Positions 1 to 64,000 of a stretch of 64,000 nt of DNA are shown in pieces (positions within the stretch are counted from its first letter, which is position 1; each line of letters starts with the position of its first letter). This DNA comes from Marine Group I thaumarchaeote (GTDB taxonomy: Archaea; Thermoproteota; Nitrososphaeria; Nitrososphaerales; Nitrosopumilaceae). A program made the position numbers and the translations under genes. The notes under the pieces are model-generated. The model worked only from the letters and a program-made list of their open reading frames with translations. It did no database searches and was not told where the DNA came from. The stretch lies in contig JACATG010000001.1 in the NCBI GenBank assembly GCA_013390905.1, positions 1 to 64,000 on the forward strand, in the 5' to 3' direction.

Positions 1-104
1 GAATAACTATATGATGTCTGTTCTTGTTGAATCATTTTTGCTTGACGGAGTCTGAGTTTTTTGTCAAGATCTTCATCAATCATAATTGTAACACGTTTAC
101 TCAT
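1..104 (-). CDS. Ribbon-helix-helix-like small protein, 3' end outside window
   Basis: The reading frame starts at ATG (complement of 102-104) and runs off the left edge, giving about 34 residues beginning MSKRVTIMIDEDLDKKLR. A short beta-strand (RVTIMID) followed by an amphipathic, Lys/Gln-rich helix is the usual start of ribbon-helix-helix DNA-binding proteins. The strand/helix pattern is visible. The DNA-binding role is inferred from this pattern only, because the second helix lies mostly outside the window. Confidence 0.6.
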   Translation of the reverse strand, partial: MSKRVTIMIDEDLDKKLRLRQAKMIQQEQTSYSY

Positions 105-146
105 AATATGATGTTATTATTTATGCAATATAAGAATATACTCGTA

Positions 147-196
147 AATGCGGTATGCCTTAACGATCAGTTCTATCATAAAAGGGATTCCGCATT
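147..196. repeat. Imperfect 15-bp inverted repeat (hairpin) in the 105-414 gap
   Basis: Arms 147-161 (AATGCGGTATGCCTT) and 182-196 (AAGGGATTCCGCATT) pair at 13 of 15 positions around a 20-nt loop. It is the only organised element I see in the roughly 310-bp AT-rich gap between the ribbon-helix-helix gene and ccdA. It could be a small RNA hairpin or an operator. No promoter or ORF is clearly attached to it. Confidence 0.45.
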
Positions 197-414
197 AACT
201 TAGATCTACTTATTAATTTTTTTTACAAAGAAAATATAGAAGATCGATAACATATTCAAAATAAGATTCATTTAATCCCACTCTCAAGGATCAACTGGAT
301 ATGTTTTCTATCTTTTTATGACTAACATTCTTGATCAAATTCAAGTAAAATTATTCCCAGTTGAACGTTCTAACCTTAATTATTAATTAAATATCTGATA
401 AAATCACTATTACC

Positions 415-1404
415 ATGTCATCTCAAATAGGTGCAAAAAAGTCCCTGATTTTTGTTGTGTTTGTCATGTTTTCGCTAATTTTTGTTGGAGGAATTTTTGC
501 TGCAACAAATGAAATTGCAATTGGCGCAGGTCAAGAACTATCTTATCCTTCTTGGTTAATCATCTCGTATCTTGCAGGACTATCAATGATAATTCTGCCA
601 TGCACACTTCCACTTGTTTTTATCATAATTCCACTTAGCATGGGAAAAGGTGGTAAGAAAGGCCTGACAATGGCACTGTTATTTGGCGCAGGTCTTACAA
701 TCACAATTTCACTTTATGGTATTGGTATTGGAGCAGTTGGACAAACAGCTGATTTAGATGATATTTCAGGTTACATGTTTTTGATTGCAGGAATTGCAGC
801 GTTTGTTTTTGGGTTGTCTCAATTGAAATTATTTGAATTAAAGTTACCAGCATATTCTGGAACTCCAAAATTCATCCAAAATCGCGGTGATTATTCAAAA
901 TCGTTCTTCATGGGATTACTATTGGGTAATGCTGGTGTTGGATGTCCAAACCCATTGTTTTATTGGCTTTTAATCTATGTTGCAGGAACTGGAAGTGTAG
1001 AGATTGGCGCAAGCTTAGGAGCAGTACATGGTGTGGGTCGTGCAATCCCTCTAATTTTGTTATCAGTTCTTGCAATTATTGGAGTAAACGCAACAAAAGG
1101 AATCACAATAAATCGTGAAAAAATTGAAAAACTTACCGGTTGGATGTTAATTGTTATTGGTGCATTTTTGATAATCAATGGTATTCCTGGCGGACATGAA
1201 TGGTATGAAAGCACAATTATTCATATTGGATGGAACAATATTGTTTCAATGACTCCAATTCCATCTGAGTTTGAAATGGGTGAGCATGAACACGAACGTC
1301 AAGCTGAAATGTCTAAAGAACTTGTATTACTTTTGTTTATATCCCTCATCGCATTTCCAATTGCTTGGTATTTGATCAAGAAAAAAAGAGAGGTAATCGC
1401 ATGA
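415..1404 (+). CDS. ccdA: CcdA/DsbD-type thiol:disulfide transmembrane protein
   Basis: This 329-residue polytopic membrane protein resembles CcdA/DsbD, which carries reducing equivalents from cytoplasmic thioredoxin across the membrane. A signal-anchor-like helix (about 10-30) is followed by several hydrophobic helices. The two intramembrane cysteines of the family are visible: Cys63 in LPCTLP and Cys177 in GVGCPNP. A hydrophilic His/Glu-rich loop (about 285-300, EHEHERQ) precedes the last helix and could bind metal. The stop overlaps the ATG of the YHS gene (ATGA), and that gene in turn overlaps a thioredoxin-like gene, so the three are translationally coupled. The likely role is extracytoplasmic thiol reduction, for example for cytochrome or cupredoxin maturation; the exact client is inferred. 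Confidence 0.85.
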   Translation: MSSQIGAKKSLIFVVFVMFSLIFVGGIFAATNEIAIGAGQELSYPSWLIISYLAGLSMIILPCTLPLVFIIIPLSMGKGGKKGLTMALLFGAGLTITISLYGIGIGAVGQTADLDDISGYMFLIAGIAAFVFGLSQLKLFELKLPAYSGTPKFIQNRGDYSKSFFMGLLLGNAGVGCPNPLFYWLLIYVAGTGSVEIGASLGAVHGVGRAIPLILLSVLAIIGVNATKGITINREKIEKLTGWMLIVIGAFLIINGIPGGHEWYESTIIHIGWNNIVSMTPIPSEFEMGEHEHERQAEMSKELVLLLFISLIAFPIAWYLIKKKREVIA

Positions 1405-1538
1405 AAGATCCTGTATGTGGAATGGAAGTAGGAGAAAAAGGTGAACCACTTGTTCATAATGGAAAAGAATATCGATTTTGTTGTGCTTCATGTAGATGGG
1501 CGTTTGAGAAAAACCCAGAACAGTTTAAAGAGTCATGA
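1401..1538 (+). CDS. YHS-domain metal-binding mini-protein
   Basis: A 45-residue ORF starts MKDPVCGMEVGE and contains FCCASC, the cysteine arrangement of YHS domains found next to heavy-metal (often copper) ATPases and oxygenases. It overlaps the ccdA stop by 4 nt and the next start by 4 nt (ATGA at both ends), so it is the middle gene of a coupled triad. The domain is recognised from the DPVCGM and CCxxC motifs. A role in copper or other soft-metal handling with the membrane thiol reductase is inference. Confidence 0.85.
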   Translation: MKDPVCGMEVGEKGEPLVHNGKEYRFCCASCRWAFEKNPEQFKES

Positions 1539-1759
1539 AAGTGCAAGTTCTAACTACTCCTGGTTGCTCAAACTGCAGTGTTTTGGAAAAAATGTTAGAA
1601 AAACTTGGAGTAAAATATGATTTGATTGACGTCACAGAAAAACCAGAATATCTAGAAAAATATCCTATTTTTACTGCTCCAGGATTAGTCATCAATGAGA
1701 AATTAGAGTTTACAAGTATTCCAAAAATTGATGAACTTGAAAAGAAACTCTGTAAATAA
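1535..1759 (+). CDS. Small thioredoxin/glutaredoxin-like protein
   Basis: This 74-residue protein has an N-terminal beta-strand followed by TPGCSNCS, a CxxC redox site in thioredoxin-fold position, and a cis-Pro-like TAPGLVINEK segment near residue 50. Its size matches the small archaeal redox-active disulfide proteins (MTH895/TM0996 type). It is the last gene of the ccdA-YHS operon and probably exchanges electrons with the CcdA-like protein. The partner assignment rests on gene order only. Confidence 0.8.
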   Translation: MKVQVLTTPGCSNCSVLEKMLEKLGVKYDLIDVTEKPEYLEKYPIFTAPGLVINEKLEFTSIPKIDELEKKLCK

Positions 1760-1799
1760 CAGGTAATGTTTTTTACTCTACACAAATTAGTATTTTCAA

Positions 1800-2051
1800 A
1801 TGGCAGACTATTCAATGAATGAAAAAATGATTATTGTTCAGTATGCAATCAAAAAATATGAAAATGAAGATATTGTCATTGAAAAATTAAAGGATATTTT
1901 ATCTGAAAAAGATGTTCAAAGAAATATTGATACGCTTATTGGAACTCAACGAATTAGACGCATAGGTCCTGAAAACCTTCAAAACAACGAAAGCCACACT
2001 GAATTACCAGAACTACCAGAAAATCTTAAGCCTTTAATTGATAATCTTTAA
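1800..2051 (+). CDS. Hypothetical acidic 83-residue protein
   Basis: I do not recognise this protein. The first about 55 residues are predicted helical (NEKMIIVQYAIKKYENEDIV, then KDILSEKDVQRNIDTLIG), and a short RIRRIG strand could close a winged-helix-like unit. The tail is Pro/Glu/Leu-rich. It lies 40 nt after the redox triad on the same strand and ends 1 nt before the convergent radical SAM gene. A DNA-binding role is possible but weakly supported. Confidence 0.6.
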   Translation: MADYSMNEKMIIVQYAIKKYENEDIVIEKLKDILSEKDVQRNIDTLIGTQRIRRIGPENLQNNESHTELPELPENLKPLIDNL

Positions 2052-2052
2052 T

Positions 2053-2934
2053 TTAGAATCCTCGTAGTCCCTCTGGACGCATAACTTCTGGATGTTGTTT
2101 CATCCATTCTATTCTATCTAACATTTTTTGTTTGTCTTGTGGGAAAGTACCCTTGATTGTATATGCATTTGAACCATGATTTACTCGAAAAACAATCTCG
2201 TCTTTGGTTTCTATCTGGCTAATCAAACCATGAAGCTCTTCTAATGATTCATCATCATTAATTCTAATGAATGGTTCTTCAAACTTGTCAAGAAATTCTT
2301 GCTTTATTCCCTTTTCCAGATATAAAGTCAGAGCCCCCACATACTGTGGCGAACATGCACTAATCACTTCAGCAGTACCTTTGATATGCTCTTTAGAATA
2401 TGTTCTTCCACCCAATCCTAAAATTATCATGCATGACATTATGTAACCTGCTTCTTTTGCCTTGTTGACAGATTTTGTGATTGTCTTTGCAATAGCTCCC
2501 TTTGTTACTTTTTTTAGAACTATGTCGGAACCACTTTCAATTCCTAGATAGAACATATCCAGCCCAGCTTCATTCATCTTCTTTAGTTCTTCAGGTGTTT
2601 TCTTTAGAATATTCATTGGCATTGCATAACAGGAAATTCTTTCAAGTTTTGAAAATTTTTCTTTAATGTATTTTACAATTTTTATCATATACTCTGAGTC
2701 AAGATTCAATGCATCTCCATCTGCAAGAAATACTCTTTTGGTGTCAGGCAAAGAATTTGCCATCATATCAATTTCTACTTTCACCTCATCCCATGTTTTT
2801 TCAGAATACTCTTTTGATCTATACATATCACAAAAAGAACATTCGTTAAATGAACAACCTATTGTTATTTGAAAAATTAATGACTTTGATTCTGAAGGCG
2901 GTCTATACAATGGGGCATCGTAGTTTAACATCAT
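2053..2934 (-). CDS. Radical SAM protein of unknown substrate
   Basis: This 293-residue protein carries an iron-sulfur motif near residue 27 (GCSFNECSFCDMY). Its spacing is CX4CX2C rather than the commonest CX3CX2C, a variant I associate with a group of uncharacterised radical SAM proteins. A TIM-barrel core follows (VFLADGDAL, YLGIESGSD, MIILGLGG) and no B12 domain is evident. The C-terminus (EWMKQHPEVMRPEGLRGF) is family-like. Start codons at 2934 and 2931 are both possible (MM). It is transcribed alone, converging on the hypothetical gene at 1800. The substrate cannot be read from sequence. Confidence 0.85.
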   Translation of the reverse strand: MMLNYDAPLYRPPSESKSLIFQITIGCSFNECSFCDMYRSKEYSEKTWDEVKVEIDMMANSLPDTKRVFLADGDALNLDSEYMIKIVKYIKEKFSKLERISCYAMPMNILKKTPEELKKMNEAGLDMFYLGIESGSDIVLKKVTKGAIAKTITKSVNKAKEAGYIMSCMIILGLGGRTYSKEHIKGTAEVISACSPQYVGALTLYLEKGIKQEFLDKFEEPFIRINDDESLEELHGLISQIETKDEIVFRVNHGSNAYTIKGTFPQDKQKMLDRIEWMKQHPEVMRPEGLRGF

Positions 2935-3035
2935 TTAATTTCAAAGAAATTGCTTGATTGTGTTTTTTATACTTTCTATTATGGTTTAACCACAAAATAC
3001 CTTTTAGTAGTAAACTAGAAGAATTTTCATTACTC

Positions 3036-3337
3036 ATGACAAACGATCCTGACGCAAAAAGACTGCTTTGGTTTGTATTTGCAGCTTCATGAGGAGGATT
3101 GAATCGATTAAAAATTATCTCAAAACTAAAGGAGAATCCACTTAACACTAATCAACTAGCAAAAGAGATGGGTCTAGATTACAAGGCTATTCAACATCAC
3201 GTTAGGGTACTTGAAAAAAATAACATGATCATTAAGGTTGGAGAAAAATATGGCATTCATTTTTCATTTCCACCTTTCTTAAAGTAAATATAGAGGCATT
3301 TGAAGAAATTGAAAGAAAATTGGACAAAAGTACATAA
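3036..3337 (+). pseudogene. Winged-helix regulator broken by an in-frame TGA and a frameshift
   Basis: From ATG 3036 the frame reads MTNDPDAKRLLWFVFAAS, then TGA (3090-3092), then in the same frame GGLNRLKIISKLKENPLNTN and an ArsR-like winged helix (LDYKAIQHHVRVLEKNNMI). In archaeal proteins of this type the stop position is normally Arg (RGG-NR), so CGA to TGA is the simplest explanation. The frame closes at 3285-3287. Adding one base there continues VNIEAFEEIERKLDKST to TAA 3335-3337, a typical tail for the family. A shorter protein could still be made from TTG 3099, which follows GAGGAGG. Confidence 0.6.
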
Positions 3338-3362
3338 AAGCTCAAGAGGTGTTTTTCACTAA

Positions 3363-3647
3363 ATGGAATCTACCTCACTAGTCTTGTCTATTGTTTCAAT
3401 TGCAAATATGGGCATACTTGGAATTTTGATTGCTATTTTTGGAAAAATGTATGGTAAGACACGAGCACAGCTTCCATTAGGTATGATTGTTGTTACTGTG
3501 ATGTTGTTTTTACATAATGTCATTGGTGGCCTAGCTTATTTCTCAATGGAGATGATTTTCTCTAATGAAATTTTCCCATATATGTTAGGAGTAGGAATTG
3601 CAGAACTTGCAGGATTGATAATATTCCTAAAGATTACTTTGGACTGA
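3363..3647 (+). CDS. Small three-helix membrane protein
   Basis: This 94-residue, strongly hydrophobic protein has about three transmembrane helices (residues 5-28, 35-58 and 68-92) joined by short loops, one of them basic (GKMYGKTRAQLP). It has no recognisable catalytic motif. It follows the broken winged-helix gene by 25 nt on the same strand. In my recollection small membrane proteins of this kind are often paired with such regulators in archaea, suggesting a membrane sensor partner; that is inference. Confidence 0.7.
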   Translation: MESTSLVLSIVSIANMGILGILIAIFGKMYGKTRAQLPLGMIVVTVMLFLHNVIGGLAYFSMEMIFSNEIFPYMLGVGIAELAGLIIFLKITLD

Positions 3648-3682
3648 CGTTAGTTTAATTGTAACAAAAAATAATTAAAACT

Positions 3683-4126
3683 GTGTTACAAGATTATCTT
3701 AAACTTAACAAAAATATTATAATCGCAATTTTAACATCAATAATTATTTCTGCAGCTATTGCCCAACTTTTATCTGATCAAGAAGACTATCTAAACTCAA
3801 CATATACCACAATTGCAGATTATTCCGTTTACTTTTCAGTTTTCGGTGTGTTATACTATTTTGATAATAGAAAAAAATATCGTATTGAATCTGGTGGTAC
3901 TGATACTGTAAAACTAAAACATGATCTCATAAAATTAGTTACCTCTCTTGGAATCGCTGAAGTTGTTTATACTATTGTTAGATGGGGTTTGCAGTACTAT
4001 TTTCTAACAATAGACTATGATCCATACCTGGCATCAATTATATCTCAAAGCATATCTGCAGTGATTTTTTTGATTGTAGTAAATCTAAATGTAAAGTTAG
4101 TGAAGTTGTATAAAGATGAAAATTAG
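3683..4126 (+). CDS. Hypothetical membrane protein with about four helices
   Basis: This 147-residue protein has a GTG start. Hydrophobic segments lie at about 12-30, 45-62, 82-102 and 115-140, with a charged cytoplasmic-type loop (DNRKKYRIESGGTD) between the second and third. I do not recognise the family. Its stop overlaps the start of the RNase H-like gene by 11 nt, so the two are probably co-translated although their roles look unrelated. Confidence 0.65.
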   Translation: MLQDYLKLNKNIIIAILTSIIISAAIAQLLSDQEDYLNSTYTTIADYSVYFSVFGVLYYFDNRKKYRIESGGTDTVKLKHDLIKLVTSLGIAEVVYTIVRWGLQYYFLTIDYDPYLASIISQSISAVIFLIVVNLNVKLVKLYKDEN

Positions 4127-4472
4127 TGTTTATGTTGATGGTTCTGGAGGTCCTAGTAGTGGATATGGATACTTTGTAAAAGAAACGGGAGAATCATTTT
4201 ATGAAAAAAAACCAGAGCTAACTAACAATCAAGCTGAATACTTGGCAATAATTTCTGCATTAAACAAGTTTGTTGACTCTAATGATCAAGTTACCATTTA
4301 CAGTGATTCTAAAAATACTGTAAATCAACTAAATCATGAATTTGCAATTAATAATGAACAACTTAGAATTCTGGCACGAGAAGCGTGGGGTATTATGGGA
4401 AAATTTTCTAATCTTTTAATTGTATGGATTCCTAGAAAAGAGAATCTAGCAGGAAAAATGCTGGGAAGCTAA
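4116..4472 (+). CDS. RNase HI-like protein lacking the last catalytic Asp
   Basis: This 118-residue protein has the RNase H fold order: VDGSGGPSSGYGYFV (first Asp), NQAEYLAIISAL (Glu), YSDSKNTV (Asp). The family would remove RNA from RNA:DNA hybrids or act in tRNA/Okazaki processing. The C-terminal motif, normally N-x-AD-x-L, reads ENLAGKMLGS and the chain ends there, so the fourth acidic ligand is Gly. Either the enzyme uses three carboxylates or activity is altered. It overlaps the upstream membrane-protein gene by 11 nt. Confidence 0.8.
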   Translation: MKISVYVDGSGGPSSGYGYFVKETGESFYEKKPELTNNQAEYLAIISALNKFVDSNDQVTIYSDSKNTVNQLNHEFAINNEQLRILAREAWGIMGKFSNLLIVWIPRKENLAGKMLGS

Positions 4473-4536
4473 AAAATCATAGAGCAGAGATTTTTATGAA
4501 TAACTTTATTATATAAAATCCTTAGATCCAACTTAC

Positions 4537-6633
4537 ATGGCAGAGTCTGTCTTTTTATCACCAAAATCAATTGCAGTAATTGGTGCATCTGACAAAAGAG
4601 GAAGTGTTGGAGCTACTATAACCTCAAACATTATGAATGGTTTTACAGGAATTGTTTATCCAATTAGTTCTTCAAGAGATACAGTCTTTTACAAAAAAGC
4701 ATACAAGAGTGTTTTAGATGTTCCAAAACCAATTGATCTTGCAGTTATTGTTATTAAAAACACATTGGTTGCACAAGTGGTAGAGGAGTGTGGCAAGAAA
4801 AAAATTAAAGGCGTCATTATCATCACAGCTGGTTTCAAAGAAGTTGATGAAGAAGGCAAAAAACGTGAACAAGAACTCAAGGATATAGCTAAAAAATACA
4901 AAGTCCAAATCATTGGACCAAATTGTCTTGGTGTCATGAATCTTGATCCAAAGACAATGATGAATTCTACATTTCTTAAAATTACACCAAAATCTGGAAA
5001 AATTGCACTTGTATCTCAAAGCGGTGCAATATGTGCTGCATTGGTTGAAGATGCTAGCGCCCAAGGAATTGGTTTTTCTGCAGTGATCAGTCTTGGAAAC
5101 AAAGCTTCAATGAGTGAAGTTGACATCCTAAAGATACTTGCAAATCATAAACAAACCGAAGTTATTGTAATGTATCTAGAAGACATGGGTGATGGTCAAG
5201 AATTCCTTAAAGTTTGTAAAAATATTACTAAAAAACTCAAAAAACCAATTCTTGTTCTGAAATCAGGACGTAGTCCTGAAGGCGCAAAAGCTGCAATGTC
5301 TCATACTGGAGCCTTGATGGGCTCAGATGAAATCTATGATGCTGTGCTCAAACAATCTGGTGCAATTAGGGTTGATACTATGGAAGAGCTCTTTGATTAT
5401 GCAACAGCATTTTCTAAACAACCACTACCATCAGATGGCGATCTTGTAATTGTTTCAAATGCAGGTGGCCCTGCAATCATCTCTACTGATGCATGCTCTA
5501 AGACAAAAATCAAGATGGCAGACATTTCAAGTATTAGGAAAAAAATTGACGAGGTAATTCCACCTTGGGGAAGCTCTCGAAACCCTGTTGATATTGTAGG
5601 TGATGCTGATTTTAACAGATTTAGTAATGTTTTGGACCGTGTACTCAAACATCCAAAAGTTGGTTCTGTTATCACGATGTGTACTCCTTCTGGAACTCTA
5701 GATTATGATAAACTTGCAGAAGTTATTGTTGATATGTCAAAAAAATACAAAAAGACAATGCTTGCAAGTTTGATGGGATTAGATGAAGGAATTACCAACA
5801 GAGAAATTTTGGCAAAAGGAAATGTTCCATATTACACATATGCTGAGGGAGCAATCAGAACTCTTGCAGCAATGATTAGATTTTCTAATTGGCTTAAAGC
5901 TCCAACTGGAAAAATCACTAAATTCAAAGTAAACAAAGAAAAAGTAAAGAAAATCTTTGATCAGGCTAAAAAAGAAAAGAGACCAAATCTATTAGAAGAA
6001 GAAGGACAAGAAATTCTCAAAGCATATGGTTTACCACTACCATCAAGTGCGCTTGCTACAACAGAAGCTGAAGCAGTAAAAATTGCAAAGAAGATTGGTT
6101 ATCCAGTAGTGATGAAGATTGTATCACCTCAGATTATTCACAAATCTGATGCAGGTGGTGTTAAAGTAAACTTGACAAATAATGCAGAGCTCAAAACTGC
6201 ATTTAAAACAATTATTAAAAATGCTAAAAATTACAACAAGAAAGCTGAGATCAAAGGTGTCTTGATTATAGAGATGATAAAAGGTGGTAAAGAACTAATC
6301 ATTGGTTCAAAACTTGAGCCTGGATTTGGTCCAGTAATTATGCTTGGGATGGGAGGAATCTATGTAGAAGTTCTCAAAGATGTTACATTCAAGCTAGCAC
6401 CAGTAACTGACAGAGAAGCAGACGATATGATAGCCTCGATTAAGACACAAAAAATCCTTCAAGGTGTAAGAGGAGAAAAACCTTCAGACATTTCAAAACT
6501 CTCTGAATGCATTCAGAGATTATCTCAATTAGTTTCTGATTTTAATGAGATCAAAGAATTAGACATGAATCCCGTGCTAGTAATGGAGAAGGGAAATGGT
6601 TGTCGCATTCTAGATGTCAGAATAGGACTCTGA
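4537..6633 (+). CDS. 4-hydroxybutyrate-CoA ligase (ADP-forming)
   Basis: This 698-residue fused acyl-CoA synthetase (NDP-forming) has an N-terminal CoA-binding Rossmann domain (SIAVIGASDKRGSVGA), a succinyl-CoA ligase-like middle with the phospho-His loop MSHTGALMG, and a C-terminal ATP-grasp domain (from about 470, GQEILKAYGLPLPSS). Neighbourhood identifies the substrate: the next gene is 4-hydroxybutyryl-CoA dehydratase, the same pair known from N. maritimus, where this enzyme activates 4-hydroxybutyrate in the thaumarchaeal 3HP/4HB cycle at the cost of ATP to ADP. The related 3-hydroxypropionate ligase is the main alternative. TTATATAAA at about 4510 places a TATA box some 25 bp before the ATG, indicating a leaderless mRNA. 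Confidence 0.88.
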   Translation: MAESVFLSPKSIAVIGASDKRGSVGATITSNIMNGFTGIVYPISSSRDTVFYKKAYKSVLDVPKPIDLAVIVIKNTLVAQVVEECGKKKIKGVIIITAGFKEVDEEGKKREQELKDIAKKYKVQIIGPNCLGVMNLDPKTMMNSTFLKITPKSGKIALVSQSGAICAALVEDASAQGIGFSAVISLGNKASMSEVDILKILANHKQTEVIVMYLEDMGDGQEFLKVCKNITKKLKKPILVLKSGRSPEGAKAAMSHTGALMGSDEIYDAVLKQSGAIRVDTMEELFDYATAFSKQPLPSDGDLVIVSNAGGPAIISTDACSKTKIKMADISSIRKKIDEVIPPWGSSRNPVDIVGDADFNRFSNVLDRVLKHPKVGSVITMCTPSGTLDYDKLAEVIVDMSKKYKKTMLASLMGLDEGITNREILAKGNVPYYTYAEGAIRTLAAMIRFSNWLKAPTGKITKFKVNKEKVKKIFDQAKKEKRPNLLEEEGQEILKAYGLPLPSSALATTEAEAVKIAKKIGYPVVMKIVSPQIIHKSDAGGVKVNLTNNAELKTAFKTIIKNAKNYNKKAEIKGVLIIEMIKGGKELIIGSKLEPGFGPVIMLGMGGIYVEVLKDVTFKLAPVTDREADDMIASIKTQKILQGVRGEKPSDISKLSECIQRLSQLVSDFNEIKELDMNPVLVMEKGNGCRILDVRIGL

Positions 6634-6705
6634 GAACAATTCATTCCTAAATTTCTGCTCTGACCTATCTAGAATATTTATACATCATAAAAGACCTTAT
6701 TGTTC

Positions 6706-8232
6706 ATGGCTAATGTCTTAAAGACAATTAGAACCGGCGATGATTATATCCAAAGTTTGAGAGGCCGTGATCTTGTAGTTTACCTATTTGGAGAATTAGT
6801 AAAAGAACCAGTTGATCATCCAATGATTAGACCATCAATTAACGCAGTTGCAGAAACTTATGATCTTGCAGTACGTGACGAATCTCTAGCTACTGCTGAC
6901 TCTTCAATTACTGGATTGAAAGTTAACCGATTTTTACACATTGCAGAAAGTGCACAAGATTTAGTTTTACAGAATAAAATGCAAAGAACATTAGGACAAA
7001 ACACTGGAACATGTTTCCAGAGATGTGTTGGAATGGATGCATTGAATGCTTTACACTCTGTTACTTTTGAAATAGATGAAAAACATGGAACAAACTATCA
7101 TCAAAGATTCTTAGATTTTGTAAAGATGATTCAACAAGAAAATCTTGTAATTGGTGGTGCAATGACTGATCCTAAAGGTGATAGAAGTAAAGGGCCATCA
7201 GAACAAGATGATCCAGAGATGTTTACTAGAATAATAGAGACTAATGATAAAGGAATCTATGTATCTGGTGCTAAAGCACACCAAACTGGTTGTATTAATT
7301 CACATTGGATAATTTTGATGCCAACAGTCAGACTAACAGAAAATGACAAAGACTGGGCATTTGTTGGCGTGATTCCAGCAGATGCAAAAGGAGTTACTTA
7401 CATCTATGGTCGACAGTCTTGTGACACTAGAAGTATGGAAGAAGGTGACATTGATGATGGTAACGCAAAATATGCTGGGCAAGAAGCCTTGATGATATTA
7501 GAAAGAGTGTTTATTCCATGGGACAAAGTCTTCATGAATGGAGAATATGAATATGCGTCTATGCTAATAGAGCGTTTTACTTGTTATCATAGACGTAGTT
7601 ATGTATGCAAAACAGGACTTGGTGATGTACTCATTGGTGCCGCAGCAACAATTGCTGACTATAATGGAGTACCAAATGTATCTCACATCAAAGACAAAAT
7701 TGTTGAGATGACTCATCTTAATGAAACAATCTTCGGTGCAGGAATTGCATCTTCTCACTTGGCACACAAGCTGAAATCAGGTGTATATCTAAATGAAGAT
7801 ATGCTTGCACAAGTTTGCAAACACAACGTTACTCGATTTCCATATGAGATTGCTAGACTTGCACAAGACATTGCAGGTGGACTGGTAGTAACTCTTCCAT
7901 CTGAAAAAGACTTTAGACATCCAGTGGCTGGTCCATTACTCAAAAGATTCCTTGTAGGAAGAAAAGGCGTTGATGTTGAAAACAGAATGAGAATTCTTAG
8001 ACTAATTGAAAACATGACACTTGGAAGAAATTCTGTGGGATATCTTACAGAATCTATGCACGGTGCAGGTTCCCCACAAGCACAAAGAATTCAGATGCAA
8101 AGACAGATGCAGATCGGCTACAAAAAGAATCTTGCAAAGAAACTAGCTGGCATCACTAATGATATTGAAGAACCATCAGAACCTTCTGGATACTTTGACA
8201 GAATATTTCAAACAAAAGAATCTATTTTATAG
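6706..8232 (+). CDS. abfD: 4-hydroxybutyryl-CoA dehydratase / vinylacetyl-CoA isomerase
   Basis: This enzyme converts 4-hydroxybutyryl-CoA to crotonyl-CoA with a [4Fe-4S] cluster and FAD, a key step of the 3HP/4HB CO2-fixation cycle. The cluster ligands are visible: Cys103 and Cys107 (TCFQRC), His295 (CYHRRSY) and Cys301 (VCKTG). The 508-residue length fits the family. I chose ATG 6706 (MANVLKTIR) over TTG 6700, because a TATA-like TATTTATA at 6674-6681 is about 28 bp upstream, as expected for a leaderless transcript. It lies 72 bp after the ligase gene and has its own promoter. Confidence 0.95.
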   Translation: MANVLKTIRTGDDYIQSLRGRDLVVYLFGELVKEPVDHPMIRPSINAVAETYDLAVRDESLATADSSITGLKVNRFLHIAESAQDLVLQNKMQRTLGQNTGTCFQRCVGMDALNALHSVTFEIDEKHGTNYHQRFLDFVKMIQQENLVIGGAMTDPKGDRSKGPSEQDDPEMFTRIIETNDKGIYVSGAKAHQTGCINSHWIILMPTVRLTENDKDWAFVGVIPADAKGVTYIYGRQSCDTRSMEEGDIDDGNAKYAGQEALMILERVFIPWDKVFMNGEYEYASMLIERFTCYHRRSYVCKTGLGDVLIGAAATIADYNGVPNVSHIKDKIVEMTHLNETIFGAGIASSHLAHKLKSGVYLNEDMLAQVCKHNVTRFPYEIARLAQDIAGGLVVTLPSEKDFRHPVAGPLLKRFLVGRKGVDVENRMRILRLIENMTLGRNSVGYLTESMHGAGSPQAQRIQMQRQMQIGYKKNLAKKLAGITNDIEEPSEPSGYFDRIFQTKESIL

Positions 8233-8382
8233 GCTGAAATAATTTTTTAGTTTTCACAATATCTGATCGCTAAATTTGAATTCAAAATTTTATTTTATGC
8301 TAGTCAATAAGTGATCTTACTCTTGGAACTGATGATTTCTCCGGATCCTTTTTTAGTTAATTTTACATAATAATGTTACCAA

Positions 8383-8434
8383 GCAAACAGGACGATCTAT
8401 TGCTTTTTTCTAGGCATAATGTGAACCTGTTTGC
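8383..8434. repeat. 9-bp inverted repeat in the abfD-signal peptidase gap
   Basis: GCAAACAGG (8383-8391) and CCTGTTTGC (8426-8434) are perfect complements separated by 34 nt that include a run of T. The gap lies between the ends of two convergent genes, so a hairpin acting in 3'-end formation is possible. There is no other organised sequence in 8233-8455. Confidence 0.35.
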
Positions 8435-8455
8435 ATGAATTTTAACGGATTTAAT

Positions 8456-9160
8456 TTACTCTTCTTTATCTTTCTCAGGTGTTTTATCATCTGTTTTAGT
8501 TGATTCATCTGAATCTATTTTTTTGTCTTCTGTAATCTCAGATTTTTCTACATGTTCAGAATATTCAGAATCCTTTTCTATTTTATCAATATCTGATAAT
8601 TCTTTAATTGTGTCTTGATTTTCTGAATCTAATTGATCTGAGAATGTAATCTTTTTTTCCTTTTTCCTCTTTGTAATCTGTTTTACAACCATAATCCCTA
8701 TGACAACTACAATTATGACATAGTTTATTGGTGGTTTTAGTAACTGTGTGATATATCCTACCTGTGGAAGTGTGTATACTACTTTTCCTATATACTCTTC
8801 TTCAGTGATTGGAAAGTCAGTTCCAGGAATTGATGCTGGATTTGCATCTCCTTTTGTTCTAAGTGTTATAGGATCATCATTAATTATTGAAACTACTCTA
8901 TGAACAATTACTCTGTTATGGTCTGAAGGTCGATTAAATACAATAATGTCACCTATCTCAAGATCTTCAAAAGGCTCATGTCCTTGAACTATCAAGACAT
9001 CATATACTTCTAATTCTGGAATCATGCTTCCACTTGCAACTACATAAAATGGATTTTGTGTTCCAAATGCTAATGTTAAACCAAACCAAATTACTAAAAC
9101 CCCTACCCCAACGATAACGATATCTTTGATAACTCCTTTTGAGATAGATCTTTTTGCCAA
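8456..9160 (-). CDS. Signal peptidase I (archaeal/ER type)
   Basis: This 234-residue membrane protease removes signal peptides from exported proteins. An N-terminal helix (about 12-30) precedes the catalytic Ser in VASGSMIPEL. The general-base position is His (VIVHRVVS), as in Sec11/archaeal enzymes rather than Lys of bacterial LepB, and the acidic residue lies in TKGDANPAS. A second helix (about 145-163) and a long charged Asp/Glu/Lys tail (about 165-234) follow; such a tail is not part of the catalytic core. The start codon is TTG. A convergent gap separates it from abfD. Confidence 0.88.
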   Translation of the reverse strand: MAKRSISKGVIKDIVIVGVGVLVIWFGLTLAFGTQNPFYVVASGSMIPELEVYDVLIVQGHEPFEDLEIGDIIVFNRPSDHNRVIVHRVVSIINDDPITLRTKGDANPASIPGTDFPITEEEYIGKVVYTLPQVGYITQLLKPPINYVIIVVVIGIMVVKQITKRKKEKKITFSDQLDSENQDTIKELSDIDKIEKDSEYSEHVEKSEITEDKKIDSDESTKTDDKTPEKDKEE

Positions 9161-9201
9161 TCACATCATCGCCTATATTCATTGATTAAATTTGTTAGCT
9201 A

Positions 9202-9966
9202 TTAGAGCTTGGTTCCACACTCTTCACAGAATTTAGATCCTTCTTTATTTCCAAATCCACAATTAGAGCATTTTCCTGGTTGAGAAGCAGCTTCTGGATT
9301 TCCTAGAAGAATTATTTCTCCAATCTTTTTGATACTGTTCCATGGAATACTGCCTTCAGTACCATCATTTTTAGTTAATACTAGAACCATTGACTGTGTA
9401 GAATCAATACCTACTTGTTTTGCAATTCCAATCTTGTTAGCATTTTCATCATATACTACTCTTCCTTCAATTGAAGTGACTGAAGTTGCTGGACCTGGTA
9501 CTGTAACTGTTTCCTGTGGAGTTTTTGTTGTTGGCTCTTCAACTTGTTGTGGTGTACTTTGAACTTGTTGTGGTGTACTTTGAACTTGTTGTGGTGTACT
9601 TTGAACTTCCTCTATTGGTTTTGCACTTCCAATTTCCCCTGCTTCGTCTTGTTTCTTGAATACTCTATATTCTGCAATTGAAGAATTACATGAATTACAA
9701 ATGTATTGTCCTTTTTCTGCAAGAATTAGATTTTCTGCAACTTCTTCATTAGGATTCTCAAATTCTATTTTTGGAGGACCCTCAAATTCTTTGTCACAAG
9801 TATTGCAAAAATGTTTAGTAATTGTTTCTACATTTAATCTACCAATTGGAGCTAAAAACAGATCAGGACCGCCAAGATTTCCTTTCACTTGTTGTTCATC
9901 AGTAACTTGGGCCATAACATAACCTCCGGAACCCCTTAATTTTTTAAGCCTAAGTTCAGAACTCAT
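9202..9966 (-). CDS. Zinc-ribbon/PRC-barrel-like protein with a QSTPQQV linker repeat
   Basis: This 254-residue protein has an N-terminal double-CxxC region (CNTCDKEFEG and ICNSCNSS), a linker with three VQSTPQQ repeats, a PRC-barrel-like beta domain (GRVVYDENANKIGIAKQVG) and a C-terminal zinc ribbon (CSNCGFGNKEGSKFCEECGTKL). The function is unknown; an RNA- or protein-binding adaptor is plausible. ATG 9966 suits a leaderless transcript, with ACTTAAATG about 27 bp upstream. ATG 9915 (MAQVTDEQQ) is an alternative preceded by GGAGG. Confidence 0.75.
   Translation of the reverse strand: MSSELRLKKLRGSGGYVMAQVTDEQQVKGNLGGPDLFLAPIGRLNVETITKHFCNTCDKEFEGPPKIEFENPNEEVAENLILAEKGQYICNSCNSSIAEYRVFKKQDEAGEIGSAKPIEEVQSTPQQVQSTPQQVQSTPQQVEEPTTKTPQETVTVPGPATSVTSIEGRVVYDENANKIGIAKQVGIDSTQSMVLVLTKNDGTEGSIPWNSIKKIGEIILLGNPEAASQPGKCSNCGFGNKEGSKFCEECGTKL
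9541..9606. repeat. 3 x 21-bp coding tandem repeat
   Basis: Three direct copies of TTGTTGTGGTGTACTTTGAAC (9544-9564, 9565-9585, 9586-9606, last copy nearly complete) encode VQSTPQQ repeats in the linker of the zinc-ribbon protein. Near identity at the DNA level indicates recent slippage. Confidence 0.9.
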
Positions 9967-10081
9967 GTCTGATTTTTATCAAAACGTCATTTAAGTATGT
10001 ATCAAAATTAATTTTCCAACAAAAAATATAGTGTTAATTCTGGTGAACGTTTTTAGGTACGAGTAATAAAACAATAGCACA

Positions 10082-10408
10082 ATGGCAGTTACACAAGTTT
10101 CAGATACAAAGTCTTGGGAAATCGATGTGATAAACTCTGACATTCCTGTATTTGTAGACTTTTGGGCTGAATGGTGTGGTCCATGTAGAATGGTGAGTCC
10201 AGTAGTTGAAGAACTGGCAAAAGACTATGAAGGCAAAGTGAAATTTGTTAAGGTTAATGTTGATGAGGCTAATGAATTAGCCTCAAAATATAATGTCTTT
10301 AGTATTCCAACCTTAGTTATTCTTAACAAAGGTGAAATAGTTAGCCAGCAGGTAGGCGCTGCTTCTAAAGAATCATACAAAAATATGATTGATAGAGCAC
10401 TTGCATAA
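10082..10408 (+). CDS. trxA: Thioredoxin
   Basis: This 108-residue single-domain thioredoxin has the classical active site WAEWCGPCRM (near residue 30), the buried Asp of FVDFWA and cis-Pro in FSIPTLVI. It is a cytoplasmic dithiol reductant. It is divergent from the zinc-ribbon gene at 9966 and followed by another zinc-ribbon gene. The window holds a second full thioredoxin at 22206 and the small one at 1535. Confidence 0.93.
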   Translation: MAVTQVSDTKSWEIDVINSDIPVFVDFWAEWCGPCRMVSPVVEELAKDYEGKVKFVKVNVDEANELASKYNVFSIPTLVILNKGEIVSQQVGAASKESYKNMIDRALA

Positions 10409-10475
10409 ATCCCAAGCACATTTTTCCTCTTCTTTGTTCCTAAAGTAATTAATATTCCTAAAATTGAGTGAGTTC

Positions 10476-11009
10476 ATGTCATTTGGTGAAGTAGATACAC
10501 TAAACATGCTATATGAAAAACTAGAAAGTTTGTTTGATGAATCTCAGGGATACTATGAAACATTTCTAGATACTAACAATATGTACAAGAAAGGTCAACT
10601 AAGTGACAAAGAATTCTTCCAAAAACTAGGTGATTATGTCGTAGCATATTCTGCATTAGAATTTTTAGCGATCAAAGTAATATTTGAGATGAAAAAAGCA
10701 ATGGGCGCTGGTTCTGGAAATACACAGTCTCCTGGGTTGATGCCGGGAATGGGAAATCCCGGAATGACGGCAGGTGGAGCAGGAATGCCACCAAGAGCAG
10801 GAACTGCTGAAAATCCAGTTGGGGGAGCAGGTCCACCTGGAATTGTTTCTGCACAAGAAACATTTGGAGACCCTGGAACTTTACCATCACCAGATCCACG
10901 TTTGATACCTAGAACAGTTACAGCATCTAATGGAAATGGATGTTCTTCATGTGGTGCAGAACTAAGACCAAATGCAAAGTTTTGCACAAAGTGTGGTTCT
11001 AAAACATAA
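10476..11009 (+). CDS. Helical protein with Gly/Pro-rich linker and C-terminal zinc ribbon
   Basis: From ATG 10476 (177 residues) the protein has an N-terminal helical domain (EVDTLNMLYEKLESLFDE to about residue 75), a Gly/Met/Pro-rich low-complexity linker (about 80-150) and a zinc ribbon (CSSCGAELRPNAKFCTKCGSKT). TTG 10464 would add four residues, but AATTAATATT at 10447-10456 sits about 25 bp before ATG 10476 as expected for a leaderless start. The function is unknown. It shares the C-terminal ribbon with the genes at 9202 and 11034. Confidence 0.75.
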   Translation: MSFGEVDTLNMLYEKLESLFDESQGYYETFLDTNNMYKKGQLSDKEFFQKLGDYVVAYSALEFLAIKVIFEMKKAMGAGSGNTQSPGLMPGMGNPGMTAGGAGMPPRAGTAENPVGGAGPPGIVSAQETFGDPGTLPSPDPRLIPRTVTASNGNGCSSCGAELRPNAKFCTKCGSKT

Positions 11010-11033
11010 AATTAAAACTCAAAAATTATTTTC

Positions 11034-11393
11034 TTATTCTTGTGTTGTACCACATTCAGGACAGAACTTTGCTGTTGCTGAAAGAGTTGCGCCACATTCA
11101 GAACAAAACTTTCCGTCTTTCTTTTCTTCTTTGTAGGCGTTTCCAAGAAATGCCGTACTACCAATTGCACCTGATGGTACGAATACATCATCATCAATTA
11201 TGACGGGTTCAAAATCTTGTTCCGTCAAAAATGTCATCATTCTTGGAATTCCCTTTCCTTCATTTTTTGGATCTGGAACTGAATCTCCTAACCAAAACGC
11301 AAATCTCATTAGAGTTAATTCTGGAGTTGAAAATGCCAAAGTATGTGTTGACATGTAATCTGTTGCGGCTTTTTTACCGTCAAAAGCTTCCAT
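11034..11393 (-). CDS. Zinc-ribbon protein, function unknown
   Basis: This 119-residue protein has an N-terminal alpha/beta region of about 85 residues that I do not recognise (includes FAFWLGDSVPDPKN), followed by a C-terminal CxxC...CxxC ribbon (FCSECGATLSATAKFCPECG). It converges on the zinc-ribbon gene at 10476, with 24 bp between stops. Three neighbouring genes with near-identical ribbon tails suggest shared ancestry of the tail or a common partner. Confidence 0.75.
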   Translation of the reverse strand: MEAFDGKKAATDYMSTHTLAFSTPELTLMRFAFWLGDSVPDPKNEGKGIPRMMTFLTEQDFEPVIIDDDVFVPSGAIGSTAFLGNAYKEEKKDGKFCSECGATLSATAKFCPECGTTQE

Positions 11394-11436
11394 AACGTTA
11401 AATTTTTTTATTTATGTATATTAGTTTCTAGAAAAG

Positions 11437-11508
11437 TGGACCGGGAGGGAATCGAACCCTCGACATCCTCGTTGCGAACGAGGCATTATACCCCTAAACC
11501 ACCGGCCC
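11437..11508 (-). tRNA. tRNA-Ala(CGC)
   Basis: The complement folds as a class I tRNA: acceptor GGGCCGG/CCGGTCC with the G3.U70 wobble pair that defines alanine tRNAs, anticodon stem CCTCG/CGAGG with loop TTCGCAA (anticodon CGC), T-arm GAGGG/CCCTC with loop TTCGATT, and discriminator A. No intron and no encoded CCA. Confidence 0.95.
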
Positions 11509-11664
11509 GTGAATCACTTCTTTTAGTTGTATTTTTATTCATTTTCTCAATAAACACGAAAACACAGTATTCTTTTGTTCATAAAACATGGAAATACCGT
11601 TTTGGATCCAAAAACATAGAAAAAATTCCCTAGTCTTTATGCTATAGACTACTATACTATTAGC

Positions 11665-11745
11665 ATGATAGGCCACAAGGCAATACTCTTTGTTCCCATT
11701 AAGCCATCTAGAAGATCAACGGATGAAGAAGACTTTGATGATTAA
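11665..11745 (+). CDS. Possible 26-residue micro-protein
   Basis: In the 307-bp gap between tRNA-Ala and the amidohydrolase gene, ATG 11665 opens a short frame (MIGHKAILFVPIKPSRRSTD then an acidic tail EEDFDD). A short hydrophobic strand, a basic stretch and an acidic end look protein-like, but length alone cannot distinguish this from chance. The rest of the gap (11509-11664 and 11746-11815) shows only AT-rich sequence. Confidence 0.3.
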   Translation: MIGHKAILFVPIKPSRRSTDEEDFDD

Positions 11746-11815
11746 GTAATTATAATGGGAATGCAAGAATAAATTATCTCAACGCATAATAGACTGCCAA
11801 GTATAAAATTTTCAG

Positions 11816-13207
11816 ATGACGTATGATACTGTGATTACTGATTCACACATTATACTTCCCCAGGGAATGATTGACAAAAATATTCTAATTGATGAGGGAA
11901 AAATTGTTGGGTTTACAAATGATACTCCAGCTTGTGACAACAAAATCAATGGCAATGGATTGATCTCTGTTCCCGGTCCAATTGATACTCATGTTCACTA
12001 TGGTGTATATTCTCCAATAAATGAAGCAGCAAAAACTGAATCACATGCTGCAGCAATTGGTGGAATAACTACTATGATGAGAATGCTTCGATTAAAAGAT
12101 CCATTTTCTAACTCATTACAAGCTCAGCTTGACGCATCATCTTACAGTCATTATATTGATTATGCAATCCATGCATCTGTTTTTACTCCCCAACAAATCA
12201 ACGAGATGAATATTTGTGTTGAAAAAGGAATCACATCTTTCAAAATCTACATGAATCTAGGTGGGGAAGTTGGTCATGTATACATGGACATACCACCAAA
12301 CTCCTCCAAACTTGTTGAATCTCAAGTAAATGTTACTAATGAAATAGTTGAACAGACTGTGAAGACTGCGGCTTCACTTGGTTGCCCAATACTTGTTCAT
12401 GCCGAAGACTATGAATCATGTGGATGTGGAATTAAAACTGCCAAAGAAAAAAACCAAGATGGATTATCTGCCTGGTCTAATAGTCGTTCCCCAGAATTTG
12501 AGGCAAAAGCAATTAAGACCGTCTCAAAGTATGGAAGAGATTATGATTGTGTGATCTACTTTGCTCACATTGGCTCAGAGCGAGCACTAGCACAAATTGA
12601 AGAAGAAAAAAAACTTGGAACAAAAATTTTTGTTGAGACCTGTCCTCACTATCTTTCATTATCTTATGATAAACAAGAAGGATATCTCGCTAAAGTCATG
12701 CCTCCAATAAGAACAGAAAATGATAATAAAGCAGTCTGGAATGCTCTTTCAAAGAATCAAATTGATACTATTGGTACAGATCATGTTGCAAATCAACTTA
12801 AACTAAAACTAGCAGGAGATGATGTTTGGGGAGCATTGGCAGGATTTCCAGGAATTGGAACCGTCATTCCAATATTACTAAATGATGGTGTAAATCAGAA
12901 CAGGATCACGCTTGAGCAGTTTGTGCAATTTACAAGTCAAAACGCTGCTAAAATTTTTGGAATGTATCCACAAAAAGGAACATTAGAAAAGAATTCTGAT
13001 GCAGATATAACTATGATAGATTTGAAAAGAGAAAAAAAAGTAACATCTGATTTGTTTGGAGGCTTTTCTGACTATATTGTGTATGAAGGAAGAAATCTAA
13101 AAGGATGGCCTGTTAAAACAATTGTTAGAGGAGAAATAGTTGCTGATGACTTTGAAATAATTGGAAAACTTGGTCATGGTAAACTAGTTGAACGAAAAAT
13201 TAACTAA
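11816..13207 (+). CDS. Cyclic amidohydrolase (dihydroorotase/hydantoinase/allantoinase family)
   Basis: This 463-residue metal-dependent amidohydrolase has the HxH metal motif in DTHVHYG (near residue 60), a lysine to be carboxylated in SFKIYMNLGG, metal-binding His in LVHAED and YFAHIGS, and the catalytic Asp in GTDHVANQ. It would hydrolyse a cyclic amide ring. Dihydroorotase of pyrimidine synthesis is possible, but length and motif spacing also fit hydantoinase or allantoinase and no pyrimidine gene is adjacent. Pcm follows 52 nt downstream on the same strand. Confidence 0.82.
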   Translation: MTYDTVITDSHIILPQGMIDKNILIDEGKIVGFTNDTPACDNKINGNGLISVPGPIDTHVHYGVYSPINEAAKTESHAAAIGGITTMMRMLRLKDPFSNSLQAQLDASSYSHYIDYAIHASVFTPQQINEMNICVEKGITSFKIYMNLGGEVGHVYMDIPPNSSKLVESQVNVTNEIVEQTVKTAASLGCPILVHAEDYESCGCGIKTAKEKNQDGLSAWSNSRSPEFEAKAIKTVSKYGRDYDCVIYFAHIGSERALAQIEEEKKLGTKIFVETCPHYLSLSYDKQEGYLAKVMPPIRTENDNKAVWNALSKNQIDTIGTDHVANQLKLKLAGDDVWGALAGFPGIGTVIPILLNDGVNQNRITLEQFVQFTSQNAAKIFGMYPQKGTLEKNSDADITMIDLKREKKVTSDLFGGFSDYIVYEGRNLKGWPVKTIVRGEIVADDFEIIGKLGHGKLVERKIN

Positions 13208-13259
13208 TTTTTAAAACAACAAATTGGGTTTAAATCATAAAAAATACTATCTATACTAG

Positions 13260-13925
13260 TTGAATATAATTAATATTGAAAAAAAATATCAGATGAGATT
13301 AAACAATTTAATCAATTTTCTAAAAGATTCTAGATACCTTAATGATGATAACGTTGAATCTGCATTTAGAAACATTCCCAGACATGAATTTGTCCCTATA
13401 TCTGAACTAGACAGAGCGTATGACAATGAACCTCTCTCAATTATGAAAGATCAGACCATTTCTCAACCAGGAGTTGTGTCAAGAATGACTGAGTGGCTAG
13501 ATGTTAAAGATGGGCAAAAAATTCTTGAGATTGGTACTGGTTCTGCTTGGCAGACTGCAATTCTTTCTTACTTGGTAAGAACAGGTACCATTTATTCTGT
13601 TGAAATTCATTCAGAACTAGTAAAATTTGCAAGAGAAAATTTAGAAAAATTCAGACTGAATAATACTCATGTAATTTTAGGTGATGGCAGTTTGGGTTAT
13701 CCACAATCATCACCTTACGATAAAATCATAATTACTGCAGCATGTACAGAAATTCCTTTACCATTGCTTGAACAGCTAGCTGAGAATGGACTCATAATTG
13801 CGCCTGTGGGAGACTCTTCTCAATCATTAGTTTTGTTAAAAAAGACCTCTGAGGGAATAGTTGAAATTAAAAACCAATCGAACTATATTTTTGTCCCACT
13901 ACTAGGAAAATTTGGCAAAAAGTAG
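13260..13925 (+). CDS. pcm: Protein-L-isoaspartate O-methyltransferase
   Basis: This enzyme repairs isoaspartyl residues in aged proteins using S-adenosylmethionine. The 221-residue chain has the family features: IPRHEFVP, TISQPGVVSRMTEWL, SAM-binding motif LEIGTGSAWQTAIL, VEIHSEL, and YDKIIITAACTEIP. The start is TTG 13260; a later ATG 13293 would remove eleven residues. It converges on rpiA with a 15-bp gap. Confidence 0.9.
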   Translation: MNIINIEKKYQMRLNNLINFLKDSRYLNDDNVESAFRNIPRHEFVPISELDRAYDNEPLSIMKDQTISQPGVVSRMTEWLDVKDGQKILEIGTGSAWQTAILSYLVRTGTIYSVEIHSELVKFARENLEKFRLNNTHVILGDGSLGYPQSSPYDKIIITAACTEIPLPLLEQLAENGLIIAPVGDSSQSLVLLKKTSEGIVEIKNQSNYIFVPLLGKFGKK

Positions 13926-13940
13926 ATTTTCAGAAAAATT

Positions 13941-14615
13941 TTATAGAATATCGAATTTGCCACCCGTTTTGGCTCTGTAAATTACATCTGGCTTTCTAAG
14001 AAAAATTCCTGATTCTAGAACTCCAGTTATTTGTTTGATTTTTTGAGTAAGTGCTTTTGGATTCTTTATCGTTCCAAAATCACAATCTAAAATTATGTTA
14101 CTATTTTCTGTAAAAAATGGATATCCTCTATCTAGTGAACGTAGTTGTATTTCTCCTCCTAACTTTTTAATAGATTTTGTTACTGAATTTCTAGCAAGTG
14201 GATGAACTTCTACTGGAACACTTCTTGTGAAATTTTTTACAAACTTTGTTTTGTCTGCCATAACTACAACTTTTTTTGCAAGACTAAACAAAATATTTTC
14301 TCGTAGTAAAGCACCTCCTCCACCTTTGATTACAAATTTTTGAGAATTAATTTGATCTGCACCATCAAATACAACATCAATGTGATCTACTTGATCAGTT
14401 TCTACTAGAGGTATTCCTACTTTTTCCGCAACCAATTTGATTTGTAGCGAAGTCGGAATTCCTTTAATGTTATAGTTTTTTAGTTTGATTAATTTTGCAA
14501 GTGATTTTACAAGTACAGTAGCAGCTCTACCACTACCTAGTCCAATTACATAATCATCTTTAACAAATTTTAGTGCATTATTTGACAATGCCGAAATGGC
14601 ATCATCATAGGACAA
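13941..14615 (-). CDS. rpiA: Ribose-5-phosphate isomerase A
   Basis: It interconverts ribose 5-phosphate and ribulose 5-phosphate, feeding nucleotide and histidine synthesis. The 224 residues show the RpiA signatures: VIGLGSGRAATVLV (phosphate loop), DVVFDGADQIN and FVIKGGGGALLREN with the catalytic acid/Lys region, and MADKTKFVK. Its start abuts the stop of the upstream coiled-coil gene (14616) with no gap, so the two are probably one transcript. Confidence 0.93.
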   Translation of the reverse strand: MSYDDAISALSNNALKFVKDDYVIGLGSGRAATVLVKSLAKLIKLKNYNIKGIPTSLQIKLVAEKVGIPLVETDQVDHIDVVFDGADQINSQKFVIKGGGGALLRENILFSLAKKVVVMADKTKFVKNFTRSVPVEVHPLARNSVTKSIKKLGGEIQLRSLDRGYPFFTENSNIILDCDFGTIKNPKALTQKIKQITGVLESGIFLRKPDVIYRAKTGGKFDIL

Positions 14616-15575
14616 CTATTCTACCTCTGCTTGATCAAGCTTTGACATGACTTTCATAATATTTTCTTTGATTTTATCCAAGTCATCTGCATCATCATCA
14701 AAGTTATTATCTAATGTTATTGGTCTGGGTTTTTGTTCTGATTCTGGTTCTGGAAGTGCTTTATGTTCTGTAATCTTTGCAACTTCATTGTCAATATCAG
14801 GCTTGGTTTCTAATACTGGCTCCACTTTTGGCGTAAATGACTGAATAATCTCTATTTTATCTTCAACTTTTGCTCTTGGTTGAACAATTTCTTGTACAAT
14901 CTCTTCTTTTGGTTTAATTATTTCAGATTGAATTACATTTGATTGTTGCACTGGATTTACAATCTCTTGTTTTGATTCTACATCAATCAATAATGGGAAT
15001 TTTACATCTTTTCTTAGAATATTTGTCAAAGTAGTTAATTCAAATGATTGCCTTGAACTTGTTTTAGGAATTGAAATTGATTCCATCTTTGTTTCTTTTG
15101 GTTTCTCAAAGTTGAATGGTTTTGATTCGTGATTTTTCACTTCTGATTCTTTTGTCTTTGGCGTTTCAGTTTTTGTACTTGCCATCTTTGATGAAATCTC
15201 ATATAATCTATCATCTAGTTTTGATAATTTTTGATCCATCAAAGTGATCAAACCATCACCTATTGGACCCAAATCTGGATGTTGACTTGCTTGCTCAAGT
15301 TTTTCTAGTTTAGCTAAAACAATTCCTAACTGGTGTTGATATCTCAGTAACAGTTTATCCTTTTGAATTTTAGAAAATTTAGAGTCTGTTTGGTATAGTC
15401 TTGTAATTGTTTTAGTTAGAATATCTTTTTCAATTTTTAGGGAATTAATTTGGCTTTTAATGTGTGAACTGGCACCAAGACTAAGCAATTGATTTTTACC
15501 TCTTGGTATTTTTCGTGCAGCAACAACTGTAGCTACACCAGCTAATGAACTAAGAATTAAAATAATTTCTTGCAT
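14616..15575 (-). CDS. Membrane-anchored coiled-coil protein, function unknown
   Basis: This 319-residue protein has one N-terminal hydrophobic helix (IILILSSLAGVATVVAA), a Lys/Glu/Gln-rich helical region with coiled-coil character (about 40-150) and a long low-complexity Pro/Glu/Lys tail ending in a helical DLDKIKENIMKVMSKLDQAE. I recognise no domain. It sits between L37e (2 bp away) and rpiA (abutting), in an apparent operon Lsm-L37e-this-rpiA. A scaffold at the membrane is a guess. Confidence 0.7.
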   Translation of the reverse strand: MQEIILILSSLAGVATVVAARKIPRGKNQLLSLGASSHIKSQINSLKIEKDILTKTITRLYQTDSKFSKIQKDKLLLRYQHQLGIVLAKLEKLEQASQHPDLGPIGDGLITLMDQKLSKLDDRLYEISSKMASTKTETPKTKESEVKNHESKPFNFEKPKETKMESISIPKTSSRQSFELTTLTNILRKDVKFPLLIDVESKQEIVNPVQQSNVIQSEIIKPKEEIVQEIVQPRAKVEDKIEIIQSFTPKVEPVLETKPDIDNEVAKITEHKALPEPESEQKPRPITLDNNFDDDADDLDKIKENIMKVMSKLDQAEVE

Positions 15576-15743
15576 CTATGTATACCATTTAATCCAGGAA
15601 TACTTTCTGCGTTTGGCCTTTGGGAATCCACAACTTGCACATTGGTGGTGACGTTTGTGAAGCGAGTTTTTACCACATCTTCTACATCTGATGTGAACTT
15701 TTTTCTTTGTAAAACCACCCATGGAAGTTGTGCCTTTTACCAT
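15576..15743 (-). CDS. rpl37e: 50S ribosomal protein L37e
   Basis: A 55-residue ORF encodes [15 protein letters not shown], then [20 protein letters not shown] and [12 protein letters not shown], the zinc-finger ribosomal protein L37e of the large subunit. Four Cys in two CxxC pairs bind zinc. It directly follows the Sm-like gene (6 bp), the conserved archaeal Lsm-L37e pairing. Confidence 0.95.
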
Positions 15744-15749
15744 CTCAAA

Positions 15750-15989
15750 TCACCTATTTTCTGGTGGTGGAGGGGATATCATAACTACATTGTCTCCTCT
15801 GACTACAATGGTTCCAAGGCTTTTAGTATCGCCTTCAGCGGGGACTTCCTCTGAAGAGTCGAGAAGCAGATTCATGTGTTGGTCAAAACCAAGTAGATTA
15901 CCTCTAATTGTCTTGTTTCCTTTGAGTTTTATCAATACAACTTGATTGATACTCTCATCCAATACTTTTACTGCCATATCAACGGACAT
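15750..15989 (-). CDS. Sm-like archaeal protein (SmAP/Lsm)
   Basis: This 79-residue RNA-binding protein forms heptameric rings on U-rich RNA. Sm1 ([23 protein letters not shown]) and Sm2 ([16 protein letters not shown]) motifs are present in order, including the FDxHMN RNA-binding residues. It is first in the apparent operon with L37e, the coiled-coil gene and rpiA. Confidence 0.95.
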
Positions 15990-16046
15990 CTATTTCACTT
16001 ATTGGCTTTGATATTGAGGGATTATATTAAACATTCATTGGTGAAA

Positions 16047-16769
16047 CTATGAGCTTCTCTCAGTAAGGCAAGTTTGACACTTTTTTCCCAGATTTTTAAT
16101 GATTTCAGCTAAAATCGTCTTTCCATCCTTTTTTGTTGCTTTTGTAGGATCTCCCCAAATTCCGTTTTTGGTAGCTTTAGGAAATGATTGATTAGCTAGT
16201 TTTCCAAGTATTTTAATTTCTTGTTTTTTCATTCCATCTGTGATTAATCCTTTTTTTGCTAATTTCATTTTGACATTTTTTGAAATTGCTAACATTAATG
16301 ATGTCTCTACAAATCCTGCATGATCAAATTCTCTTTTCATAAAATGCCAATATGATAATGGAAACACTTTGAGTTTGTTTTTTGAAATTTTTTGGAGCTT
16401 TACATCAATATTTTTGATTGATTTTAGATTTCCATGATGTCCATTAATTATGAAAACTGTCTTGATGTTATTCATTAAAAGTGATGAACACAAATCAATC
16501 AGAATCGTACGTAGAGTTGATTCTCTAATACTCAAATTAAATAACGGTGCATGCTCAAATGAAACTCCATAAGTGATTGTTGGAAGAAGAAGATACCCCT
16601 TCATTTCAGATAGTCTTTTTGCTACTTCAGTTACAATATCTGAATCAGTTGATATGGGCAAATGTGGACCATGTTGTTCTATTGAACCAATTGGAATTAT
16701 TGCCACTTGTTTTTTCTTTTTAATTGATTTTCTAAGATTAAGATCAAATTGGGCTTGAATATCTACCAT
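16047..16769 (-). CDS. Creatininase-family amidohydrolase (ArfB-like formamide hydrolase candidate)
   Basis: This 240-residue protein has the creatininase-family metal sites: IPIGSIEQHGPHLPISTDSDI (near 25-45), NGHHGN (near 110) and a Glu in HAGFVETSL. In archaea this family includes ArfB, which deformylates the FAPy nucleotide on the way to riboflavin and F420. Thaumarchaea make F420, so that is a reasonable call, but creatinine amidohydrolase-like or mycofactocin-type relatives cannot be excluded. It follows the PurU-like gene by 5 bp, suggesting joint expression. Confidence 0.78.
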   Translation of the reverse strand: MVDIQAQFDLNLRKSIKKKKQVAIIPIGSIEQHGPHLPISTDSDIVTEVAKRLSEMKGYLLLPTITYGVSFEHAPLFNLSIRESTLRTILIDLCSSLLMNNIKTVFIINGHHGNLKSIKNIDVKLQKISKNKLKVFPLSYWHFMKREFDHAGFVETSLMLAISKNVKMKLAKKGLITDGMKKQEIKILGKLANQSFPKATKNGIWGDPTKATKKDGKTILAEIIKNLGKKCQTCLTERSS

Positions 16770-16774
16770 TTATT

Positions 16775-17644
16775 TCACTTGGATTTGATGTGAACCTTTC
16801 TCCAACGAACTTCAAGTTTATTTTCTAGGTGCATCTTCATTGCTTTAAGTAATGTATCTGCTTCTAGTCTTTGTCCTTTTGCCTTAATTTTTTCTAATGA
16901 ATCATTTGGATCTACTTTGAACGAATCTTGGAAGATGATTGGTCCTTGATCTAAGTTTTCTGTAACATAATGAGCAGTTACCCCCACAATTTTTGTACCT
17001 CTTTCATAAGCTTGTGCATATGCCAGCGCTCCTGGGAATGCCGGTAATAATGCTGGATGAATATTGATAATTCTATTTGGGTATCTCCAAACAAAGTTAG
17101 GGCTAAGAATTCTCATGTATCTTGCAAGTGAAATCAAGTCAATCTCATATTTTTTGCATATTTCAATAATTTTTTCTTCTGCCTTTTGTTGATCCTTCTC
17201 TTGAATTACAACAAATGGAATTTTCGCCTTCTTTACTAATGGCTCAAGTGTCCTTTCTGAACTAACTACTACTGAGATTTTTCCTTTGAGTGATTTTGCA
17301 TTACTAAGAATTGTTTTAAGGCAAAGTGTCTCTTTAGTTACAAATACTGCAATATTTTTCTGCGAATTTGTTTCATGATGTGTACTTACATCCATCTTTT
17401 CTTTTTTAGCTAAACTTTGTATTTCAGCATCGAATCTCTTTACATCAACTGTTTTTGAAAAGGATACTTCTAGATACATTCCAAAAATACCTTTGATTAC
17501 ATTTTGATTTACTTTCTCAATGTTTCCACTTTTTGAAAATGCAAAATTTGTAAATGCAGCTACAATTCCTTCTTTGTCTTTTCCAACTACTGTAATTCCA
17601 ATTACTGTCTTTTTCATGACTTTTTTTGTAGGATATTTTCTCAT
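16775..17644 (-). CDS. purU: PurU-like formyltetrahydrofolate deformylase (ACT + formyltransferase)
   Basis: This 289-residue protein has an N-terminal ACT domain (VIGITVVGKDKEGIVAAFTN) and a C-terminal formyltransferase/deformylase domain. The catalytic Asn-His-Asp set appears in NIHPALLPAFPG and in TENLDQGPI, and AHYVTENLDQGPII is close to PurU. PurU releases formate from 10-formyl-THF. The loop after NIH (PALLPAF) resembles PurN more than the usual HSFLPAF, so a purine formyltransferase role is an alternative. It is paired with the creatininase-fold gene. ATG 17617 is a possible later start. Confidence 0.8.
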   Translation of the reverse strand: MRKYPTKKVMKKTVIGITVVGKDKEGIVAAFTNFAFSKSGNIEKVNQNVIKGIFGMYLEVSFSKTVDVKRFDAEIQSLAKKEKMDVSTHHETNSQKNIAVFVTKETLCLKTILSNAKSLKGKISVVVSSERTLEPLVKKAKIPFVVIQEKDQQKAEEKIIEICKKYEIDLISLARYMRILSPNFVWRYPNRIINIHPALLPAFPGALAYAQAYERGTKIVGVTAHYVTENLDQGPIIFQDSFKVDPNDSLEKIKAKGQRLEADTLLKAMKMHLENKLEVRWRKVHIKSK

Positions 17645-17672
17645 TATTAATCATTCACAGAAATCAAAAAGG

Positions 17673-17757
17673 TGCGGGAGGTGGGATTCGAACCCACGAA
17701 CTCCTAAGAGATAGGGTCCTAAGCCCTACGCCTTTGACCAGGCTGGGCGACTCCCGC
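17673..17757 (-). tRNA. tRNA-Leu(TAG)
   Basis: The complement folds as a class II tRNA: acceptor GCGGGAG/CTCCCGC, anticodon stem TAGGG/CCCTA with loop CTTAGGA (anticodon TAG), long variable arm, T-arm GTGGG/CCCAC with loop TTCGAAT, discriminator A. No intron, no encoded CCA. Confidence 0.95.
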
Positions 17758-17804
17758 AACGGACATGCCATTAAACACAAATTTATCTATTATTGAATAA
17801 CATC

Positions 17805-19151
17805 ATGGCAAAATTTTTTGGAACAAATGGAATTCGTGGAGTATTTTCTGAAGACTTGACATTAGAATTTGTTCACGATATGACTTTAGCTATTGGAACT
17901 TACTTTGAAAAGGGAACAGTACTAATTGGTTTTGATGGAAGAGAATCAAGTCCAGTAATTTCCAAAGTTGTAAGTTCTGCTCTTAATTCAATAGGAATTG
18001 ATTGCAATGTTGTAGGAATTGTTCCGACACCCTGTCTTCAATTTGCAGTGAAGACTTTGGGATATTCTGGTGGAATAATGATTACTGCTTCTCACAATCC
18101 TCCCCAATACAATGGAATCAAACCTACTGCAAAAGATGGGGTTGAGATTTCACGTGGAGATGAATTAGTAGTTGAAGATATCTATCTGCAAAAAAGTTGG
18201 ATTAAGAATACAGAAAATTGGGGTACTACAGGAAAAGAAGAAAGAGCAATTGAAACATATCTAAAAGGAATTGTATCTCAAATTGATTCTAAATTAATAG
18301 AATCAAAAAATTTTAAAGTTGTTTTGGATTTAGGAAATGGTGTACAGGCAGTTTCTGCACCTGATTTTTGTAAAATGATGCAATGTGAAACCCTTCTTGT
18401 AAATCAGAATATTGATGGAAAATTTCCAGGACGTGGATCAGAACCAACACCACAAAATCTTTCAGAACTTTCACAGACTGTGACAGAAAACAATGCTGAT
18501 TTTGGAATTGCATTTGACGGAGACGGAGATCGAAGTATTTTTTGTGACAATAAGGGCAATATATTAACTGGTGATAAATCTGCACTAGCCCTTACTCAGC
18601 ATATCTTAAAGAAAAATTCAAACTCTGTAATTGTTACTTGTTTGAATTCAGGTTCTAATATTGAAGTTTTAGCTGATAAATTTAATTCAAAAGTTATTCG
18701 CACCAAAATAGGTAGCGTTGAAGTATCAAGAAAGATGATTCATACTAATGCGTTAATAGGATTTGAAGAAAATGGTGGGTACATGTATGGAAAGCACAAT
18801 CAAGTCAGAGATGGTTGTATGACTTTGGCATTAATGCTTGACCTTTTGGCTACAGGAAAATCTCTATCAGATGAGATTGCCAATTTACCTCCTTCTTTCA
18901 CTACAAAAGACAAGGTTTCATGTTCTCCTGAAAATGCTTCAAAACTGATTTCTTTATTAAAAGAAGAATTTCCTGGCTCTGATACAACTGACGGTATCAA
19001 AATTACAACTGATCCTAAAAATTGGGTTATGATTAGACCTAGCGGAACCGAACCAATTGTTAGAGTCTATGCCGAAGCTGAGAGTCAAGAGAAACTAGAC
19101 ATTTTGATGTCTGAATATCTCAATAAAGTAAAGTCTATAATTTCCCGATAA
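17805..19151 (+). CDS. glmM: Phosphohexomutase (phosphoglucosamine/phosphomannomutase)
   Basis: An alpha-D-phosphohexomutase of about 448 residues. It starts MAKFFGTNGIRGVF, has the phosphoserine loop TASHNPPQYNGIK, the metal loop AFDGDGDRS, the sugar-binding GFEENGGYMYG and the phosphate-binding RPSGTEPIVR. GlmM activity (glucosamine 6-phosphate to 1-phosphate, toward UDP-GlcNAc) is likely because of the FGTNGIRG start, but phosphomannomutase is not excluded. I prefer ATG 17805 to the TTG at 17793. It is divergent from tRNA-Leu. Confidence 0.88.
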   Translation: MAKFFGTNGIRGVFSEDLTLEFVHDMTLAIGTYFEKGTVLIGFDGRESSPVISKVVSSALNSIGIDCNVVGIVPTPCLQFAVKTLGYSGGIMITASHNPPQYNGIKPTAKDGVEISRGDELVVEDIYLQKSWIKNTENWGTTGKEERAIETYLKGIVSQIDSKLIESKNFKVVLDLGNGVQAVSAPDFCKMMQCETLLVNQNIDGKFPGRGSEPTPQNLSELSQTVTENNADFGIAFDGDGDRSIFCDNKGNILTGDKSALALTQHILKKNSNSVIVTCLNSGSNIEVLADKFNSKVIRTKIGSVEVSRKMIHTNALIGFEENGGYMYGKHNQVRDGCMTLALMLDLLATGKSLSDEIANLPPSFTTKDKVSCSPENASKLISLLKEEFPGSDTTDGIKITTDPKNWVMIRPSGTEPIVRVYAEAESQEKLDILMSEYLNKVKSIISR

Positions 19152-19212
19152 CACTTTTAATACCAAACGAATCGATGAATGGAATGGAGAATGAACCTTA
19201 GGGTGACGAAGT

Positions 19213-19599
19213 ATGGGAAAACCTTATTACGTTAAATTTGAGACACCAGCGGACCTTGTAAGTCCAATTTTGGAGGCACTTAGAGTTGCTGCTTCAAGTG
19301 GTAAAGTTAAGAAAGGAACTAATGAAGCCACCAAGGCAATTGAACGTGGTTCAAGCAAACTAATCGTTATAGCCGAAGATGTTGAACCACCAGAGGTAGT
19401 TGCTCATCTTCCAATTCTATGTGAGGAACAGGATACACCATTTGTCTTTGTTCCAACTAAACAAGAATTAGGTAATTCATTAGGCATTGAGATTACTTCA
19501 GCGGCTGCAGCGATTTTGGATGCTGGTGATGCACAACATATCGTCGATCAAATTATAGAAACAATTTCTAAAATTAAAGGTGGCAAGACTGATCAATGA
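19213..19599 (+). CDS. rpl7ae: Ribosomal protein L7Ae
   Basis: This 128-residue K-turn-binding protein is shared by the large ribosomal subunit, box C/D and H/ACA RNPs and RNase P in archaea. Family motifs are [14 protein letters not shown] (RNA contact), [12 protein letters not shown] and [15 protein letters not shown]. It heads a conserved archaeal operon and overlaps the S28e start by 4 nt (ATGA). Confidence 0.97.
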
Positions 19600-19808
19600 G
19601 TTCTACAACTGATCAAGTAGTTCAATCTGAAATTATTCAAATTGTTGGACGAACTGGTATTGCTGGTGAAGTAATTCAAGTTAGAGTTAAAGTTCTTACA
19701 GGAAATGATAAAGGACGAATTCTTACAAGAAATGTCAAAGGTTCTGTTAGGACAGGAGAGATTCTTATGCTAAGAGAAACAGAAAGAGAAGCAAAGAAGA
19801 TCAAATAG
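19596..19808 (+). CDS. rps28e: Ribosomal protein S28e
   Basis: This 70-residue small-subunit protein shows [18 protein letters not shown], the [14 protein letters not shown] loop and a C-terminal [12 protein letters not shown], all typical of S28e. It overlaps L7Ae by 4 nt and is 8 bp before L24e. Confidence 0.97.
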
Positions 19809-19816
19809 GTGATTAG

Positions 19817-20017
19817 ATGAGTCTTTTAGCTAAACCTTGTAATTTCTGCGATAGACCTGTTCCAAAAGGTTCTGGTACTATGCTTGCTAAAAACGATGGA
19901 ACTGTTTTATGGTTTTGTTCTTCTAAATGTAAAAAAAATGCACTAGTTCTAAAACGTGATCCAAGAAAATTAAAGTGGACTAAGAAACACGTTAAAGGTG
20001 GAATTAGAAAGAAGTAA
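19817..20017 (+). CDS. rpl24e: Ribosomal protein L24e
   Basis: This 66-residue zinc-ribbon protein of the large subunit has CNFCDRPVPKGSG and WFCSSKCKKN providing four cysteines, then a basic tail. It is third in the operon, preceded by GGTGATTAG just upstream of ATG. Confidence 0.97.
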   Translation: MSLLAKPCNFCDRPVPKGSGTMLAKNDGTVLWFCSSKCKKNALVLKRDPRKLKWTKKHVKGGIRKK

Positions 20018-20019
20018 AA

Positions 20020-20421
20020 TTGACTGAAAAAACACTATTCATTGTAAAGCCAGATGGAGTAGTTAGAAATTTAGTTGGCGAAGTTATCTTAAGATTTGAA
20101 AGAAAAGGATTCAAAATTTTGAAACTAAACATGTTTACATTTACTCCAGAACAGGCTAAGAAATTCTATGATGTTCACAAAGACAAAACATTCTTTGGTG
20201 AATTGATATCATATATCACATCAGGACCTGTAGTTGCAGCAATCATTGAAGGAAATAATGCAATTGCTGCTACTAGAATTATGGTTGGTGCAACTAAATC
20301 ATTTGAAGCAGAACCTGGTTCCATTAGAGGAGACTTTGGATTAGGATTTAGTGAAAATATTATTCATGCATCAGATTCACAAGAAAGTTTTGATCACGAA
20401 TCGAGGGTAGCATTTGAGTGA
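20020..20421 (+). CDS. ndk: Nucleoside diphosphate kinase
   Basis: This 133-residue enzyme moves the gamma-phosphate between nucleoside triphosphates and diphosphates. LFIVKPDGVVRN at the start is canonical. The usual phospho-His motif NxxHGSDS appears here as NIIHASDSQES, with His retained and Gly replaced by Ala. It starts with TTG, 2 bp after L24e, and lies in the standard archaeal L7Ae-S28e-L24e-Ndk-IF2 operon. Confidence 0.95.
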   Translation: MTEKTLFIVKPDGVVRNLVGEVILRFERKGFKILKLNMFTFTPEQAKKFYDVHKDKTFFGELISYITSGPVVAAIIEGNNAIAATRIMVGATKSFEAEPGSIRGDFGLGFSENIIHASDSQESFDHESRVAFE

Positions 20422-20427
20422 TCTGTT

Positions 20428-22209
20428 TTGCAAATTCGTCAGCCCATAGTGGTAGTTCTTGGTCACGTAGACTCTGGTAAAACATCTCTTCTAGATAAAA
20501 TTCGTGGTACAGGAGTTCAAGGTAGAGAAGCAGGTGGAATTACCCAACATATTGGTGCTAGCTTTATTCCAACTGAGACCATCAAAAAAATATGTGGTAT
20601 TTTATACAAAAAACTTGAACAATCTGAAAACAAGGTTCCAGGACTTTTAGTTATTGATACTCCCGGACACGAAGTTTTTACAAACCTTCGTTCAAGAGGA
20701 GGTTCAGCAGCTGATATTGCAATTCTTGTAGTTGATGTTAATCGTGGATTTCAACCACAAACAAATGAAAGTTTGAAAATTTTACAGAACAGAAAAGTTC
20801 CATTTGTTGTAGCACTAAACAAATGTGATCAAATTTCTGGATGGAGAAAATCTGAATCTTCATTTATCTCGCAGGTATTAAAAGAACAAGACGTATCAGT
20901 ACAAACTGATCTTGATCAAAAAATCTACGACATAGTAGGTACTCTTTCCATTTTGGGATATAAATCAGAAGCATTTTACCGTGTTAAGGACTTTAAATCT
21001 GAGATTGCAATAGTTCCAATTTCTGCACGATCTGGAGTTGGGATTCCAGAACTGCTCAGTATTTTAGTAGGACTTACACAACAATATCTTCAAAAAAGAC
21101 TAAATCAAGAAGAAAAAGATCCACGTGGTATTGTCTTAGAGGTAAAGGATGAGATTGGATTAGGACATACAGCAAATATTATTCTGATTGATGGAACAAT
21201 CAAAAAAGAGAACAGTATTGTTGTAGCTAAAAGAGATTCTGTAATAGCTATAAAACCGAAGGCGTTGCTTTTGCCAAAACCTCTTGATGAGATGCGAGAT
21301 CCTCGGGACAAATTCAAACCAGTTACACAAGTAGATGCAGCAGCTGGGCTGAAAATCGCATCACCTGATCTTGAAGGAGTTCTTCCAGGCAGTACTCTCT
21401 ACATTACATCTAATGATGAAGAGATTGAAAAATTTACTAAACTCATCGAATCTGAGATGAAATCTATGTTTATTGACACTGAAACTGATGGTATTATCCT
21501 CAAATGTGATACTATAGGCTCACTTGAGGCTATACTTGAGATGCTTAGACGCTCACAAGTTCCTGTTGCCAAAGCCGACATTGGTCCTGTTAATAGACGA
21601 GATGTCATAGAGGCAAAAGCGATCAAAGAAAAAGATAGACATCTTGGAGTTGTTTTGTCATTTAATGTAAAGGTTCTACCTGATGCAAAAGAAGAATCCG
21701 AAGACAGTCATATCAAAGTATTTGCAGATAAAGTAATCTATAGTTTAATTGACAACTATAATGCATGGGTTGAAGAAGACACTGCCAATGAAGATGATGC
21801 AATCTTTTCAGAATTAATTCCAGTCGCAAAATTTACTTTCCTAAAAGGAATGGTTTTTCGAAATAATAATCCTGCAGTCTTTGGAATTCGTGTAGATGTA
21901 GGAACCCTAAAGCATAAAATTCCATTTATGAATATGACTGGAAGAACGGTTGGAAATATTCATCAACTTCAGCTTGATAAAAAAACAGTAAGTACTGCAA
22001 AAACAGGAGATGAAGTTGCTTGTTCTGTTCAAGATGTAACAATCGGTAGACAAATCTTTGAAGATGAAGTATTCTATACATTTCCACCATCACATGAGGC
22101 AAAACAATTACTCAACAGATTCATACATAAACTAAATCCTGAAGAACAAAAAGTTCTAAATGAAATAGTTAGGATTCAACGAGAAAAAGAACCAGTGTAT
22201 GCCTACTAG
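20428..22209 (+). CDS. infB: Translation initiation factor aIF5B (IF-2-like GTPase)
   Basis: This 593-residue GTPase promotes subunit joining in archaeal initiation. The G motifs are in order: GHVDSGKTSLLD (G1), DTPGHEVFTNLR (G3) and ALNKCDQ (G4), followed by a beta-barrel domain, the alpha/beta domain III (DTETDGIILKCDTIGSLEAI) and domain IV. The length is that of intein-free aIF5B. TTG start; last gene of the operon. The stop overlaps the convergent thioredoxin gene by 4 nt. Confidence 0.96.
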   Translation: MQIRQPIVVVLGHVDSGKTSLLDKIRGTGVQGREAGGITQHIGASFIPTETIKKICGILYKKLEQSENKVPGLLVIDTPGHEVFTNLRSRGGSAADIAILVVDVNRGFQPQTNESLKILQNRKVPFVVALNKCDQISGWRKSESSFISQVLKEQDVSVQTDLDQKIYDIVGTLSILGYKSEAFYRVKDFKSEIAIVPISARSGVGIPELLSILVGLTQQYLQKRLNQEEKDPRGIVLEVKDEIGLGHTANIILIDGTIKKENSIVVAKRDSVIAIKPKALLLPKPLDEMRDPRDKFKPVTQVDAAAGLKIASPDLEGVLPGSTLYITSNDEEIEKFTKLIESEMKSMFIDTETDGIILKCDTIGSLEAILEMLRRSQVPVAKADIGPVNRRDVIEAKAIKEKDRHLGVVLSFNVKVLPDAKEESEDSHIKVFADKVIYSLIDNYNAWVEEDTANEDDAIFSELIPVAKFTFLKGMVFRNNNPAVFGIRVDVGTLKHKIPFMNMTGRTVGNIHQLQLDKKTVSTAKTGDEVACSVQDVTIGRQIFEDEVFYTFPPSHEAKQLLNRFIHKLNPEEQKVLNEIVRIQREKEPVYAY

Positions 22210-22610
22210 TTTGAATACTTTTTACAAATTATATGAATTCCTGGTGCGCCAACTGCTCCCATCATTTTATCTACAACCTGTCCTGACTTGAACATGATAA
22301 ATGTAGGAATTGATTGAACTGCAAATTTCATTGAAATGTTTTGATTGTTGTCAACATTGACTCTTGCAAATTTAATTTTTGGGTAGTTTTTTGATAGGCT
22401 TTCAAAAACAGGATGCATCGTCTTGCATGGACCACACCACTCTGCCCAAAAATCCACTAATGTTGGATTCTCGGCTGATACTATTTGATCAAAATTTGAA
22501 TCATTCAGATCTACAATTCCAGGCTCAATTCTAGGCTGGCTCTGCTGTTTGAGCATCTCTTCTAGTTTTCTCTGCTTTATTTTTTCAATTTCTGGATCTT
22601 CAGACAACAT
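22206..22610 (-). CDS. Thioredoxin with helical N-terminal extension
   Basis: This 134-residue protein has a charged helical extension of about 30 residues (EDPEIEKIKQRKLEEMLKQQ) and then a thioredoxin fold with WAEWCGPCKTMHPVF and the cis-Pro of QSIPTFIMF. The extension resembles the N-terminus of PDCD5-type or membrane-associated proteins, but its role is unknown. It converges on infB with a 4-nt overlap and follows the zinc-ribbon gene at 22652. Confidence 0.9.
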   Translation of the reverse strand: MLSEDPEIEKIKQRKLEEMLKQQSQPRIEPGIVDLNDSNFDQIVSAENPTLVDFWAEWCGPCKTMHPVFESLSKNYPKIKFARVNVDNNQNISMKFAVQSIPTFIMFKSGQVVDKMMGAVGAPGIHIICKKYSN

Positions 22611-22651
22611 ATCTCAAAAATTGGTTCTATTAAAAAATCTATGTTTAAAAA

Positions 22652-22798
22652 TTAATCATTATCTGACTTTCTAATAATTATCTCATATCTTTTTGATTTG
22701 CATATAGGACACTGATTAATGTATTTTGTAAAGCTAACAGAAGTATATACAATACCACACTCACCACAAATTCTAAGATTTTTATCTAGTTTTCCCAT
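22652..22798 (-). CDS. 48-residue zinc-ribbon protein
   Basis: A short frame, MGKLDKNLRICGECGIVYTS followed by NQCPICKSKRYEIIIRK, gives two CxxC knuckles spaced as a rubredoxin-like or zinc-ribbon fold. The function is unknown. It lies between the surface-protein gene upstream (24 bp) and the thioredoxin gene downstream (41 bp), all on the minus strand. Confidence 0.75.
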   Translation of the reverse strand: MGKLDKNLRICGECGIVYTSVSFTKYINQCPICKSKRYEIIIRKSDND

Positions 22799-22822
22799 AA
22801 TGATGATCGCCAAGTATTGTGA

Positions 22823-24202
22823 TTAAAACTTAGCTCGTCTAACTTTTCTAATTCCATAAAACAGCATAACTGGTGCTACAAAGTACATTCCAATATTCAT
22901 CAAAATAACACCAATTCCATATCCTATAACTTGTGATTCAGATTCAGCATATGACATTACTGATAGTGATGATAATAATGGGGTTATCCAAAGCTTTACT
23001 GCTTCTTTGAATATTGGATTTTCTCTTTGCATGTCAGCAATTGTTGGTGAGAATGAATAATAGAATTGATTAAAACCTGTCATAAATGATATGCCAGAAT
23101 CAGTATTCATTAACTGATTGTCACGAATCTCTCTGAGAAATTGAATTTGTGGTGCCATCTCAGAATCATATGCTGCAGTTGCAATTAGACAACCTCCACC
23201 TTTACTTTGTATTGCAACAATTGTACATTTACCATCAATTAGCTTTGTTCCTTCACCACATTCACCAAACTCTGGTTCTTCAATTATTGGTTCTTCTAAT
23301 CCTATAGCCTCATAAATTGAGGAGTATTCTGGATAATTATCATCAAACCACTTTTTGTAACTGGCCTCGTTGATGTATCTGTCAACATAACTCTGTGGTT
23401 CCTTTGCTTCATCAACAAATGGAGCTGGAATTTCTAATTCTTTTGGTTCTGGTTCTGTTGTTTCTGGTTCTGTTGTTTCTGGTTCTGTTGTTTCTGGTTC
23501 TGTTGTTTCTGGTTCTGTTGTTTCTGGTTCTGTTGTTTCTGGTTCATCGTATGCCTTCTTTACAGTAATTGTGATATTTTCTCTGTCTTCTTGGGCTTCA
23601 CTATTTACAACAATATCAAAACTATAGTCTACATCTTGGAAACTTCCATATTTTCCTGGTATAGTCCAAACAAATTTCCCAGAACTTGGATCAATTGTAG
23701 CTCCTATAGGTTGATTACGTAAACTAAATACTACATCCCCAACTGAACTGTCTTCAAGACTAGCTGTAAATGTAATTGTTTTTTCTACTTCAACTGAATA
23801 ATCTGAAATTGATTTTAGTTGTAACACAAAGTCAGGAACCTTGAAAACTTTCTCTCCGTCAAACTCTAACTGCATAGTGATACCTTCTTCAATTTTATCA
23901 ACAAATGCTGTTACATTGTAAATTCCATTTATTGAAAAAATATTTTTTACACTTTGTGGAATTGTCTCATATTTTCCTTCAGAATCTGAAAAATCACTAA
24001 GCACTTCTGGATTTCCATTAGGGTCTTTTACAATTACCGTGACCATTTTATCTCCTTCATTTTCTGTTCCAGAAAATGAGATCTCTTCATCAACAATGTA
24101 AAAAATTTTTTCTAAAGTGATTGTAGTAACCTCTGCATAAATTGGTACTATCATTAATACAAATAGTGAAAATATTGCAAATAATCCTAATTTCATTAGC
24201 AC
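22823..24202 (-). CDS. Secreted or surface protein with ETTEP repeat and CFI-box-type C-terminus
   Basis: This 459-residue protein begins with a signal peptide (LFAIFSLFVLMIVPIYA) and has two beta-rich, Ig/cadherin-like regions (about 25-125 and 128-210). Six ETTEP repeats form a spacer (about 220-250). Near residue 340, GGGCLIATAAYDSEMAPQIQ begins a helical C-terminal module that I recognise as the CFI-box (CTERM-like) domain common in thaumarchaeal exported proteins. It ends with a hydrophobic helix and a basic tail (RKVRRAKF). It is probably membrane- or S-layer-anchored with the beta domains outside. The binding partner is unknown. Confidence 0.82.
   Translation of the reverse strand: MLMKLGLFAIFSLFVLMIVPIYAEVTTITLEKIFYIVDEEISFSGTENEGDKMVTVIVKDPNGNPEVLSDFSDSEGKYETIPQSVKNIFSINGIYNVTAFVDKIEEGITMQLEFDGEKVFKVPDFVLQLKSISDYSVEVEKTITFTASLEDSSVGDVVFSLRNQPIGATIDPSSGKFVWTIPGKYGSFQDVDYSFDIVVNSEAQEDRENITITVKKAYDEPETTEPETTEPETTEPETTEPETTEPETTEPEPKELEIPAPFVDEAKEPQSYVDRYINEASYKKWFDDNYPEYSSIYEAIGLEEPIIEEPEFGECGEGTKLIDGKCTIVAIQSKGGGCLIATAAYDSEMAPQIQFLREIRDNQLMNTDSGISFMTGFNQFYYSFSPTIADMQRENPIFKEAVKLWITPLLSSLSVMSYAESESQVIGYGIGVILMNIGMYFVAPVMLFYGIRKVRRAKF
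23450..23545. repeat. 6 x 15-bp coding tandem repeat (ETTEP)
   Basis: Six perfect units of TGGTTCTGTTGTTTC (23450-23539) plus a partial unit encode ETTEP on the minus strand. Perfect DNA identity points to recent slippage and probable length variation between strains. Confidence 0.95.
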
Positions 24203-24280
24203 AATATTAATTCTCAGAGTTCATTTTTAAAAAACGTGTATAATTTCTTCTTGTTTAATGTAAAGAATAATTTACCAAAA

Positions 24281-24697
24281 TCACAAATCTAGTAAAAATC
24301 TCATAAAAACACCTTTGTCTTGCCTAATCTCCATATCATAAAATGTTGGCGCCTTGATTTCCACTTTGAAATTGTGTTTATGAAAATCAAGAGACTCTCC
24401 ATACGCCTTTGCAATTATTTTGTAACCCTCATCTTTCTCAATATCAAACTCTATTCTCTTTATTGCAAATCCTTCAGTAATCAGAACAAAAGTAATCTCT
24501 TCTAACCAACTAAATAGAAGATAACTTAGATCTTTTCCTTGTGCTGAAAACTCTTTTTGATCTTTTTCTTCTACTTTGTCCTGATCAAGTGTTAGATTAA
24601 TTACTGCATCAGCTGTTACTGAAAATGCTTCTTTGAGGTCTTTTGCTGTAACCTCAATTATTGCGTCAGTTGCATGATCTAGAAACTTGTAACTCAA
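24281..24697 (-). CDS. Archease (RtcB activator)
   Basis: This 138-residue archease promotes guanylation and turnover of the RNA ligase RtcB in tRNA splicing. The signature FLDHATDAIIEVTAKDLKEAF with its metal-binding Asp, and the C-terminal DMEIRQDKGVFMRFLLDL, match the family. No rtcB lies in the window. It is preceded by an AT-rich promoter region shared with the divergent DedA gene. Confidence 0.92.
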   Translation of the reverse strand: MSYKFLDHATDAIIEVTAKDLKEAFSVTADAVINLTLDQDKVEEKDQKEFSAQGKDLSYLLFSWLEEITFVLITEGFAIKRIEFDIEKDEGYKIIAKAYGESLDFHKHNFKVEIKAPTFYDMEIRQDKGVFMRFLLDL

Positions 24698-24828
24698 TTG
24701 TAGACTTTGGAATATTTCTAATTATTAATTTAGGTGGATTACAACAAATCTTTAGACATAAAATATGACTAATCAGTGTCATTTTCTGCTCGTAAGGTAA
24801 TTTAGTAGGAACTTATTGCCAGAAGCAA

Positions 24829-25353
24829 ATGGAGCCTTTTGATTCATTTTTGGTTTGGGTTACAGAATTTTTAGGAGATCATCTCTATGAAGGAATCTTT
24901 TTAGCTGCCTTAATTGAGACAATAATTCCACCAATTCCTACTCTAGCAATATTTCCAACAGCAGGATTCTTGGCATCACAACAGGGGATTTCATTAATTG
25001 GTGTAATTCCTATGATCATTCTTGGCGCAATTGGTGCAACCATTGGAACCTCTGCAATCTATTTTATAGCACTAAAACTTGGACGAGTGGTTTTACTTCG
25101 TTATCTAAAATATATCAAGGTATCAGAAAAAAAACTAGAACGAGTTGAGATTTGGTTTGAAAAATATGGGGACAAGGCAGTATTTCTGGGAAGAATGATT
25201 CCAGTAATGAGGGAAATGATATCTGTTCCAGCTGGATTGCTAAAAATGAAAATTCCAAAGTTTGTAATGTACACATTTGCAGGTTCATGTGTTTGGTCTG
25301 CTGGAACTATTCTTGCAGGCTATTACTTTGCTGAAGCCATAGGACTAAACTAG
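24829..25353 (+). CDS. DedA/SNARE-associated membrane protein, apparently shortened
   Basis: This 174-residue DedA-family protein (flippase/transport-associated) has an N-terminal helix, ETIIPPIPT reentrant motif, a glycine-rich ILGAIGATIGT segment and the second conserved motif FLGRMIPVMREMISVPAG. The frame stops at 25351-25353 just after AEAIGLN. A one-base frame change there would add LVILYSYP and a hydrophobic helix (AIIIGIVIFVLVIFF) typical of the missing last membrane segment. The protein is otherwise full length, so function without the last helix is possible. Confidence 0.85.
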   Translation: MEPFDSFLVWVTEFLGDHLYEGIFLAALIETIIPPIPTLAIFPTAGFLASQQGISLIGVIPMIILGAIGATIGTSAIYFIALKLGRVVLLRYLKYIKVSEKKLERVEIWFEKYGDKAVFLGRMIPVMREMISVPAGLLKMKIPKFVMYTFAGSCVWSAGTILAGYYFAEAIGLN

Positions 25354-25520
25354 TAATTTTGTATTCATATCCAGCCATAATTATCGGAATTGTGATTTTT
25401 GTATTAGTGATATTTTTTGTTCCATTAGTAGATGAGTTTGAAACATTCAACTGTATTACAACACCATGTATAATGCCAAAAATTACCATTCACCAATGGT
25501 TACATAATCAATATACTTGA
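25350..25520 (+). other. Out-of-frame C-terminal helix of DedA (possible frameshift)
   Basis: Reading in the frame beginning at 25350 gives LVILYSYPAIIIG, a 15-18 residue hydrophobic helix and then VPLVDEFET before a TGA at 25518-25520. It has no start codon of its own and begins exactly where the DedA frame ends, which suggests a single-base loss in the DedA gene. Alternatively it may be chance AT-rich translation. Confidence 0.4.
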
Positions 25521-25699
25521 TAATGTGAAACAAGGTCATCGTTGAAACACGCTCTATCCTGTCGCAACGAATCCATAAACACGAATTAGGACTTTCGTAC
25601 ATTAACTACATGAACTTTAAACATAAGAAGAGTGGAATTTTCCTTATATTTTCTAGTCCATTTCGGTCATTTTTAGGAAGACAAAGTATTTACTAAAAA
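25354..25699. other. No supported gene; DedA remnant and AT-rich DNA
   Basis: Apart from the displaced DedA tail, this stretch holds only a short minus-strand frame (25483-25602, about 39 codons) that I cannot relate to any family. No tRNA, repeat or clear promoter is visible. Confidence 0.4.
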
Positions 25700-25903
25700 T
25701 TAAAGTAATTTCTCATTTCTCATTTTTTTCCTATTTCTATAAGTTATCAAATGATATCGAATGATATTTTTGAGTTTGTCTTCCACTGAGAGTTCCTCTT
25801 CAATACAAATCGAAAGAAAATCAAGATAGTCCTTGTCTTTGATTCCAATCTCAATCTTTCTCAATTCAACACCTGAACTCTGACAAAACTCCCCTCTCTG
25901 CAA
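25700..25903 (-). CDS. Possible small strand-helix-helix protein
   Basis: This 67-residue frame contains a strand (LRKIEIGI), a helix (KDYLDFLSICIEEEL) and a second helix (VEDKLKNIIRYHLITYRNRKK). This order and basic tail are compatible with a ribbon-helix-helix-like regulator. It is not clearly recognisable, and it lies in the gene-poor interval between DedA and the thermonuclease, so confidence is modest. Confidence 0.4.
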   Translation of the reverse strand: MQRGEFCQSSGVELRKIEIGIKDKDYLDFLSICIEEELSVEDKLKNIIRYHLITYRNRKKMRNEKLL

Positions 25904-26134
25904 ATCAATTTAGTATGATTAACACAAAACCTCATGATTTGCTTACAGTAAGGACTTCGACTCCCCTCTTCAAAGTGGTAAAACATGACTTGAGTATAAG
26001 CTTCAGTATTACACCTTAACATATTGCAAATCATGAGAACAATTCCTAGGAAAGATTAAGGCTAAAAGACTGGGTTATAGTGAAAATAAAAAGAGTTTAG
26101 AAAATGTTAAAGATTATTCTTGCTAAATAATGAT

Positions 26135-26260
26135 ATGAAACCAGATACTACAAAATATTCTATATTTTCTTCTGTGAAACCTAGGAATCTTCCGTGGTTT
26201 TTTCTACCCGTAGTGCTAGGAATAATAGCATTAGTTGTAATTTTCAAGTGGTATAATTAA
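26135..26260 (+). CDS. 41-residue single-helix membrane protein
   Basis: ATG 26135 opens MKPDTTKYSIFSSVKPRNLP followed by a hydrophobic helix (WFFLPVVLGIIALVVIFKW) and a stop. A basic N-terminus followed by one membrane span is a common small-protein design. There is no known family. It is isolated in the gene-poor region. Confidence 0.5.
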   Translation: MKPDTTKYSIFSSVKPRNLPWFFLPVVLGIIALVVIFKWYN

Positions 26261-26282
26261 TGCCCTATAGACCAATGAATAT

Positions 26283-26369
26283 TCATGTTGAAATATGATT
26301 TATTGCATATATCAGAATTCCCAATCCAAGAATGCCATAAAAAATGTTAGTGATATTTTGAGGTTTCAT
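26283..26369 (-). CDS. Possible 28-residue membrane micro-protein
   Basis: The frame MKPQNITNIFYGILGLGILI then YAINHIST is mostly one hydrophobic helix. It converges on the small membrane gene at 26135 and, like it, begins MKP. Very short, so it may be chance. Confidence 0.3.
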   Translation of the reverse strand: MKPQNITNIFYGILGLGILIYAINHIST

Positions 26370-26906
26370 AATTAGAATGTCCAAAATCCAGTATATCTTC
26401 TTTTAGTGTACATTGAAAAAATTTAGAAGACTGAAGATTTGGAACTAACCTTTACGAGATACAAAAGAACCGGTACCACGTAACACGATAGTAGAGTATT
26501 GTGGTGGTATGTGTTGCCTCAGTCTTCATTAACGATATGCTAAATTCAATAATAAACTAGATCTAATAGCAAACTAACATCTGTGTGTTATTTTGTATAA
26601 ATTTTATTATTTGTTAATTCAGCTATATTGTTTACATTTGGTATAGATTGTATTGATTCTGTCTATGTTTCAGGTGTTTCTATTCTGGTCCCTATAGGTT
26701 GAACAACATCAAATTGGGTATTTTCCATTTTGGATCCGATCATATACATAAAATTCCATAGTCCTTATGTCAAAATCTAACTAATACAAACCATGCAACT
26801 AGTCAACATCTCACAGTCATATAATGGCAATATGGATAGATATGAAAAGATTTCGAATTCTGTACAAGAGATCCTGGTACTGGGTGTAACTGCAGGTTCT
26901 GCATAG

Positions 26907-27437
26907 TTAGCATCCATGTTTTTGAGCCCAAGGATCACTTGCAAACTCACTGGAATCACAAAATCTATTCTCCAAATATCCCAAATCTGCATCTAGTAAT
27001 TCTGCATTTAGATTCATGCCATTGCAGTAAATTACCCCAATCATTCTACCAAAACTTTCTCCAGTCTGACCGTCATCTTCATCTACTATTACATTAGACC
27101 CAATAGGACAAATTGTTTGGATAAAATTTCTAGACTCTACTCCTCCGTATCCACTTAATTCAGGAGCTGATGCTAATGCAAATCTAACTGATTCTCCATC
27201 AACATGAATTGTATCACCATCAACAATTTTAGTTACAGTTCCAGTGATACATCTAGCAGTTCCTGAACAATCCTGTAATAAAGATTGAGTTAGTTCTGTT
27301 TGTTTTGGTTCTTCAATTATGACTTTTTCAATCTCTCTTTCAAAATCAAGTGATGTGTGTCCTCCACCTCCAATTAAAATCATAATAATTACTACTGGAA
27401 CACCAACACCTATTCCAATAACTAGATCTTTTTTCAA
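26907..27437 (-). CDS. Membrane-anchored thermonuclease (SNase family)
   Basis: This 176-residue protein has an N-terminal membrane anchor (IGIGVGVPVVIIMILIGGG) and a staphylococcal-nuclease-like OB fold. Catalytic features are VDGDTIHVDG (metal Asp), VRFALASAPEL (Arg and Glu) and ESFGRMIGVIY (second Arg). Cysteine residues (CSGTARC, CPIG, CNG, FCDSS, HGC) could form disulfides outside the cell. It probably degrades extracellular nucleic acid. Confidence 0.85.
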   Translation of the reverse strand: MKKDLVIGIGVGVPVVIIMILIGGGGHTSLDFEREIEKVIIEEPKQTELTQSLLQDCSGTARCITGTVTKIVDGDTIHVDGESVRFALASAPELSGYGGVESRNFIQTICPIGSNVIVDEDDGQTGESFGRMIGVIYCNGMNLNAELLDADLGYLENRFCDSSEFASDPWAQKHGC

Positions 27438-27518
27438 ATCATAATATAATAATTAATTATGATCTTAAAGTTTTACAACAACTATAGTCATAAACTTGGA
27501 TTATCAACAAACTACTTT

Positions 27519-27908
27519 CTATAGTCCGCCACCAGAAATTTCACCCAGTTCTATCTCATAACCACTAGGATCTACAATGTACACAGATTTTGATTTATCC
27601 CAATCTACTATACCTCCATAAAGTACCTCAACACCTTGTTCTTTGCATTTTTGAATAATTTCATTAAAATTCGCAATATTGAATCCAAAGTGAGCGATTC
27701 CCCCTTCTGGTGACATGTCAGGAATTTCGTACATACAAAGCTTGATTGCATCATTTCCAATAATTTTTGACGGTGCATCTATTTTGTTTGGATTTTCTTC
27801 TTGTTTTATCTCAAAGCCAAAAAGATTTTTGTAAAATTCTACACTTTTCTCCAAATCTTTGACTTTCATATTTACATGATCAATTGATGTAGCTTTAAGA
27901 TTACTCAT
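27519..27908 (-). CDS. VOC/glyoxalase-family protein
   Basis: This 129-residue protein shows the vicinal oxygen chelate pattern: IDHVNMKVKDLEKSVEFYKN at the start with a metal-ligand His, GIAHFGFNIANFNEII in the second half, and VYIVDPSGYEIELGE at the end. The family includes glyoxalase, methylmalonyl-CoA epimerase and resistance proteins. The substrate is not identifiable. It is transcribed alone. Confidence 0.85.
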   Translation of the reverse strand: MSNLKATSIDHVNMKVKDLEKSVEFYKNLFGFEIKQEENPNKIDAPSKIIGNDAIKLCMYEIPDMSPEGGIAHFGFNIANFNEIIQKCKEQGVEVLYGGIVDWDKSKSVYIVDPSGYEIELGEISGGGL

Positions 27909-28056
27909 ACAACTTGTAGATGATTCTGATATTTAGTTTGATTATCACGTACAAATTACATACATATCACATACATCTAAAAACTAGATAAAATCAATCA
28001 AAATTTCATCAATTTTTAGAAATATCTAAATCCCAACCATTCAACAAGTAATCATC

Positions 28057-29337
28057 TTGGAACTACCACGTGGAATGAAGGACTTTGAGGAAAAAGAGAA
28101 CGCAAACATTGAGCACATTAGATATCATTTCAAACAACTTTGCAATCTATATGGATTCTCATTTATGGCTCCATCACCAATTGAACTTTTATCAGTATTA
28201 GAGACAAAGTCAGGTCCAGCAATCAAAGACGAAATCTACTTTTTCAAAGACAAAGGAAATAGAGAAGTAGCACTACGATATGACTTAACAGTTGGTCTGA
28301 CAAGATATGCAGCATCTCAAAAGTCAATGAAGCTTCCGGCAAAAATCTCAAGCTTTGGTGGAGTGTTTCGATATGACGAACCCCAAAAGGGAAGATACCG
28401 CTACTTTCACCAGTGGGATATTGAGATTTATGGCAAGCCTACCATAGAATCTGAGGCTGAAATCATTGAATTGACATCTCGACTATTTGATTCACTATTA
28501 CTCAAAAACATCACCATTGACATTAATCACAGAAATCTTGTAGAGTCTTACATTAACAAAATTTTTGATTCCAGAGAACCACAATTGGTAGCTGATATTT
28601 TACGAGCAGTAGATAAAATTGCAAAAAAATCCAAAGATGAAATCTTAAAGGAATTCAAAGACAGATATGAAATAGATAAACTAGAAAAAATTCTAGAGTT
28701 CTCCCAAATTAAAGGAAGTATTACAGAAGTTGAAAAAGTATTTGATGTATCGCAACTAGAGTTTTGGGGTGAACTAAAATTATTGATTGACTCTCTAGAG
28801 AATAGAGGCGTATCAAATGTCAGAATTAATTTTGGAATAGTTAGGGGATTAGATTACTATTCAGGTATTGTCTTTGAAGTATTTGACAAAAACTCTACGT
28901 TGGGGGCTCTTGCTGGTGGTGGACGATATGATTCCCTAACTAAAGCATTTGGAAGAGAAGACATTGGAGCTACAGGAGTTGCTGGTGGAGTTGAGAGAAT
29001 CATTCTAACAATGCAAGAGCAAGGAATCATTCCAGAATTAAAACAAAACAGAGTTGCTGTACTATACACAAATGACGAGATGCAAAAAGTTGCACATTCC
29101 ATTACATCATTACTACGTCTAGCTAACATTCACACTGACATGGACTTGGCAAGACGTAACCTAAAAAAACAGATGGAGATAGCAACAAACGCAAGATTCT
29201 CAATTATTGTAGGACCAAAAGAACTAGAAGAGGGAAATGTTGTTCTACGTGATATGATTGATGGAAAAGAAGTAGTAGTATCTTTGGAAAAACTTACCGA
29301 AGATCCAAACTCTATTCTTAATTTAGAAAAGCCCTAG
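28057..29337 (+). CDS. hisS: Histidyl-tRNA synthetase
   Basis: This 426-residue class II synthetase has PRGMKDF at the start, motif 2 FRYDEPQKGRYRYFHQWDIE, the His-A region VRGLDYYSGIVFEVF, GGGRYDSL and a C-terminal anticodon-binding domain (from about 330). TTG start. Its last 20 nt overlap the convergent aIF6 gene. Confidence 0.96.
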   Translation: MELPRGMKDFEEKENANIEHIRYHFKQLCNLYGFSFMAPSPIELLSVLETKSGPAIKDEIYFFKDKGNREVALRYDLTVGLTRYAASQKSMKLPAKISSFGGVFRYDEPQKGRYRYFHQWDIEIYGKPTIESEAEIIELTSRLFDSLLLKNITIDINHRNLVESYINKIFDSREPQLVADILRAVDKIAKKSKDEILKEFKDRYEIDKLEKILEFSQIKGSITEVEKVFDVSQLEFWGELKLLIDSLENRGVSNVRINFGIVRGLDYYSGIVFEVFDKNSTLGALAGGGRYDSLTKAFGREDIGATGVAGGVERIILTMQEQGIIPELKQNRVAVLYTNDEMQKVAHSITSLLRLANIHTDMDLARRNLKKQMEIATNARFSIIVGPKELEEGNVVLRDMIDGKEVVVSLEKLTEDPNSILNLEKP

Positions 29338-30001
29338 TCAACATCATAATCTCAGGACCAGTAGTTAATGATCCAACAACTAGTGCGTGATTGTTTGCAA
29401 GAATTCCAGACGAAACATATGGAGTACCATTATTAATTGAACTCTGCTCTATTTTCACGCCTAATATATTAGCAAAAGTCTTCATGTCTTCTTCGTCAGC
29501 TTCTGGATGTATTGCAGCGCCAGTATTGTTTGCGATAAGAACTACTCCTGTCTGATTGAATCCTGCAATTCTTTTCTGAATTACATCAACTCCAAGAACA
29601 TCCTTAATGGTTTGGCAATCATTCTTTGACAACCAAGGTGACACAACTGCTCCCTTATCATTTGCACAGATTACATTTCCAAGTGCAGTGAATTTTGAAT
29701 CTAATACACCAACTTCAAGATTGGTCTCTTTTTTCAATAAATCATACTCATTTTGATATGCAGTTTTAGGAAGTAAGATTCCTTTGTTGTTCATTACCGA
29801 TAATATTCCAATTAGTCTGGTATTTGCAATTGATGTGTAAAGAATATCTACATTAAGATATTTTGCAAGCTTTTCTGCTTTTGATTTTGCATAACCCATT
29901 GGAACCATTACCACACTGTCATTAACACTAATGTAGACTCCAAGATTTGGTCCCCGATAAACATCAAATTTAAAAATATCCATCTTTCCAAAATTGATCA
30001 T
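29318..30001 (-). CDS. eif6: Translation initiation factor aIF6
   Basis: This 227-residue anti-association factor of the large ribosomal subunit is made of five pentein-fold repeats. Typical segments are FDVYRGPNLGVYISVND, SIANTRLIGILSVMNNKGIL and VIANNTGAAIHPEADEEDM. The start may be ATG 30001 or ATG 29983 (MDIFKFD). It overlaps the hisS 3' end by 20 nt in convergent orientation. Confidence 0.95.
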   Translation of the reverse strand: MINFGKMDIFKFDVYRGPNLGVYISVNDSVVMVPMGYAKSKAEKLAKYLNVDILYTSIANTRLIGILSVMNNKGILLPKTAYQNEYDLLKKETNLEVGVLDSKFTALGNVICANDKGAVVSPWLSKNDCQTIKDVLGVDVIQKRIAGFNQTGVVLIANNTGAAIHPEADEEDMKTFANILGVKIEQSSINNGTPYVSSGILANNHALVVGSLTTGPEIMMLTRAFLN

Positions 30002-30072
30002 AGATCGTTATGAACGTAAGGAAATTTTTATTCGTAATTGATCCCTGATTGATAACCATTTTTGATTCCTAT

Positions 30073-30084
30073 CTAGCTTTAAAT
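30073..30084 (+). promoter_or_regulatory. TATA-box region of the first ferredoxin gene
   Basis: CTAGCTTTAAAT ends 24 bp before the GTG at 30108. The identical 12-mer precedes the third ferredoxin gene at 31340-31351, which supports it as a functional core promoter and indicates leaderless transcripts. Confidence 0.65.
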
Positions 30085-30098
30085 TACATCTAAATTGA

Positions 30099-30623
<525 letters not shown>

Positions 30624-30735
30624 ACGACTTTGAAAATACAAACGATTTAAGAATTTTTTTCTTTTTCTAATTTTTAATGCGATCTAAAATTAGTCTGAAC
30701 AAACTTTGCCAATACTTATATAAAAATTAAATTAA

Positions 30736-31276
<541 letters not shown>

Positions 31277-31278
<2 letters not shown>

Positions 31279-31293
31279 AGAAATTTTTTCTTT
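31277..31293 (+). terminator. Hairpin plus T-rich terminator after ferredoxin copy 2
   Basis: AAAGAAA (31277-31283) and TTTCTTT (31287-31293) form a weak stem followed by T residues. The same arrangement follows copy 3 at 31921-31937, so it is probably a shared 3'-end signal. Confidence 0.5.
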
Positions 31294-31339
31294 TTGTAGT
31301 ATTTTATACTATTTGAGATTTAGTCTCAACTAATTTTGT

Positions 31340-31351
31340 CTAGCTTTAAAT
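31340..31351 (+). promoter_or_regulatory. TATA-box region of ferredoxin copy 3
   Basis: CTAGCTTTAAAT, identical to the element before copy 1, ends 23 bp before the ATG at 31374. Confidence 0.65.
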
Positions 31352-31373
31352 AATATTCTAAAATCACCTTTGT

Positions 31374-31922
31374 ATGGTAGACTTAGTTATAGCAGAAGAC
31401 TTTTGTCACAATGACGTCAAACCAGAAGGAAAGACGAGTCATGCAGATGGTGAGAATTTTCATTGGATTTGGGGCAAAGGAGATCCAAACGGCAAAGCAT
31501 TCTCAAATGATGATGTAAAGGCAGCTTATGAAGAACATGGAGAAGAAATGGTTCCCCTAGGAATTCATGGAACTACTGTCGCAGTCGATTGGGATTCATG
31601 TATTGCAGCAGGTGAATGCTTTGGTGTATGTCCTGTTCAAACATTCCAGTGGTATAGAACAGAGAAAGATATTCCAGCAGCAGATTGTCTTGATGCAACC
31701 TTTGAAGGTACAGGCCTTACAGAAGCATCTGAAAGATTAGATGCTTCAGACAAATCACAACCAATCAGAGAACATGATTGTACAATTTGTATGGCATGTC
31801 AAGAAATTTGTCCTCAAGGAGCAATTCTTATTGAAGCAGGAAATCAAGAATGGCACGAGAAAGCAGCTGGTACATTTGTGGTAATGCCTTCAAGTGGTGG
31901 CGGACCACACGCTCACGATTAA
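31374..31922 (+). CDS. Zinc-ferredoxin-like protein, copy 3
   Basis: This 182-residue ferredoxin has SHADGENFHWIW at the N-terminus, first cluster CIAAGECFGVCP in which the Asp of copies 1 and 2 is Ala, and second cluster CTICMACQEICP. It ends GPHAHD, like copy 2. The changed first cluster and divergent body suggest a different redox potential or partner. It carries its own promoter and terminator. Confidence 0.92.
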   Translation: MVDLVIAEDFCHNDVKPEGKTSHADGENFHWIWGKGDPNGKAFSNDDVKAAYEEHGEEMVPLGIHGTTVAVDWDSCIAAGECFGVCPVQTFQWYRTEKDIPAADCLDATFEGTGLTEASERLDASDKSQPIREHDCTICMACQEICPQGAILIEAGNQEWHEKAAGTFVVMPSSGGGPHAHD

Positions 31923-31937
31923 AGAAATTTTTTCTTT
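31921..31937 (+). terminator. Hairpin plus T-rich terminator after ferredoxin copy 3
   Basis: AAAGAAA and TTTCTTT separated by TTT, followed by further T runs, as after copy 2. It begins inside the stop codon. Confidence 0.5.
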
Positions 31938-31994
31938 TTTCTTATTTTTCTATTTACCTCAACAAATTTTAATCACTTTTCTGCACTATTTTTT

Positions 31995-32078
31995 GCAGAG
32001 GTCGCCTAGCTCGGTAGGGCGCGGGCCTTGAGAGCCTGTGTGCGCAAGCATACGGGGGTTCAAATCCCTCTCTCTGCG
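31995..32078 (+). tRNA. tRNA-Ser(TGA)
   Basis: A class II tRNA: acceptor GCAGAGG/TCTCTGC, anticodon stem CGGGC/GCCTG with loop CTTGAGA (anticodon TGA), long variable hairpin GTGTGC-GCAA-GCATAC, T-arm GGGGG/CCCTC with loop TTCAAAT, discriminator G as expected for serine. No intron and no encoded CCA. Confidence 0.93.
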
Positions 32079-32143
32079 TTTTTATTTTTTATGATTACTT
32101 AGAATGAATAGATTTTGACGATTTATTAGACATTACATATAAC

Positions 32144-33064
32144 ATGATTGTAACTATGGCACAACAACAACTATCAAAAAAGCAAAGTTGTCCAAGATGT
32201 GGGAAAAGCAGAATAATTACTGATGAAGAAACCGGTGAAATGTTTTGTGGTAGGTGTGGCTTTGTAATTACTGATAGAGTAGAAAATCACGGACCAGAAA
32301 GGACATTCTCAGATAGCAGCACAAACAAATCAAGAACTGGAGATAGAACTTCACTAACGAGACATGATCAGGGTCTTAGTACAATAATCAGTCCAATTAA
32401 CAAAGATTCTTCTGGAAATCCATTATCTTCATCCATGAAATCATCCATTAAGCGGTTAAGAATTTGGGATAGCCGAAGTCGCACTAAAGATTCTGCTGAT
32501 AGAAATCTCCAAGTTGCATTAGGTGAACTACTTAAAATGAAAGAGAAATTATCCCTATCAGATGCTATAGTTGAAAAAGCAGCTTATATTTACAGAAAAG
32601 CTCTGGAAAAAAAACTTGTCAGGGGAAGATCAATCCAAGGATTAATAGCTGCAACACTTTATGCAGCCTGTCGTGAATCTGGCACTCCACGAACTCTTAA
32701 TGATGTTTCGACTACAATTAACATCACAAGAAAAAACCTCGCAATTTGTTACAGGATGTTAGTGAAAGAATTAGACTTGAAGATGCCTGTAGTAGATTCA
32801 GTACAGTGTATTGCACGAATTGCAAGTCAGATAGGTTTATCAGAAAAAACTAAACGTATTGCATCAAAGCTTCTCAAAAAAGCTGAAGAAAAACAAATTG
32901 TATCTGGAAAAGATCCAATGGGAATGGCAGCATCTGCCTTATATCTTTCAAGTATGGAAACTGGTGAGAATATAACCCAAAAAACAATTGCTATAGCTGC
33001 AGGTGTTACTGAAGTGACAATCAGAAACAGATGTAAAAGTCTAAAGTCTTTAGATGCTTTATGA
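32144..33064 (+). CDS. tfb: Transcription initiation factor TFB
   Basis: This 306-residue homologue of TFIIB has an N-terminal zinc ribbon (CPRCGKSRIITDEETGEMFCGRCG), a B-finger region (ERTFSD) and two cyclin folds (about 105-195 and 200-300). It bridges TBP-bound DNA and RNA polymerase. Either ATG 32144 or ATG 32156 could be used; a TATA-like GATTTATTAG at 32118-32127 fits the first. It converges on rfcS with only 1 bp between stops. Confidence 0.96.
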   Translation: MIVTMAQQQLSKKQSCPRCGKSRIITDEETGEMFCGRCGFVITDRVENHGPERTFSDSSTNKSRTGDRTSLTRHDQGLSTIISPINKDSSGNPLSSSMKSSIKRLRIWDSRSRTKDSADRNLQVALGELLKMKEKLSLSDAIVEKAAYIYRKALEKKLVRGRSIQGLIAATLYAACRESGTPRTLNDVSTTINITRKNLAICYRMLVKELDLKMPVVDSVQCIARIASQIGLSEKTKRIASKLLKKAEEKQIVSGKDPMGMAASALYLSSMETGENITQKTIAIAAGVTEVTIRNRCKSLKSLDAL

Positions 33065-33065
33065 G

Positions 33066-34016
33066 TTAGTTTTCTAATTTTGCAAGCTCTGCAAGCATCG
33101 CAGATAGCTGAATTTCAGAATTTGCTCCAACTAAAATTCTATAATCATATTTTGCAATTACTTGTAAAATATCTGATAGTTTACCATGTTTTGATTTGAA
33201 AACAGCTAAATTGAGATACTTTAAGAAATCAGATTCTGACATTCCATAAACTTTGATCAATTCTATCATCTTCTCTCTTGCTTCAGTAACTTTCCCAGAT
33301 AGTGCAATTTTTAGAACTTCATCAACATCACTAGTTTTTGTTAGTCCCGCTGATGCTTTTACATTCTCTTCAGTAATTCCACCAAGACTTGCAGTTGCTT
33401 GCATTAGATTAATTGCATGTCTCAAATCCCCATCTGTATATTCATAAATTGCTTTTAGACCCTTTTTGTCTGTCTTCACTTTCTCTTTTTTAGCAATCTC
33501 TTCTAGTCTGGCAATAACATCTTGCTCAGAAACTGATGTGAACTTGAAAGCTGCACATCTACTTTGAATAGGCTGTATTATTTTGGACACATTATTCGCA
33601 ATTAGAATAAATCGACAAATTTTTGCTGCATCTTCAATAATTCTTCTAAGCGCAGTTTGAGCATCTGAAGTCATTTCATCTGCTTCATCTAAAATTATAA
33701 TCTTGAATGGAACATCAACCATTCCTGCGAATCTTGAAAATTTCTTTACTTTTTCTCTAACCATTCCGATACCTCTTTCATCTGATGCGTTTAGATCAAG
33801 TGTGTAGTCTTTAGCATAATCTCCCAAGATTTGCCTTGAAAGACATAACGCTGTAGTGGTCTTGCCTACTCCTGCAGAACCAGAAAAGAGCAAGTGAGGC
33901 ATGTCTGTTGGATCTTTGATTAGAGCTTTTAGGCTACCAATAATTTCTGTCTGGTTAATAATCTCTGAAAGTTTTGTTGGCCGATATTTTTCTACCCACA
34001 TGCCAGTAATAGACAT
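33066..34016 (-). CDS. rfcS: Replication factor C small subunit
   Basis: This 316-residue AAA+ clamp-loader subunit has Walker A SGSAGVGKTTTA, Walker B IILDEADEM, sensor 1 and the SRC motif (IQSRCAAFKF), and a C-terminal oligomerisation domain. It loads PCNA with RfcL (57914). Divergent from the GINS-MCM operon, sharing the GATC-rich intergenic region. Confidence 0.96.
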   Translation of the reverse strand: MSITGMWVEKYRPTKLSEIINQTEIIGSLKALIKDPTDMPHLLFSGSAGVGKTTTALCLSRQILGDYAKDYTLDLNASDERGIGMVREKVKKFSRFAGMVDVPFKIIILDEADEMTSDAQTALRRIIEDAAKICRFILIANNVSKIIQPIQSRCAAFKFTSVSEQDVIARLEEIAKKEKVKTDKKGLKAIYEYTDGDLRHAINLMQATASLGGITEENVKASAGLTKTSDVDEVLKIALSGKVTEAREKMIELIKVYGMSESDFLKYLNLAVFKSKHGKLSDILQVIAKYDYRILVGANSEIQLSAMLAELAKLEN

Positions 34017-34108
34017 GAAACTTTAGGTTTAATTCCCATTAATAAATCCGAATTGGTTATTGTGACAATACCCTGAATAAAAATTAAAATTAATCAAACG
34101 TGAATAGC

Positions 34109-34205
34109 GATCAGCCTGAAATCAATTAGGATCAATTGTGTTGACCTGTTTGATCAGATCAATTGACGGATCCCAACTTGAAGATCATCAGGCGGATCAA
34201 TGATC
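34109..34205. promoter_or_regulatory. GATC-dense, foldable element before the GINS-MCM operon
   Basis: Eight GATC tetranucleotides occur within 97 bp (starting at 34109, 34130, 34152, 34157, 34169, 34183, 34195 and 34202). GATCAATTG is repeated directly at 34130 and 34157. GATCAGCCTGA (34109-34119) and TCAGGCGGATC (34188-34198) pair at 10 of 11 positions, enclosing a second possible stem of GGATC/GATCC and AATTG/CAATT. It lies downstream of an AT-rich TATA candidate (34081-34095) and ends at the GINS ATG, so it would form a structured leader of about 90 nt. It is less AT-rich than the adjacent spacer. Confidence 0.55.
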
Positions 34206-34209
34206 TCAC

Positions 34210-34740
34210 ATGGAAATAGATAAGATGAAAAAAGTGCATTCAGTTGGACATCGCCTAAATGATACTAAGGTTACAGTTAATCGTGATTTTAAATTTAATG
34301 TTGCAGGAATAAAGACTGAAGGAACTTCTGGTGAGGTAATTAACATGCCTCAGTGGATTGGAAAAATACTATCTGAAAATAATCTGGCAACACTAAATTC
34401 TCCAGATATGGTTACTGAATTAAAGCAAGCCTTATCAAAAGAAAAAATGGTGGGAGAATATCAAATTTCTACATTAGATCCTCACTTTTACATCAAACTA
34501 AAAGAATCTATGAAACAATTAAATCGTGACGATTTTGATAAAGTTGAAAGCATGATGTTAGAATTATTCAGAATGAGAAGAGGTAAACTAGTAAAGATAG
34601 CAGACTCTATCAAACTAAATTCTGAACTTAACAACAAATTGACTGTTGAAGAAAATATCTTCTATAAAACTATCCATGAAAACAGTGTAGAGTTTGAAAG
34701 ACAAATAAGAGGAGATTTAAATGAGCAAAGTTCAAATTAG
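34210..34740 (+). CDS. GINS complex subunit (Gins51/Gins15-like)
   Basis: This 176-residue helical protein carries RDFKFNVAGIKTEGTSGEVI near the N-terminus, then GINS A-domain helices (FYIKLKESMKQLNRDDFDKVES, LFRMRRGKLVKIAD). GINS joins MCM and Cdc45-like nuclease in the archaeal replicative helicase. Identification rests on the LFRMRRGKLVKIA signature and on the 20-nt overlap with the MCM gene. Confidence 0.88.
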   Translation: MEIDKMKKVHSVGHRLNDTKVTVNRDFKFNVAGIKTEGTSGEVINMPQWIGKILSENNLATLNSPDMVTELKQALSKEKMVGEYQISTLDPHFYIKLKESMKQLNRDDFDKVESMMLELFRMRRGKLVKIADSIKLNSELNNKLTVEENIFYKTIHENSVEFERQIRGDLNEQSSN

Positions 34741-36808
34741 TACATTTACAGATTCTGCATTATCAGATAAAGTAAAAGAATTCCTTACTAGATTCAAAGA
34801 TAAATCTGGCAGCTACAAGTATGTAGAGGCAATAGATGAGATGATGCCTAGAAATGCAAAATATATTGTCGTTGATTACAATGATTTAGTTTTCGAACCA
34901 GAAATTGGAAACTTGTTTTCTCAAAGTCCTGATAGAATCTTTGATGCATTTTCTAGAGCAATCAAAGAAGCACTACAAACAAGATTTCCAGATTATGCTG
35001 AAAAAATCAAAGATGAAGTTCGTGTTAGACTAGTAAATTATCCACTTCAGAGAAGCCTCAGACAAATCAATGCTGAAACTATTGGAACAATTACAAGCGT
35101 TTCAGGAATGGTAGTTAGAGCATCAGAAGTAAAACCTCTTGCAAAAGAACTAGTCTTTGTTTGTCCTGATAAACATTCTACCAAAGTAATTCAGCTTAAA
35201 GGGATGGATGTTAAAACCCCTGTAGTATGTGATAACCCAAATTGTAAACACCGAGATTTTGAATTAAAAACTGAAGCAAGCAAGTTTATTGATTTTCAAC
35301 TTCTTAGATTACAGGAACTTCCTGAGGATTTACCTCCAGGACAACTTCCTCACTATATTGACATCACAATTAGGCAGGATTTGGTAGATAATGCTAGACC
35401 CGGTGACAGAATAATCCTTACAGGAATAGTAAGAATCGAACAAGAATCAGTTGCAGGTGTTCAGAGAGGTCATAGTGGATTATACAGATTAAGAATAGAA
35501 GGAAATAACATTGAATTCTTGGGTGGACATGGTTTAAAATTATCTCGTAAAGTAGAAAAAGATGAAGTTTCTCCCGAAGAAGAAGAAATGATCAAAACAT
35601 TAAGTCAAAGTCCTGATGTGTATCAAAGACTAATTGACTCATTTGCTCCCCACATTCATGGACATTCAATAATCAAAGAAGCTATCATATTACTTATTGT
35701 GGGTGCTAATCAAAAAATATTGGGTGATGGAAGTAAGATTAGAGGAGACATCAACGTTTTTCTAGTTGGAGATCCTGGTACTGCAAAAAGTGAGATGCTA
35801 AAGTTTTGTGCAAGAATTGCACCAAGAGGTTTGTACACTTCTGGTAGAGGTTCAACTGCTGCAGGACTTACAGCTGCTATAGTTAAAGACAAAACAGGAA
35901 TTATGATGCTTGAAGCAGGTGCAGTTGTACTTGGTGACCAAGGTCTTGTATGTATAGATGAATTTGATAAGATGAAACCAGAAGACAGAAGTGCTTTACA
36001 CGAAGTTATGGAACAACAATCAGTAAGTATTGCAAAAGGTGGTATTGTAGCTACACTAAATGCTAGAACTTCAATTTTAGCTGCAGCAAACCCAATGTAT
36101 GGAAAATACGATCCTTTCAAAAACATTACAGAAAATGTAAACTTACCAATTCCATTACTTACAAGATTTGATTTGATTTTTGTTGTAAGAGACATTCCAA
36201 GTAAAGAAAAAGATGAAAAAATTGCTAGACACATTATAGAGCGATTTACTCCACAAGGAACAGACAAACGTTCTGTAATTGATATTGATTTACTAACAAA
36301 ATATCTCTCATACGCAAAACGTGGTATTCCTAACATGACAAAAGAGGCTGAAGAAAAGATCCTTGAATATTATCTCCAGATGCGAAACGTAGAATCTGAG
36401 GAAATGATTACAGTTACACCTAGACAACTAGAAGGAATTATCCGACTCGCCACGGCAAGAGCGAGATTACTATTGAAAGACAAGGTAGAACTGGAAGATG
36501 CAGAGCGTGCAATCTTCTTGCTTCAGAGTATGCTTGAAGATGCAGGGGTAGATGTCAATACTGGAAAGGTAGATCTTGGAGTATTACAAGGAAAACCTAG
36601 AAGTGAGATTTCAAAGATGCAATTATTTATGGATATTCTCAGAAGTCTTGAGGGTGATAGCAAGGTGCCAGTAGAAGAAAAGATGTTTGTCCGGGAACTT
36701 GAAAAGAGTGACAAATTTACCAAAGATGAGGCAAGAAACTACATCAGAAGAATGCTCAGAGAAGCATCTATTTATGAATCAAAACCCGGTCATTATAACC
36801 GAGTATGA
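34721..36808 (+). CDS. mcm: Replicative DNA helicase MCM
   Basis: This 695-residue minichromosome maintenance protein has an N-terminal OB/zinc region (FVCPDKHSTK, CDNPNCKH), Walker A GDPGTAKSEML (near 345), Walker B VCIDEFDKM, sensor AAANPMYGKYD, arginine finger LLTRFDLIF and a C-terminal winged helix. It unwinds DNA as a hexamer. Start ATG 34721 lies inside the GINS gene, and the stop overlaps Hel308 by 4 nt. Confidence 0.97.
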   Translation: MSKVQISTFTDSALSDKVKEFLTRFKDKSGSYKYVEAIDEMMPRNAKYIVVDYNDLVFEPEIGNLFSQSPDRIFDAFSRAIKEALQTRFPDYAEKIKDEVRVRLVNYPLQRSLRQINAETIGTITSVSGMVVRASEVKPLAKELVFVCPDKHSTKVIQLKGMDVKTPVVCDNPNCKHRDFELKTEASKFIDFQLLRLQELPEDLPPGQLPHYIDITIRQDLVDNARPGDRIILTGIVRIEQESVAGVQRGHSGLYRLRIEGNNIEFLGGHGLKLSRKVEKDEVSPEEEEMIKTLSQSPDVYQRLIDSFAPHIHGHSIIKEAIILLIVGANQKILGDGSKIRGDINVFLVGDPGTAKSEMLKFCARIAPRGLYTSGRGSTAAGLTAAIVKDKTGIMMLEAGAVVLGDQGLVCIDEFDKMKPEDRSALHEVMEQQSVSIAKGGIVATLNARTSILAAANPMYGKYDPFKNITENVNLPIPLLTRFDLIFVVRDIPSKEKDEKIARHIIERFTPQGTDKRSVIDIDLLTKYLSYAKRGIPNMTKEAEEKILEYYLQMRNVESEEMITVTPRQLEGIIRLATARARLLLKDKVELEDAERAIFLLQSMLEDAGVDVNTGKVDLGVLQGKPRSEISKMQLFMDILRSLEGDSKVPVEEKMFVRELEKSDKFTKDEARNYIRRMLREASIYESKPGHYNRV

Positions 36809-38931
36809 AAATAGATAAACTAGATCTTCCCGACACTGCAATTGAATTTTTAAAATCACAAGGTTATAAAAAATTATATCCTCCACAAGCTGATAGTGTT
36901 AAGTCTGGATTACTAGATGGAAAAAGCATTTTGGTATCTGCTCCTACTGCAAGTGGAAAGACTCTGATTGCAATGCTTGCAATGATTAGTTATCTTTCCA
37001 AGAATAATGGCAAGGTGATTTACCTTAGTCCTTTACGTGCATTAGCTGCTGAAAAATTCTCAGAGTTTAAAAAATTAGAAAAAGTTGCACTAGGAAAAAA
37101 AATCAAAGTCAGTATATCTACTGGAGACTATGAAAACATTGAAAAGAATTTGGAGAAAAGTGATGTGTTAATTTTAACAAACGAAAAAATGGATTCTATT
37201 ATACGACATGGTATGGAGTGGGTTGAGGAAATTGGACTTGTAATTGCTGATGAAGTCCATTTGATTGGTGACGAAAATAGAGGTCCAACACTTGAGATGA
37301 TTCTTACACAGCTAAAATTATTGGAAACAAATCCTCAGATTGTTGGTCTTAGTGCTACTATTACAAATTCTAATGAAATTGCAGATTGGCTTGGTTGTAT
37401 ACTAGTAAAAAATGATTGGAGACCAGTACCTCTATCAGAAGGAGTTTGTGATGCAGGAGAAGTTACTATGAATAATGGTAAAGTCTTTTCAGTTGAGCGT
37501 AGTATATGTGGAACTCCTATCGATTTAGGCGTACAATCAGTAAAAGAAGGAGGTCAATCTCTAATATTTGCAGAGACTAGAAATCGCTCAAAGTCACTTG
37601 CAACAAAAGCTGCAGATGCTATCTCTCAAATTTTAGAAAAAAAAGATTTGGAGGAATTACAAAAAACCTCCAAAAAAATTCTATTAGAAAATGAACATAC
37701 AGAATTAATAAAGACATTAGCGTTTCTTGTAAAAAAAGGCGTTGCATTTCATCATGCAGGATTAAATCAAAACTGCAGACAAACAATAGAAACAGAATTT
37801 CGTAAAGGTACTATCAAACTACTGTCATCCACACCAACTTTAGCTGCTGGAGTTAACCTTCCAGCAAGAAGAGTTGTAATTTCAAACATTAATAGGTATA
37901 ATGCAAAAGTTGGAGCAAATAGACCGATTAGTATCTTAGAATACAAACAACTTTGTGGTAGAGCTGGAAGACCTCAATATGATGATTATGGAGAAGCAAT
38001 AATTGTTGGAAATGGAAATACTGAGGCTCTAATTGATTATTATATTAATGGAGAACCAGAGCCAATAATTTCAAAGATTACTGATGACAAATCTTTACGT
38101 ACTCATATACTTAGTGTGATAGTTACACATCCTGGAATTAAAAAAGATGAGATCTTGGAATTTTTCTTGCAAACATTAGGGGGATTACAATCAAGAAAAC
38201 CTACAATAAAATTTGCAATTGATATTTCTCTACGTTTTCTTTCCAGTGAAAATTTGATAATTAAAAAAGGTGAAAGATTTGCTGCTACCGAATTTGGAAA
38301 AAAGACATCAATGTTGTATATTGATCCCTTGACTGCAACATACTTTAGAGATGCTATTGAAAATGTATCTCAAGACATAAAACATACATTTGGATTCTTA
38401 CATTTAATCTCAAATTGCGAGGAATTTTTTCCCAAATTCTCACTTCGAAACAAGGATTATGAATCTGCCAGTCTTTTGATAGAAAATAATTCTTCAGAAT
38501 TGCTTGAACAAATTTCAGAATATGACTGCTCAAGAAGTCTTTTAGCTTTACATGCATGGATCACAGAATCTTCAGAATTATCTCTCTCTGATAACTTTGG
38601 AGTAGAGTCAGGAGACATGCATAGGATGGTAGAAACGGCAAATTGGCTTTTATATTGTCTTAGGGAGATTTCCAAGCATGTTGAGAGGGCAGATTTGCTT
38701 GAGGAACTTGGCAATCTAAGAAAAAGAATCGTTTATGGAATTAGAGAGGAATTACTTGAACTTGTTAGGGTTAAAGGAATTGGAAGAATTAGAGCCAGAA
38801 TTCTATATAAACATAGAATTAAGAATCTAGATGATTTAGCAAAGATTCCAGTGAATAAATTAGCAGAAATAGATAAATTTGGTTCAGCCCTTGCAGATAA
38901 CATAAAGTCTGAATTACGAAAGGTTAGATAA
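36805..38931 (+). CDS. hel308: Hel308-type Ski2-like DNA helicase
   Basis: This 708-residue superfamily 2 helicase acts on stalled replication forks. Its motifs are the Q-motif PPQADSVKSG, SAPTASGKTL (Walker A), ADEVHLIG (DEVH), GLSATITN, QLCGRAGRPQ (motif VI), a winged helix and ratchet domain, and a C-terminal helix-hairpin-helix (VKGIGRIRARILY). It overlaps MCM by 4 nt, placing fork repair in the same operon as the helicase core. Confidence 0.93.
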   Translation: MKIDKLDLPDTAIEFLKSQGYKKLYPPQADSVKSGLLDGKSILVSAPTASGKTLIAMLAMISYLSKNNGKVIYLSPLRALAAEKFSEFKKLEKVALGKKIKVSISTGDYENIEKNLEKSDVLILTNEKMDSIIRHGMEWVEEIGLVIADEVHLIGDENRGPTLEMILTQLKLLETNPQIVGLSATITNSNEIADWLGCILVKNDWRPVPLSEGVCDAGEVTMNNGKVFSVERSICGTPIDLGVQSVKEGGQSLIFAETRNRSKSLATKAADAISQILEKKDLEELQKTSKKILLENEHTELIKTLAFLVKKGVAFHHAGLNQNCRQTIETEFRKGTIKLLSSTPTLAAGVNLPARRVVISNINRYNAKVGANRPISILEYKQLCGRAGRPQYDDYGEAIIVGNGNTEALIDYYINGEPEPIISKITDDKSLRTHILSVIVTHPGIKKDEILEFFLQTLGGLQSRKPTIKFAIDISLRFLSSENLIIKKGERFAATEFGKKTSMLYIDPLTATYFRDAIENVSQDIKHTFGFLHLISNCEEFFPKFSLRNKDYESASLLIENNSSELLEQISEYDCSRSLLALHAWITESSELSLSDNFGVESGDMHRMVETANWLLYCLREISKHVERADLLEELGNLRKRIVYGIREELLELVRVKGIGRIRARILYKHRIKNLDDLAKIPVNKLAEIDKFGSALADNIKSELRKVR

Positions 38932-39921
38932 TTGATTGAATTAATACTTCCAGCGGTAGCTTCTTGTATAGTTGCATTTTTTGTCGTATTTCTAATGACT
39001 CCTCCATTAATTAAATTTCTAGAAAAAAGAAATCTTACAGTTAAAGATGTGAACAAAAAAGAAGATGTAATGGTTGCAAGACCAGGTGGTCTATCTATAA
39101 TTACAGGAATTATTGCATCAGAAATTGTTCTTTATGCATTTTTACAGTTAAATGAAATTCTTGCTATAATTATTACTACGTCTGCAGCTTTTGTAATTGG
39201 TTACGTTGATGATCGAAAAGTAATGGGCGGTTGGTTCAAACCAGTAGCCCTTGCAATTGCAGCAACACCAATCATTGCACTTGGTGCATATAATTCAGAT
39301 CTTGCTTTTCCCTTATTTGGAACAGTACAAATTCCAGTACTATATCTTGCATTGATAGTTTTTATGATTCCAATTACAGGAAATACAATCAACTCTATTG
39401 ATGTTCTAAATGGGGTTGCCAGCGGATTTATGGTAATCGCAAGTTTCTCATTATCAATCTGTTTGTTTATAGTACAAAACTATGAAATTGCAATAGCTAG
39501 CTTACCGCTAGGATTTGTTTCATTAGCATTTTACAAATATCATAAAATTCCAAGTAAGATTTTTCCTGGAGACTCTGGCGCACTAACTTTTGGTGCAATG
39601 TATGGAACAATTGCAATTGTAGGCGGTATAGAAGTTATTGCAGCAATTGCATTATTGCCTGCTATTATCAACTCATTTTTGTTCCTATCTAGCGTAAAAA
39701 AAATAACAGAACACAGACAAATCAAAAATCCTACTTCATTAACCTCGGAACTCAAAATAAAGTCTACTGATGATGTTTCAGCACCTATAACACTAGTTAG
39801 GTTAATTGTTGCATCAAAAGCATTATCTGAAAAACAGGTTGGATTTGTAATCTTCAAACTTGCTATATTTTCAGGAATTTTGGCTATAATTACTGCATTT
39901 ATGATGGGGGTTTCTCTTTGA
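38932..39921 (+). CDS. GlcNAc-1-phosphate transferase family (GT4) membrane enzyme
   Basis: This 329-residue polytopic protein transfers a sugar-1-phosphate to a polyprenyl phosphate (AglH/WecA/MraY superfamily). Motifs are DVNKKEDVMVARPGG, GYVDDRKVMGG, NSIDVLNGVASG and FPGDSGALTFG. It is probably the first step of archaeal N-glycosylation or surface glycan synthesis. The TTG start directly follows the Hel308 stop; the next small membrane gene overlaps by 4 nt. Its place in a replication operon may reflect compact packing only. Confidence 0.9.
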   Translation: MIELILPAVASCIVAFFVVFLMTPPLIKFLEKRNLTVKDVNKKEDVMVARPGGLSIITGIIASEIVLYAFLQLNEILAIIITTSAAFVIGYVDDRKVMGGWFKPVALAIAATPIIALGAYNSDLAFPLFGTVQIPVLYLALIVFMIPITGNTINSIDVLNGVASGFMVIASFSLSICLFIVQNYEIAIASLPLGFVSLAFYKYHKIPSKIFPGDSGALTFGAMYGTIAIVGGIEVIAAIALLPAIINSFLFLSSVKKITEHRQIKNPTSLTSELKIKSTDDVSAPITLVRLIVASKALSEKQVGFVIFKLAIFSGILAIITAFMMGVSL

Positions 39922-40148
39922 AGTTTGGTCTCTTTGGATTTTTGTTTGTAATGTGGATTTTGATACTTGTCGGTGGTGGAATTACTGTCATGATACTGGG
40001 ACCATTCTCTATTTCTGGATTTGGTGAACTTGATCGGTTTATTGGATCTATAATTAAAGCAATAGTTGCAATCATTCTAGTTGTAATATGGATTTTAATT
40101 TTATCTAAATTGAAAAATTTGATTTTTAGAAAAGAGATAAAATCCTAA
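39918..40148 (+). CDS. Small two-helix membrane protein
   Basis: This 76-residue protein has a TTG start overlapping the GT4 stop (TTGA). It contains two hydrophobic helices (about 4-28 and 44-65) with a short acidic loop (GELDRFIGS) and a basic end. No family is recognised. Its coupling suggests it works with or stabilises the GT4 enzyme; this is inference. It converges on the acyltransferase gene with a 4-nt overlap. Confidence 0.65.
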   Translation: MKFGLFGFLFVMWILILVGGGITVMILGPFSISGFGELDRFIGSIIKAIVAIILVVIWILILSKLKNLIFRKEIKS

Positions 40149-40621
40149 CTTTCTTTCCACTTTCTTTGCTTCTTGTCATATTCCTCTCTAGTGTATCTGA
40201 TTGTAGCTGGAGAACCAATGACAACAGAGTTTTCAGGAACATCTCTTGTTACAACTGCTCCCATTGCAACAACACTGTTCTTTCCTACAGTAACTCCTGC
40301 TTTGATTACTGCACGTGCACCAATTATTGCATTGTCTTCAATTGTAACTCCTATCATTTTATTACACATGGGATAAGGATCATTTGTTAATGTAGCAGCA
40401 GGTCCGATGAAGACATTTTTTCCAATTATTGATAGAGGCGGAATGTACACTTGACCTTCTATCTTTGTGTTTTCACCAATCTTTACATTGTAATCAATAT
40501 GTGCAAGAGAACCAATCTTGACATTGTCTCCAATCTCTACATTATCCCCAACATATGAAAAATGCCAAATCTGCACATTCTGACCAATCTTTGCTTTTTC
40601 AGAAATAAAATTTGTAATCAT
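40145..40621 (-). CDS. Hexapeptide-repeat acetyltransferase (WbpD-like)
   Basis: This 158-residue left-handed beta-helix protein has many I-G-x-N-V hexapeptides (VEIGDNVKIGSLAHIDYNVK) and the conserved NDPYP and AIIGARAVIKAGVTVGKNSV. Such enzymes acetylate amino sugars, and WbpD is the closest type I recognise. It lies downstream of a Gfo/Idh dehydrogenase and Trm112-like gene, consistent with surface-sugar biosynthesis. Confidence 0.85.
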   Translation of the reverse strand: MITNFISEKAKIGQNVQIWHFSYVGDNVEIGDNVKIGSLAHIDYNVKIGENTKIEGQVYIPPLSIIGKNVFIGPAATLTNDPYPMCNKMIGVTIEDNAIIGARAVIKAGVTVGKNSVVAMGAVVTRDVPENSVVIGSPATIRYTREEYDKKQRKWKES

Positions 40622-40625
40622 TATC

Positions 40626-40895
40626 TCACAAATGCCATGGATTTGCCTTTGTAATAATTTTTTCAGGTAATTTATCTTTGTTAGTTTTTAGAAATTCAAT
40701 CTCTTGTTTTTTATCTCTTAATTCATCAGGTAGCATTATTGGAATTTCCTCAATAATTGGATAAAATCGAGAACATTTTGAGCAAAATAATGCTCCTTCG
40801 TAGACTATACTATCTTTCTCTTTAATTTCAAATAATTCCAAAGGATGATTTTTGTCAATTGGGCATGCCAAAATATCCATCATTGTCTTGTTCAT
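40626..40895 (-). CDS. Trm112-family zinc protein
   Basis: This 89-residue protein shows MDILACPIDKNHPL and LFCSKCSRFYPIIEEIPIML, the Trm112/YcaR pattern. Trm112 proteins activate methyltransferases that modify tRNA, rRNA and release factor. It overlaps the Gfo/Idh gene by 4 nt and precedes the acyltransferase by 4 bp, so it is embedded in a sugar-metabolism transcript, which is not its obvious functional context. Confidence 0.85.
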   Translation of the reverse strand: MNKTMMDILACPIDKNHPLELFEIKEKDSIVYEGALFCSKCSRFYPIIEEIPIMLPDELRDKKQEIEFLKTNKDKLPEKIITKANPWHL

Positions 40896-41827
40896 TTTAG
40901 ATCTAGATAGATTGGTATTCCTTTCTGACTAGATAAAAGTGCAGCTTCTGCAATCTTTGTGACGTTGACCGCTTCTTGTGATTTGACAACTTGTTCATTT
41001 TTACCATCAATTGTTCCTAGAAAACTTTGAATTTCTAATAGCAATGGTTCTTGTTTTTCGTTTTGAACAGTTTCTGTTTTATCATTTTTCTCTACAATAA
41101 TTTCTTGAGTGATAAAGTCTAAAGAAATTATCGCGTCTGTACATACAGCATTGAATTTTCTAACTTTTTTTGGTGTAATCCAGTTTGATGAAATAATTGC
41201 AACTTTGTCATCTTTGTATCCTAGCATGATGCTTGCAAAATCCTCATGTTCATGTTTTATTTTACCTGCTCTTGCAAATACTACATGTGGCATATCATCA
41301 AACAACCAATTTGCAGTATCAATATCATGAACTGAAGTATCATAAATGATTCCAACATCTTTGATATGAAGAGGCATTCTATTTTCACGGTGAAATTCTA
41401 GCATCACTAACTCACCAAATTTCTTTTCTTTGACAAATTTCTTTACAACATCTACGGCCGGATTAAATCTCTCAATATACCCACAAGTTAGAATCACTTT
41501 ATTTTTCTCTGCAAGTTTAGCAAGTTTTTCACCATCTTCAGATTTGTATGTCATTGGTTTTTCTACGAATACATGTTTTTTTGCCTCTAACAATTTTGTT
41601 GCAATTTCTGTGTGAGTTGATGTAGGTGTTACTACAAATGCTCCATCAAACTTTTCTGAAATTAGTAGATCATCTAGTGATTCATAATGATTTACAGAAT
41701 ATTTTTCTCCATATTCTTTGCTTCTTTGAGAATCTGTATCACAGACAGCTGACAGCACACCTAATTGCGATAAAATTCTGGTATGATTTTTACCCCATCC
41801 ACCTACTCCGATTTGAACAATTTTCAT
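40892..41827 (-). CDS. Gfo/Idh/MocA-family NAD(P)-dependent oxidoreductase
   Basis: This 311-residue protein begins with a Rossmann motif (IVQIGVGGWGKNHTRIL), has the family VTPTSTHTEIATKLLEAKKHVFVEKPM segment with the catalytic EKP lysine, and DVGIIYDTSVHDIDTANWLF with the substrate-binding Asp/His. It probably oxidises or reduces a sugar nucleotide, a WbpB-like role given the adjacent acetyltransferase. It abuts ilvE with no gap. Confidence 0.9.
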   Translation of the reverse strand: MKIVQIGVGGWGKNHTRILSQLGVLSAVCDTDSQRSKEYGEKYSVNHYESLDDLLISEKFDGAFVVTPTSTHTEIATKLLEAKKHVFVEKPMTYKSEDGEKLAKLAEKNKVILTCGYIERFNPAVDVVKKFVKEKKFGELVMLEFHRENRMPLHIKDVGIIYDTSVHDIDTANWLFDDMPHVVFARAGKIKHEHEDFASIMLGYKDDKVAIISSNWITPKKVRKFNAVCTDAIISLDFITQEIIVEKNDKTETVQNEKQEPLLLEIQSFLGTIDGKNEQVVKSQEAVNVTKIAEAALLSSQKGIPIYLDLK

Positions 41828-42745
41828 CTAATACACCGTAGTTAACCAATGAGAATAGTTATCATTTTTGTTCATTACTATGTTTGTGTATTCTTTCATC
41901 ATCTTCTTTGTTATAACACCTGGTTTACCATTACCAACCTTTTTTGAATCCATTGTTATGATGGGAGTAATTTCAGCTGCTGTTCCAGTCAGGAATATCT
42001 CATCAGACATGGATAATTCTATTCTTGCAATGTCTCTTTCAACGACATCAATATCCAAATCTCTTGCAATTTTGATTACTGAATCACGAGTAATTCCTTC
42101 AAGCGCTGATGACGCTAGTGATGGTGTTGCCAATTGCTCATCTCTTACAATAAAGATATTTTCTCCTGGTGCTTCACTAACATTTCCATTATGATCAAGC
42201 AAAATTGCTTCATCAACACCATTTCGTTTTGCTTCTTGTGTTGCAATAATAGAATTCAAATAATTTCCACCCATTTTTGCTTGTGTGGGAGTAGACTTGT
42301 CTGAGAATTTCCTCCAAGATACAACTCCTGCTGAAATTCCATTTTTGTTAAATAAATCTCCAAAAAGAAATGAAAAAATTCCAACATTTGTAGGAGCCTT
42401 TTCGGTTACATATAGATTTATTCCATAATCTCCTACAAAATAAAATGGTCTGATGTAACATGATTTCTTGATCTTATTTTTTCTACATATTCCTATAATT
42501 GCATCACTAATGACTTTATCAGAGAAATTAAGCGAAATGTTGTAAAACTGTCCTGATCTCCTAAATCGCTTTACATGCTCATCCAGTCTAAATATGTGAA
42601 GATTCTTTCTATTCCAATATGCCCTTATTCCCTCAAAGATTGATGTTCCGTAATGAATTGCATGAGTAGTAATTGGAACTTGAGCCTTTTCTGTAAGAAT
42701 ATATTTTCCATCAAACCAAACATATTTTGAAAGTGGAAGTTTCAT
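41828..42745 (-). CDS. ilvE: Branched-chain amino acid aminotransferase
   Basis: This 305-residue class IV PLP aminotransferase has YGTSIFEGIRAYW near the start, CYIRPFYFVG, the PLP Lys region (TQAKMGGNYLNSI), DEAILLDHNGNVSEAPGENIF and a phosphate cup LTGTAAEITPI. It makes or degrades Val, Leu and Ile; thaumarchaea need it for synthesis. It abuts the Gfo/Idh gene. Confidence 0.92.
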   Translation of the reverse strand: MKLPLSKYVWFDGKYILTEKAQVPITTHAIHYGTSIFEGIRAYWNRKNLHIFRLDEHVKRFRRSGQFYNISLNFSDKVISDAIIGICRKNKIKKSCYIRPFYFVGDYGINLYVTEKAPTNVGIFSFLFGDLFNKNGISAGVVSWRKFSDKSTPTQAKMGGNYLNSIIATQEAKRNGVDEAILLDHNGNVSEAPGENIFIVRDEQLATPSLASSALEGITRDSVIKIARDLDIDVVERDIARIELSMSDEIFLTGTAAEITPIITMDSKKVGNGKPGVITKKMMKEYTNIVMNKNDNYSHWLTTVY

Positions 42746-42780
42746 ATGAAAATTTTTACTGTAAGTGTATTAATCTCTAT

Positions 42781-43383
42781 TTATTTTGACCAACCTTCTT
42801 TAGGAAATTTCATTCCTACAACTCTTCTGGTCATGTCTTCGGTATTTGCAAATTTCTCTACTGTTTTCCAATCTTCTTCTATAATTTTGGCTACGCTTTC
42901 CGGTACATCTTCTTTCCATGTAGATTCTTTTCCAAGTGCAGCATCAAACAATTTTTCTTTAACAGATGCTGCAGAAAGTGATTTTCTTTCTCCTATCTTT
43001 GGTTTTAGTCTGTACATTTTTAGCATGTAACCTTCAGCCTTATCACCTGTATATGAAAAAAAATCCCCTTCTACTCCTTGAAGGATCTGTTTTCTTAACT
43101 TCCATGACCTTCGTCTCAATAATGGAGGAAGATATTTTTTAAATGGAGCAAAAAATGCATAATCATCAGTAATTTGAATTGAATCTCCAAAAACAGATAT
43201 CAACATTTTCTTTCTAGTTTCAAAATTAAATGGAAAACTTTTACTGTTAACCTCTTTGTCTTCATCTTTGAAAACTACAGGCATGACTTTGACAATGTCA
43301 GCTTCTTTTTTCAGATCTGAAATAATTTCAATATGTGCATTAGTTACTGGATTTAGATGTGCAAGATATAGTGCAGTAATCAA
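42781..43383 (-). CDS. Nucleotidyltransferase-fold protein
   Basis: This 200-residue protein begins MITALYLAHLNPVTNAHIEI, a variant of the adenylyl/cytidylyltransferase HxGH loop (here NPVTNAH), and carries a KSLSAASVKEKLF segment that corresponds to the ISxTxIR motif. The substrate is unknown; nicotinamide-nucleotide or phosphopantetheine-type adenylylation are family possibilities. It is separated from ilvE by 35 bp on the same strand. Confidence 0.72.
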   Translation of the reverse strand: MITALYLAHLNPVTNAHIEIISDLKKEADIVKVMPVVFKDEDKEVNSKSFPFNFETRKKMLISVFGDSIQITDDYAFFAPFKKYLPPLLRRRSWKLRKQILQGVEGDFFSYTGDKAEGYMLKMYRLKPKIGERKSLSAASVKEKLFDAALGKESTWKEDVPESVAKIIEEDWKTVEKFANTEDMTRRVVGMKFPKEGWSK

Positions 43384-43434
43384 TTACATTCCCTAGAAAA
43401 ATCTCATATTTCAATGATTGATTTTTAAAAAATT

Positions 43435-44280
43435 CTATCCGTACGATTCGTATTTGACTTCAAAACTTCCATCTTCACGTTTGTCATGTTCTGTGACAAA
43501 TCCCCTTGGTTTTAAAAAGTCCATTGCACCGTCTATTGTTCCCTGCCAACCACAAATATAGAATATTGTGTTATCTTTGGTGATTTCCTCACCGATTAAT
43601 TCTTCTAGTTGTGACCTGCCATTTTCCAAAGGTCTTAGGAATGTTTCAACCCTTCCAATTTGACCACCCCATGATCTGTTAAACCATTCTTGAGGTCTAC
43701 TGATTGCTGCTCTATACTTAAAGTTCCACTCTTCCTTGCCTCTAGCAATACTGTCATCTTCAAGCGAAGTTAGCAAATCTTTGTAACTTAACTCATCAAC
43801 GTAACTAGCACCCTGTAAAACTATAATCTCTCGTTTGTCTCCAGTATCATGAAAGTGCTGTGCAAAACTGACAAATGGTGCAAGACCAGTACCTCCTCCT
43901 ATACAAATAATTCTTCTGTTATCTTTTTCTCCATTTGGAAGTTCTTCATTAATCATTAGTGCTTTACCTGAAGGTTTTAACCAAAGAATCTCATCTCCTT
44001 CTTTTAGATTAAACAACTGTGTAGTTAATCTGCCAGGTAGTGGTTTCCTTACCCATCTAATTACAAGCTCAATGTAATCTGTATTTTCTGGATGAGATGC
44101 AATTGAATATGCTCGTCTAACAATCTTTCCACCTTGTAGAGGATTTGGCAATCCTAATGTAATAAATTGACCAGCTTGAAATTCTGGAACTAGAACATCT
44201 TTTGGAACTAATCTAATGATTACAAGATCCTCTTTTAGTAATTGAACATATGTGACAGTTGCTTTGTTATCTACCACCAT
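43435..44280 (-). CDS. Ferredoxin-NAD(P)+ reductase-like flavoprotein, copy 1
   Basis: This 281-residue FAD/NAD(P)-binding oxidoreductase has RRAYSIASHPEN (RxYS FAD motif), a pyrophosphate-binding loop near KPLPGRLTTQLF, the nucleotide-binding GGGTGLAPFVSFAQHF and the C-terminal YICGWQGTIDGAMDFL. It should pass electrons between a ferredoxin and NAD(P). A close paralogue lies at 54931; the three ferredoxins at 30-32 kb are candidate partners. Confidence 0.9.
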   Translation of the reverse strand: MVVDNKATVTYVQLLKEDLVIIRLVPKDVLVPEFQAGQFITLGLPNPLQGGKIVRRAYSIASHPENTDYIELVIRWVRKPLPGRLTTQLFNLKEGDEILWLKPSGKALMINEELPNGEKDNRRIICIGGGTGLAPFVSFAQHFHDTGDKREIIVLQGASYVDELSYKDLLTSLEDDSIARGKEEWNFKYRAAISRPQEWFNRSWGGQIGRVETFLRPLENGRSQLEELIGEEITKDNTIFYICGWQGTIDGAMDFLKPRGFVTEHDKREDGSFEVKYESYG

Positions 44281-44406
44281 AACGATTCAATCAAGATAAT
44301 TATGGTTAAATATCTTTTGTGTTAATTTCATACTATATTTCACTTAGACCACTAAACGTTAATAACCAATTTGAAAAATGTAATTCGATCAGAATTCTGA
44401 TTATTG

Positions 44407-44479
44407 GGCCGGTCGTCTAGTCCGGTAGGATAGGTGCATGGCATGCATCGGATCGAGGGTTCAAATCCCTTCCGGTCCA
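44407..44479 (+). tRNA. tRNA-Ala(GGC)
   Basis: Acceptor GGGCCGG/CCGGTCC with the alanine G3.U70 pair; anticodon stem GGTGC/GCATC with loop ATGGCAT (anticodon GGC); T-arm GAGGG/CCCTT with loop TTCAAAT; discriminator A. The last 19 nt overlap the 3' end of the convergent HEAT-repeat gene. Confidence 0.95.
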
Positions 44480-45018
44480 CTATATTTTTTTAATTGAGAA
44501 AGTAATTTTTCTATTTTAAGATCTTTTTCTTTAATAATTTCCATTATTTTTTTTTCTGAAATTGTGATATTTAGATCAATAACTGCCTGAATAGCACTTT
44601 TTCTTACTTCTAAATTACAATCTAATAAAGACTCAAGAAAAATTTCTTTAGCTTCTTGAGCTTTAAGATATCCCAGTGCCCCAATCGCACATGATCTGAC
44701 CATAGAACGTTCATCTTTTGCAAGTTTTATAATTTCTGGAATTGCAGTTATTTCATTTCTATTTGCTAATACTAATGATGCAAAACCTCTGATATTTTTA
44801 CTTGTAGAATTCAAACTTTTAATTAAGAAATTTGAAATTTTATTTTCGTTTAATACAAGCGAACTAAATGCTTCTCCTCTAACTTGAATATCATCATCAT
44901 CTAATTTTAAAATTATTTTTTCTAAAATTTCTGGATTATCTGTATTATCTAAAGTTTCTAAAATCTTAATTTTTTCTTCAGAACTTCCTAATTCTAAAAC
45001 TTTCAAAATATTTTCCAA
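44461..45018 (-). CDS. HEAT-repeat protein
   Basis: This 185-residue protein is almost entirely alpha-helical repeats of the HEAT/PBS-lyase type (DDDIQVRGEAFSSLV, KNIRGFASLVLANR, SMVRSCAIGALGYL, LEVRKSAIQAVIDL). It is a protein-binding scaffold of unknown partner. Its stop codon (complement of TCA at 44461-44463) falls in the T-loop of tRNA-Ala, so the last six residues (SGPEGI) are read from the antisense of the tRNA. Confidence 0.8.
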   Translation of the reverse strand: MENILKVLELGSSEEKIKILETLDNTDNPEILEKIILKLDDDDIQVRGEAFSSLVLNENKISNFLIKSLNSTSKNIRGFASLVLANRNEITAIPEIIKLAKDERSMVRSCAIGALGYLKAQEAKEIFLESLLDCNLEVRKSAIQAVIDLNITISEKKIMEIIKEKDLKIEKLLSQLKKYSGPEGI

Positions 45019-45132
45019 GTTCTGAATAAATCACTCTTTTCTAGTTAATAATAGTTCAAATTTTTCAAAAAATTCTGATAGATCGTAAAAAAATTCTTTT
45101 AGATTTAAATTATCCTTAAATGGTTGAATATC

Positions 45133-45741
45133 ATGTCAACAGAAAACACACAGTCTTCTACACCTAAAGAGACTACAGAAAACACACAGTCTTCTGATCC
45201 TAAAGAGACTACAGAAAACACACAGTCTTCTGATCCTAAAGAGACTACAGAAAACACACAGTCTTCTGATCCTAAAGAGACTACAGAAAACACACAGTCT
45301 TCTGATCCTAAAGAGACTACAGAAAACACACAGTCTTCTGATCCTAAAGAGACTACAGAAAACACACAGTCTTCTGATCCTAAAGAGACTACAGAAAACA
45401 CACAGTCTTCTGATCCTAAAGAGACTACAGAAAACACACAGTCTTCTAAACCTAAAGAAACTTCAGGAAACAGAGATACTATATTCATAGGTAAGAAACC
45501 ATTGATGGCATATGTTACATCCACATTAATTCAATTGGCAAACTTACCAGCCGTTTACATCAAAGCTAGAGGAATGAGCATAGGTCGCGCTGTAGATGTA
45601 GCTCAAATTATTGCACGAAAAACAGAAAGTGCAGGCTATACTATCGGAGCAATTAATATCGGCTCAGAAGCATTGGAATCACAAGACGGCAGAACCAGAA
45701 ACGTTTCAACAATAGAAATTGAAGTAAAGAGAAACTCGTAA
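45133..45741 (+). CDS. albA: Alba chromatin protein with a repetitive N-terminal extension
   Basis: From ATG 45133 (202 residues), the C-terminal about 90 residues are Alba: DTIFIGKKPLMAYVTSTLIQ, KARGMSIGRAVDVAQIIARK and NVSTIEIEVKR, an archaeal DNA/RNA-binding protein. Before it lie nine 12-residue repeats of the type TENTQSSDPKET (residues about 3-110), rich in Ser, Thr, Glu and probably disordered. The typical Alba has no such tail. I prefer ATG 45133 to TTG 45124; TTAAAT-like elements upstream suggest a leaderless start. Confidence 0.92.
   Translation: MSTENTQSSTPKETTENTQSSDPKETTENTQSSDPKETTENTQSSDPKETTENTQSSDPKETTENTQSSDPKETTENTQSSDPKETTENTQSSDPKETTENTQSSKPKETSGNRDTIFIGKKPLMAYVTSTLIQLANLPAVYIKARGMSIGRAVDVAQIIARKTESAGYTIGAINIGSEALESQDGRTRNVSTIEIEVKRNS
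45139..45462. repeat. 9 x 36-bp coding tandem repeat in the Alba gene
   Basis: Nine 36-bp units encode TENTQSSxPKET with x = Thr in unit 1, Asp in units 2-8 and Lys in unit 9. Units 2-8 are identical in DNA as far as I can read, a sign of recent expansion. Confidence 0.95.
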
Positions 45742-45770
45742 TAAACACGCTTTACTTGAAATTTTTTATT

Positions 45771-46637
45771 TTATTTTCTCTTAGAAAATCTATACTTCTT
45801 TTCCATCTTTCTGAACTTTGGAAGTTCAACTAAATCATTAAACTGATCAAAATTCACAACTTTTTGTTTATATTTTGTAGTATTCCCTGATTTCTTTAAT
45901 TCTTTTAGAATATTCATGGTTGCAAATGTATTAGCATACAAAACAGATAGTGGATAGAGAATTATTTTAAATCCTATCTTGTTTAATGTTTCAGCCGAAC
46001 TCAATGGTGTAGCTCCTCCTTCAATCATGTTTGCAACTAATGGCGCATTGATTTCTCTTCCAATCTTTTTCATTTCATCCAATGATCTTGGGGCTTCCAC
46101 AAATATTGCATCTGCGCCTGTTTTCTTATTTTGTTTTCCACGCTCAATAGCTACATCTAATCCTTCAGTAGCTCTTGCATCTGTTCTTGCAACAATTATG
46201 AAATCTTTGCTTTCTCTTGCATCAAGTGCAGCTGATAATTTCTCAGTGTATTCTTCTTGTGAAATTACTTCTTTTCCTTGCATGTGTCCACATCTTTTAG
46301 GCCATCTTTGATCTTCGAGAAAAATTCCTGCAGCTCCTGATGATTCTAGTTCCTTTACTAATTTCCATACACTCAAAGCATTTCCATATCCTGTATCTGA
46401 ATCAACGATTACAGGTACTGAAACTGCTCTGCATATGCGTCTCGCATTATCTACTGTTTCTGTTGCTCCAATAAATCCATAATCTGGCATTCCAAATAGA
46501 GTTGCAGATGTACCATAACCTGTTTGGAACATTACCTCAAATCCAACTTTTTGGGCAATTTTTGCACCTAATGCATCATAAACTCCTGGAATAACAAGTG
46601 GTTTTTTTGACTTTAACATATTTCTTAAATTTTTCAT
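45771..46637 (-). CDS. Isocitrate lyase/PEP mutase-superfamily enzyme
   Basis: This 288-residue TIM-barrel enzyme has PVIVDSDTGYGN (metal-binding), IFLEDQRWPKRCGHMQGKEV (loop with the catalytic Cys as in 2-methylisocitrate lyase) and IIVARTDARATEG. A 2-methylisocitrate lyase-like C-C lyase is likely, but the superfamily is broad and no citrate-synthase-like partner is adjacent. It is transcribed alone, downstream of PadR on the same strand. Confidence 0.85.
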   Translation of the reverse strand: MKNLRNMLKSKKPLVIPGVYDALGAKIAQKVGFEVMFQTGYGTSATLFGMPDYGFIGATETVDNARRICRAVSVPVIVDSDTGYGNALSVWKLVKELESSGAAGIFLEDQRWPKRCGHMQGKEVISQEEYTEKLSAALDARESKDFIIVARTDARATEGLDVAIERGKQNKKTGADAIFVEAPRSLDEMKKIGREINAPLVANMIEGGATPLSSAETLNKIGFKIILYPLSVLYANTFATMNILKELKKSGNTTKYKQKVVNFDQFNDLVELPKFRKMEKKYRFSKRK

Positions 46638-46752
46638 AATTGTGTTCTTTCTCTGAATTATTTATGATTTTAATCAAAAATTATTCGATATTATTTTATA
46701 GACATTATCTAGATTTGATTCTCTGAGAAATTTCAAATAATTTTCTATATTG

Positions 46753-47262
46753 CTATTCGATCTTAATTTCTTTGCCTTTCTTCTGTACTTCTTTTCCTTG
46801 AATTTTCTTTAATTCTGATTCAAGAAAATGTTTGTATTTCTTTGTTTCATCATCAGTCATATGAGTAAAATTTGAACTTAAGATAGAACCCATTGCTGAA
46901 ATCTTTTCTAATATATCTATGGCAACAAATCTTCCTACGTTGCTAAGTCTAAATAAAACCTCCAATTGCTTTCTAACAATCTCGTTTATCATATCTACAT
47001 CAGCTGCTGTTTCGTTTCCTTTCTTTGTTAGTTGATATTTTCCATCTTTAGTTTCTTTAATTAATTCCTCATCTAGTAATCGACCTAATAATGGATAGAT
47101 CAATCCTGGAGATGGTTTCCAAATTCCGTTACTTTGTTCAACTGCATAATCGATGATCTCTTTTCCAGTACGTTCTTTCTTTTTCAATAATTCTAAAATA
47201 AAATATCTAGAAAACCCTCTAGGAATTGAACTTCCTACTCTCTGAAACCACTCCGAAATCAT
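46753..47262 (-). CDS. PadR-family transcriptional regulator
   Basis: About 169 residues from ATG 47262 (MISEWFQRVG). The winged-helix domain follows the PadR plan: FSRYFILELLKKKERTGKEI, then WKPSPGLIYPLLGRLLDEEL and a wing (DGKYQLTKKG); a helical dimerisation tail follows. GTG 47277 would add five residues but falls inside the operator palindrome and is unlikely. It is divergent from the succinate dehydrogenase operon. Confidence 0.9.
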   Translation of the reverse strand: MISEWFQRVGSSIPRGFSRYFILELLKKKERTGKEIIDYAVEQSNGIWKPSPGLIYPLLGRLLDEELIKETKDGKYQLTKKGNETAADVDMINEIVRKQLEVLFRLSNVGRFVAIDILEKISAMGSILSSNFTHMTDDETKKYKHFLESELKKIQGKEVQKKGKEIKIE

Positions 47263-47284
47263 CACTAGTGATATCACTAGTGAT
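47261..47284. promoter_or_regulatory. Tandem perfect palindromes, probable PadR operator
   Basis: ATCACTAGTGAT occurs twice back to back (47261-47272 and 47273-47284); each is a perfect 12-bp palindrome. They lie exactly between the PadR start codon and an AT-rich TATA-like segment (47285-47293), so a bound dimer on each would block polymerase entry: classic autorepression geometry. The sdhA TATA candidate (CATATTTATC, 47322-47331) begins 38 bp further on, so effects on sdh are possible. Confidence 0.75.
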
Positions 47285-47357
47285 ATATTTTAATATTTGA
47301 GATTTCTCCTCTTAATTACTACATATTTATCACACTCAAAGCAAGTTTGTCTGAAAA

Positions 47358-49070
47358 ATGACTGATTCCATCGAATTTGATTTGATAATATGTGGTTCTG
47401 GCCTTGCTGGCTTACGAGCCGCAATAGCAGCTGCAAAAAAAGGACCAAATCTCAAAATCGGTATTGTTTCAAAATTACAAGTAATGCGTTCTCATTCTGT
47501 ATCTGCAGAAGGAGGAACTGCAGCAGTACTTTTTGAAGATGAAGGAGATACTATTGAATCCCATATTTATGATACCATATATGGAAGTGACTTTCTTGCA
47601 GACCAAGATGTTGCTGAAAAACTTTGTGTAGAAATACCAAAAGAAATTCATCAATTAGAACACTGGGGAATGCCATGGTCTAGAAGAGACGATGGCAGAC
47701 TTGATCAAAGAAACTTTGGTGGTTATAGTTTTCCAAGAGCAACTTATGCATCAGATAAAGTTGGCTTTTTTGAAATGCAAACTTTGTATGATACATGTCA
47801 AAAATATGAAAATATAGAATATCTCAATGAATGGTTTGCAACATCAATTATTCATGACGGAAAACGATTCATGGGACTTACTGCAATTGAATTATCTTCT
47901 GGTACATTTTACATAATTAAAGGAAAAGCTCTTATCATTGCAACTGGTGGTGCTGGAAGATTATACAGCTTTTCAACTTATGCACTGTCATCAACTCCAG
48001 ATGGATTGGATATGGGATTTCGTGCTGGCATGGCACTAAAAGATATGGAGTTTGTGCAATTTCATCCAACAGGAATTTTACCATCTGGAATTTTGATCAC
48101 AGAAGGTGCAAGAGGTGAAGGTGCTTATCTACTTAACAACAAAGGTGAACGATTTATGAAAAATTATGCAGCTAGTAAAATGGAATTAGCTCCACGTGAT
48201 ATTGTATCAAGATCAATAATGACAGAAATTCAAGAAGGTCGTGGATTCAAACATGAAACTGGGGTTGATTGTATGAAACTTGATTTAAGACATATTGGGG
48301 ATGAAAAGATTAAAGAGAAACTAGGTGGAATTAGAGAAATTTCTATCAAATTTTCTGGAATTGACCCTGCTAAAGAATTACTTGACATTAGACCTGTTTG
48401 TCATTATATGATGGGAGGAATTCATACTGATATTCAGGGTGCAACACAAATGCAAGGAGTTTGGGCTGCAGGTGAGGCTGCGTGTAATAGTGTTCATGGT
48501 TCAAACCGACTAGGCGCAAATTCAACCTCGGAATGTATCGTTTGGGGTAAAATTACTGGAGAATTGGCAGTAGAATATATCCAAAAAGGAATTCCATCAA
48601 TTTCTTGGCCAAATAGTTTGGTTGAAGCAGAAGAAAAGAGAATCTATGATGGAATCTTTAGAGGAAGTGGTGATGTAAATCCATATGAAATTAGACAAGA
48701 ACTTACTGATACTATGAATGAAAAGGCCTATGTCTACAGAAATGAAACTGATTTAGTAGAAGGTCTCAAGAAGATTCGTGATCTTAGAGAGCAGACTTGG
48801 AAACATGTTGATGATAAGGCAAAAGAGTATAACACTAACTTTTCAAATGTAATGGAACTTGATTCTATGTTTAGAGTAGCAGAAGTTGTGTTGATTGGTG
48901 CAATTAACAGGAAAGAATCTCGTGGTGCACATGCAAGAACTGATTATACTAAACGTGATGATACAAACTTCTTACATCATACACTTGCTTACTATGATCC
49001 AAATGAACCAATCATGAAAACATTTCCAGTAACAATTACTAAGTACAAGCCAGTGGAGAGAAAATATTAG
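47358..49070 (+). CDS. sdhA: Succinate dehydrogenase/fumarate reductase flavoprotein subunit
   Basis: This 570-residue catalytic subunit of complex II has the FAD Rossmann motif LIICGSGLAGLRAAIAA, the flavinylation His in RSHSVSAEGGTAA, substrate-binding FHPTGI and EGARGEGAYL, and HYMMGGIHTD with C-terminal residues RGAHARTDYTKRDD. It oxidises succinate, which in the 3HP/4HB cycle context also links carbon flow to the quinone pool. First gene of the sdhA-C-D-B operon, with TATA candidate CATATTTATC about 30 bp upstream. Confidence 0.96.
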   Translation: MTDSIEFDLIICGSGLAGLRAAIAAAKKGPNLKIGIVSKLQVMRSHSVSAEGGTAAVLFEDEGDTIESHIYDTIYGSDFLADQDVAEKLCVEIPKEIHQLEHWGMPWSRRDDGRLDQRNFGGYSFPRATYASDKVGFFEMQTLYDTCQKYENIEYLNEWFATSIIHDGKRFMGLTAIELSSGTFYIIKGKALIIATGGAGRLYSFSTYALSSTPDGLDMGFRAGMALKDMEFVQFHPTGILPSGILITEGARGEGAYLLNNKGERFMKNYAASKMELAPRDIVSRSIMTEIQEGRGFKHETGVDCMKLDLRHIGDEKIKEKLGGIREISIKFSGIDPAKELLDIRPVCHYMMGGIHTDIQGATQMQGVWAAGEAACNSVHGSNRLGANSTSECIVWGKITGELAVEYIQKGIPSISWPNSLVEAEEKRIYDGIFRGSGDVNPYEIRQELTDTMNEKAYVYRNETDLVEGLKKIRDLREQTWKHVDDKAKEYNTNFSNVMELDSMFRVAEVVLIGAINRKESRGAHARTDYTKRDDTNFLHHTLAYYDPNEPIMKTFPVTITKYKPVERKY

Positions 49071-49502
49071 ATGACCAAAGACGAACACAAAGAGGGCATT
49101 GGAGGAATGGCCAATCCACGTCGCTATGGAATCGAACGAGTTGCATATTTGTTAATGCGATTAAGTGGGTTAGGATTATTGGCATATTTTGTAGCTCACA
49201 TTTATGAAACAAGTAATATTCTGAGAGGACAAGTTGGATGGGATGAATTGTTAGAAATGACATCAACTACTGAAGGACATATTATTTTATCAATTGTAAT
49301 TGGAATGTGTGTATTTCATACTGTTAATGGAATTAGAGTGATGTTAGGACATGGAGGAGTTGGTGTAGGAAAACCTGCTAGACCTGATTATCCATATGAG
49401 CCAGCATCACAAAATTACAGACATAAGATAGGTATCTATTCTGCAATTGTTCTTGCAGCATTTGCAATGATGTATGGACTAGCGGTATTGTTTGGTGAAT
49501 AA
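49071..49502 (+). CDS. sdhC: Succinate dehydrogenase membrane anchor (SdhC-like)
   Basis: This 143-residue protein has three membrane helices (about 22-42, 62-85 and 117-138) and His residues in YFVAHIYETSNIL and VCVFHTVNGIRVML-type segments that could ligate heme b. It abuts sdhA with no gap and is followed by sdhD. Subunit naming rests on position. Confidence 0.88.
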   Translation: MTKDEHKEGIGGMANPRRYGIERVAYLLMRLSGLGLLAYFVAHIYETSNILRGQVGWDELLEMTSTTEGHIILSIVIGMCVFHTVNGIRVMLGHGGVGVGKPARPDYPYEPASQNYRHKIGIYSAIVLAAFAMMYGLAVLFGE

Positions 49503-49503
49503 G

Positions 49504-49848
49504 ATGAGAGAAAGCACAATCATGAAAATTCACTATGGAACTGCCATTGCAGCAGTAGCCCTAGTGGCAGTTCACGTTTTGATGCGCCTTACGCAGGGAT
49601 TTGCAGAATCCTTAGAGTATGAAAGTGTTCTTGCCAACTACAAATTCGTTCCATATGCTATAATGTTGGAATTAATACTTGTCTTACTTTCAATTCATGG
49701 ATTTAATGGTCTTAGAGTTATTTTATTGGAATTAAAACAAGGAAGAATTTATGAAAAAGCCGTTTCTTATGGTTGTCTAGCTGCAATGATTGGATTAATA
49801 GCATACGGTTCAAGAACAATTATTGTGGTTAACATGGGGTTGGTATAG
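49504..49848 (+). CDS. sdhD: Succinate dehydrogenase membrane anchor (SdhD-like)
   Basis: A 114-residue three-helix protein from ATG 49504 (MRESTIMKIHYGT), which directly follows the sdhC stop; TTG 49492 would overlap sdhC and add four residues. AVHVLMRLTQGF and LSIHGFNGLRVILLE carry His residues matching the second heme or quinone side. Third gene of the sdh operon. Confidence 0.85.
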   Translation: MRESTIMKIHYGTAIAAVALVAVHVLMRLTQGFAESLEYESVLANYKFVPYAIMLELILVLLSIHGFNGLRVILLELKQGRIYEKAVSYGCLAAMIGLIAYGSRTIIVVNMGLV

Positions 49849-49850
49849 AA

Positions 49851-50618
49851 ATGGCACAGGTATCTAGCATTGCAGAGGAACAAGCATCAACACCATTATC
49901 TTCTTCTAAATCAATAACACTTAGAATTTCAAGATATAATCCCAAACATGATGATTCAAGTGTATTTATGGAATTTACTGTTCCATATCAGAAATGGACA
50001 ACTGTTTTGGAGGCAATTCTTGACGTCAAAAAACACTTTGATCATTCAGTAGCTGTTCGCTACTCTTGTAGACAAGCAACATGTGGTTCATGTGGAATGA
50101 TGATTAATGGAAAACCAAAACTTGCATGTTTTACAAAAATTAGTGAACTAAACTCTGATGTTATTACAGTTGAACCTATGAGTAACTTTCCAATTATTCG
50201 TGATTTGGCTGTAAAGTTTGAAAGAATGTTTGAGACCCATCATAAAATTAAACCATATCTAATTAGAGATGATACGGAACTAGAATCCGATGCAAAAGAA
50301 TTCTTACAATCTCCTAAAGAAGTAGAACAATATATCCAATTTGCCAATTGTATCAAATGTGGTTTGTGTAATTCTGCATGTCCTACAATGGCAACAGATT
50401 CTTCATTTGTTGGACCACAAGCATTAGCTCAAGCATATCGATATGTTGCAGATAGCAGAGACAAGGGCAAAGATTCCAGACTTAAGATGATTGATGAACC
50501 TCATGGAATATGGAGATGTCACTTTGCTGGGTCTTGTAGTCAAGTATGTCCAAAAGGAGTTGATCCTGCAATGGGAATACAACTGCTTCGAGGCTATTTA
50601 CTAGGATTTAGAAGTTAA
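49851..50618 (+). CDS. sdhB: Succinate dehydrogenase iron-sulfur subunit
   Basis: This 255-residue electron-transfer subunit has a 2Fe-2S ferredoxin domain (SCRQATCGSCGMMINGKPKLAC), then CIKCGLCNSACP and CHFAGSCSQVCPKG for the 4Fe-4S and 3Fe-4S clusters. A short extra N-terminus (about 20 residues) precedes the core. The stop overlaps the convergent MIP18-like gene by 4 nt. Confidence 0.96.
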   Translation: MAQVSSIAEEQASTPLSSSKSITLRISRYNPKHDDSSVFMEFTVPYQKWTTVLEAILDVKKHFDHSVAVRYSCRQATCGSCGMMINGKPKLACFTKISELNSDVITVEPMSNFPIIRDLAVKFERMFETHHKIKPYLIRDDTELESDAKEFLQSPKEVEQYIQFANCIKCGLCNSACPTMATDSSFVGPQALAQAYRYVADSRDKGKDSRLKMIDEPHGIWRCHFAGSCSQVCPKGVDPAMGIQLLRGYLLGFRS

Positions 50619-50938
50619 CTAAGTTTTTTTGGGTTTGGGCTATTGTTTACTTGATTGTTAATCTGCTCTGCCATAAAGTGATTTGAAACATTTACTTTAA
50701 CATCATCAACACCATCTACCTTCAAAAGATAATCGTGAACATCTTGGCAAATCTTAAAACCAAAAACTGCCGGACAGAATGGACTAGTAAGATGTAAATC
50801 AACTTTAACATTACTATCATTGATATCAACCTCATCAATTAATTCTAATTCAACAATTGATGTGTTAATTTCTGGATCTACAATCTTTGATAGCTCATCG
50901 AAGATTTTTACTCGTAGTAATTTGATATCTTGACTCAT
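50615..50938 (-). CDS. MIP18/DUF59-type iron-sulfur assembly factor
   Basis: About 107 residues from ATG 50938 (MSQDIKLLRVK). DELSKIVDPEINTSIVELELIDEV and LTSPFCPAVFGFK, with the reactive Cys, match the DUF59 family that helps deliver iron-sulfur clusters. Its position end-to-end with sdhB fits that role. The longer start at 50971 is less likely. Confidence 0.88.
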   Translation of the reverse strand: MSQDIKLLRVKIFDELSKIVDPEINTSIVELELIDEVDINDSNVKVDLHLTSPFCPAVFGFKICQDVHDYLLKVDGVDDVKVNVSNHFMAEQINNQVNNSPNPKKLS

Positions 50939-50987
50939 GTGGGCAAAAGCGTCGATGCTATATATAACCATTCTAAAACCTTAGGTA

Positions 50988-52448
50988 ATGTATCGCTCAC
51001 GTCTAGGAAATGATTTGAGTGGCATTACTTTAGATTATGTTTCATCAATAGATGATGATTCTGAAATTGCACTCTATGATATTATTGGAAGCCAAGCCCA
51101 TACTTTGATGTTATATCAAAAAAACATCATAACAAAAAATGATGCAAAAAAAATCTTGTTAGCTTTAAAACATTTGAAAAAAGAAAAATTTGATTCATTA
51201 TCTGGCGCAGAGGACATTCATGAATTAATTGAATCACTAGTAATCAAAAAGGCTGGAATGGCAAGTGGGGGAAAAATGCATACTGCAAGGTCACGAAACG
51301 ATCAGGTTGCTTTAGATATTAGAATGAAAATTAGAGACGACATCAATATCATTTGCAATTGTCTTCTAGATACTATTGAAGCTCTTGTTTCTGTGGCAAA
51401 AAATCACCAGAAAACAATAATGCCACTTTACACTCATCTTCAGCAAGCTCAAGCAGGTCTATTTTCTCATTATCTTTTGGCACATGCAGATGTTTTGTCA
51501 AGAGATTTTCAACGACTTTATGGAACCTTTGAACGAGTTAACCAAAGTCCACTTGGCGCAGGACCTATTGGGGGAACAAGTCTACCAATTGATAGACATA
51601 GCACTGCAAAGATGTTAGGTTTTGATGATCTTGTTGAGAATTCAATTGATGCAACAAGTACACGTGATTTTGTGGCTGAATATGTTGCAATGATTTCAAT
51701 TTTGATGACTAATTTAAGTAGAATATCTGAAGATTTTGTACTCTGGTCTACATCTGAATTTTCTTTTATTGAACTATCTGATGAATTTACATCTCCTTCA
51801 AGCGTAATGCCTCAAAAGAAGAATCCAGATGTTTTGGAATTAACAAGGGGTAAAACTGCTGAAGTTATTGGAAACTTAACTGCAATTCTAACAACTATCA
51901 AAGGACTAGCAACAGGTTATGGACGTGATTTACAACAAATAAAATCATCTATTTGGTCCACATCAAAAATATCTATTAGCTCACTGTTAATTTTAAAATC
52001 AATACTCCTTACTTTGAAAGTGAATAAAAAACAAATGAAAAAAGTTACTGAATCAAGTAATCTTATTGCACTAGATATTGCTGAAAAATTAGTTCAAGAG
52101 GGAATTCCATTTAGAGTGACGCATAAAATTACAGGTGTTTTGGTCCAAATGGCATATCATTCAAAAAAATCTATTTCAAAATTGACTTCAACAGAAATCA
52201 AAAAATCTGTAGTTGGTACTAAAGTAAATCCAAAAATCGTTTCAAAAATTATCTCCTCTACAACTATTATCTCCTCTTTAAAAGATAGAAAATCATATGG
52301 TTCATCAGGATATGATGAACAAAAAAGAATGATCTCTGATAGAATTCAAAAGATCAATAACTATAGAACAACTATTACTAATAGAGAAAATAAAATTAAT
52401 TTATCTATTGAAAACTTGGAAAAACAAGTTAATGAAATAATTCGATAA
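50988..52448 (+). CDS. argH: Argininosuccinate lyase
   Basis: This 486-residue enzyme splits argininosuccinate into arginine and fumarate. Motifs are MHTARSRNDQVALDIR, TPLYTHLQQAQ-type loop with PLGAGPIGGTSLPIDR, and the fumarase/lyase signature SSVMPQKKNPD. The C-terminal 60 residues are longer and more Lys/Ser-rich than usual. It is divergent from the MIP18-like gene. Confidence 0.95.
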   Translation: MYRSRLGNDLSGITLDYVSSIDDDSEIALYDIIGSQAHTLMLYQKNIITKNDAKKILLALKHLKKEKFDSLSGAEDIHELIESLVIKKAGMASGGKMHTARSRNDQVALDIRMKIRDDINIICNCLLDTIEALVSVAKNHQKTIMPLYTHLQQAQAGLFSHYLLAHADVLSRDFQRLYGTFERVNQSPLGAGPIGGTSLPIDRHSTAKMLGFDDLVENSIDATSTRDFVAEYVAMISILMTNLSRISEDFVLWSTSEFSFIELSDEFTSPSSVMPQKKNPDVLELTRGKTAEVIGNLTAILTTIKGLATGYGRDLQQIKSSIWSTSKISISSLLILKSILLTLKVNKKQMKKVTESSNLIALDIAEKLVQEGIPFRVTHKITGVLVQMAYHSKKSISKLTSTEIKKSVVGTKVNPKIVSKIISSTTIISSLKDRKSYGSSGYDEQKRMISDRIQKINNYRTTITNRENKINLSIENLEKQVNEIIR

Positions 52449-52467
52449 CTGTAATAAAGAAAAGTAA

Positions 52468-52541
52468 CGGGTCTAGAGGGATTCGGACCCTCGACAACCG
52501 GATTAAAAGTCCGGTGCGCTACCTGGCTGCGCCATAGACCC
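52468..52541 (-). tRNA. tRNA-Lys(TTT)
   Basis: The complement has acceptor GGGTCTA/TAGACCC, anticodon stem CCGGA/TCCGG with loop CTTTTAA (anticodon TTT), T-arm GAGGG/CCCTC and discriminator G. The T-loop reads TCCGAAT, with C where U55 (usually pseudouridine) is expected. Confidence 0.93.
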
Positions 52542-52637
52542 TTACGAAAAATACTTTAGGTGTATAATTTAGTCTTTTACAAAATTTTTTGTTGTGACAG
52601 AAACTTTTAATCTGGCAATTTGATTCAAAGTATTTGT

Positions 52638-52715
52638 GCCCTTGTAGTATAGCCCGGTCTAGAATTCGGCCCTGTCACGGCTGAGACGCGTGTTCAAATC
52701 CCGCCGAGGGCGCCA
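52638..52715 (+). tRNA. tRNA-Asp(GTC) with encoded CCA
   Basis: Acceptor GCCCTTG/CGAGGGC, anticodon stem CGGCC/GGCTG with loop CTGTCAC (anticodon GTC), discriminator G at 52712 and a genomic CCA at 52713-52715. The T-stem GCGTG/CCCGC has a T.C mismatch at pair 52:62. The variable region is 4 nt. Confidence 0.9.
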
Positions 52716-52856
52716 TAATTTTTACAAAATTTAGTTAGCAAAAAATCATTTTACTTCCGATTAGAATGATATTTGCAGATATTGTTATTCAAAAAAGAAA
52801 TGATGAATGATTTCTCATCAAGAATATTAAAATTCAGGCAATAATAGTAAATTTTG

Positions 52857-53564
52857 ATGTCTGAGGAAAAAAAAGAATCTAAAGTAGAAGAAAAACCTAC
52901 AGAAGATTCATCATCAGAAAAGCCATCTACAGAAAAAACTACAAAAGCCAAGTCTACAAAAGATGCAAAAGTGGTAGTTGACGCAGCAGATAAAGCAGAT
53001 GCAGCAGCTAAAGCAGCTGAAAAAGCAGAAATTGCCCTACAAAAAGCTATTGAAAAAGCAGCAGCTGCAAAAGAAAAAGCAGAAGCTGCAGCAGAAGCAG
53101 AATACAAGGCAATTGCTGATGAAGTAAAACAAGACGCAGTAAAGGCCCCTACTCACACGTTCAAACGACAAGGTGAGGAAATCTTCAGACGAGAGATGGG
53201 CGAACCAGAATTTTGGTTAGATAAGAAAGACCGATTCCCACGACCAATCCTTTCAGCGGAAGAACAGGAATCTATTACAAGAAAAGCTGAGGAGTTCACA
53301 GATGTAACTCCTAATTATGTTCCTGAACATGTTCTTAGTCCTGAGTTTGGTGGCGTTTCAAATTATGAACACGCAGTTGATGAATTTTTAGAAGAAACAA
53401 GCCAAAGACTTGAAAAATTAAAAAATGATCCTGAATCTACTGAAAAACAAATCCAAAACGCGAAGAATGATATAATTTATTTAAACTCTTTACACGAAAA
53501 TTTTTTCATTGGAATGAATGTTTTCCGAACTGCAAAAGGTGGACGGGAGAAGATAAAATCTTAA
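52857..53564 (+). CDS. Acidic/Ala-rich helical protein with a conserved-looking C-terminal half
   Basis: About 235 residues from ATG 52857 (MSEEKKES). Residues 1-50 are Lys/Glu/Ser-rich and disordered, and 45-95 form an alanine-rich helix (DAADKADAAAKAAEKAE). The remaining 140 residues (THTFKRQGEEIFRREMGEPE to FIGMNVFRTAKGGRE) look like a folded domain that I do not recognise. It ends 10 bp before the HemA homologue, suggesting co-expression. Confidence 0.7.
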   Translation: MSEEKKESKVEEKPTEDSSSEKPSTEKTTKAKSTKDAKVVVDAADKADAAAKAAEKAEIALQKAIEKAAAAKEKAEAAAEAEYKAIADEVKQDAVKAPTHTFKRQGEEIFRREMGEPEFWLDKKDRFPRPILSAEEQESITRKAEEFTDVTPNYVPEHVLSPEFGGVSNYEHAVDEFLEETSQRLEKLKNDPESTEKQIQNAKNDIIYLNSLHENFFIGMNVFRTAKGGREKIKS

Positions 53565-53574
53565 TGGTGATGAT

Positions 53575-54651
53575 TTGAGTCACGTACATTTTGATGTAAT
53601 GAATGCCAGAGTCACTTTCAAAAATGTACCTCTACATGCATTATCAAAATTTACTTTTAAAGATGTAATTGCAGCATCTGAAGAATTCAAAAAAATTTCT
53701 GGTGTTGATGAATGTATCATTATTCAAACATCAAGTAGAGTTGAAATCTTTTTAGTAAGTAATGTTGAAACTTCTGATTCTCCTGATGCACGAAGACCTG
53801 AAGGAAGAACTCTTGTGTTAAACCAAATTAAAGATACTTGGATACCTCTGTCTTCATTGGACCAGAATGATATTGATCATTTTGATCAAACTCTCGAAGT
53901 ATACAAAGGTGATGATGTATACCTTCATCTATTACGTTTAGCATCTGGATTAGATTCTCCTGTTATAGGTAAACAAGAAATATTTGATGAGATTGTGCTG
54001 TCATTTGCTAAGGCAAAGAGTGCTGGCATCTCTGGTAAAATTCTCAATAAATTATTTGAAAGCGTAATTAGATTATCTCTCAGAATGAGAGATACCACTG
54101 GAATCGCAAAGGAAGTTATCTCTCTTGGTGATATTGCAATTAAACTAGTAGATGAGAAAGCAGGACTTGATGCCAAGAAAAAAGTCTTACTCATTGGTAC
54201 TGGTGAGCCTGCTGCTATGGTTGCAAAAGCTTTGAAGATAAAGGACATCAACTTCGATGTCACGAGTAGAACAATTGATCGTGCAATTGGATTTACAACA
54301 CTCTTGAGTGGAACTCCTGTTGACTTTAATGAGGTTTTGACTGGTTTTGATAAATATGATATTATCTTTGTTGCAACAACATGTGATTATTTCTTAATTA
54401 CCTATGATAGAATCCGATTGGTTATGGAAGAAAAGAAAAAAGGTACACTAATTTTAGATTTGTCAGATCCTAGAACTGTTGAAGAAGGAATTACTGCACT
54501 TCCTGGAATTAAATTATTGTTTAAAGATCAAATTTATGAAATTTATGAAGAAAGTGTTAAAGCTAGAATGAGTATTGTTCCTGCAGTTGAAAAAATTATT
54601 ACAAAAGAAGTTCCTATTTTATCTGCAACAATGAAAAGATTTGATGGTTAA
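53575..54651 (+). CDS. hemA: Glutamyl-tRNA reductase homologue lacking the catalytic Cys
   Basis: This 358-residue protein has the HemA plan: N-terminal catalytic domain, helical region with LRLASGLDSPVIGKQEIFDEI (canonical GLDSxVxGE) and a Rossmann domain VLLIGTGEPAAMVAKAL. HemA reduces glutamyl-tRNA for tetrapyrrole synthesis through a nucleophilic Cys in the motif TCNR. Here the motif is QTSSRVEIF, with Ser53 (codon TCA, 53731-53733) at the Cys position, and GE of the second motif is GK. It may be an altered paralogue; another hemA could exist elsewhere. TTG start. The C-terminal dimerisation region is short. Confidence 0.8.
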   Translation: MSHVHFDVMNARVTFKNVPLHALSKFTFKDVIAASEEFKKISGVDECIIIQTSSRVEIFLVSNVETSDSPDARRPEGRTLVLNQIKDTWIPLSSLDQNDIDHFDQTLEVYKGDDVYLHLLRLASGLDSPVIGKQEIFDEIVLSFAKAKSAGISGKILNKLFESVIRLSLRMRDTTGIAKEVISLGDIAIKLVDEKAGLDAKKKVLLIGTGEPAAMVAKALKIKDINFDVTSRTIDRAIGFTTLLSGTPVDFNEVLTGFDKYDIIFVATTCDYFLITYDRIRLVMEEKKKGTLILDLSDPRTVEEGITALPGIKLLFKDQIYEIYEESVKARMSIVPAVEKIITKEVPILSATMKRFDG

Positions 54652-54656
54652 TTCTC

Positions 54657-54824
54657 TTAAGCGCCTGTTTTTCTTAAGAGGAACTGCATTACAACTTCCT
54701 TGGAATAATCTATCCCATGTACATCATCCATGTGTGTTCTAAAATCTTCAATAACACTTTCCATTTCTCCTTCAGACACATAATCACACTCAAAACCATA
54801 ATCTCCACACGTGAGTTTTGCCAT
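54657..54824 (-). CDS. DUF1059 small protein
   Basis: A 55-residue ORF, MAKLTCGDYGFECDYVSEGE with a VHGI-containing C-terminal half (FRTHMDDVHGIDYSKEV), matches the DUF1059 pattern of two conserved Cys followed by a helix ending in H-x-x-x-VHG. The function is unknown. It converges on the HemA homologue with a 5-bp gap. Confidence 0.82.
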   Translation of the reverse strand: MAKLTCGDYGFECDYVSEGEMESVIEDFRTHMDDVHGIDYSKEVVMQFLLRKTGA

Positions 54825-54930
54825 ATTTTACAGAAAATATTAGGATATAAAAATCCACAGGTTGTCTTTTTTGCTAAAAACTAGCTTTGATCCCAAAAAT
54901 GAAAATTAATTATTTTTTTGAAAGATATTT

Positions 54931-55773
54931 CTATCCATAAGATTCAAACTTTATTCCAAAACTTCCATCAGGATTCTTTTCATGTTCAGTAACAAAACCT
55001 CTTGAACCAAGATATTCAATCACTCCATCAATAGTACCTTGATATCCACAAATGTATACGATTGTATTGTCTGGTGTAATTTCTTCTCCTACCATTTCAT
55101 CCACTGGTGATAATCCAGTTTTTTTATCAGGCTTGAAAAATGATTCTACTCTGCCTACCGGTCCAGACCAAGATCTGTTATAGTATTCTTTTGGTCTGCT
55201 GATTGCCGCTCTATATCTAAAGTTCCATTGATCACTTCCTCTTTTTTTACTTTCATCATCATAACCTGTCAAAAGTCGTCTGTAACTTAATTCATCAATA
55301 TAACTAGCTCCATGCAAAATAATCAATTCTCTTTTGTCATTAGTGTCATGGAAATGATGTGCAAATGCAATAAATGGCGCTAATCCTGTTCCACCACCAA
55401 CACAAATTACTCTTCTATTGTCTTTTTCTCCATTAGGTAACTTTTCGCTAATTCGTAATGCAGCTCCAGTAGGATATCCTAGTAATACTTCATCACCAAC
55501 ACTTAGATAAAATAATTCAGTTGTAACACGACCTGGAAGTGGTTTTCTTACCCATCTAATTACAAATTCAAAATAATCTCTATTCCCTGCATGTGATGCA
55601 AGTGAATATGCTCTTCTAACTATCTTTTTTTCAGCTGGTATTGGAAGACCCATTGTTAGAAATTGACCAGTTCTGTAATTTGGCACTCCAGTTTCTGGAA
55701 CTACTCGCATAATTACAAGATCTTCTTTTATCATTTCCATATAGGTGACCTTTGCCTTCATCTCTAATACCAT
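54931..55773 (-). CDS. Ferredoxin-NAD(P)+ reductase-like flavoprotein, copy 2
   Basis: This 280-residue paralogue of the protein at 43435 has RRAYSLASHAGN, RKPLPGRVTTELF, GGGTGLAPFIAFAHHF and YICGYQGTIDGVIEYL. The differences are concentrated in the FAD-adenine and substrate loops (GYPTGAAL for KPSGKAL), suggesting different electron partners. It is the second FAD/NAD(P) reductase of this type in the window. Confidence 0.9.
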   Translation of the reverse strand: MVLEMKAKVTYMEMIKEDLVIMRVVPETGVPNYRTGQFLTMGLPIPAEKKIVRRAYSLASHAGNRDYFEFVIRWVRKPLPGRVTTELFYLSVGDEVLLGYPTGAALRISEKLPNGEKDNRRVICVGGGTGLAPFIAFAHHFHDTNDKRELIILHGASYIDELSYRRLLTGYDDESKKRGSDQWNFRYRAAISRPKEYYNRSWSGPVGRVESFFKPDKKTGLSPVDEMVGEEITPDNTIVYICGYQGTIDGVIEYLGSRGFVTEHEKNPDGSFGIKFESYG

Positions 55774-55906
55774 ACAACAAGTTTTTCTTCGACTTTAGAT
55801 AAAAATATTTCTTTTATAATTCCATTCAAAAAATTCAATTATTGTTTCAAAGTATAAAAAAACTGTGAAATCCCTTGTAATAATTTAATTTTCTATTCTA
55901 ACCTAA

Positions 55907-56707
55907 TCAAGGGTTGATCTGCGACATTATTTCATCAAGAATTTTCTGATTTGCAGCTGCAATAAAAGAAACTCTTGTATCATAACTTAGATCAGCATCA
56001 AGTGGATTCAAATCTGCATCTAACAATAATCCACCCGCTTCTTTTACAATTAGATATCCAGCGGCAATGTCTTGTATTCTAATTTTGTCTCTCAAATCAA
56101 TAAAAATATCCATCAATCCTCTCGCAAATAATGCCATTTCTAAGGCATTTGCACCAAAATGTCTTATGTGGTTATGATTTTCAAATATTGGATGTAATCG
56201 TTTCATCAAGTCTACTGTTGCCCCAGATATGTTGATGCCAACTATTTTGTAAATTGGATCACTATTATGTACTTTAATTCGCTCTTCATTGAAAAATGAA
56301 CCTTTATTTTTTGAAGCCCAATACATTTCTCCATTTACCAGATTTGTAATAACCCCGTCTGTAATTGAGCTTAGTTTATTCTCAGTTGCAAATGCTAATG
56401 AACTGCAGAAAAAAGGAACACCACGTACTGCATTAGCAGAACCATCTATTGCATCCATAATGATGTATCCTTTAGGATTGTCTGACAATTCTACTCTTCC
56501 ACACTCTTCACCTAAAACAATACATTCAAAATTAATTTCTTTAAGATAATCTAAAACTGTTTTTTCAGCAACAATGTCTATGTTTCGTGAAATATCTCCT
56601 CCTGCACCTCTACCAAAATCTCCTGCAGCATGTTCAGTACCGGCAAGATCTTTTACATTTTCATAAATTCTATTTGAAGCTTCACGAAGAATTTCTATTA
56701 CTTCCAT
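55907..56707 (-). CDS. Inositol monophosphatase/FBPase-family phosphatase
   Basis: This 266-residue metal-dependent phosphatase has LGEECGR (first Glu), IIMDAIDGSANAVRG (DxxDGS metal site) and IQDIAAGYLIVKEAGGLLLDA. Archaeal members dephosphorylate inositol phosphate and fructose 1,6-bisphosphate, the latter serving gluconeogenesis in an autotroph. Substrate specificity cannot be told from these motifs. Confidence 0.9.
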   Translation of the reverse strand: MEVIEILREASNRIYENVKDLAGTEHAAGDFGRGAGGDISRNIDIVAEKTVLDYLKEINFECIVLGEECGRVELSDNPKGYIIMDAIDGSANAVRGVPFFCSSLAFATENKLSSITDGVITNLVNGEMYWASKNKGSFFNEERIKVHNSDPIYKIVGINISGATVDLMKRLHPIFENHNHIRHFGANALEMALFARGLMDIFIDLRDKIRIQDIAAGYLIVKEAGGLLLDADLNPLDADLSYDTRVSFIAAANQKILDEIMSQINP

Positions 56708-56789
56708 AATGAATATTTAATATTTCGTAATTTAAGTCAAGTAAACATTTGTTTTGAAAGCATAAATAACAACAAAGAAGTTTACGTTT

Positions 56790-57905
56790 GTGAGTGGTAA
56801 GGATCAATCTGTTGTAAGTAAAGAAGCTTTGATGAGCACAAAATCTGGAAAACAAATATTGAAACAAGGTTTGTTCAAATCGAAAGGCTACAAATTATTT
56901 AAAAAATACAAGGAAGAAACAGAAAAAGAATTTCCTAACTTTGCAGAAAGATTTGCACAGGGTCTTCTAAATGAAATAAAATCAGATACCAACCCAAATT
57001 CTACTCAGCAAGCATTCGGTGACGAAGTAGGTTCTACTGAAATAATACTAAATGCATCTGAAATTGAGCCTATCAAATCAAAATTAGAACGCCTTGATGT
57101 ACTAAGAGATAGAGTGCTTCGAATTTTAAATTCAAATTTCGTAAAAATGACCTTTCCTGTTTTTAATGCGTTATTTGATGGTGCAGCAGAATATGCTGGA
57201 AGAAATGATCCTCAATTAAAACAGAATGTAGTTGAGGGACATATCTTAGCAATTGATCTAAGTGAACCAATGGATAGAATCGTAGATAAAGATGAAGATT
57301 TGGAATTTCTTGATGATTATAAACTAATGAATCCATACATCTTGAAATTAGCCCGAGATAAAATTTCAAAGGGTGGTGAACAAGTTCTAAAAGAATTTGA
57401 AGATGGATTCAAGGATGCTAGAATAGGACAGTATCTTGATGAGAAATTAAAATCAAAACCAACTGAAATTACTGAAGAAGAAATGACATTGTCTTACAAA
57501 AAATATCGAGCAGTTATGGGAACTGCTGGTAGAAACATGGCTTTAGCAGAAAGACCATTGGGTGAAATTTTCTATTTAGGCATGGCAAGAGCTGCAGAAG
57601 GTGTTGGATGTGGAAACGAAATTGAAGACTCTATTAAAAATGGATTTATAAAAATACCTTCTTGGCCACTTTACTATTCATTACTAGCAAATGATGTGAA
57701 AAAAGGATTTGAAGTCACTTTAGAAAAAAGTAATCTGTATTTACAAGATGCTCGCCTTACTCTTGAAATGTTACCTGAGGAATTTTCTCACAAAGAATTT
57801 TTAGAATTTTTGTTTTTGACTGTAGAACATTATAATCAATACTGGTACAATCAATTACTAAAGGCCAATAAATGGTCAGAGTTTGAATCTAAACTTCCAA
57901 AGTGA
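56790..57905 (+). CDS. Unknown protein coupled to RfcL
   Basis: This 371-residue protein starts at GTG (56790) with a basic N-terminus (SKEALMSTKSGKQILKQGLF) and then is almost entirely charged and helical, without a known motif. A Cys-containing VGCGNEIEDSIKNG segment sits near residue 275 and a Tyr/Trp-rich HYNQYWYNQLLKANKW near the end. Its stop overlaps the GTG at 57902 of the RfcL frame by 4 nt, so it belongs to the clamp-loader transcript. Confidence 0.75.
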   Translation: MSGKDQSVVSKEALMSTKSGKQILKQGLFKSKGYKLFKKYKEETEKEFPNFAERFAQGLLNEIKSDTNPNSTQQAFGDEVGSTEIILNASEIEPIKSKLERLDVLRDRVLRILNSNFVKMTFPVFNALFDGAAEYAGRNDPQLKQNVVEGHILAIDLSEPMDRIVDKDEDLEFLDDYKLMNPYILKLARDKISKGGEQVLKEFEDGFKDARIGQYLDEKLKSKPTEITEEEMTLSYKKYRAVMGTAGRNMALAERPLGEIFYLGMARAAEGVGCGNEIEDSIKNGFIKIPSWPLYYSLLANDVKKGFEVTLEKSNLYLQDARLTLEMLPEEFSHKEFLEFLFLTVEHYNQYWYNQLLKANKWSEFESKLPK

Positions 57906-57913
57906 TAAAATTG

Positions 57914-59068
57914 ATGTGGTCTGAAAAACATCGACCTCAGATTATTTCTGACATGGTGGGAAACGAAGAATCTCGTGCCGCAATAATGGAATGGTTTGCA
58001 AAATGGAAGAAAGGAACAAAACCACTTCTTCTAGTTGGACCTCCAGGAATTGGAAAAACTACTATTGCCTATCTCCTAGCAAAACAATTTGAATATGATA
58101 TGATTGGACTTAATGCCAGTGATGTTAGAAGTAAATCTAGAATTAATGAAATTCTTACACCTGTTTTAGGTAATGTGAGTGTTTTAGGAACTCCAATGAT
58201 ATTTGTTGATGAGGTAGATGGTATTCACGGTCGTGGTGATTATGGAGGCGCTGCAGCTCTTGTTGACATTCTAAAAGAACCTACAGTACCTATTGTTCTT
58301 GCTGCAAACGATGATACTCAAGACAAAATGAAAAGTATCAGAAAAGTTGTTAAAACAATCTACTTCAAAAGACTTCCTCCTCGTCTCTTGAGAGTATATC
58401 TTGAAAATATTCTAAAAAAAGAAAGTGCAAAACTAAGCCCTGGATCTTTAATCAAAGTTATTGGCAAATCACATGGAGATATCCGCTCTATGATTAATCT
58501 AACTCAGTCTTTAGTTACTGGATTTAATCCTCAAACTGAAACATCTTTTGAGAGCATTAATGTTGAAGATGGAGTAAATGCATTCTTTAAAGCAAATTCA
58601 ATTGAAGAAGCTAGAGGGGTTTTGTATTCCATGCAAATTGATCCAAGAAAAAAGATTGATGCATTCTACTCTAGTATCATCACAAGTAATTTAGATAATA
58701 CAGCGCTTGCAAAATATCTAGAAATTATCTCAAATGCTGACATGCTTTATGGCAAGATTATGAAAACTCAGAATTGGAGACTTTTACGTTATCTCAATGA
58801 CGTTTTGATAGAATTATATCAAAATGATGATAGAATAAGATATTCACAATACAATATTTCATGGCCTTTACTTAATAGAATTCGTTGGGACAGAAACAAA
58901 ATAAAGTCATTATCATCTGTTATGGCAAAAAAACTACATTTGTCTTCTAGTACTTTTGTAACACTTTGTTTGCCATATGTTTTGTTTTGCATTAAAAATA
59001 AAACTCTTGAATTAGAAATAGAAGAAACTTTTGGTGATATTATCGAAAAGGAGATTGAACTAATCTAA
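57914..59068 (+). CDS. rfcL: Replication factor C large subunit
   Basis: About 384 residues. MWSEKHRPQIISDMVGN opens the AAA+ domain, followed by Walker A VGPPGIGKTTIAYLL, Walker B FVDEVDGI and sensor 1 VLAANDDTQ; a C-terminal collar domain (from about 230) follows. It pairs with RfcS at 33066 to load PCNA. I prefer ATG 57914 because family members start MW-EK-RP; GTG 57902, which overlaps the upstream gene, is the alternative. The typical PCNA-binding tail is not evident. Confidence 0.93.
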   Translation: MWSEKHRPQIISDMVGNEESRAAIMEWFAKWKKGTKPLLLVGPPGIGKTTIAYLLAKQFEYDMIGLNASDVRSKSRINEILTPVLGNVSVLGTPMIFVDEVDGIHGRGDYGGAAALVDILKEPTVPIVLAANDDTQDKMKSIRKVVKTIYFKRLPPRLLRVYLENILKKESAKLSPGSLIKVIGKSHGDIRSMINLTQSLVTGFNPQTETSFESINVEDGVNAFFKANSIEEARGVLYSMQIDPRKKIDAFYSSIITSNLDNTALAKYLEIISNADMLYGKIMKTQNWRLLRYLNDVLIELYQNDDRIRYSQYNISWPLLNRIRWDRNKIKSLSSVMAKKLHLSSSTFVTLCLPYVLFCIKNKTLELEIEETFGDIIEKEIELI

Positions 59069-59379
59069 TGAGCTGGAGAAAAATTCCTATGAAGTTTCCA
59101 GGAACTTGTTTAGTATGTAATGAAAAAATCAAAGTCAATGAAATTGGATTGTGGGCAAAAGGATTAGGTGTAAAACATGAAAAATGTGCTGAAATTAATG
59201 AACTGCAATGCGTAGTATGTGGTGCTCCTGCTGGTTGTCCTCAATGCGAATTTCAAGAAAATTGTGATATTCCAAACGTATCTCAATTATGTATATGTAA
59301 GAAATGTAGTGAGGAAAAAGATGCTTTTAGATCTTACCAAAAATCGGTAAAAAAGAAATTTCTAATTATTAACTCCTGA
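59068..59379 (+). CDS. Cysteine-rich probable zinc protein, coupled to rfcL
   Basis: This 103-residue protein has eleven or more Cys: CLVCNEKIK, KCAEINELQCVVCGAPAGC, QCEFQENC and LCICKKCSEE, compatible with two or three zinc sites. Its ATG overlaps the rfcL stop (TAATG). The function is unknown; a nucleic-acid or protein-binding accessory of clamp loading is possible by position only. Confidence 0.75.
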   Translation: MSWRKIPMKFPGTCLVCNEKIKVNEIGLWAKGLGVKHEKCAEINELQCVVCGAPAGCPQCEFQENCDIPNVSQLCICKKCSEEKDAFRSYQKSVKKKFLIINS

Positions 59380-59484
59380 ACTTCTAAAATGAACGATACT
59401 TTTTGAATTTTTGTAAAAATTTTATAATGTCTCTATCACCAAATTAAATTAATATAGGAAACCCTCATGCTTTAGATTACTGTT

Positions 59485-61032
59485 ATGCATTCTGAGAAGA
59501 TTGATGAATATACTAAAAAAAATAATATAGCATTACAAGGAGGGGGCCAAGATAGAATCAAAGCTCAACATGATAAAGGTAAATTAACTGCTCGTGAAAG
59601 AATCAATCTTTTACTTGACGAAGGTACTTTTACCGAAATGGATCTATTAGTCACACACCATTATCATGAATATGATATGCAAAAAAAGATATTCTTTACA
59701 GATGGCGTAGTTTGTGGTTATGGATCAGTAAATGGTAGACAAATCTTTGTCTTTGCTTATGACTTTACTGTACTTGGTGGAACATTAAGTAAAATGGGAG
59801 CTAAAAAAATTACTAAACTAATAGATCATGCACTTCGAACAGGATGTCCAATTATTGGAATAATGGATTCAGGTGGTGCTAGAATTCAAGAAGGAATTCT
59901 GAGTCTTGATGGATTTGCAGATATCTTTTATTACAATCAATTAGCTTCTGGAGTAATTCCACAAATTACTGCTAGTATCGGTCCTTCAGCAGGTGGTGCT
60001 GTATACTCTCCTGCAATGACAGACTTTGTAATTATGGTTGATAAGATAGGAACTATGTTTGTTACAGGACCTGATGTAGTCAAGACTGTATTAGGTGAAG
60101 AAATTTCATTTGAAGATCTTGGTGGAGCAATAACACATGCTACAAAAAGTGGAGTTGCTCATTTCGTTGCAAAAAATGAATACGAGTGTATGGATTACGT
60201 TAAAAAATTACTTTCATATCTTCCACAAAATAATACTGAAGAACCACCTAAAACTAAAACTGATGATGATCCAAATAGACTGGATCATAATCTGATTAAC
60301 ATAATTCCAGAAAATCCTTTGCAACCCTATGACATGAAAGAAATCATTAACTCAATTGTTGACAATCATGAATTCTTTGAAGTGCATGAATTGTTTGCAC
60401 CAAATATTGTAGTTGGTTATGGACGAATGAATGGTAGAGTTGTTGGATTTATTGCAAACAATCCTATGCATCTTGCAGGTGCACTTGATATTGATTCATC
60501 AAACAAAGCAGCACGTTTTATTAGATTCTGTGATTCCTTTAATATACCCCTTATTACTTTAGTAGATACTCCTGGTTACATGCCTGGTTCTAATCAAGAA
60601 CACAACGGTATCATTAGACATGGAAGCAAATTACTCTATGCATTTTGTGAAGCTACTGTTCCAAGAATCACACTAGTTATTGGTAAAGCATATGGTGGTG
60701 CGTACATTGCAATGGGAAGTAAAAATCTTAGAACTGACATTAACTATGCATGGCCCACTGCAAGATGTGCAGTTTTGGGTGGAGAAGCAGCCGTAAAAAT
60801 TATGTATAGAAAAGAACTTGCTAAAGCCGAAGACCCTGAATCACTTAAAAAAGAATTAATTGATGAATTTGTAGAAAAATTTGAAAATCCTTACGTTGCT
60901 GCATCTCATGGAACTGTTGACAATGTAATTGATCCAGCTGAAACAAGACCCATGCTAATAAAAGCACTAGAAATGCTTGAAAACAAAAGAGAAAAACAAC
61001 TACCTAGAAAACATGGAAACATCAATCTATGA
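59485..61032 (+). CDS. pccB: Acetyl/propionyl-CoA carboxylase carboxyltransferase subunit
   Basis: This 515-residue carboxyltransferase transfers the carboxyl group from biotin to acetyl-CoA or propionyl-CoA. Features are GKLTARERINLLLDEGTFTE, IGIMDSGGARIQEGILSL, ASIGPSAGGAVYSPAMTDF and the second domain VDTPGYMPGSNQEHNGIIRHG with KAYGGAYIAMGSK. In thaumarchaea this bifunctional enzyme fixes bicarbonate twice per turn of the 3HP/4HB cycle. First gene of the three-gene operon, overlapping the next by 4 nt. Confidence 0.95.
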   Translation: MHSEKIDEYTKKNNIALQGGGQDRIKAQHDKGKLTARERINLLLDEGTFTEMDLLVTHHYHEYDMQKKIFFTDGVVCGYGSVNGRQIFVFAYDFTVLGGTLSKMGAKKITKLIDHALRTGCPIIGIMDSGGARIQEGILSLDGFADIFYYNQLASGVIPQITASIGPSAGGAVYSPAMTDFVIMVDKIGTMFVTGPDVVKTVLGEEISFEDLGGAITHATKSGVAHFVAKNEYECMDYVKKLLSYLPQNNTEEPPKTKTDDDPNRLDHNLINIIPENPLQPYDMKEIINSIVDNHEFFEVHELFAPNIVVGYGRMNGRVVGFIANNPMHLAGALDIDSSNKAARFIRFCDSFNIPLITLVDTPGYMPGSNQEHNGIIRHGSKLLYAFCEATVPRITLVIGKAYGGAYIAMGSKNLRTDINYAWPTARCAVLGGEAAVKIMYRKELAKAEDPESLKKELIDEFVEKFENPYVAASHGTVDNVIDPAETRPMLIKALEMLENKREKQLPRKHGNINL

Positions 61033-62516
61033 TTGAAAAAGTACTTATCGCAAACAGAGGAGAAATTGCTTTACGTGTAATTAGAACATGTAGAGCACTT
61101 GGAATCAAAACAGTTGCAGTTTATTCTGATGAAGATTACAATTCTTTACACGTAAAACAAGCTACTGAAGCATATCACATTGGAGAAGCAGCTCCTGTGA
61201 AATCATATCTGAACCAAGAAAAAATTTTAGAAGTAATACTATTATCTGGTGCAGATGCTGTTCATCCAGGTTATGGTTTTCTTTCTGAAAATGATGATTT
61301 TGCAAGACTGTGTGAAAAAAATAAAATTAATTTTATTGGCCCATCTGCAGATTCAATGGATCTTTGTGGTGACAAAATGAAATGTAAAGCTGCAATGTTA
61401 AAAGCTAAAGTTCCAACTGTTCCAGGTAGTCCTGGTCTAGTAAAAGATGTTGATGATGCAGAAAAGATTGCAAATAAAATTGGCTATCCTATAATGTTAA
61501 AATCAGTTTATGGTGGTGGCGGTCGTGGAATTAGAATAGTAAATACTGATAAAGAATTACGTGATGGCTATGAATCTGTTACAGGGGAATCAATGGCATC
61601 AGTAGGGAAATCTGCCATTATTGTAGAAAAATTTCTTGAAAAGACACGACACATTGAATTTCAAATGGCTAGAGACACTCATGGTAACACTGTTCATATC
61701 TTTGAAAGAGAATGCTCAATTCAAAGACGAAATCAAAAATTAATTGAACAAACTCCGTCACCTGTTGTTGATGAAGAAACAAGATCCCGTATAGGTAAAT
61801 TAGTTTGTAAAGCAGCTGATGCAGTTGGCTATACTAACCTAGGAACTGCTGAATTTCTAAGAGCTGATGATGGAGAATTCTACTTTATTGAAATCAATGC
61901 AAGACTACAAGTCGAACACCCAATTACAGAACTTGTATCTGGATTGGATCTGGTCAAACTGCAATTAGATATTGCAAATGGAGAGCCAATTCCATTCAAA
62001 CAAAGTGATCTCAAAATGAATGGTTATGCAATAGAGTGTAGAATCAATGCGGAAGATACATTCTTGGAATTTGCTCCTTCTACTGGCCCTATTCCAGATG
62101 TAATAATTCCAGCAGGACCAAGCGTCCGATGTGATACTTATCTATATCCTGGTTGTTCAGTTTCTCCATTTTATGACTCACTTATGGCAAAACTTGTTAC
62201 ATGGGGACAAACATTTGAGGAATCTAGAACTAGAATGCTTTCAGCATTAAATGACTTTTACATTGAAGGTGTAGAAACTTCCATTCCTCTCTATAAAACA
62301 ATTCTAAATTCAGATGAGTACAAAAATGGAGAACTATCTACTGATTTTCTTAAGCGTCACAATATGATTGATAGATTAACTGAAGATCTTAAGAAAGAAA
62401 AAGAAGAGAAAAGCGAAGCAGCTTTGGCTGCTGCAATAATTTATTCTGAATACTTTAAGAGCCGTATACAAAACAATGCTATCAATAATTCCAATTGGAA
62501 AAATAAATTGAATTAA
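61029..62516 (+). CDS. accC: Biotin carboxylase subunit of acetyl/propionyl-CoA carboxylase
   Basis: This 495-residue ATP-grasp enzyme carboxylates biotin with bicarbonate. LIANRGEIALRVIRTCRALG opens the N-terminal domain; YGGGGRGIRIV is the glycine-rich ATP loop; ERECSIQRRNQKLIEQTPSP and EINARLQVEHPITE form the bicarbonate and metal site. It has an extra charged C-terminal helix (KKEKEEKSEAA). It overlaps pccB by 4 nt and precedes the carrier by 6 bp. Confidence 0.96.
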   Translation: MIEKVLIANRGEIALRVIRTCRALGIKTVAVYSDEDYNSLHVKQATEAYHIGEAAPVKSYLNQEKILEVILLSGADAVHPGYGFLSENDDFARLCEKNKINFIGPSADSMDLCGDKMKCKAAMLKAKVPTVPGSPGLVKDVDDAEKIANKIGYPIMLKSVYGGGGRGIRIVNTDKELRDGYESVTGESMASVGKSAIIVEKFLEKTRHIEFQMARDTHGNTVHIFERECSIQRRNQKLIEQTPSPVVDEETRSRIGKLVCKAADAVGYTNLGTAEFLRADDGEFYFIEINARLQVEHPITELVSGLDLVKLQLDIANGEPIPFKQSDLKMNGYAIECRINAEDTFLEFAPSTGPIPDVIIPAGPSVRCDTYLYPGCSVSPFYDSLMAKLVTWGQTFEESRTRMLSALNDFYIEGVETSIPLYKTILNSDEYKNGELSTDFLKRHNMIDRLTEDLKKEKEEKSEAALAAAIIYSEYFKSRIQNNAINNSNWKNKLN

Positions 62517-62522
62517 TGAATT

Positions 62523-63035
62523 ATGGATTATAAAATACTAGATATTGAAAAATCATTTGAAGGAAAGATAACAGAAAATCTTGGTAATAATGAATATGTA
62601 ATTAAAATTAACGATAATGATCATAAATTAAAAATTCTAAATATGACTTCAAAAGGAATTGAATTTATTTTAGACCAAAAATATCACAGGGCAAAATATC
62701 TTGAACAATCTACAAATGAAATGAATCTTGTTATTGATAATGTTCCAATTACTCTAAACATCCATGCTCACTTTGATGAAATTGTTTATAAAAATACTGG
62801 TGGAGGTGGTACAGGTGATGCACAATTAGCTTTGAAAAGTCAAATCCCCGGAAAGGTTGTATCAATTGCAGTTACTGATGGAGATTCTGTAAAGAAAGGT
62901 GATATTGTTTGTACTTTAGAGTCAATGAAAATGCAAGTAGCTATTAAAGCACACAAAGATGGTGTTATAAAATCAATTAAAGTAAAGGAAACTGCAACTG
63001 TTGCTAAAGGCGACGTTATTGCAGAAATAGAATAA
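62523..63035 (+). CDS. accB: Biotin carboxyl carrier subunit
   Basis: This 170-residue protein ends in a biotinyl domain: KSQIPGKVVSIAVTDGDSVK, the biotinylated Lys in LESMKMQVAI (near 135) and a symmetric second half. The N-terminal 90 residues are a beta-rich, archaeal-type extension. Third gene of the carboxylase operon. Confidence 0.95.
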   Translation: MDYKILDIEKSFEGKITENLGNNEYVIKINDNDHKLKILNMTSKGIEFILDQKYHRAKYLEQSTNEMNLVIDNVPITLNIHAHFDEIVYKNTGGGGTGDAQLALKSQIPGKVVSIAVTDGDSVKKGDIVCTLESMKMQVAIKAHKDGVIKSIKVKETATVAKGDVIAEIE

Positions 63036-63048
63036 AAAGAAATTTTTA

Positions 63049-63513
63049 TTATTTCAGAAAATTTTTAATTTCTTCATAGTTTGGTTCTTTTAATGGATCT
63101 TCTGAAACCCATTTGTAACCAATCTTTCCATCTTCCATAATTATGAATACAGAACGTTTTGCAGCATTGTAATCTTTAAGGTGAAGTAAATCTTTCATCA
63201 ATATGCCGTAATTACGAATTGTTTTACTGTTATAATCCCCCAACAATGGGAAATTGAAGTTATGTTTTTCTGCAAATGTTTTATTTGCAAATGGTCCATC
63301 GTTACTGATTGCTACTATTTGTGCACCAAGATCTGAAATCTCTTGCCAGGAATCTCTAAGTGTACACAGCTCGACTTCACAAACTGGAGAACTTGCAGCA
63401 ACTATGAATGACAGAACAATTTTTTTCCCTTTAAATTCATCCAAAGTCCGCATCTTCAAATCTATATCTGGAAGTTCAAAGTCAGGAGCAACATCTCCGA
63501 TATTTAATGACAC
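63049..63513 (-). CDS. Peroxiredoxin (AhpC/TSA family)
   Basis: This 154-residue peroxide reductase has GDVAPDFELPDIDLK, the peroxidatic region SSPVCEVELCTLRDSW (Cys in the place of the usual T-x-x-C; the Thr is Ser) and VAISNDGPFANKTFAEKHNFNFPLL. It removes peroxides in an aerobic ammonia oxidiser. It converges on the carboxylase operon with a 13-bp gap. Confidence 0.9.
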   Translation of the reverse strand: MSLNIGDVAPDFELPDIDLKMRTLDEFKGKKIVLSFIVAASSPVCEVELCTLRDSWQEISDLGAQIVAISNDGPFANKTFAEKHNFNFPLLGDYNSKTIRNYGILMKDLLHLKDYNAAKRSVFIIMEDGKIGYKWVSEDPLKEPNYEEIKNFLK

Positions 63514-63626
63514 GATAATTTTTTGCCATTATCCTTTTAAGTAGTTTTCAAAAACTGTTTTTTCTAAAATTTGATCGAAAAAAGTAACCATACCTTTTTA
63601 TACAAAAATTATGGCAAATAGCTAAA

Positions 63627-64000
63627 TTGGTCGGGGAATTAGCGGGCAGTTATAGTACAGTGGTGCTGATGTTTGCCTTTGGTATAGCAGCGATGGCACC
63701 TGCATTAGTAATTTCAAGAATGATCTCACCAAGAAAACGAAGCAATCCTGTTAAATTTTTGCCAATGGAATGTGGTCAAGTTCCATCAGGAGAAGGACGA
63801 ACTCACTTTATGATGCAGTATTATCCTTACATTCTGATGTTTGTAGTCTTTGATGTCATGGCAATTTTCTTGTATGCATGGGGAAGTGCTCTTTTGGAGC
63901 TCCCAAAGAGTGCAACTTTACCCATAATGGGATTTTTAGCTATAATGTTTGGAGCAATGGCATTTGCACTGTATCAATCAGGGAGACGAAGAATATGGTA
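63627..64000 (+). CDS. nuoA: NADH dehydrogenase-like subunit A (NuoA), 3' end outside window
   Basis: A 124-codon open frame from TTG 63627 runs off the right edge. Three hydrophobic segments, the loop SNPVKFLPMECGQVPSGEGR and MMQYYPYILMFVVFDVMAIF are the NuoA signature. It would be the first gene of complex I in the usual order. An ATG at 63611 is in another frame and stops after four codons, so TTG is the only upstream start. Confidence 0.92.
   Translation, partial: MVGELAGSYSTVVLMFAFGIAAMAPALVISRMISPRKRSNPVKFLPMECGQVPSGEGRTHFMMQYYPYILMFVVFDVMAIFLYAWGSALLELPKSATLPIMGFLAIMFGAMAFALYQSGRRRIW

Follow-up and report, generated by a model that had tools for sequence, protein, structure and literature searches.

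The hemA-like gene at positions 53575 to 54651 of the window, by which we mean the whole 64,000-nucleotide stretch of Marine Group I thaumarchaeote DNA analysed here, is probably a repurposed, Cys-less paralogue of glutamyl-tRNA reductase (GluTR, HemA) rather than a HemA that uses Ser. Our best reading is that it belongs to a three-gene redox or regulatory module and encodes a GluTR-derived protein that probably binds NADP(H). We put at roughly one half the probability that this is a neofunctionalised GluTR paralogue that does not reduce Glu-tRNA and would instead work together with FNR-A, the product of a gene downstream of it, in a non-covalent and NADP(H)-linked way, as either an enzyme or a sensor. 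The features concerned are as follows.

52857..53564, + strand: ORF236, a coiled-coil protein of 235 amino acids, whose end lies 10 bases upstream of the HemA-like start
53566..53571, + strand: Shine-Dalgarno-like GGTGAT, inside the 10-base gap between the end of ORF236 and the TTG start
53575..54651, + strand: GluTR (HemA)-like paralogue, TTG start, 358 amino acids, Ser53, Lys133, no dimerisation domain
54931..55773, - strand: FNR-A, a ferredoxin-NADP-reductase-type paralogue (FAD/NAD-binding), downstream of the HemA-like gene
43438..44280, - strand: FNR-B, the general FNR copy, 65% identical to FNR-A, outside the module and included for comparison

The HemA-like copy is confirmed as a full-length frame encoding a GluTR homologue. 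The preliminary description of this DNA had pointed to Ser in place of the catalytic Cys, and the 358-residue frame does read that way: Ser53, encoded by TCA, lies in QTSSRVEIF where canonical HemA has QTCNR. It had also pointed to Lys where Glu is usual in the second motif, and Lys133 indeed falls within SGLDSPVIGKQEI, with GKQEI in place of GEEQI. Its further statement, that the frame is full length and the rest of the fold intact, holds for the frame but not for the fold. Both the GlutR_N domain (Pfam, E 6.7e-26) and the nucleotide-binding domain (Shikimate_DH, E 2.9e-18) were found, whereas the C-terminal GlutR_dimer domain, present in the canonical HemA of the same genome, is absent from the window copy by Pfam. 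The closest known system is GluTR itself (HemA, GtrR; PF05201, PF01488 and PF00745; TIGR01035; PDB 1gpj, 4n7r and 5yjl), with which the paralogue shares the N-terminal GlutR_N domain, the spinal helix, the NADPH-type Rossmann domain, and Arg55, Glu57 and Ser128. The AF2 model (mean pLDDT 88) has the M. kandleri GluTR 1gpj as its top PDB match, at 26% identity in the fold alignment. The paralogue differs from GluTR in being without the catalytic Cys, Asn, Glu114 and Gln116 and, in Nitrosopumilus, without the dimerisation domain, in having motifs of its own, and in its TIGR01035 (NCBIfam) score of 181.5 bits, below the cut-off of 209.55, against 328.2 for the canonical copy. The spacing of GGTGA upstream of the start is similar in most orthologues.

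That the window gene might be the only hemA of the organism is ruled out by a canonical copy in the same genome (1.23 Mb, 98.5% complete). This second GluTR, at G000:C11:213183-213614, has 423 amino acids, QTCNR, GEEQI and all three domains, and is the TCNR-bearing hemA for which the preliminary description had suggested a search. It adjoins a precorrin-2-dehydrogenase-like ORF, and the paralogue is not near it; as had been remarked before, no known tetrapyrrole gene is present among the ORFs listed on both sides of the window copy. Across 400 sampled genomes of the class, the window's genus and several other genera of its family carry two GluTR copies as a rule, and outside the family there is one copy among the matches listed, with one exception (G276). 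When the window protein was searched against 250 family genomes, whose named relatives include Nitrosopumilus, Nitrosarchaeum and Nitrosopelagicus, both copies were found in nearly all genomes of the window's genus, and no case of the paralogue without the canonical copy was seen among family genomes at least 96% complete. A survey of archaeal haem synthesis gives a single HemA for N. maritimus, Nmar_0510 (PMC3004389), and a full-text literature search found, within the collection searched, no paper describing the Cys-less paralogue.

Judged from the aligned orthologues, none of the residues retained in the paralogue clade could form the thioester. Across the 124 distinct orthologues that have a residue in this alignment column, the Cys position is occupied by Ala (84), Ser (28), Gln (5), Thr (3), Gly (3) or His (1) and never by Cys; it has changed at least 17 times on a tree, and Ala is also found in the two nearest relatives, which are 93-94% identical. 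What is fixed across the whole orthologous clade is the absence of Cys and not Ser specifically, and a strain-specific mutation is excluded. Neither of the outcomes foreseen in the preliminary description therefore applies, the gene being neither a sole, Ser-bearing hemA nor a mutation confined to one strain. Its suggestion that Ser is a genuine alternative nucleophile fails for the same residue counts, and the Ala majority refutes Ser as a clade-wide nucleophile. An active glutamyl-tRNA reductase using Ser53 is highly improbable: the window copy does have Ser, and the fold, the Rossmann domain and Arg55/Glu57 are retained, but Ala or another residue replaces Ser in most orthologues, a canonical hemA is present and Glu114 is lost. 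In the M. kandleri enzyme it is Cys48 that forms the thioester (PMC3778395). The PDB chain of that solved GluTR, 1gpj_A, reads QTSNR, with Ser at position 48, which shows that the GluTR fold can accommodate a Cys-to-Ser change. We take this Ser48 to be, possibly, a deliberate mutation of the Cys.

Beyond the Cys position, the paralogue keeps 31 of the 67 sites whose conservation in canonical HemA is 95% or higher, and those retained at 95% or more include T14, Q51, R55, E57, S128, G208, G210, R236, S297, P299 and R300. The losses comprise the Cys, Asn53, Glu114 and Gln116 (canonical numbering), among others. At the GEEQI position the orthologues have Lys, Trp, Arg, Asn or His for Glu114 and Glu, Ser or Thr for Gln116; as M. 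kandleri GluTR itself reads GEQE, only the Glu of this motif is strict. Other residues have been gained and fixed (P70, D71, R73, L80, D99, D101, H102, D104, Q105, Y110, D271 and F316), and the paralogue-specific invariants form the motifs P70-D71-x-R73 and D99/D101-H102-x-D104-Q105, together with D271, which stands where canonical HemA has an almost invariant Pro. The dimerisation domain is missing in Nitrosopumilus and several genera and kept in the longer orthologues of other genera.

In the nucleotide loop the GxG and the second Arg are kept, so that the predicted binding of a dinucleotide is plausible; where the 2'-phosphate loop has its first Arg, 34 of 56 sequences keep Arg and the remainder have Met, Lys or Gln. 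Of the two new roles proposed earlier, nucleotide binding gains from this, and tRNA binding is disfavoured by a catalytic domain more acidic than that of canonical HemA, its net charge per 100 amino acids being -2.3 against 0.0. We consider it improbable that the protein simply binds tRNA or a nucleotide with no redox role. Descent from a tRNA-dependent enzyme and the presence of a Rossmann domain would suit such a protein, but the acidic charge, the replacement of Glu114, Gln116 and Asn53, and an FNR paralogue as its partner all argue against it.

The paralogue is under purifying selection. Its median pairwise dN/dS is 0.137, against 0.075 for hemA, values which indicate a working gene on which constraint is somewhat relaxed, and its frames are open and free of stops among the genomes listed. 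The earlier judgement that this is not a simple pseudogene is borne out by the dN/dS of about 0.14 and by conservation in the clade; these, with the canonical TCNR hemA in the same genome, likewise uphold its view of a paralogue with a probable new role. A decaying duplicate or pseudogene would account for the missing catalytic residues and the one missing domain, and the frame of G161 is apparently interrupted, possibly through assembly; however, the low dN/dS, the stop-free frames and the invariant novel sites leave this explanation with hardly any probability, and purifying selection refutes it. The paralogue clade arose within Nitrosopumilaceae: all 27 paralogue rows fall in one clade (support 100/100) nested among Nitrosopumilaceae HemA, where it branches beside the canonical HemA of G159 (L103, a g9 species) with support of 100/99. 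The exact sister of the clade is unsure, given the long branches flagged in the tree. As a sister, the G159 HemA may mark the donor lineage or reflect a long-branch effect. At locus L092 of G161 (1477-2975) the paralogue occupies two overlapping frames, the result of a frameshift or an assembly error.

What is new here is that ORF236 lies directly before the paralogue and that the paralogue usually lies beside an FNR-A of its own clade. We counted co-occurrence in family genomes at least 95% complete and outside the window's genus, the kinship of these genomes weakening the count as a test: the 29 genomes that carry the paralogue all possess the long ORF236 together with two or more FNR matches; the long ORF236 is absent from every one of the 31 genomes lacking the paralogue, 29 of which have no more than one FNR match. 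One exceptional FNR match, that of G025, which lacks the paralogue, is a short weak scrap, and the second FNR match of G241 is just 40% identical. Within genus g2, all three genes are found in G003, G083, G091 and G140 and none of them in G025, G028, G056 and G071. The site of the block varies: some genera have it after rfcL, others have it between argH and IMPase, and in g2 and in G159/G322 it lies elsewhere again. Joint presence and absence, combined with different chromosomal sites, points to the paralogue, ORF236 and FNR-A forming a unit. They are not strictly one operon, since FNR-A is convergent with the gene pair in Nitrosopumilus, co-oriented in some genera and divergent in G159/G322, and is not adjacent to the pair in G083. 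The window block follows tRNA-Asp(GTC); we rejected a link to the neighbouring tRNA genes, as the tRNA-Lys/tRNA-Asp pair stays by argH or IMPase where the block is elsewhere, and the proximity looks like one of position only.

ORF236 directly precedes the paralogue in 57 of the 57 loci in which both genes are readable, across many genera (L091 being an incomplete locus in this comparison). Its conserved motifs are IFRREMGEPEF and GMNVFRTAKGGR. No Pfam family matches it above its cut-off, comparison with the PDB gave weak matches only (DivIVA, E 0.027), and the AF2 model is poor (pLDDT 66). A short homologue of its C-terminus, 70-150 amino acids long, occurs in families of ammonia-oxidising archaea (AOA), including genomes without the paralogue, and adjoins rfcL in most of the loci seen. 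The AOA-wide form beside rfcL, given as 70-110 amino acids, and ORF236 have the C-terminal region FENY..GMNVFRxAxGGR in common, whereas ORF236 adds the coiled-coil N-terminus and IFRREMGEPEF and is found with the GluTR-like gene. This short AOA-wide protein (L145-L154, L133-L141), ending in GMNVFRxAxGGR, is the probable parent of ORF236. The window also contains, at 56790-57905 (+), an ORF of 371 amino acids for which Pfam gave nothing even at E 1; in many Nitrosopumilaceae loci it stands immediately before rfcL and is strongly conserved.

FNR-A has FAD_binding_6 and NAD_binding_1 domains above the Pfam cut-off, and its flavin and nucleotide motifs, RxYS and GGGTG, look intact, as in FNR-B. 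It shares these domains and motifs with the ferredoxin-NADP reductase family (1a8p, 2qdx) and differs from it in forming a clade of its own, the duplication being found in those lineages that have the GluTR-like gene. The FNRs near the paralogue make up that one clade (95/82), which includes the non-adjacent G083 copy and stands apart from FNR-B, a type that occurs also in genomes without the HemA-like gene. In G153 and G159 (L242, L252) the FNR-A type alone was found, near the paralogue, with no general FNR-B, and there FNR-A may have assumed the general role.

The main rival to our favoured reading is a pseudoenzyme that regulates tetrapyrrole synthesis by binding HemA, HemL (GSA aminomutase) or Glu-tRNA, thereby setting the supply of ALA. 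In plants, GluTR-binding proteins act in this way. The GluTR fold is the same, the Arg and Glu of glutamate recognition are retained, activity is lost while the fold is kept, and a canonical hemA is always present too in near-complete genomes. Against this, the dimerisation domain needed for hetero-dimers has been lost in Nitrosopumilus and several genera, the paralogue is not near canonical hemA, its co-inheritance is with the FNR paralogue instead, its catalytic domain is more acidic than that of HemA, and its new conserved motifs are absent from HemA. We consider such a regulator unlikely.

The sequences show that the thioester chemistry has been lost, the glutamate pocket partly replaced (Cys, Asn, Glu114 and Gln116), the nucleotide-binding Rossmann domain retained and new invariant motifs acquired, and that the gene is passed on as a block with ORF236 and FNR-A. 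In the reading that we favour, a non-covalent NADP(H)-linked partner of FNR-A, the Rossmann domain would bind NADP(H). The retained Arg55, Glu57 and Ser128 may hold a small ligand resembling a carboxylate or an amino acid. We suggest that the GluTR-like protein works with FNR-A, which would interconvert NADPH and a reduced carrier, and that the two probably act jointly on or through the helical protein ORF236. The GluTR-like protein could then be either a non-covalent NADPH-dependent dehydrogenase or a sensor of the NADPH state for FNR-A. More tentatively, and at odds that we put somewhat below even, the three duplicated genes may encode a new complex, restricted to Nitrosopumilaceae, for NADP(H)-linked redox chemistry or sensing, in which the GluTR fold has a new active site (PDxR, DxDHxDQ and D271) and acts on a new substrate.

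Automated annotation would be prone to label these paralogue genes hemA. The co-inherited FNR paralogue and coiled-coil protein are testable partners. Nitrosopumilaceae are among the most abundant archaea of the sea, and in a conserved GluTR lineage that lacks the Cys and has invariant motifs of its own, the GluTR fold would have moved out of tetrapyrrole synthesis.
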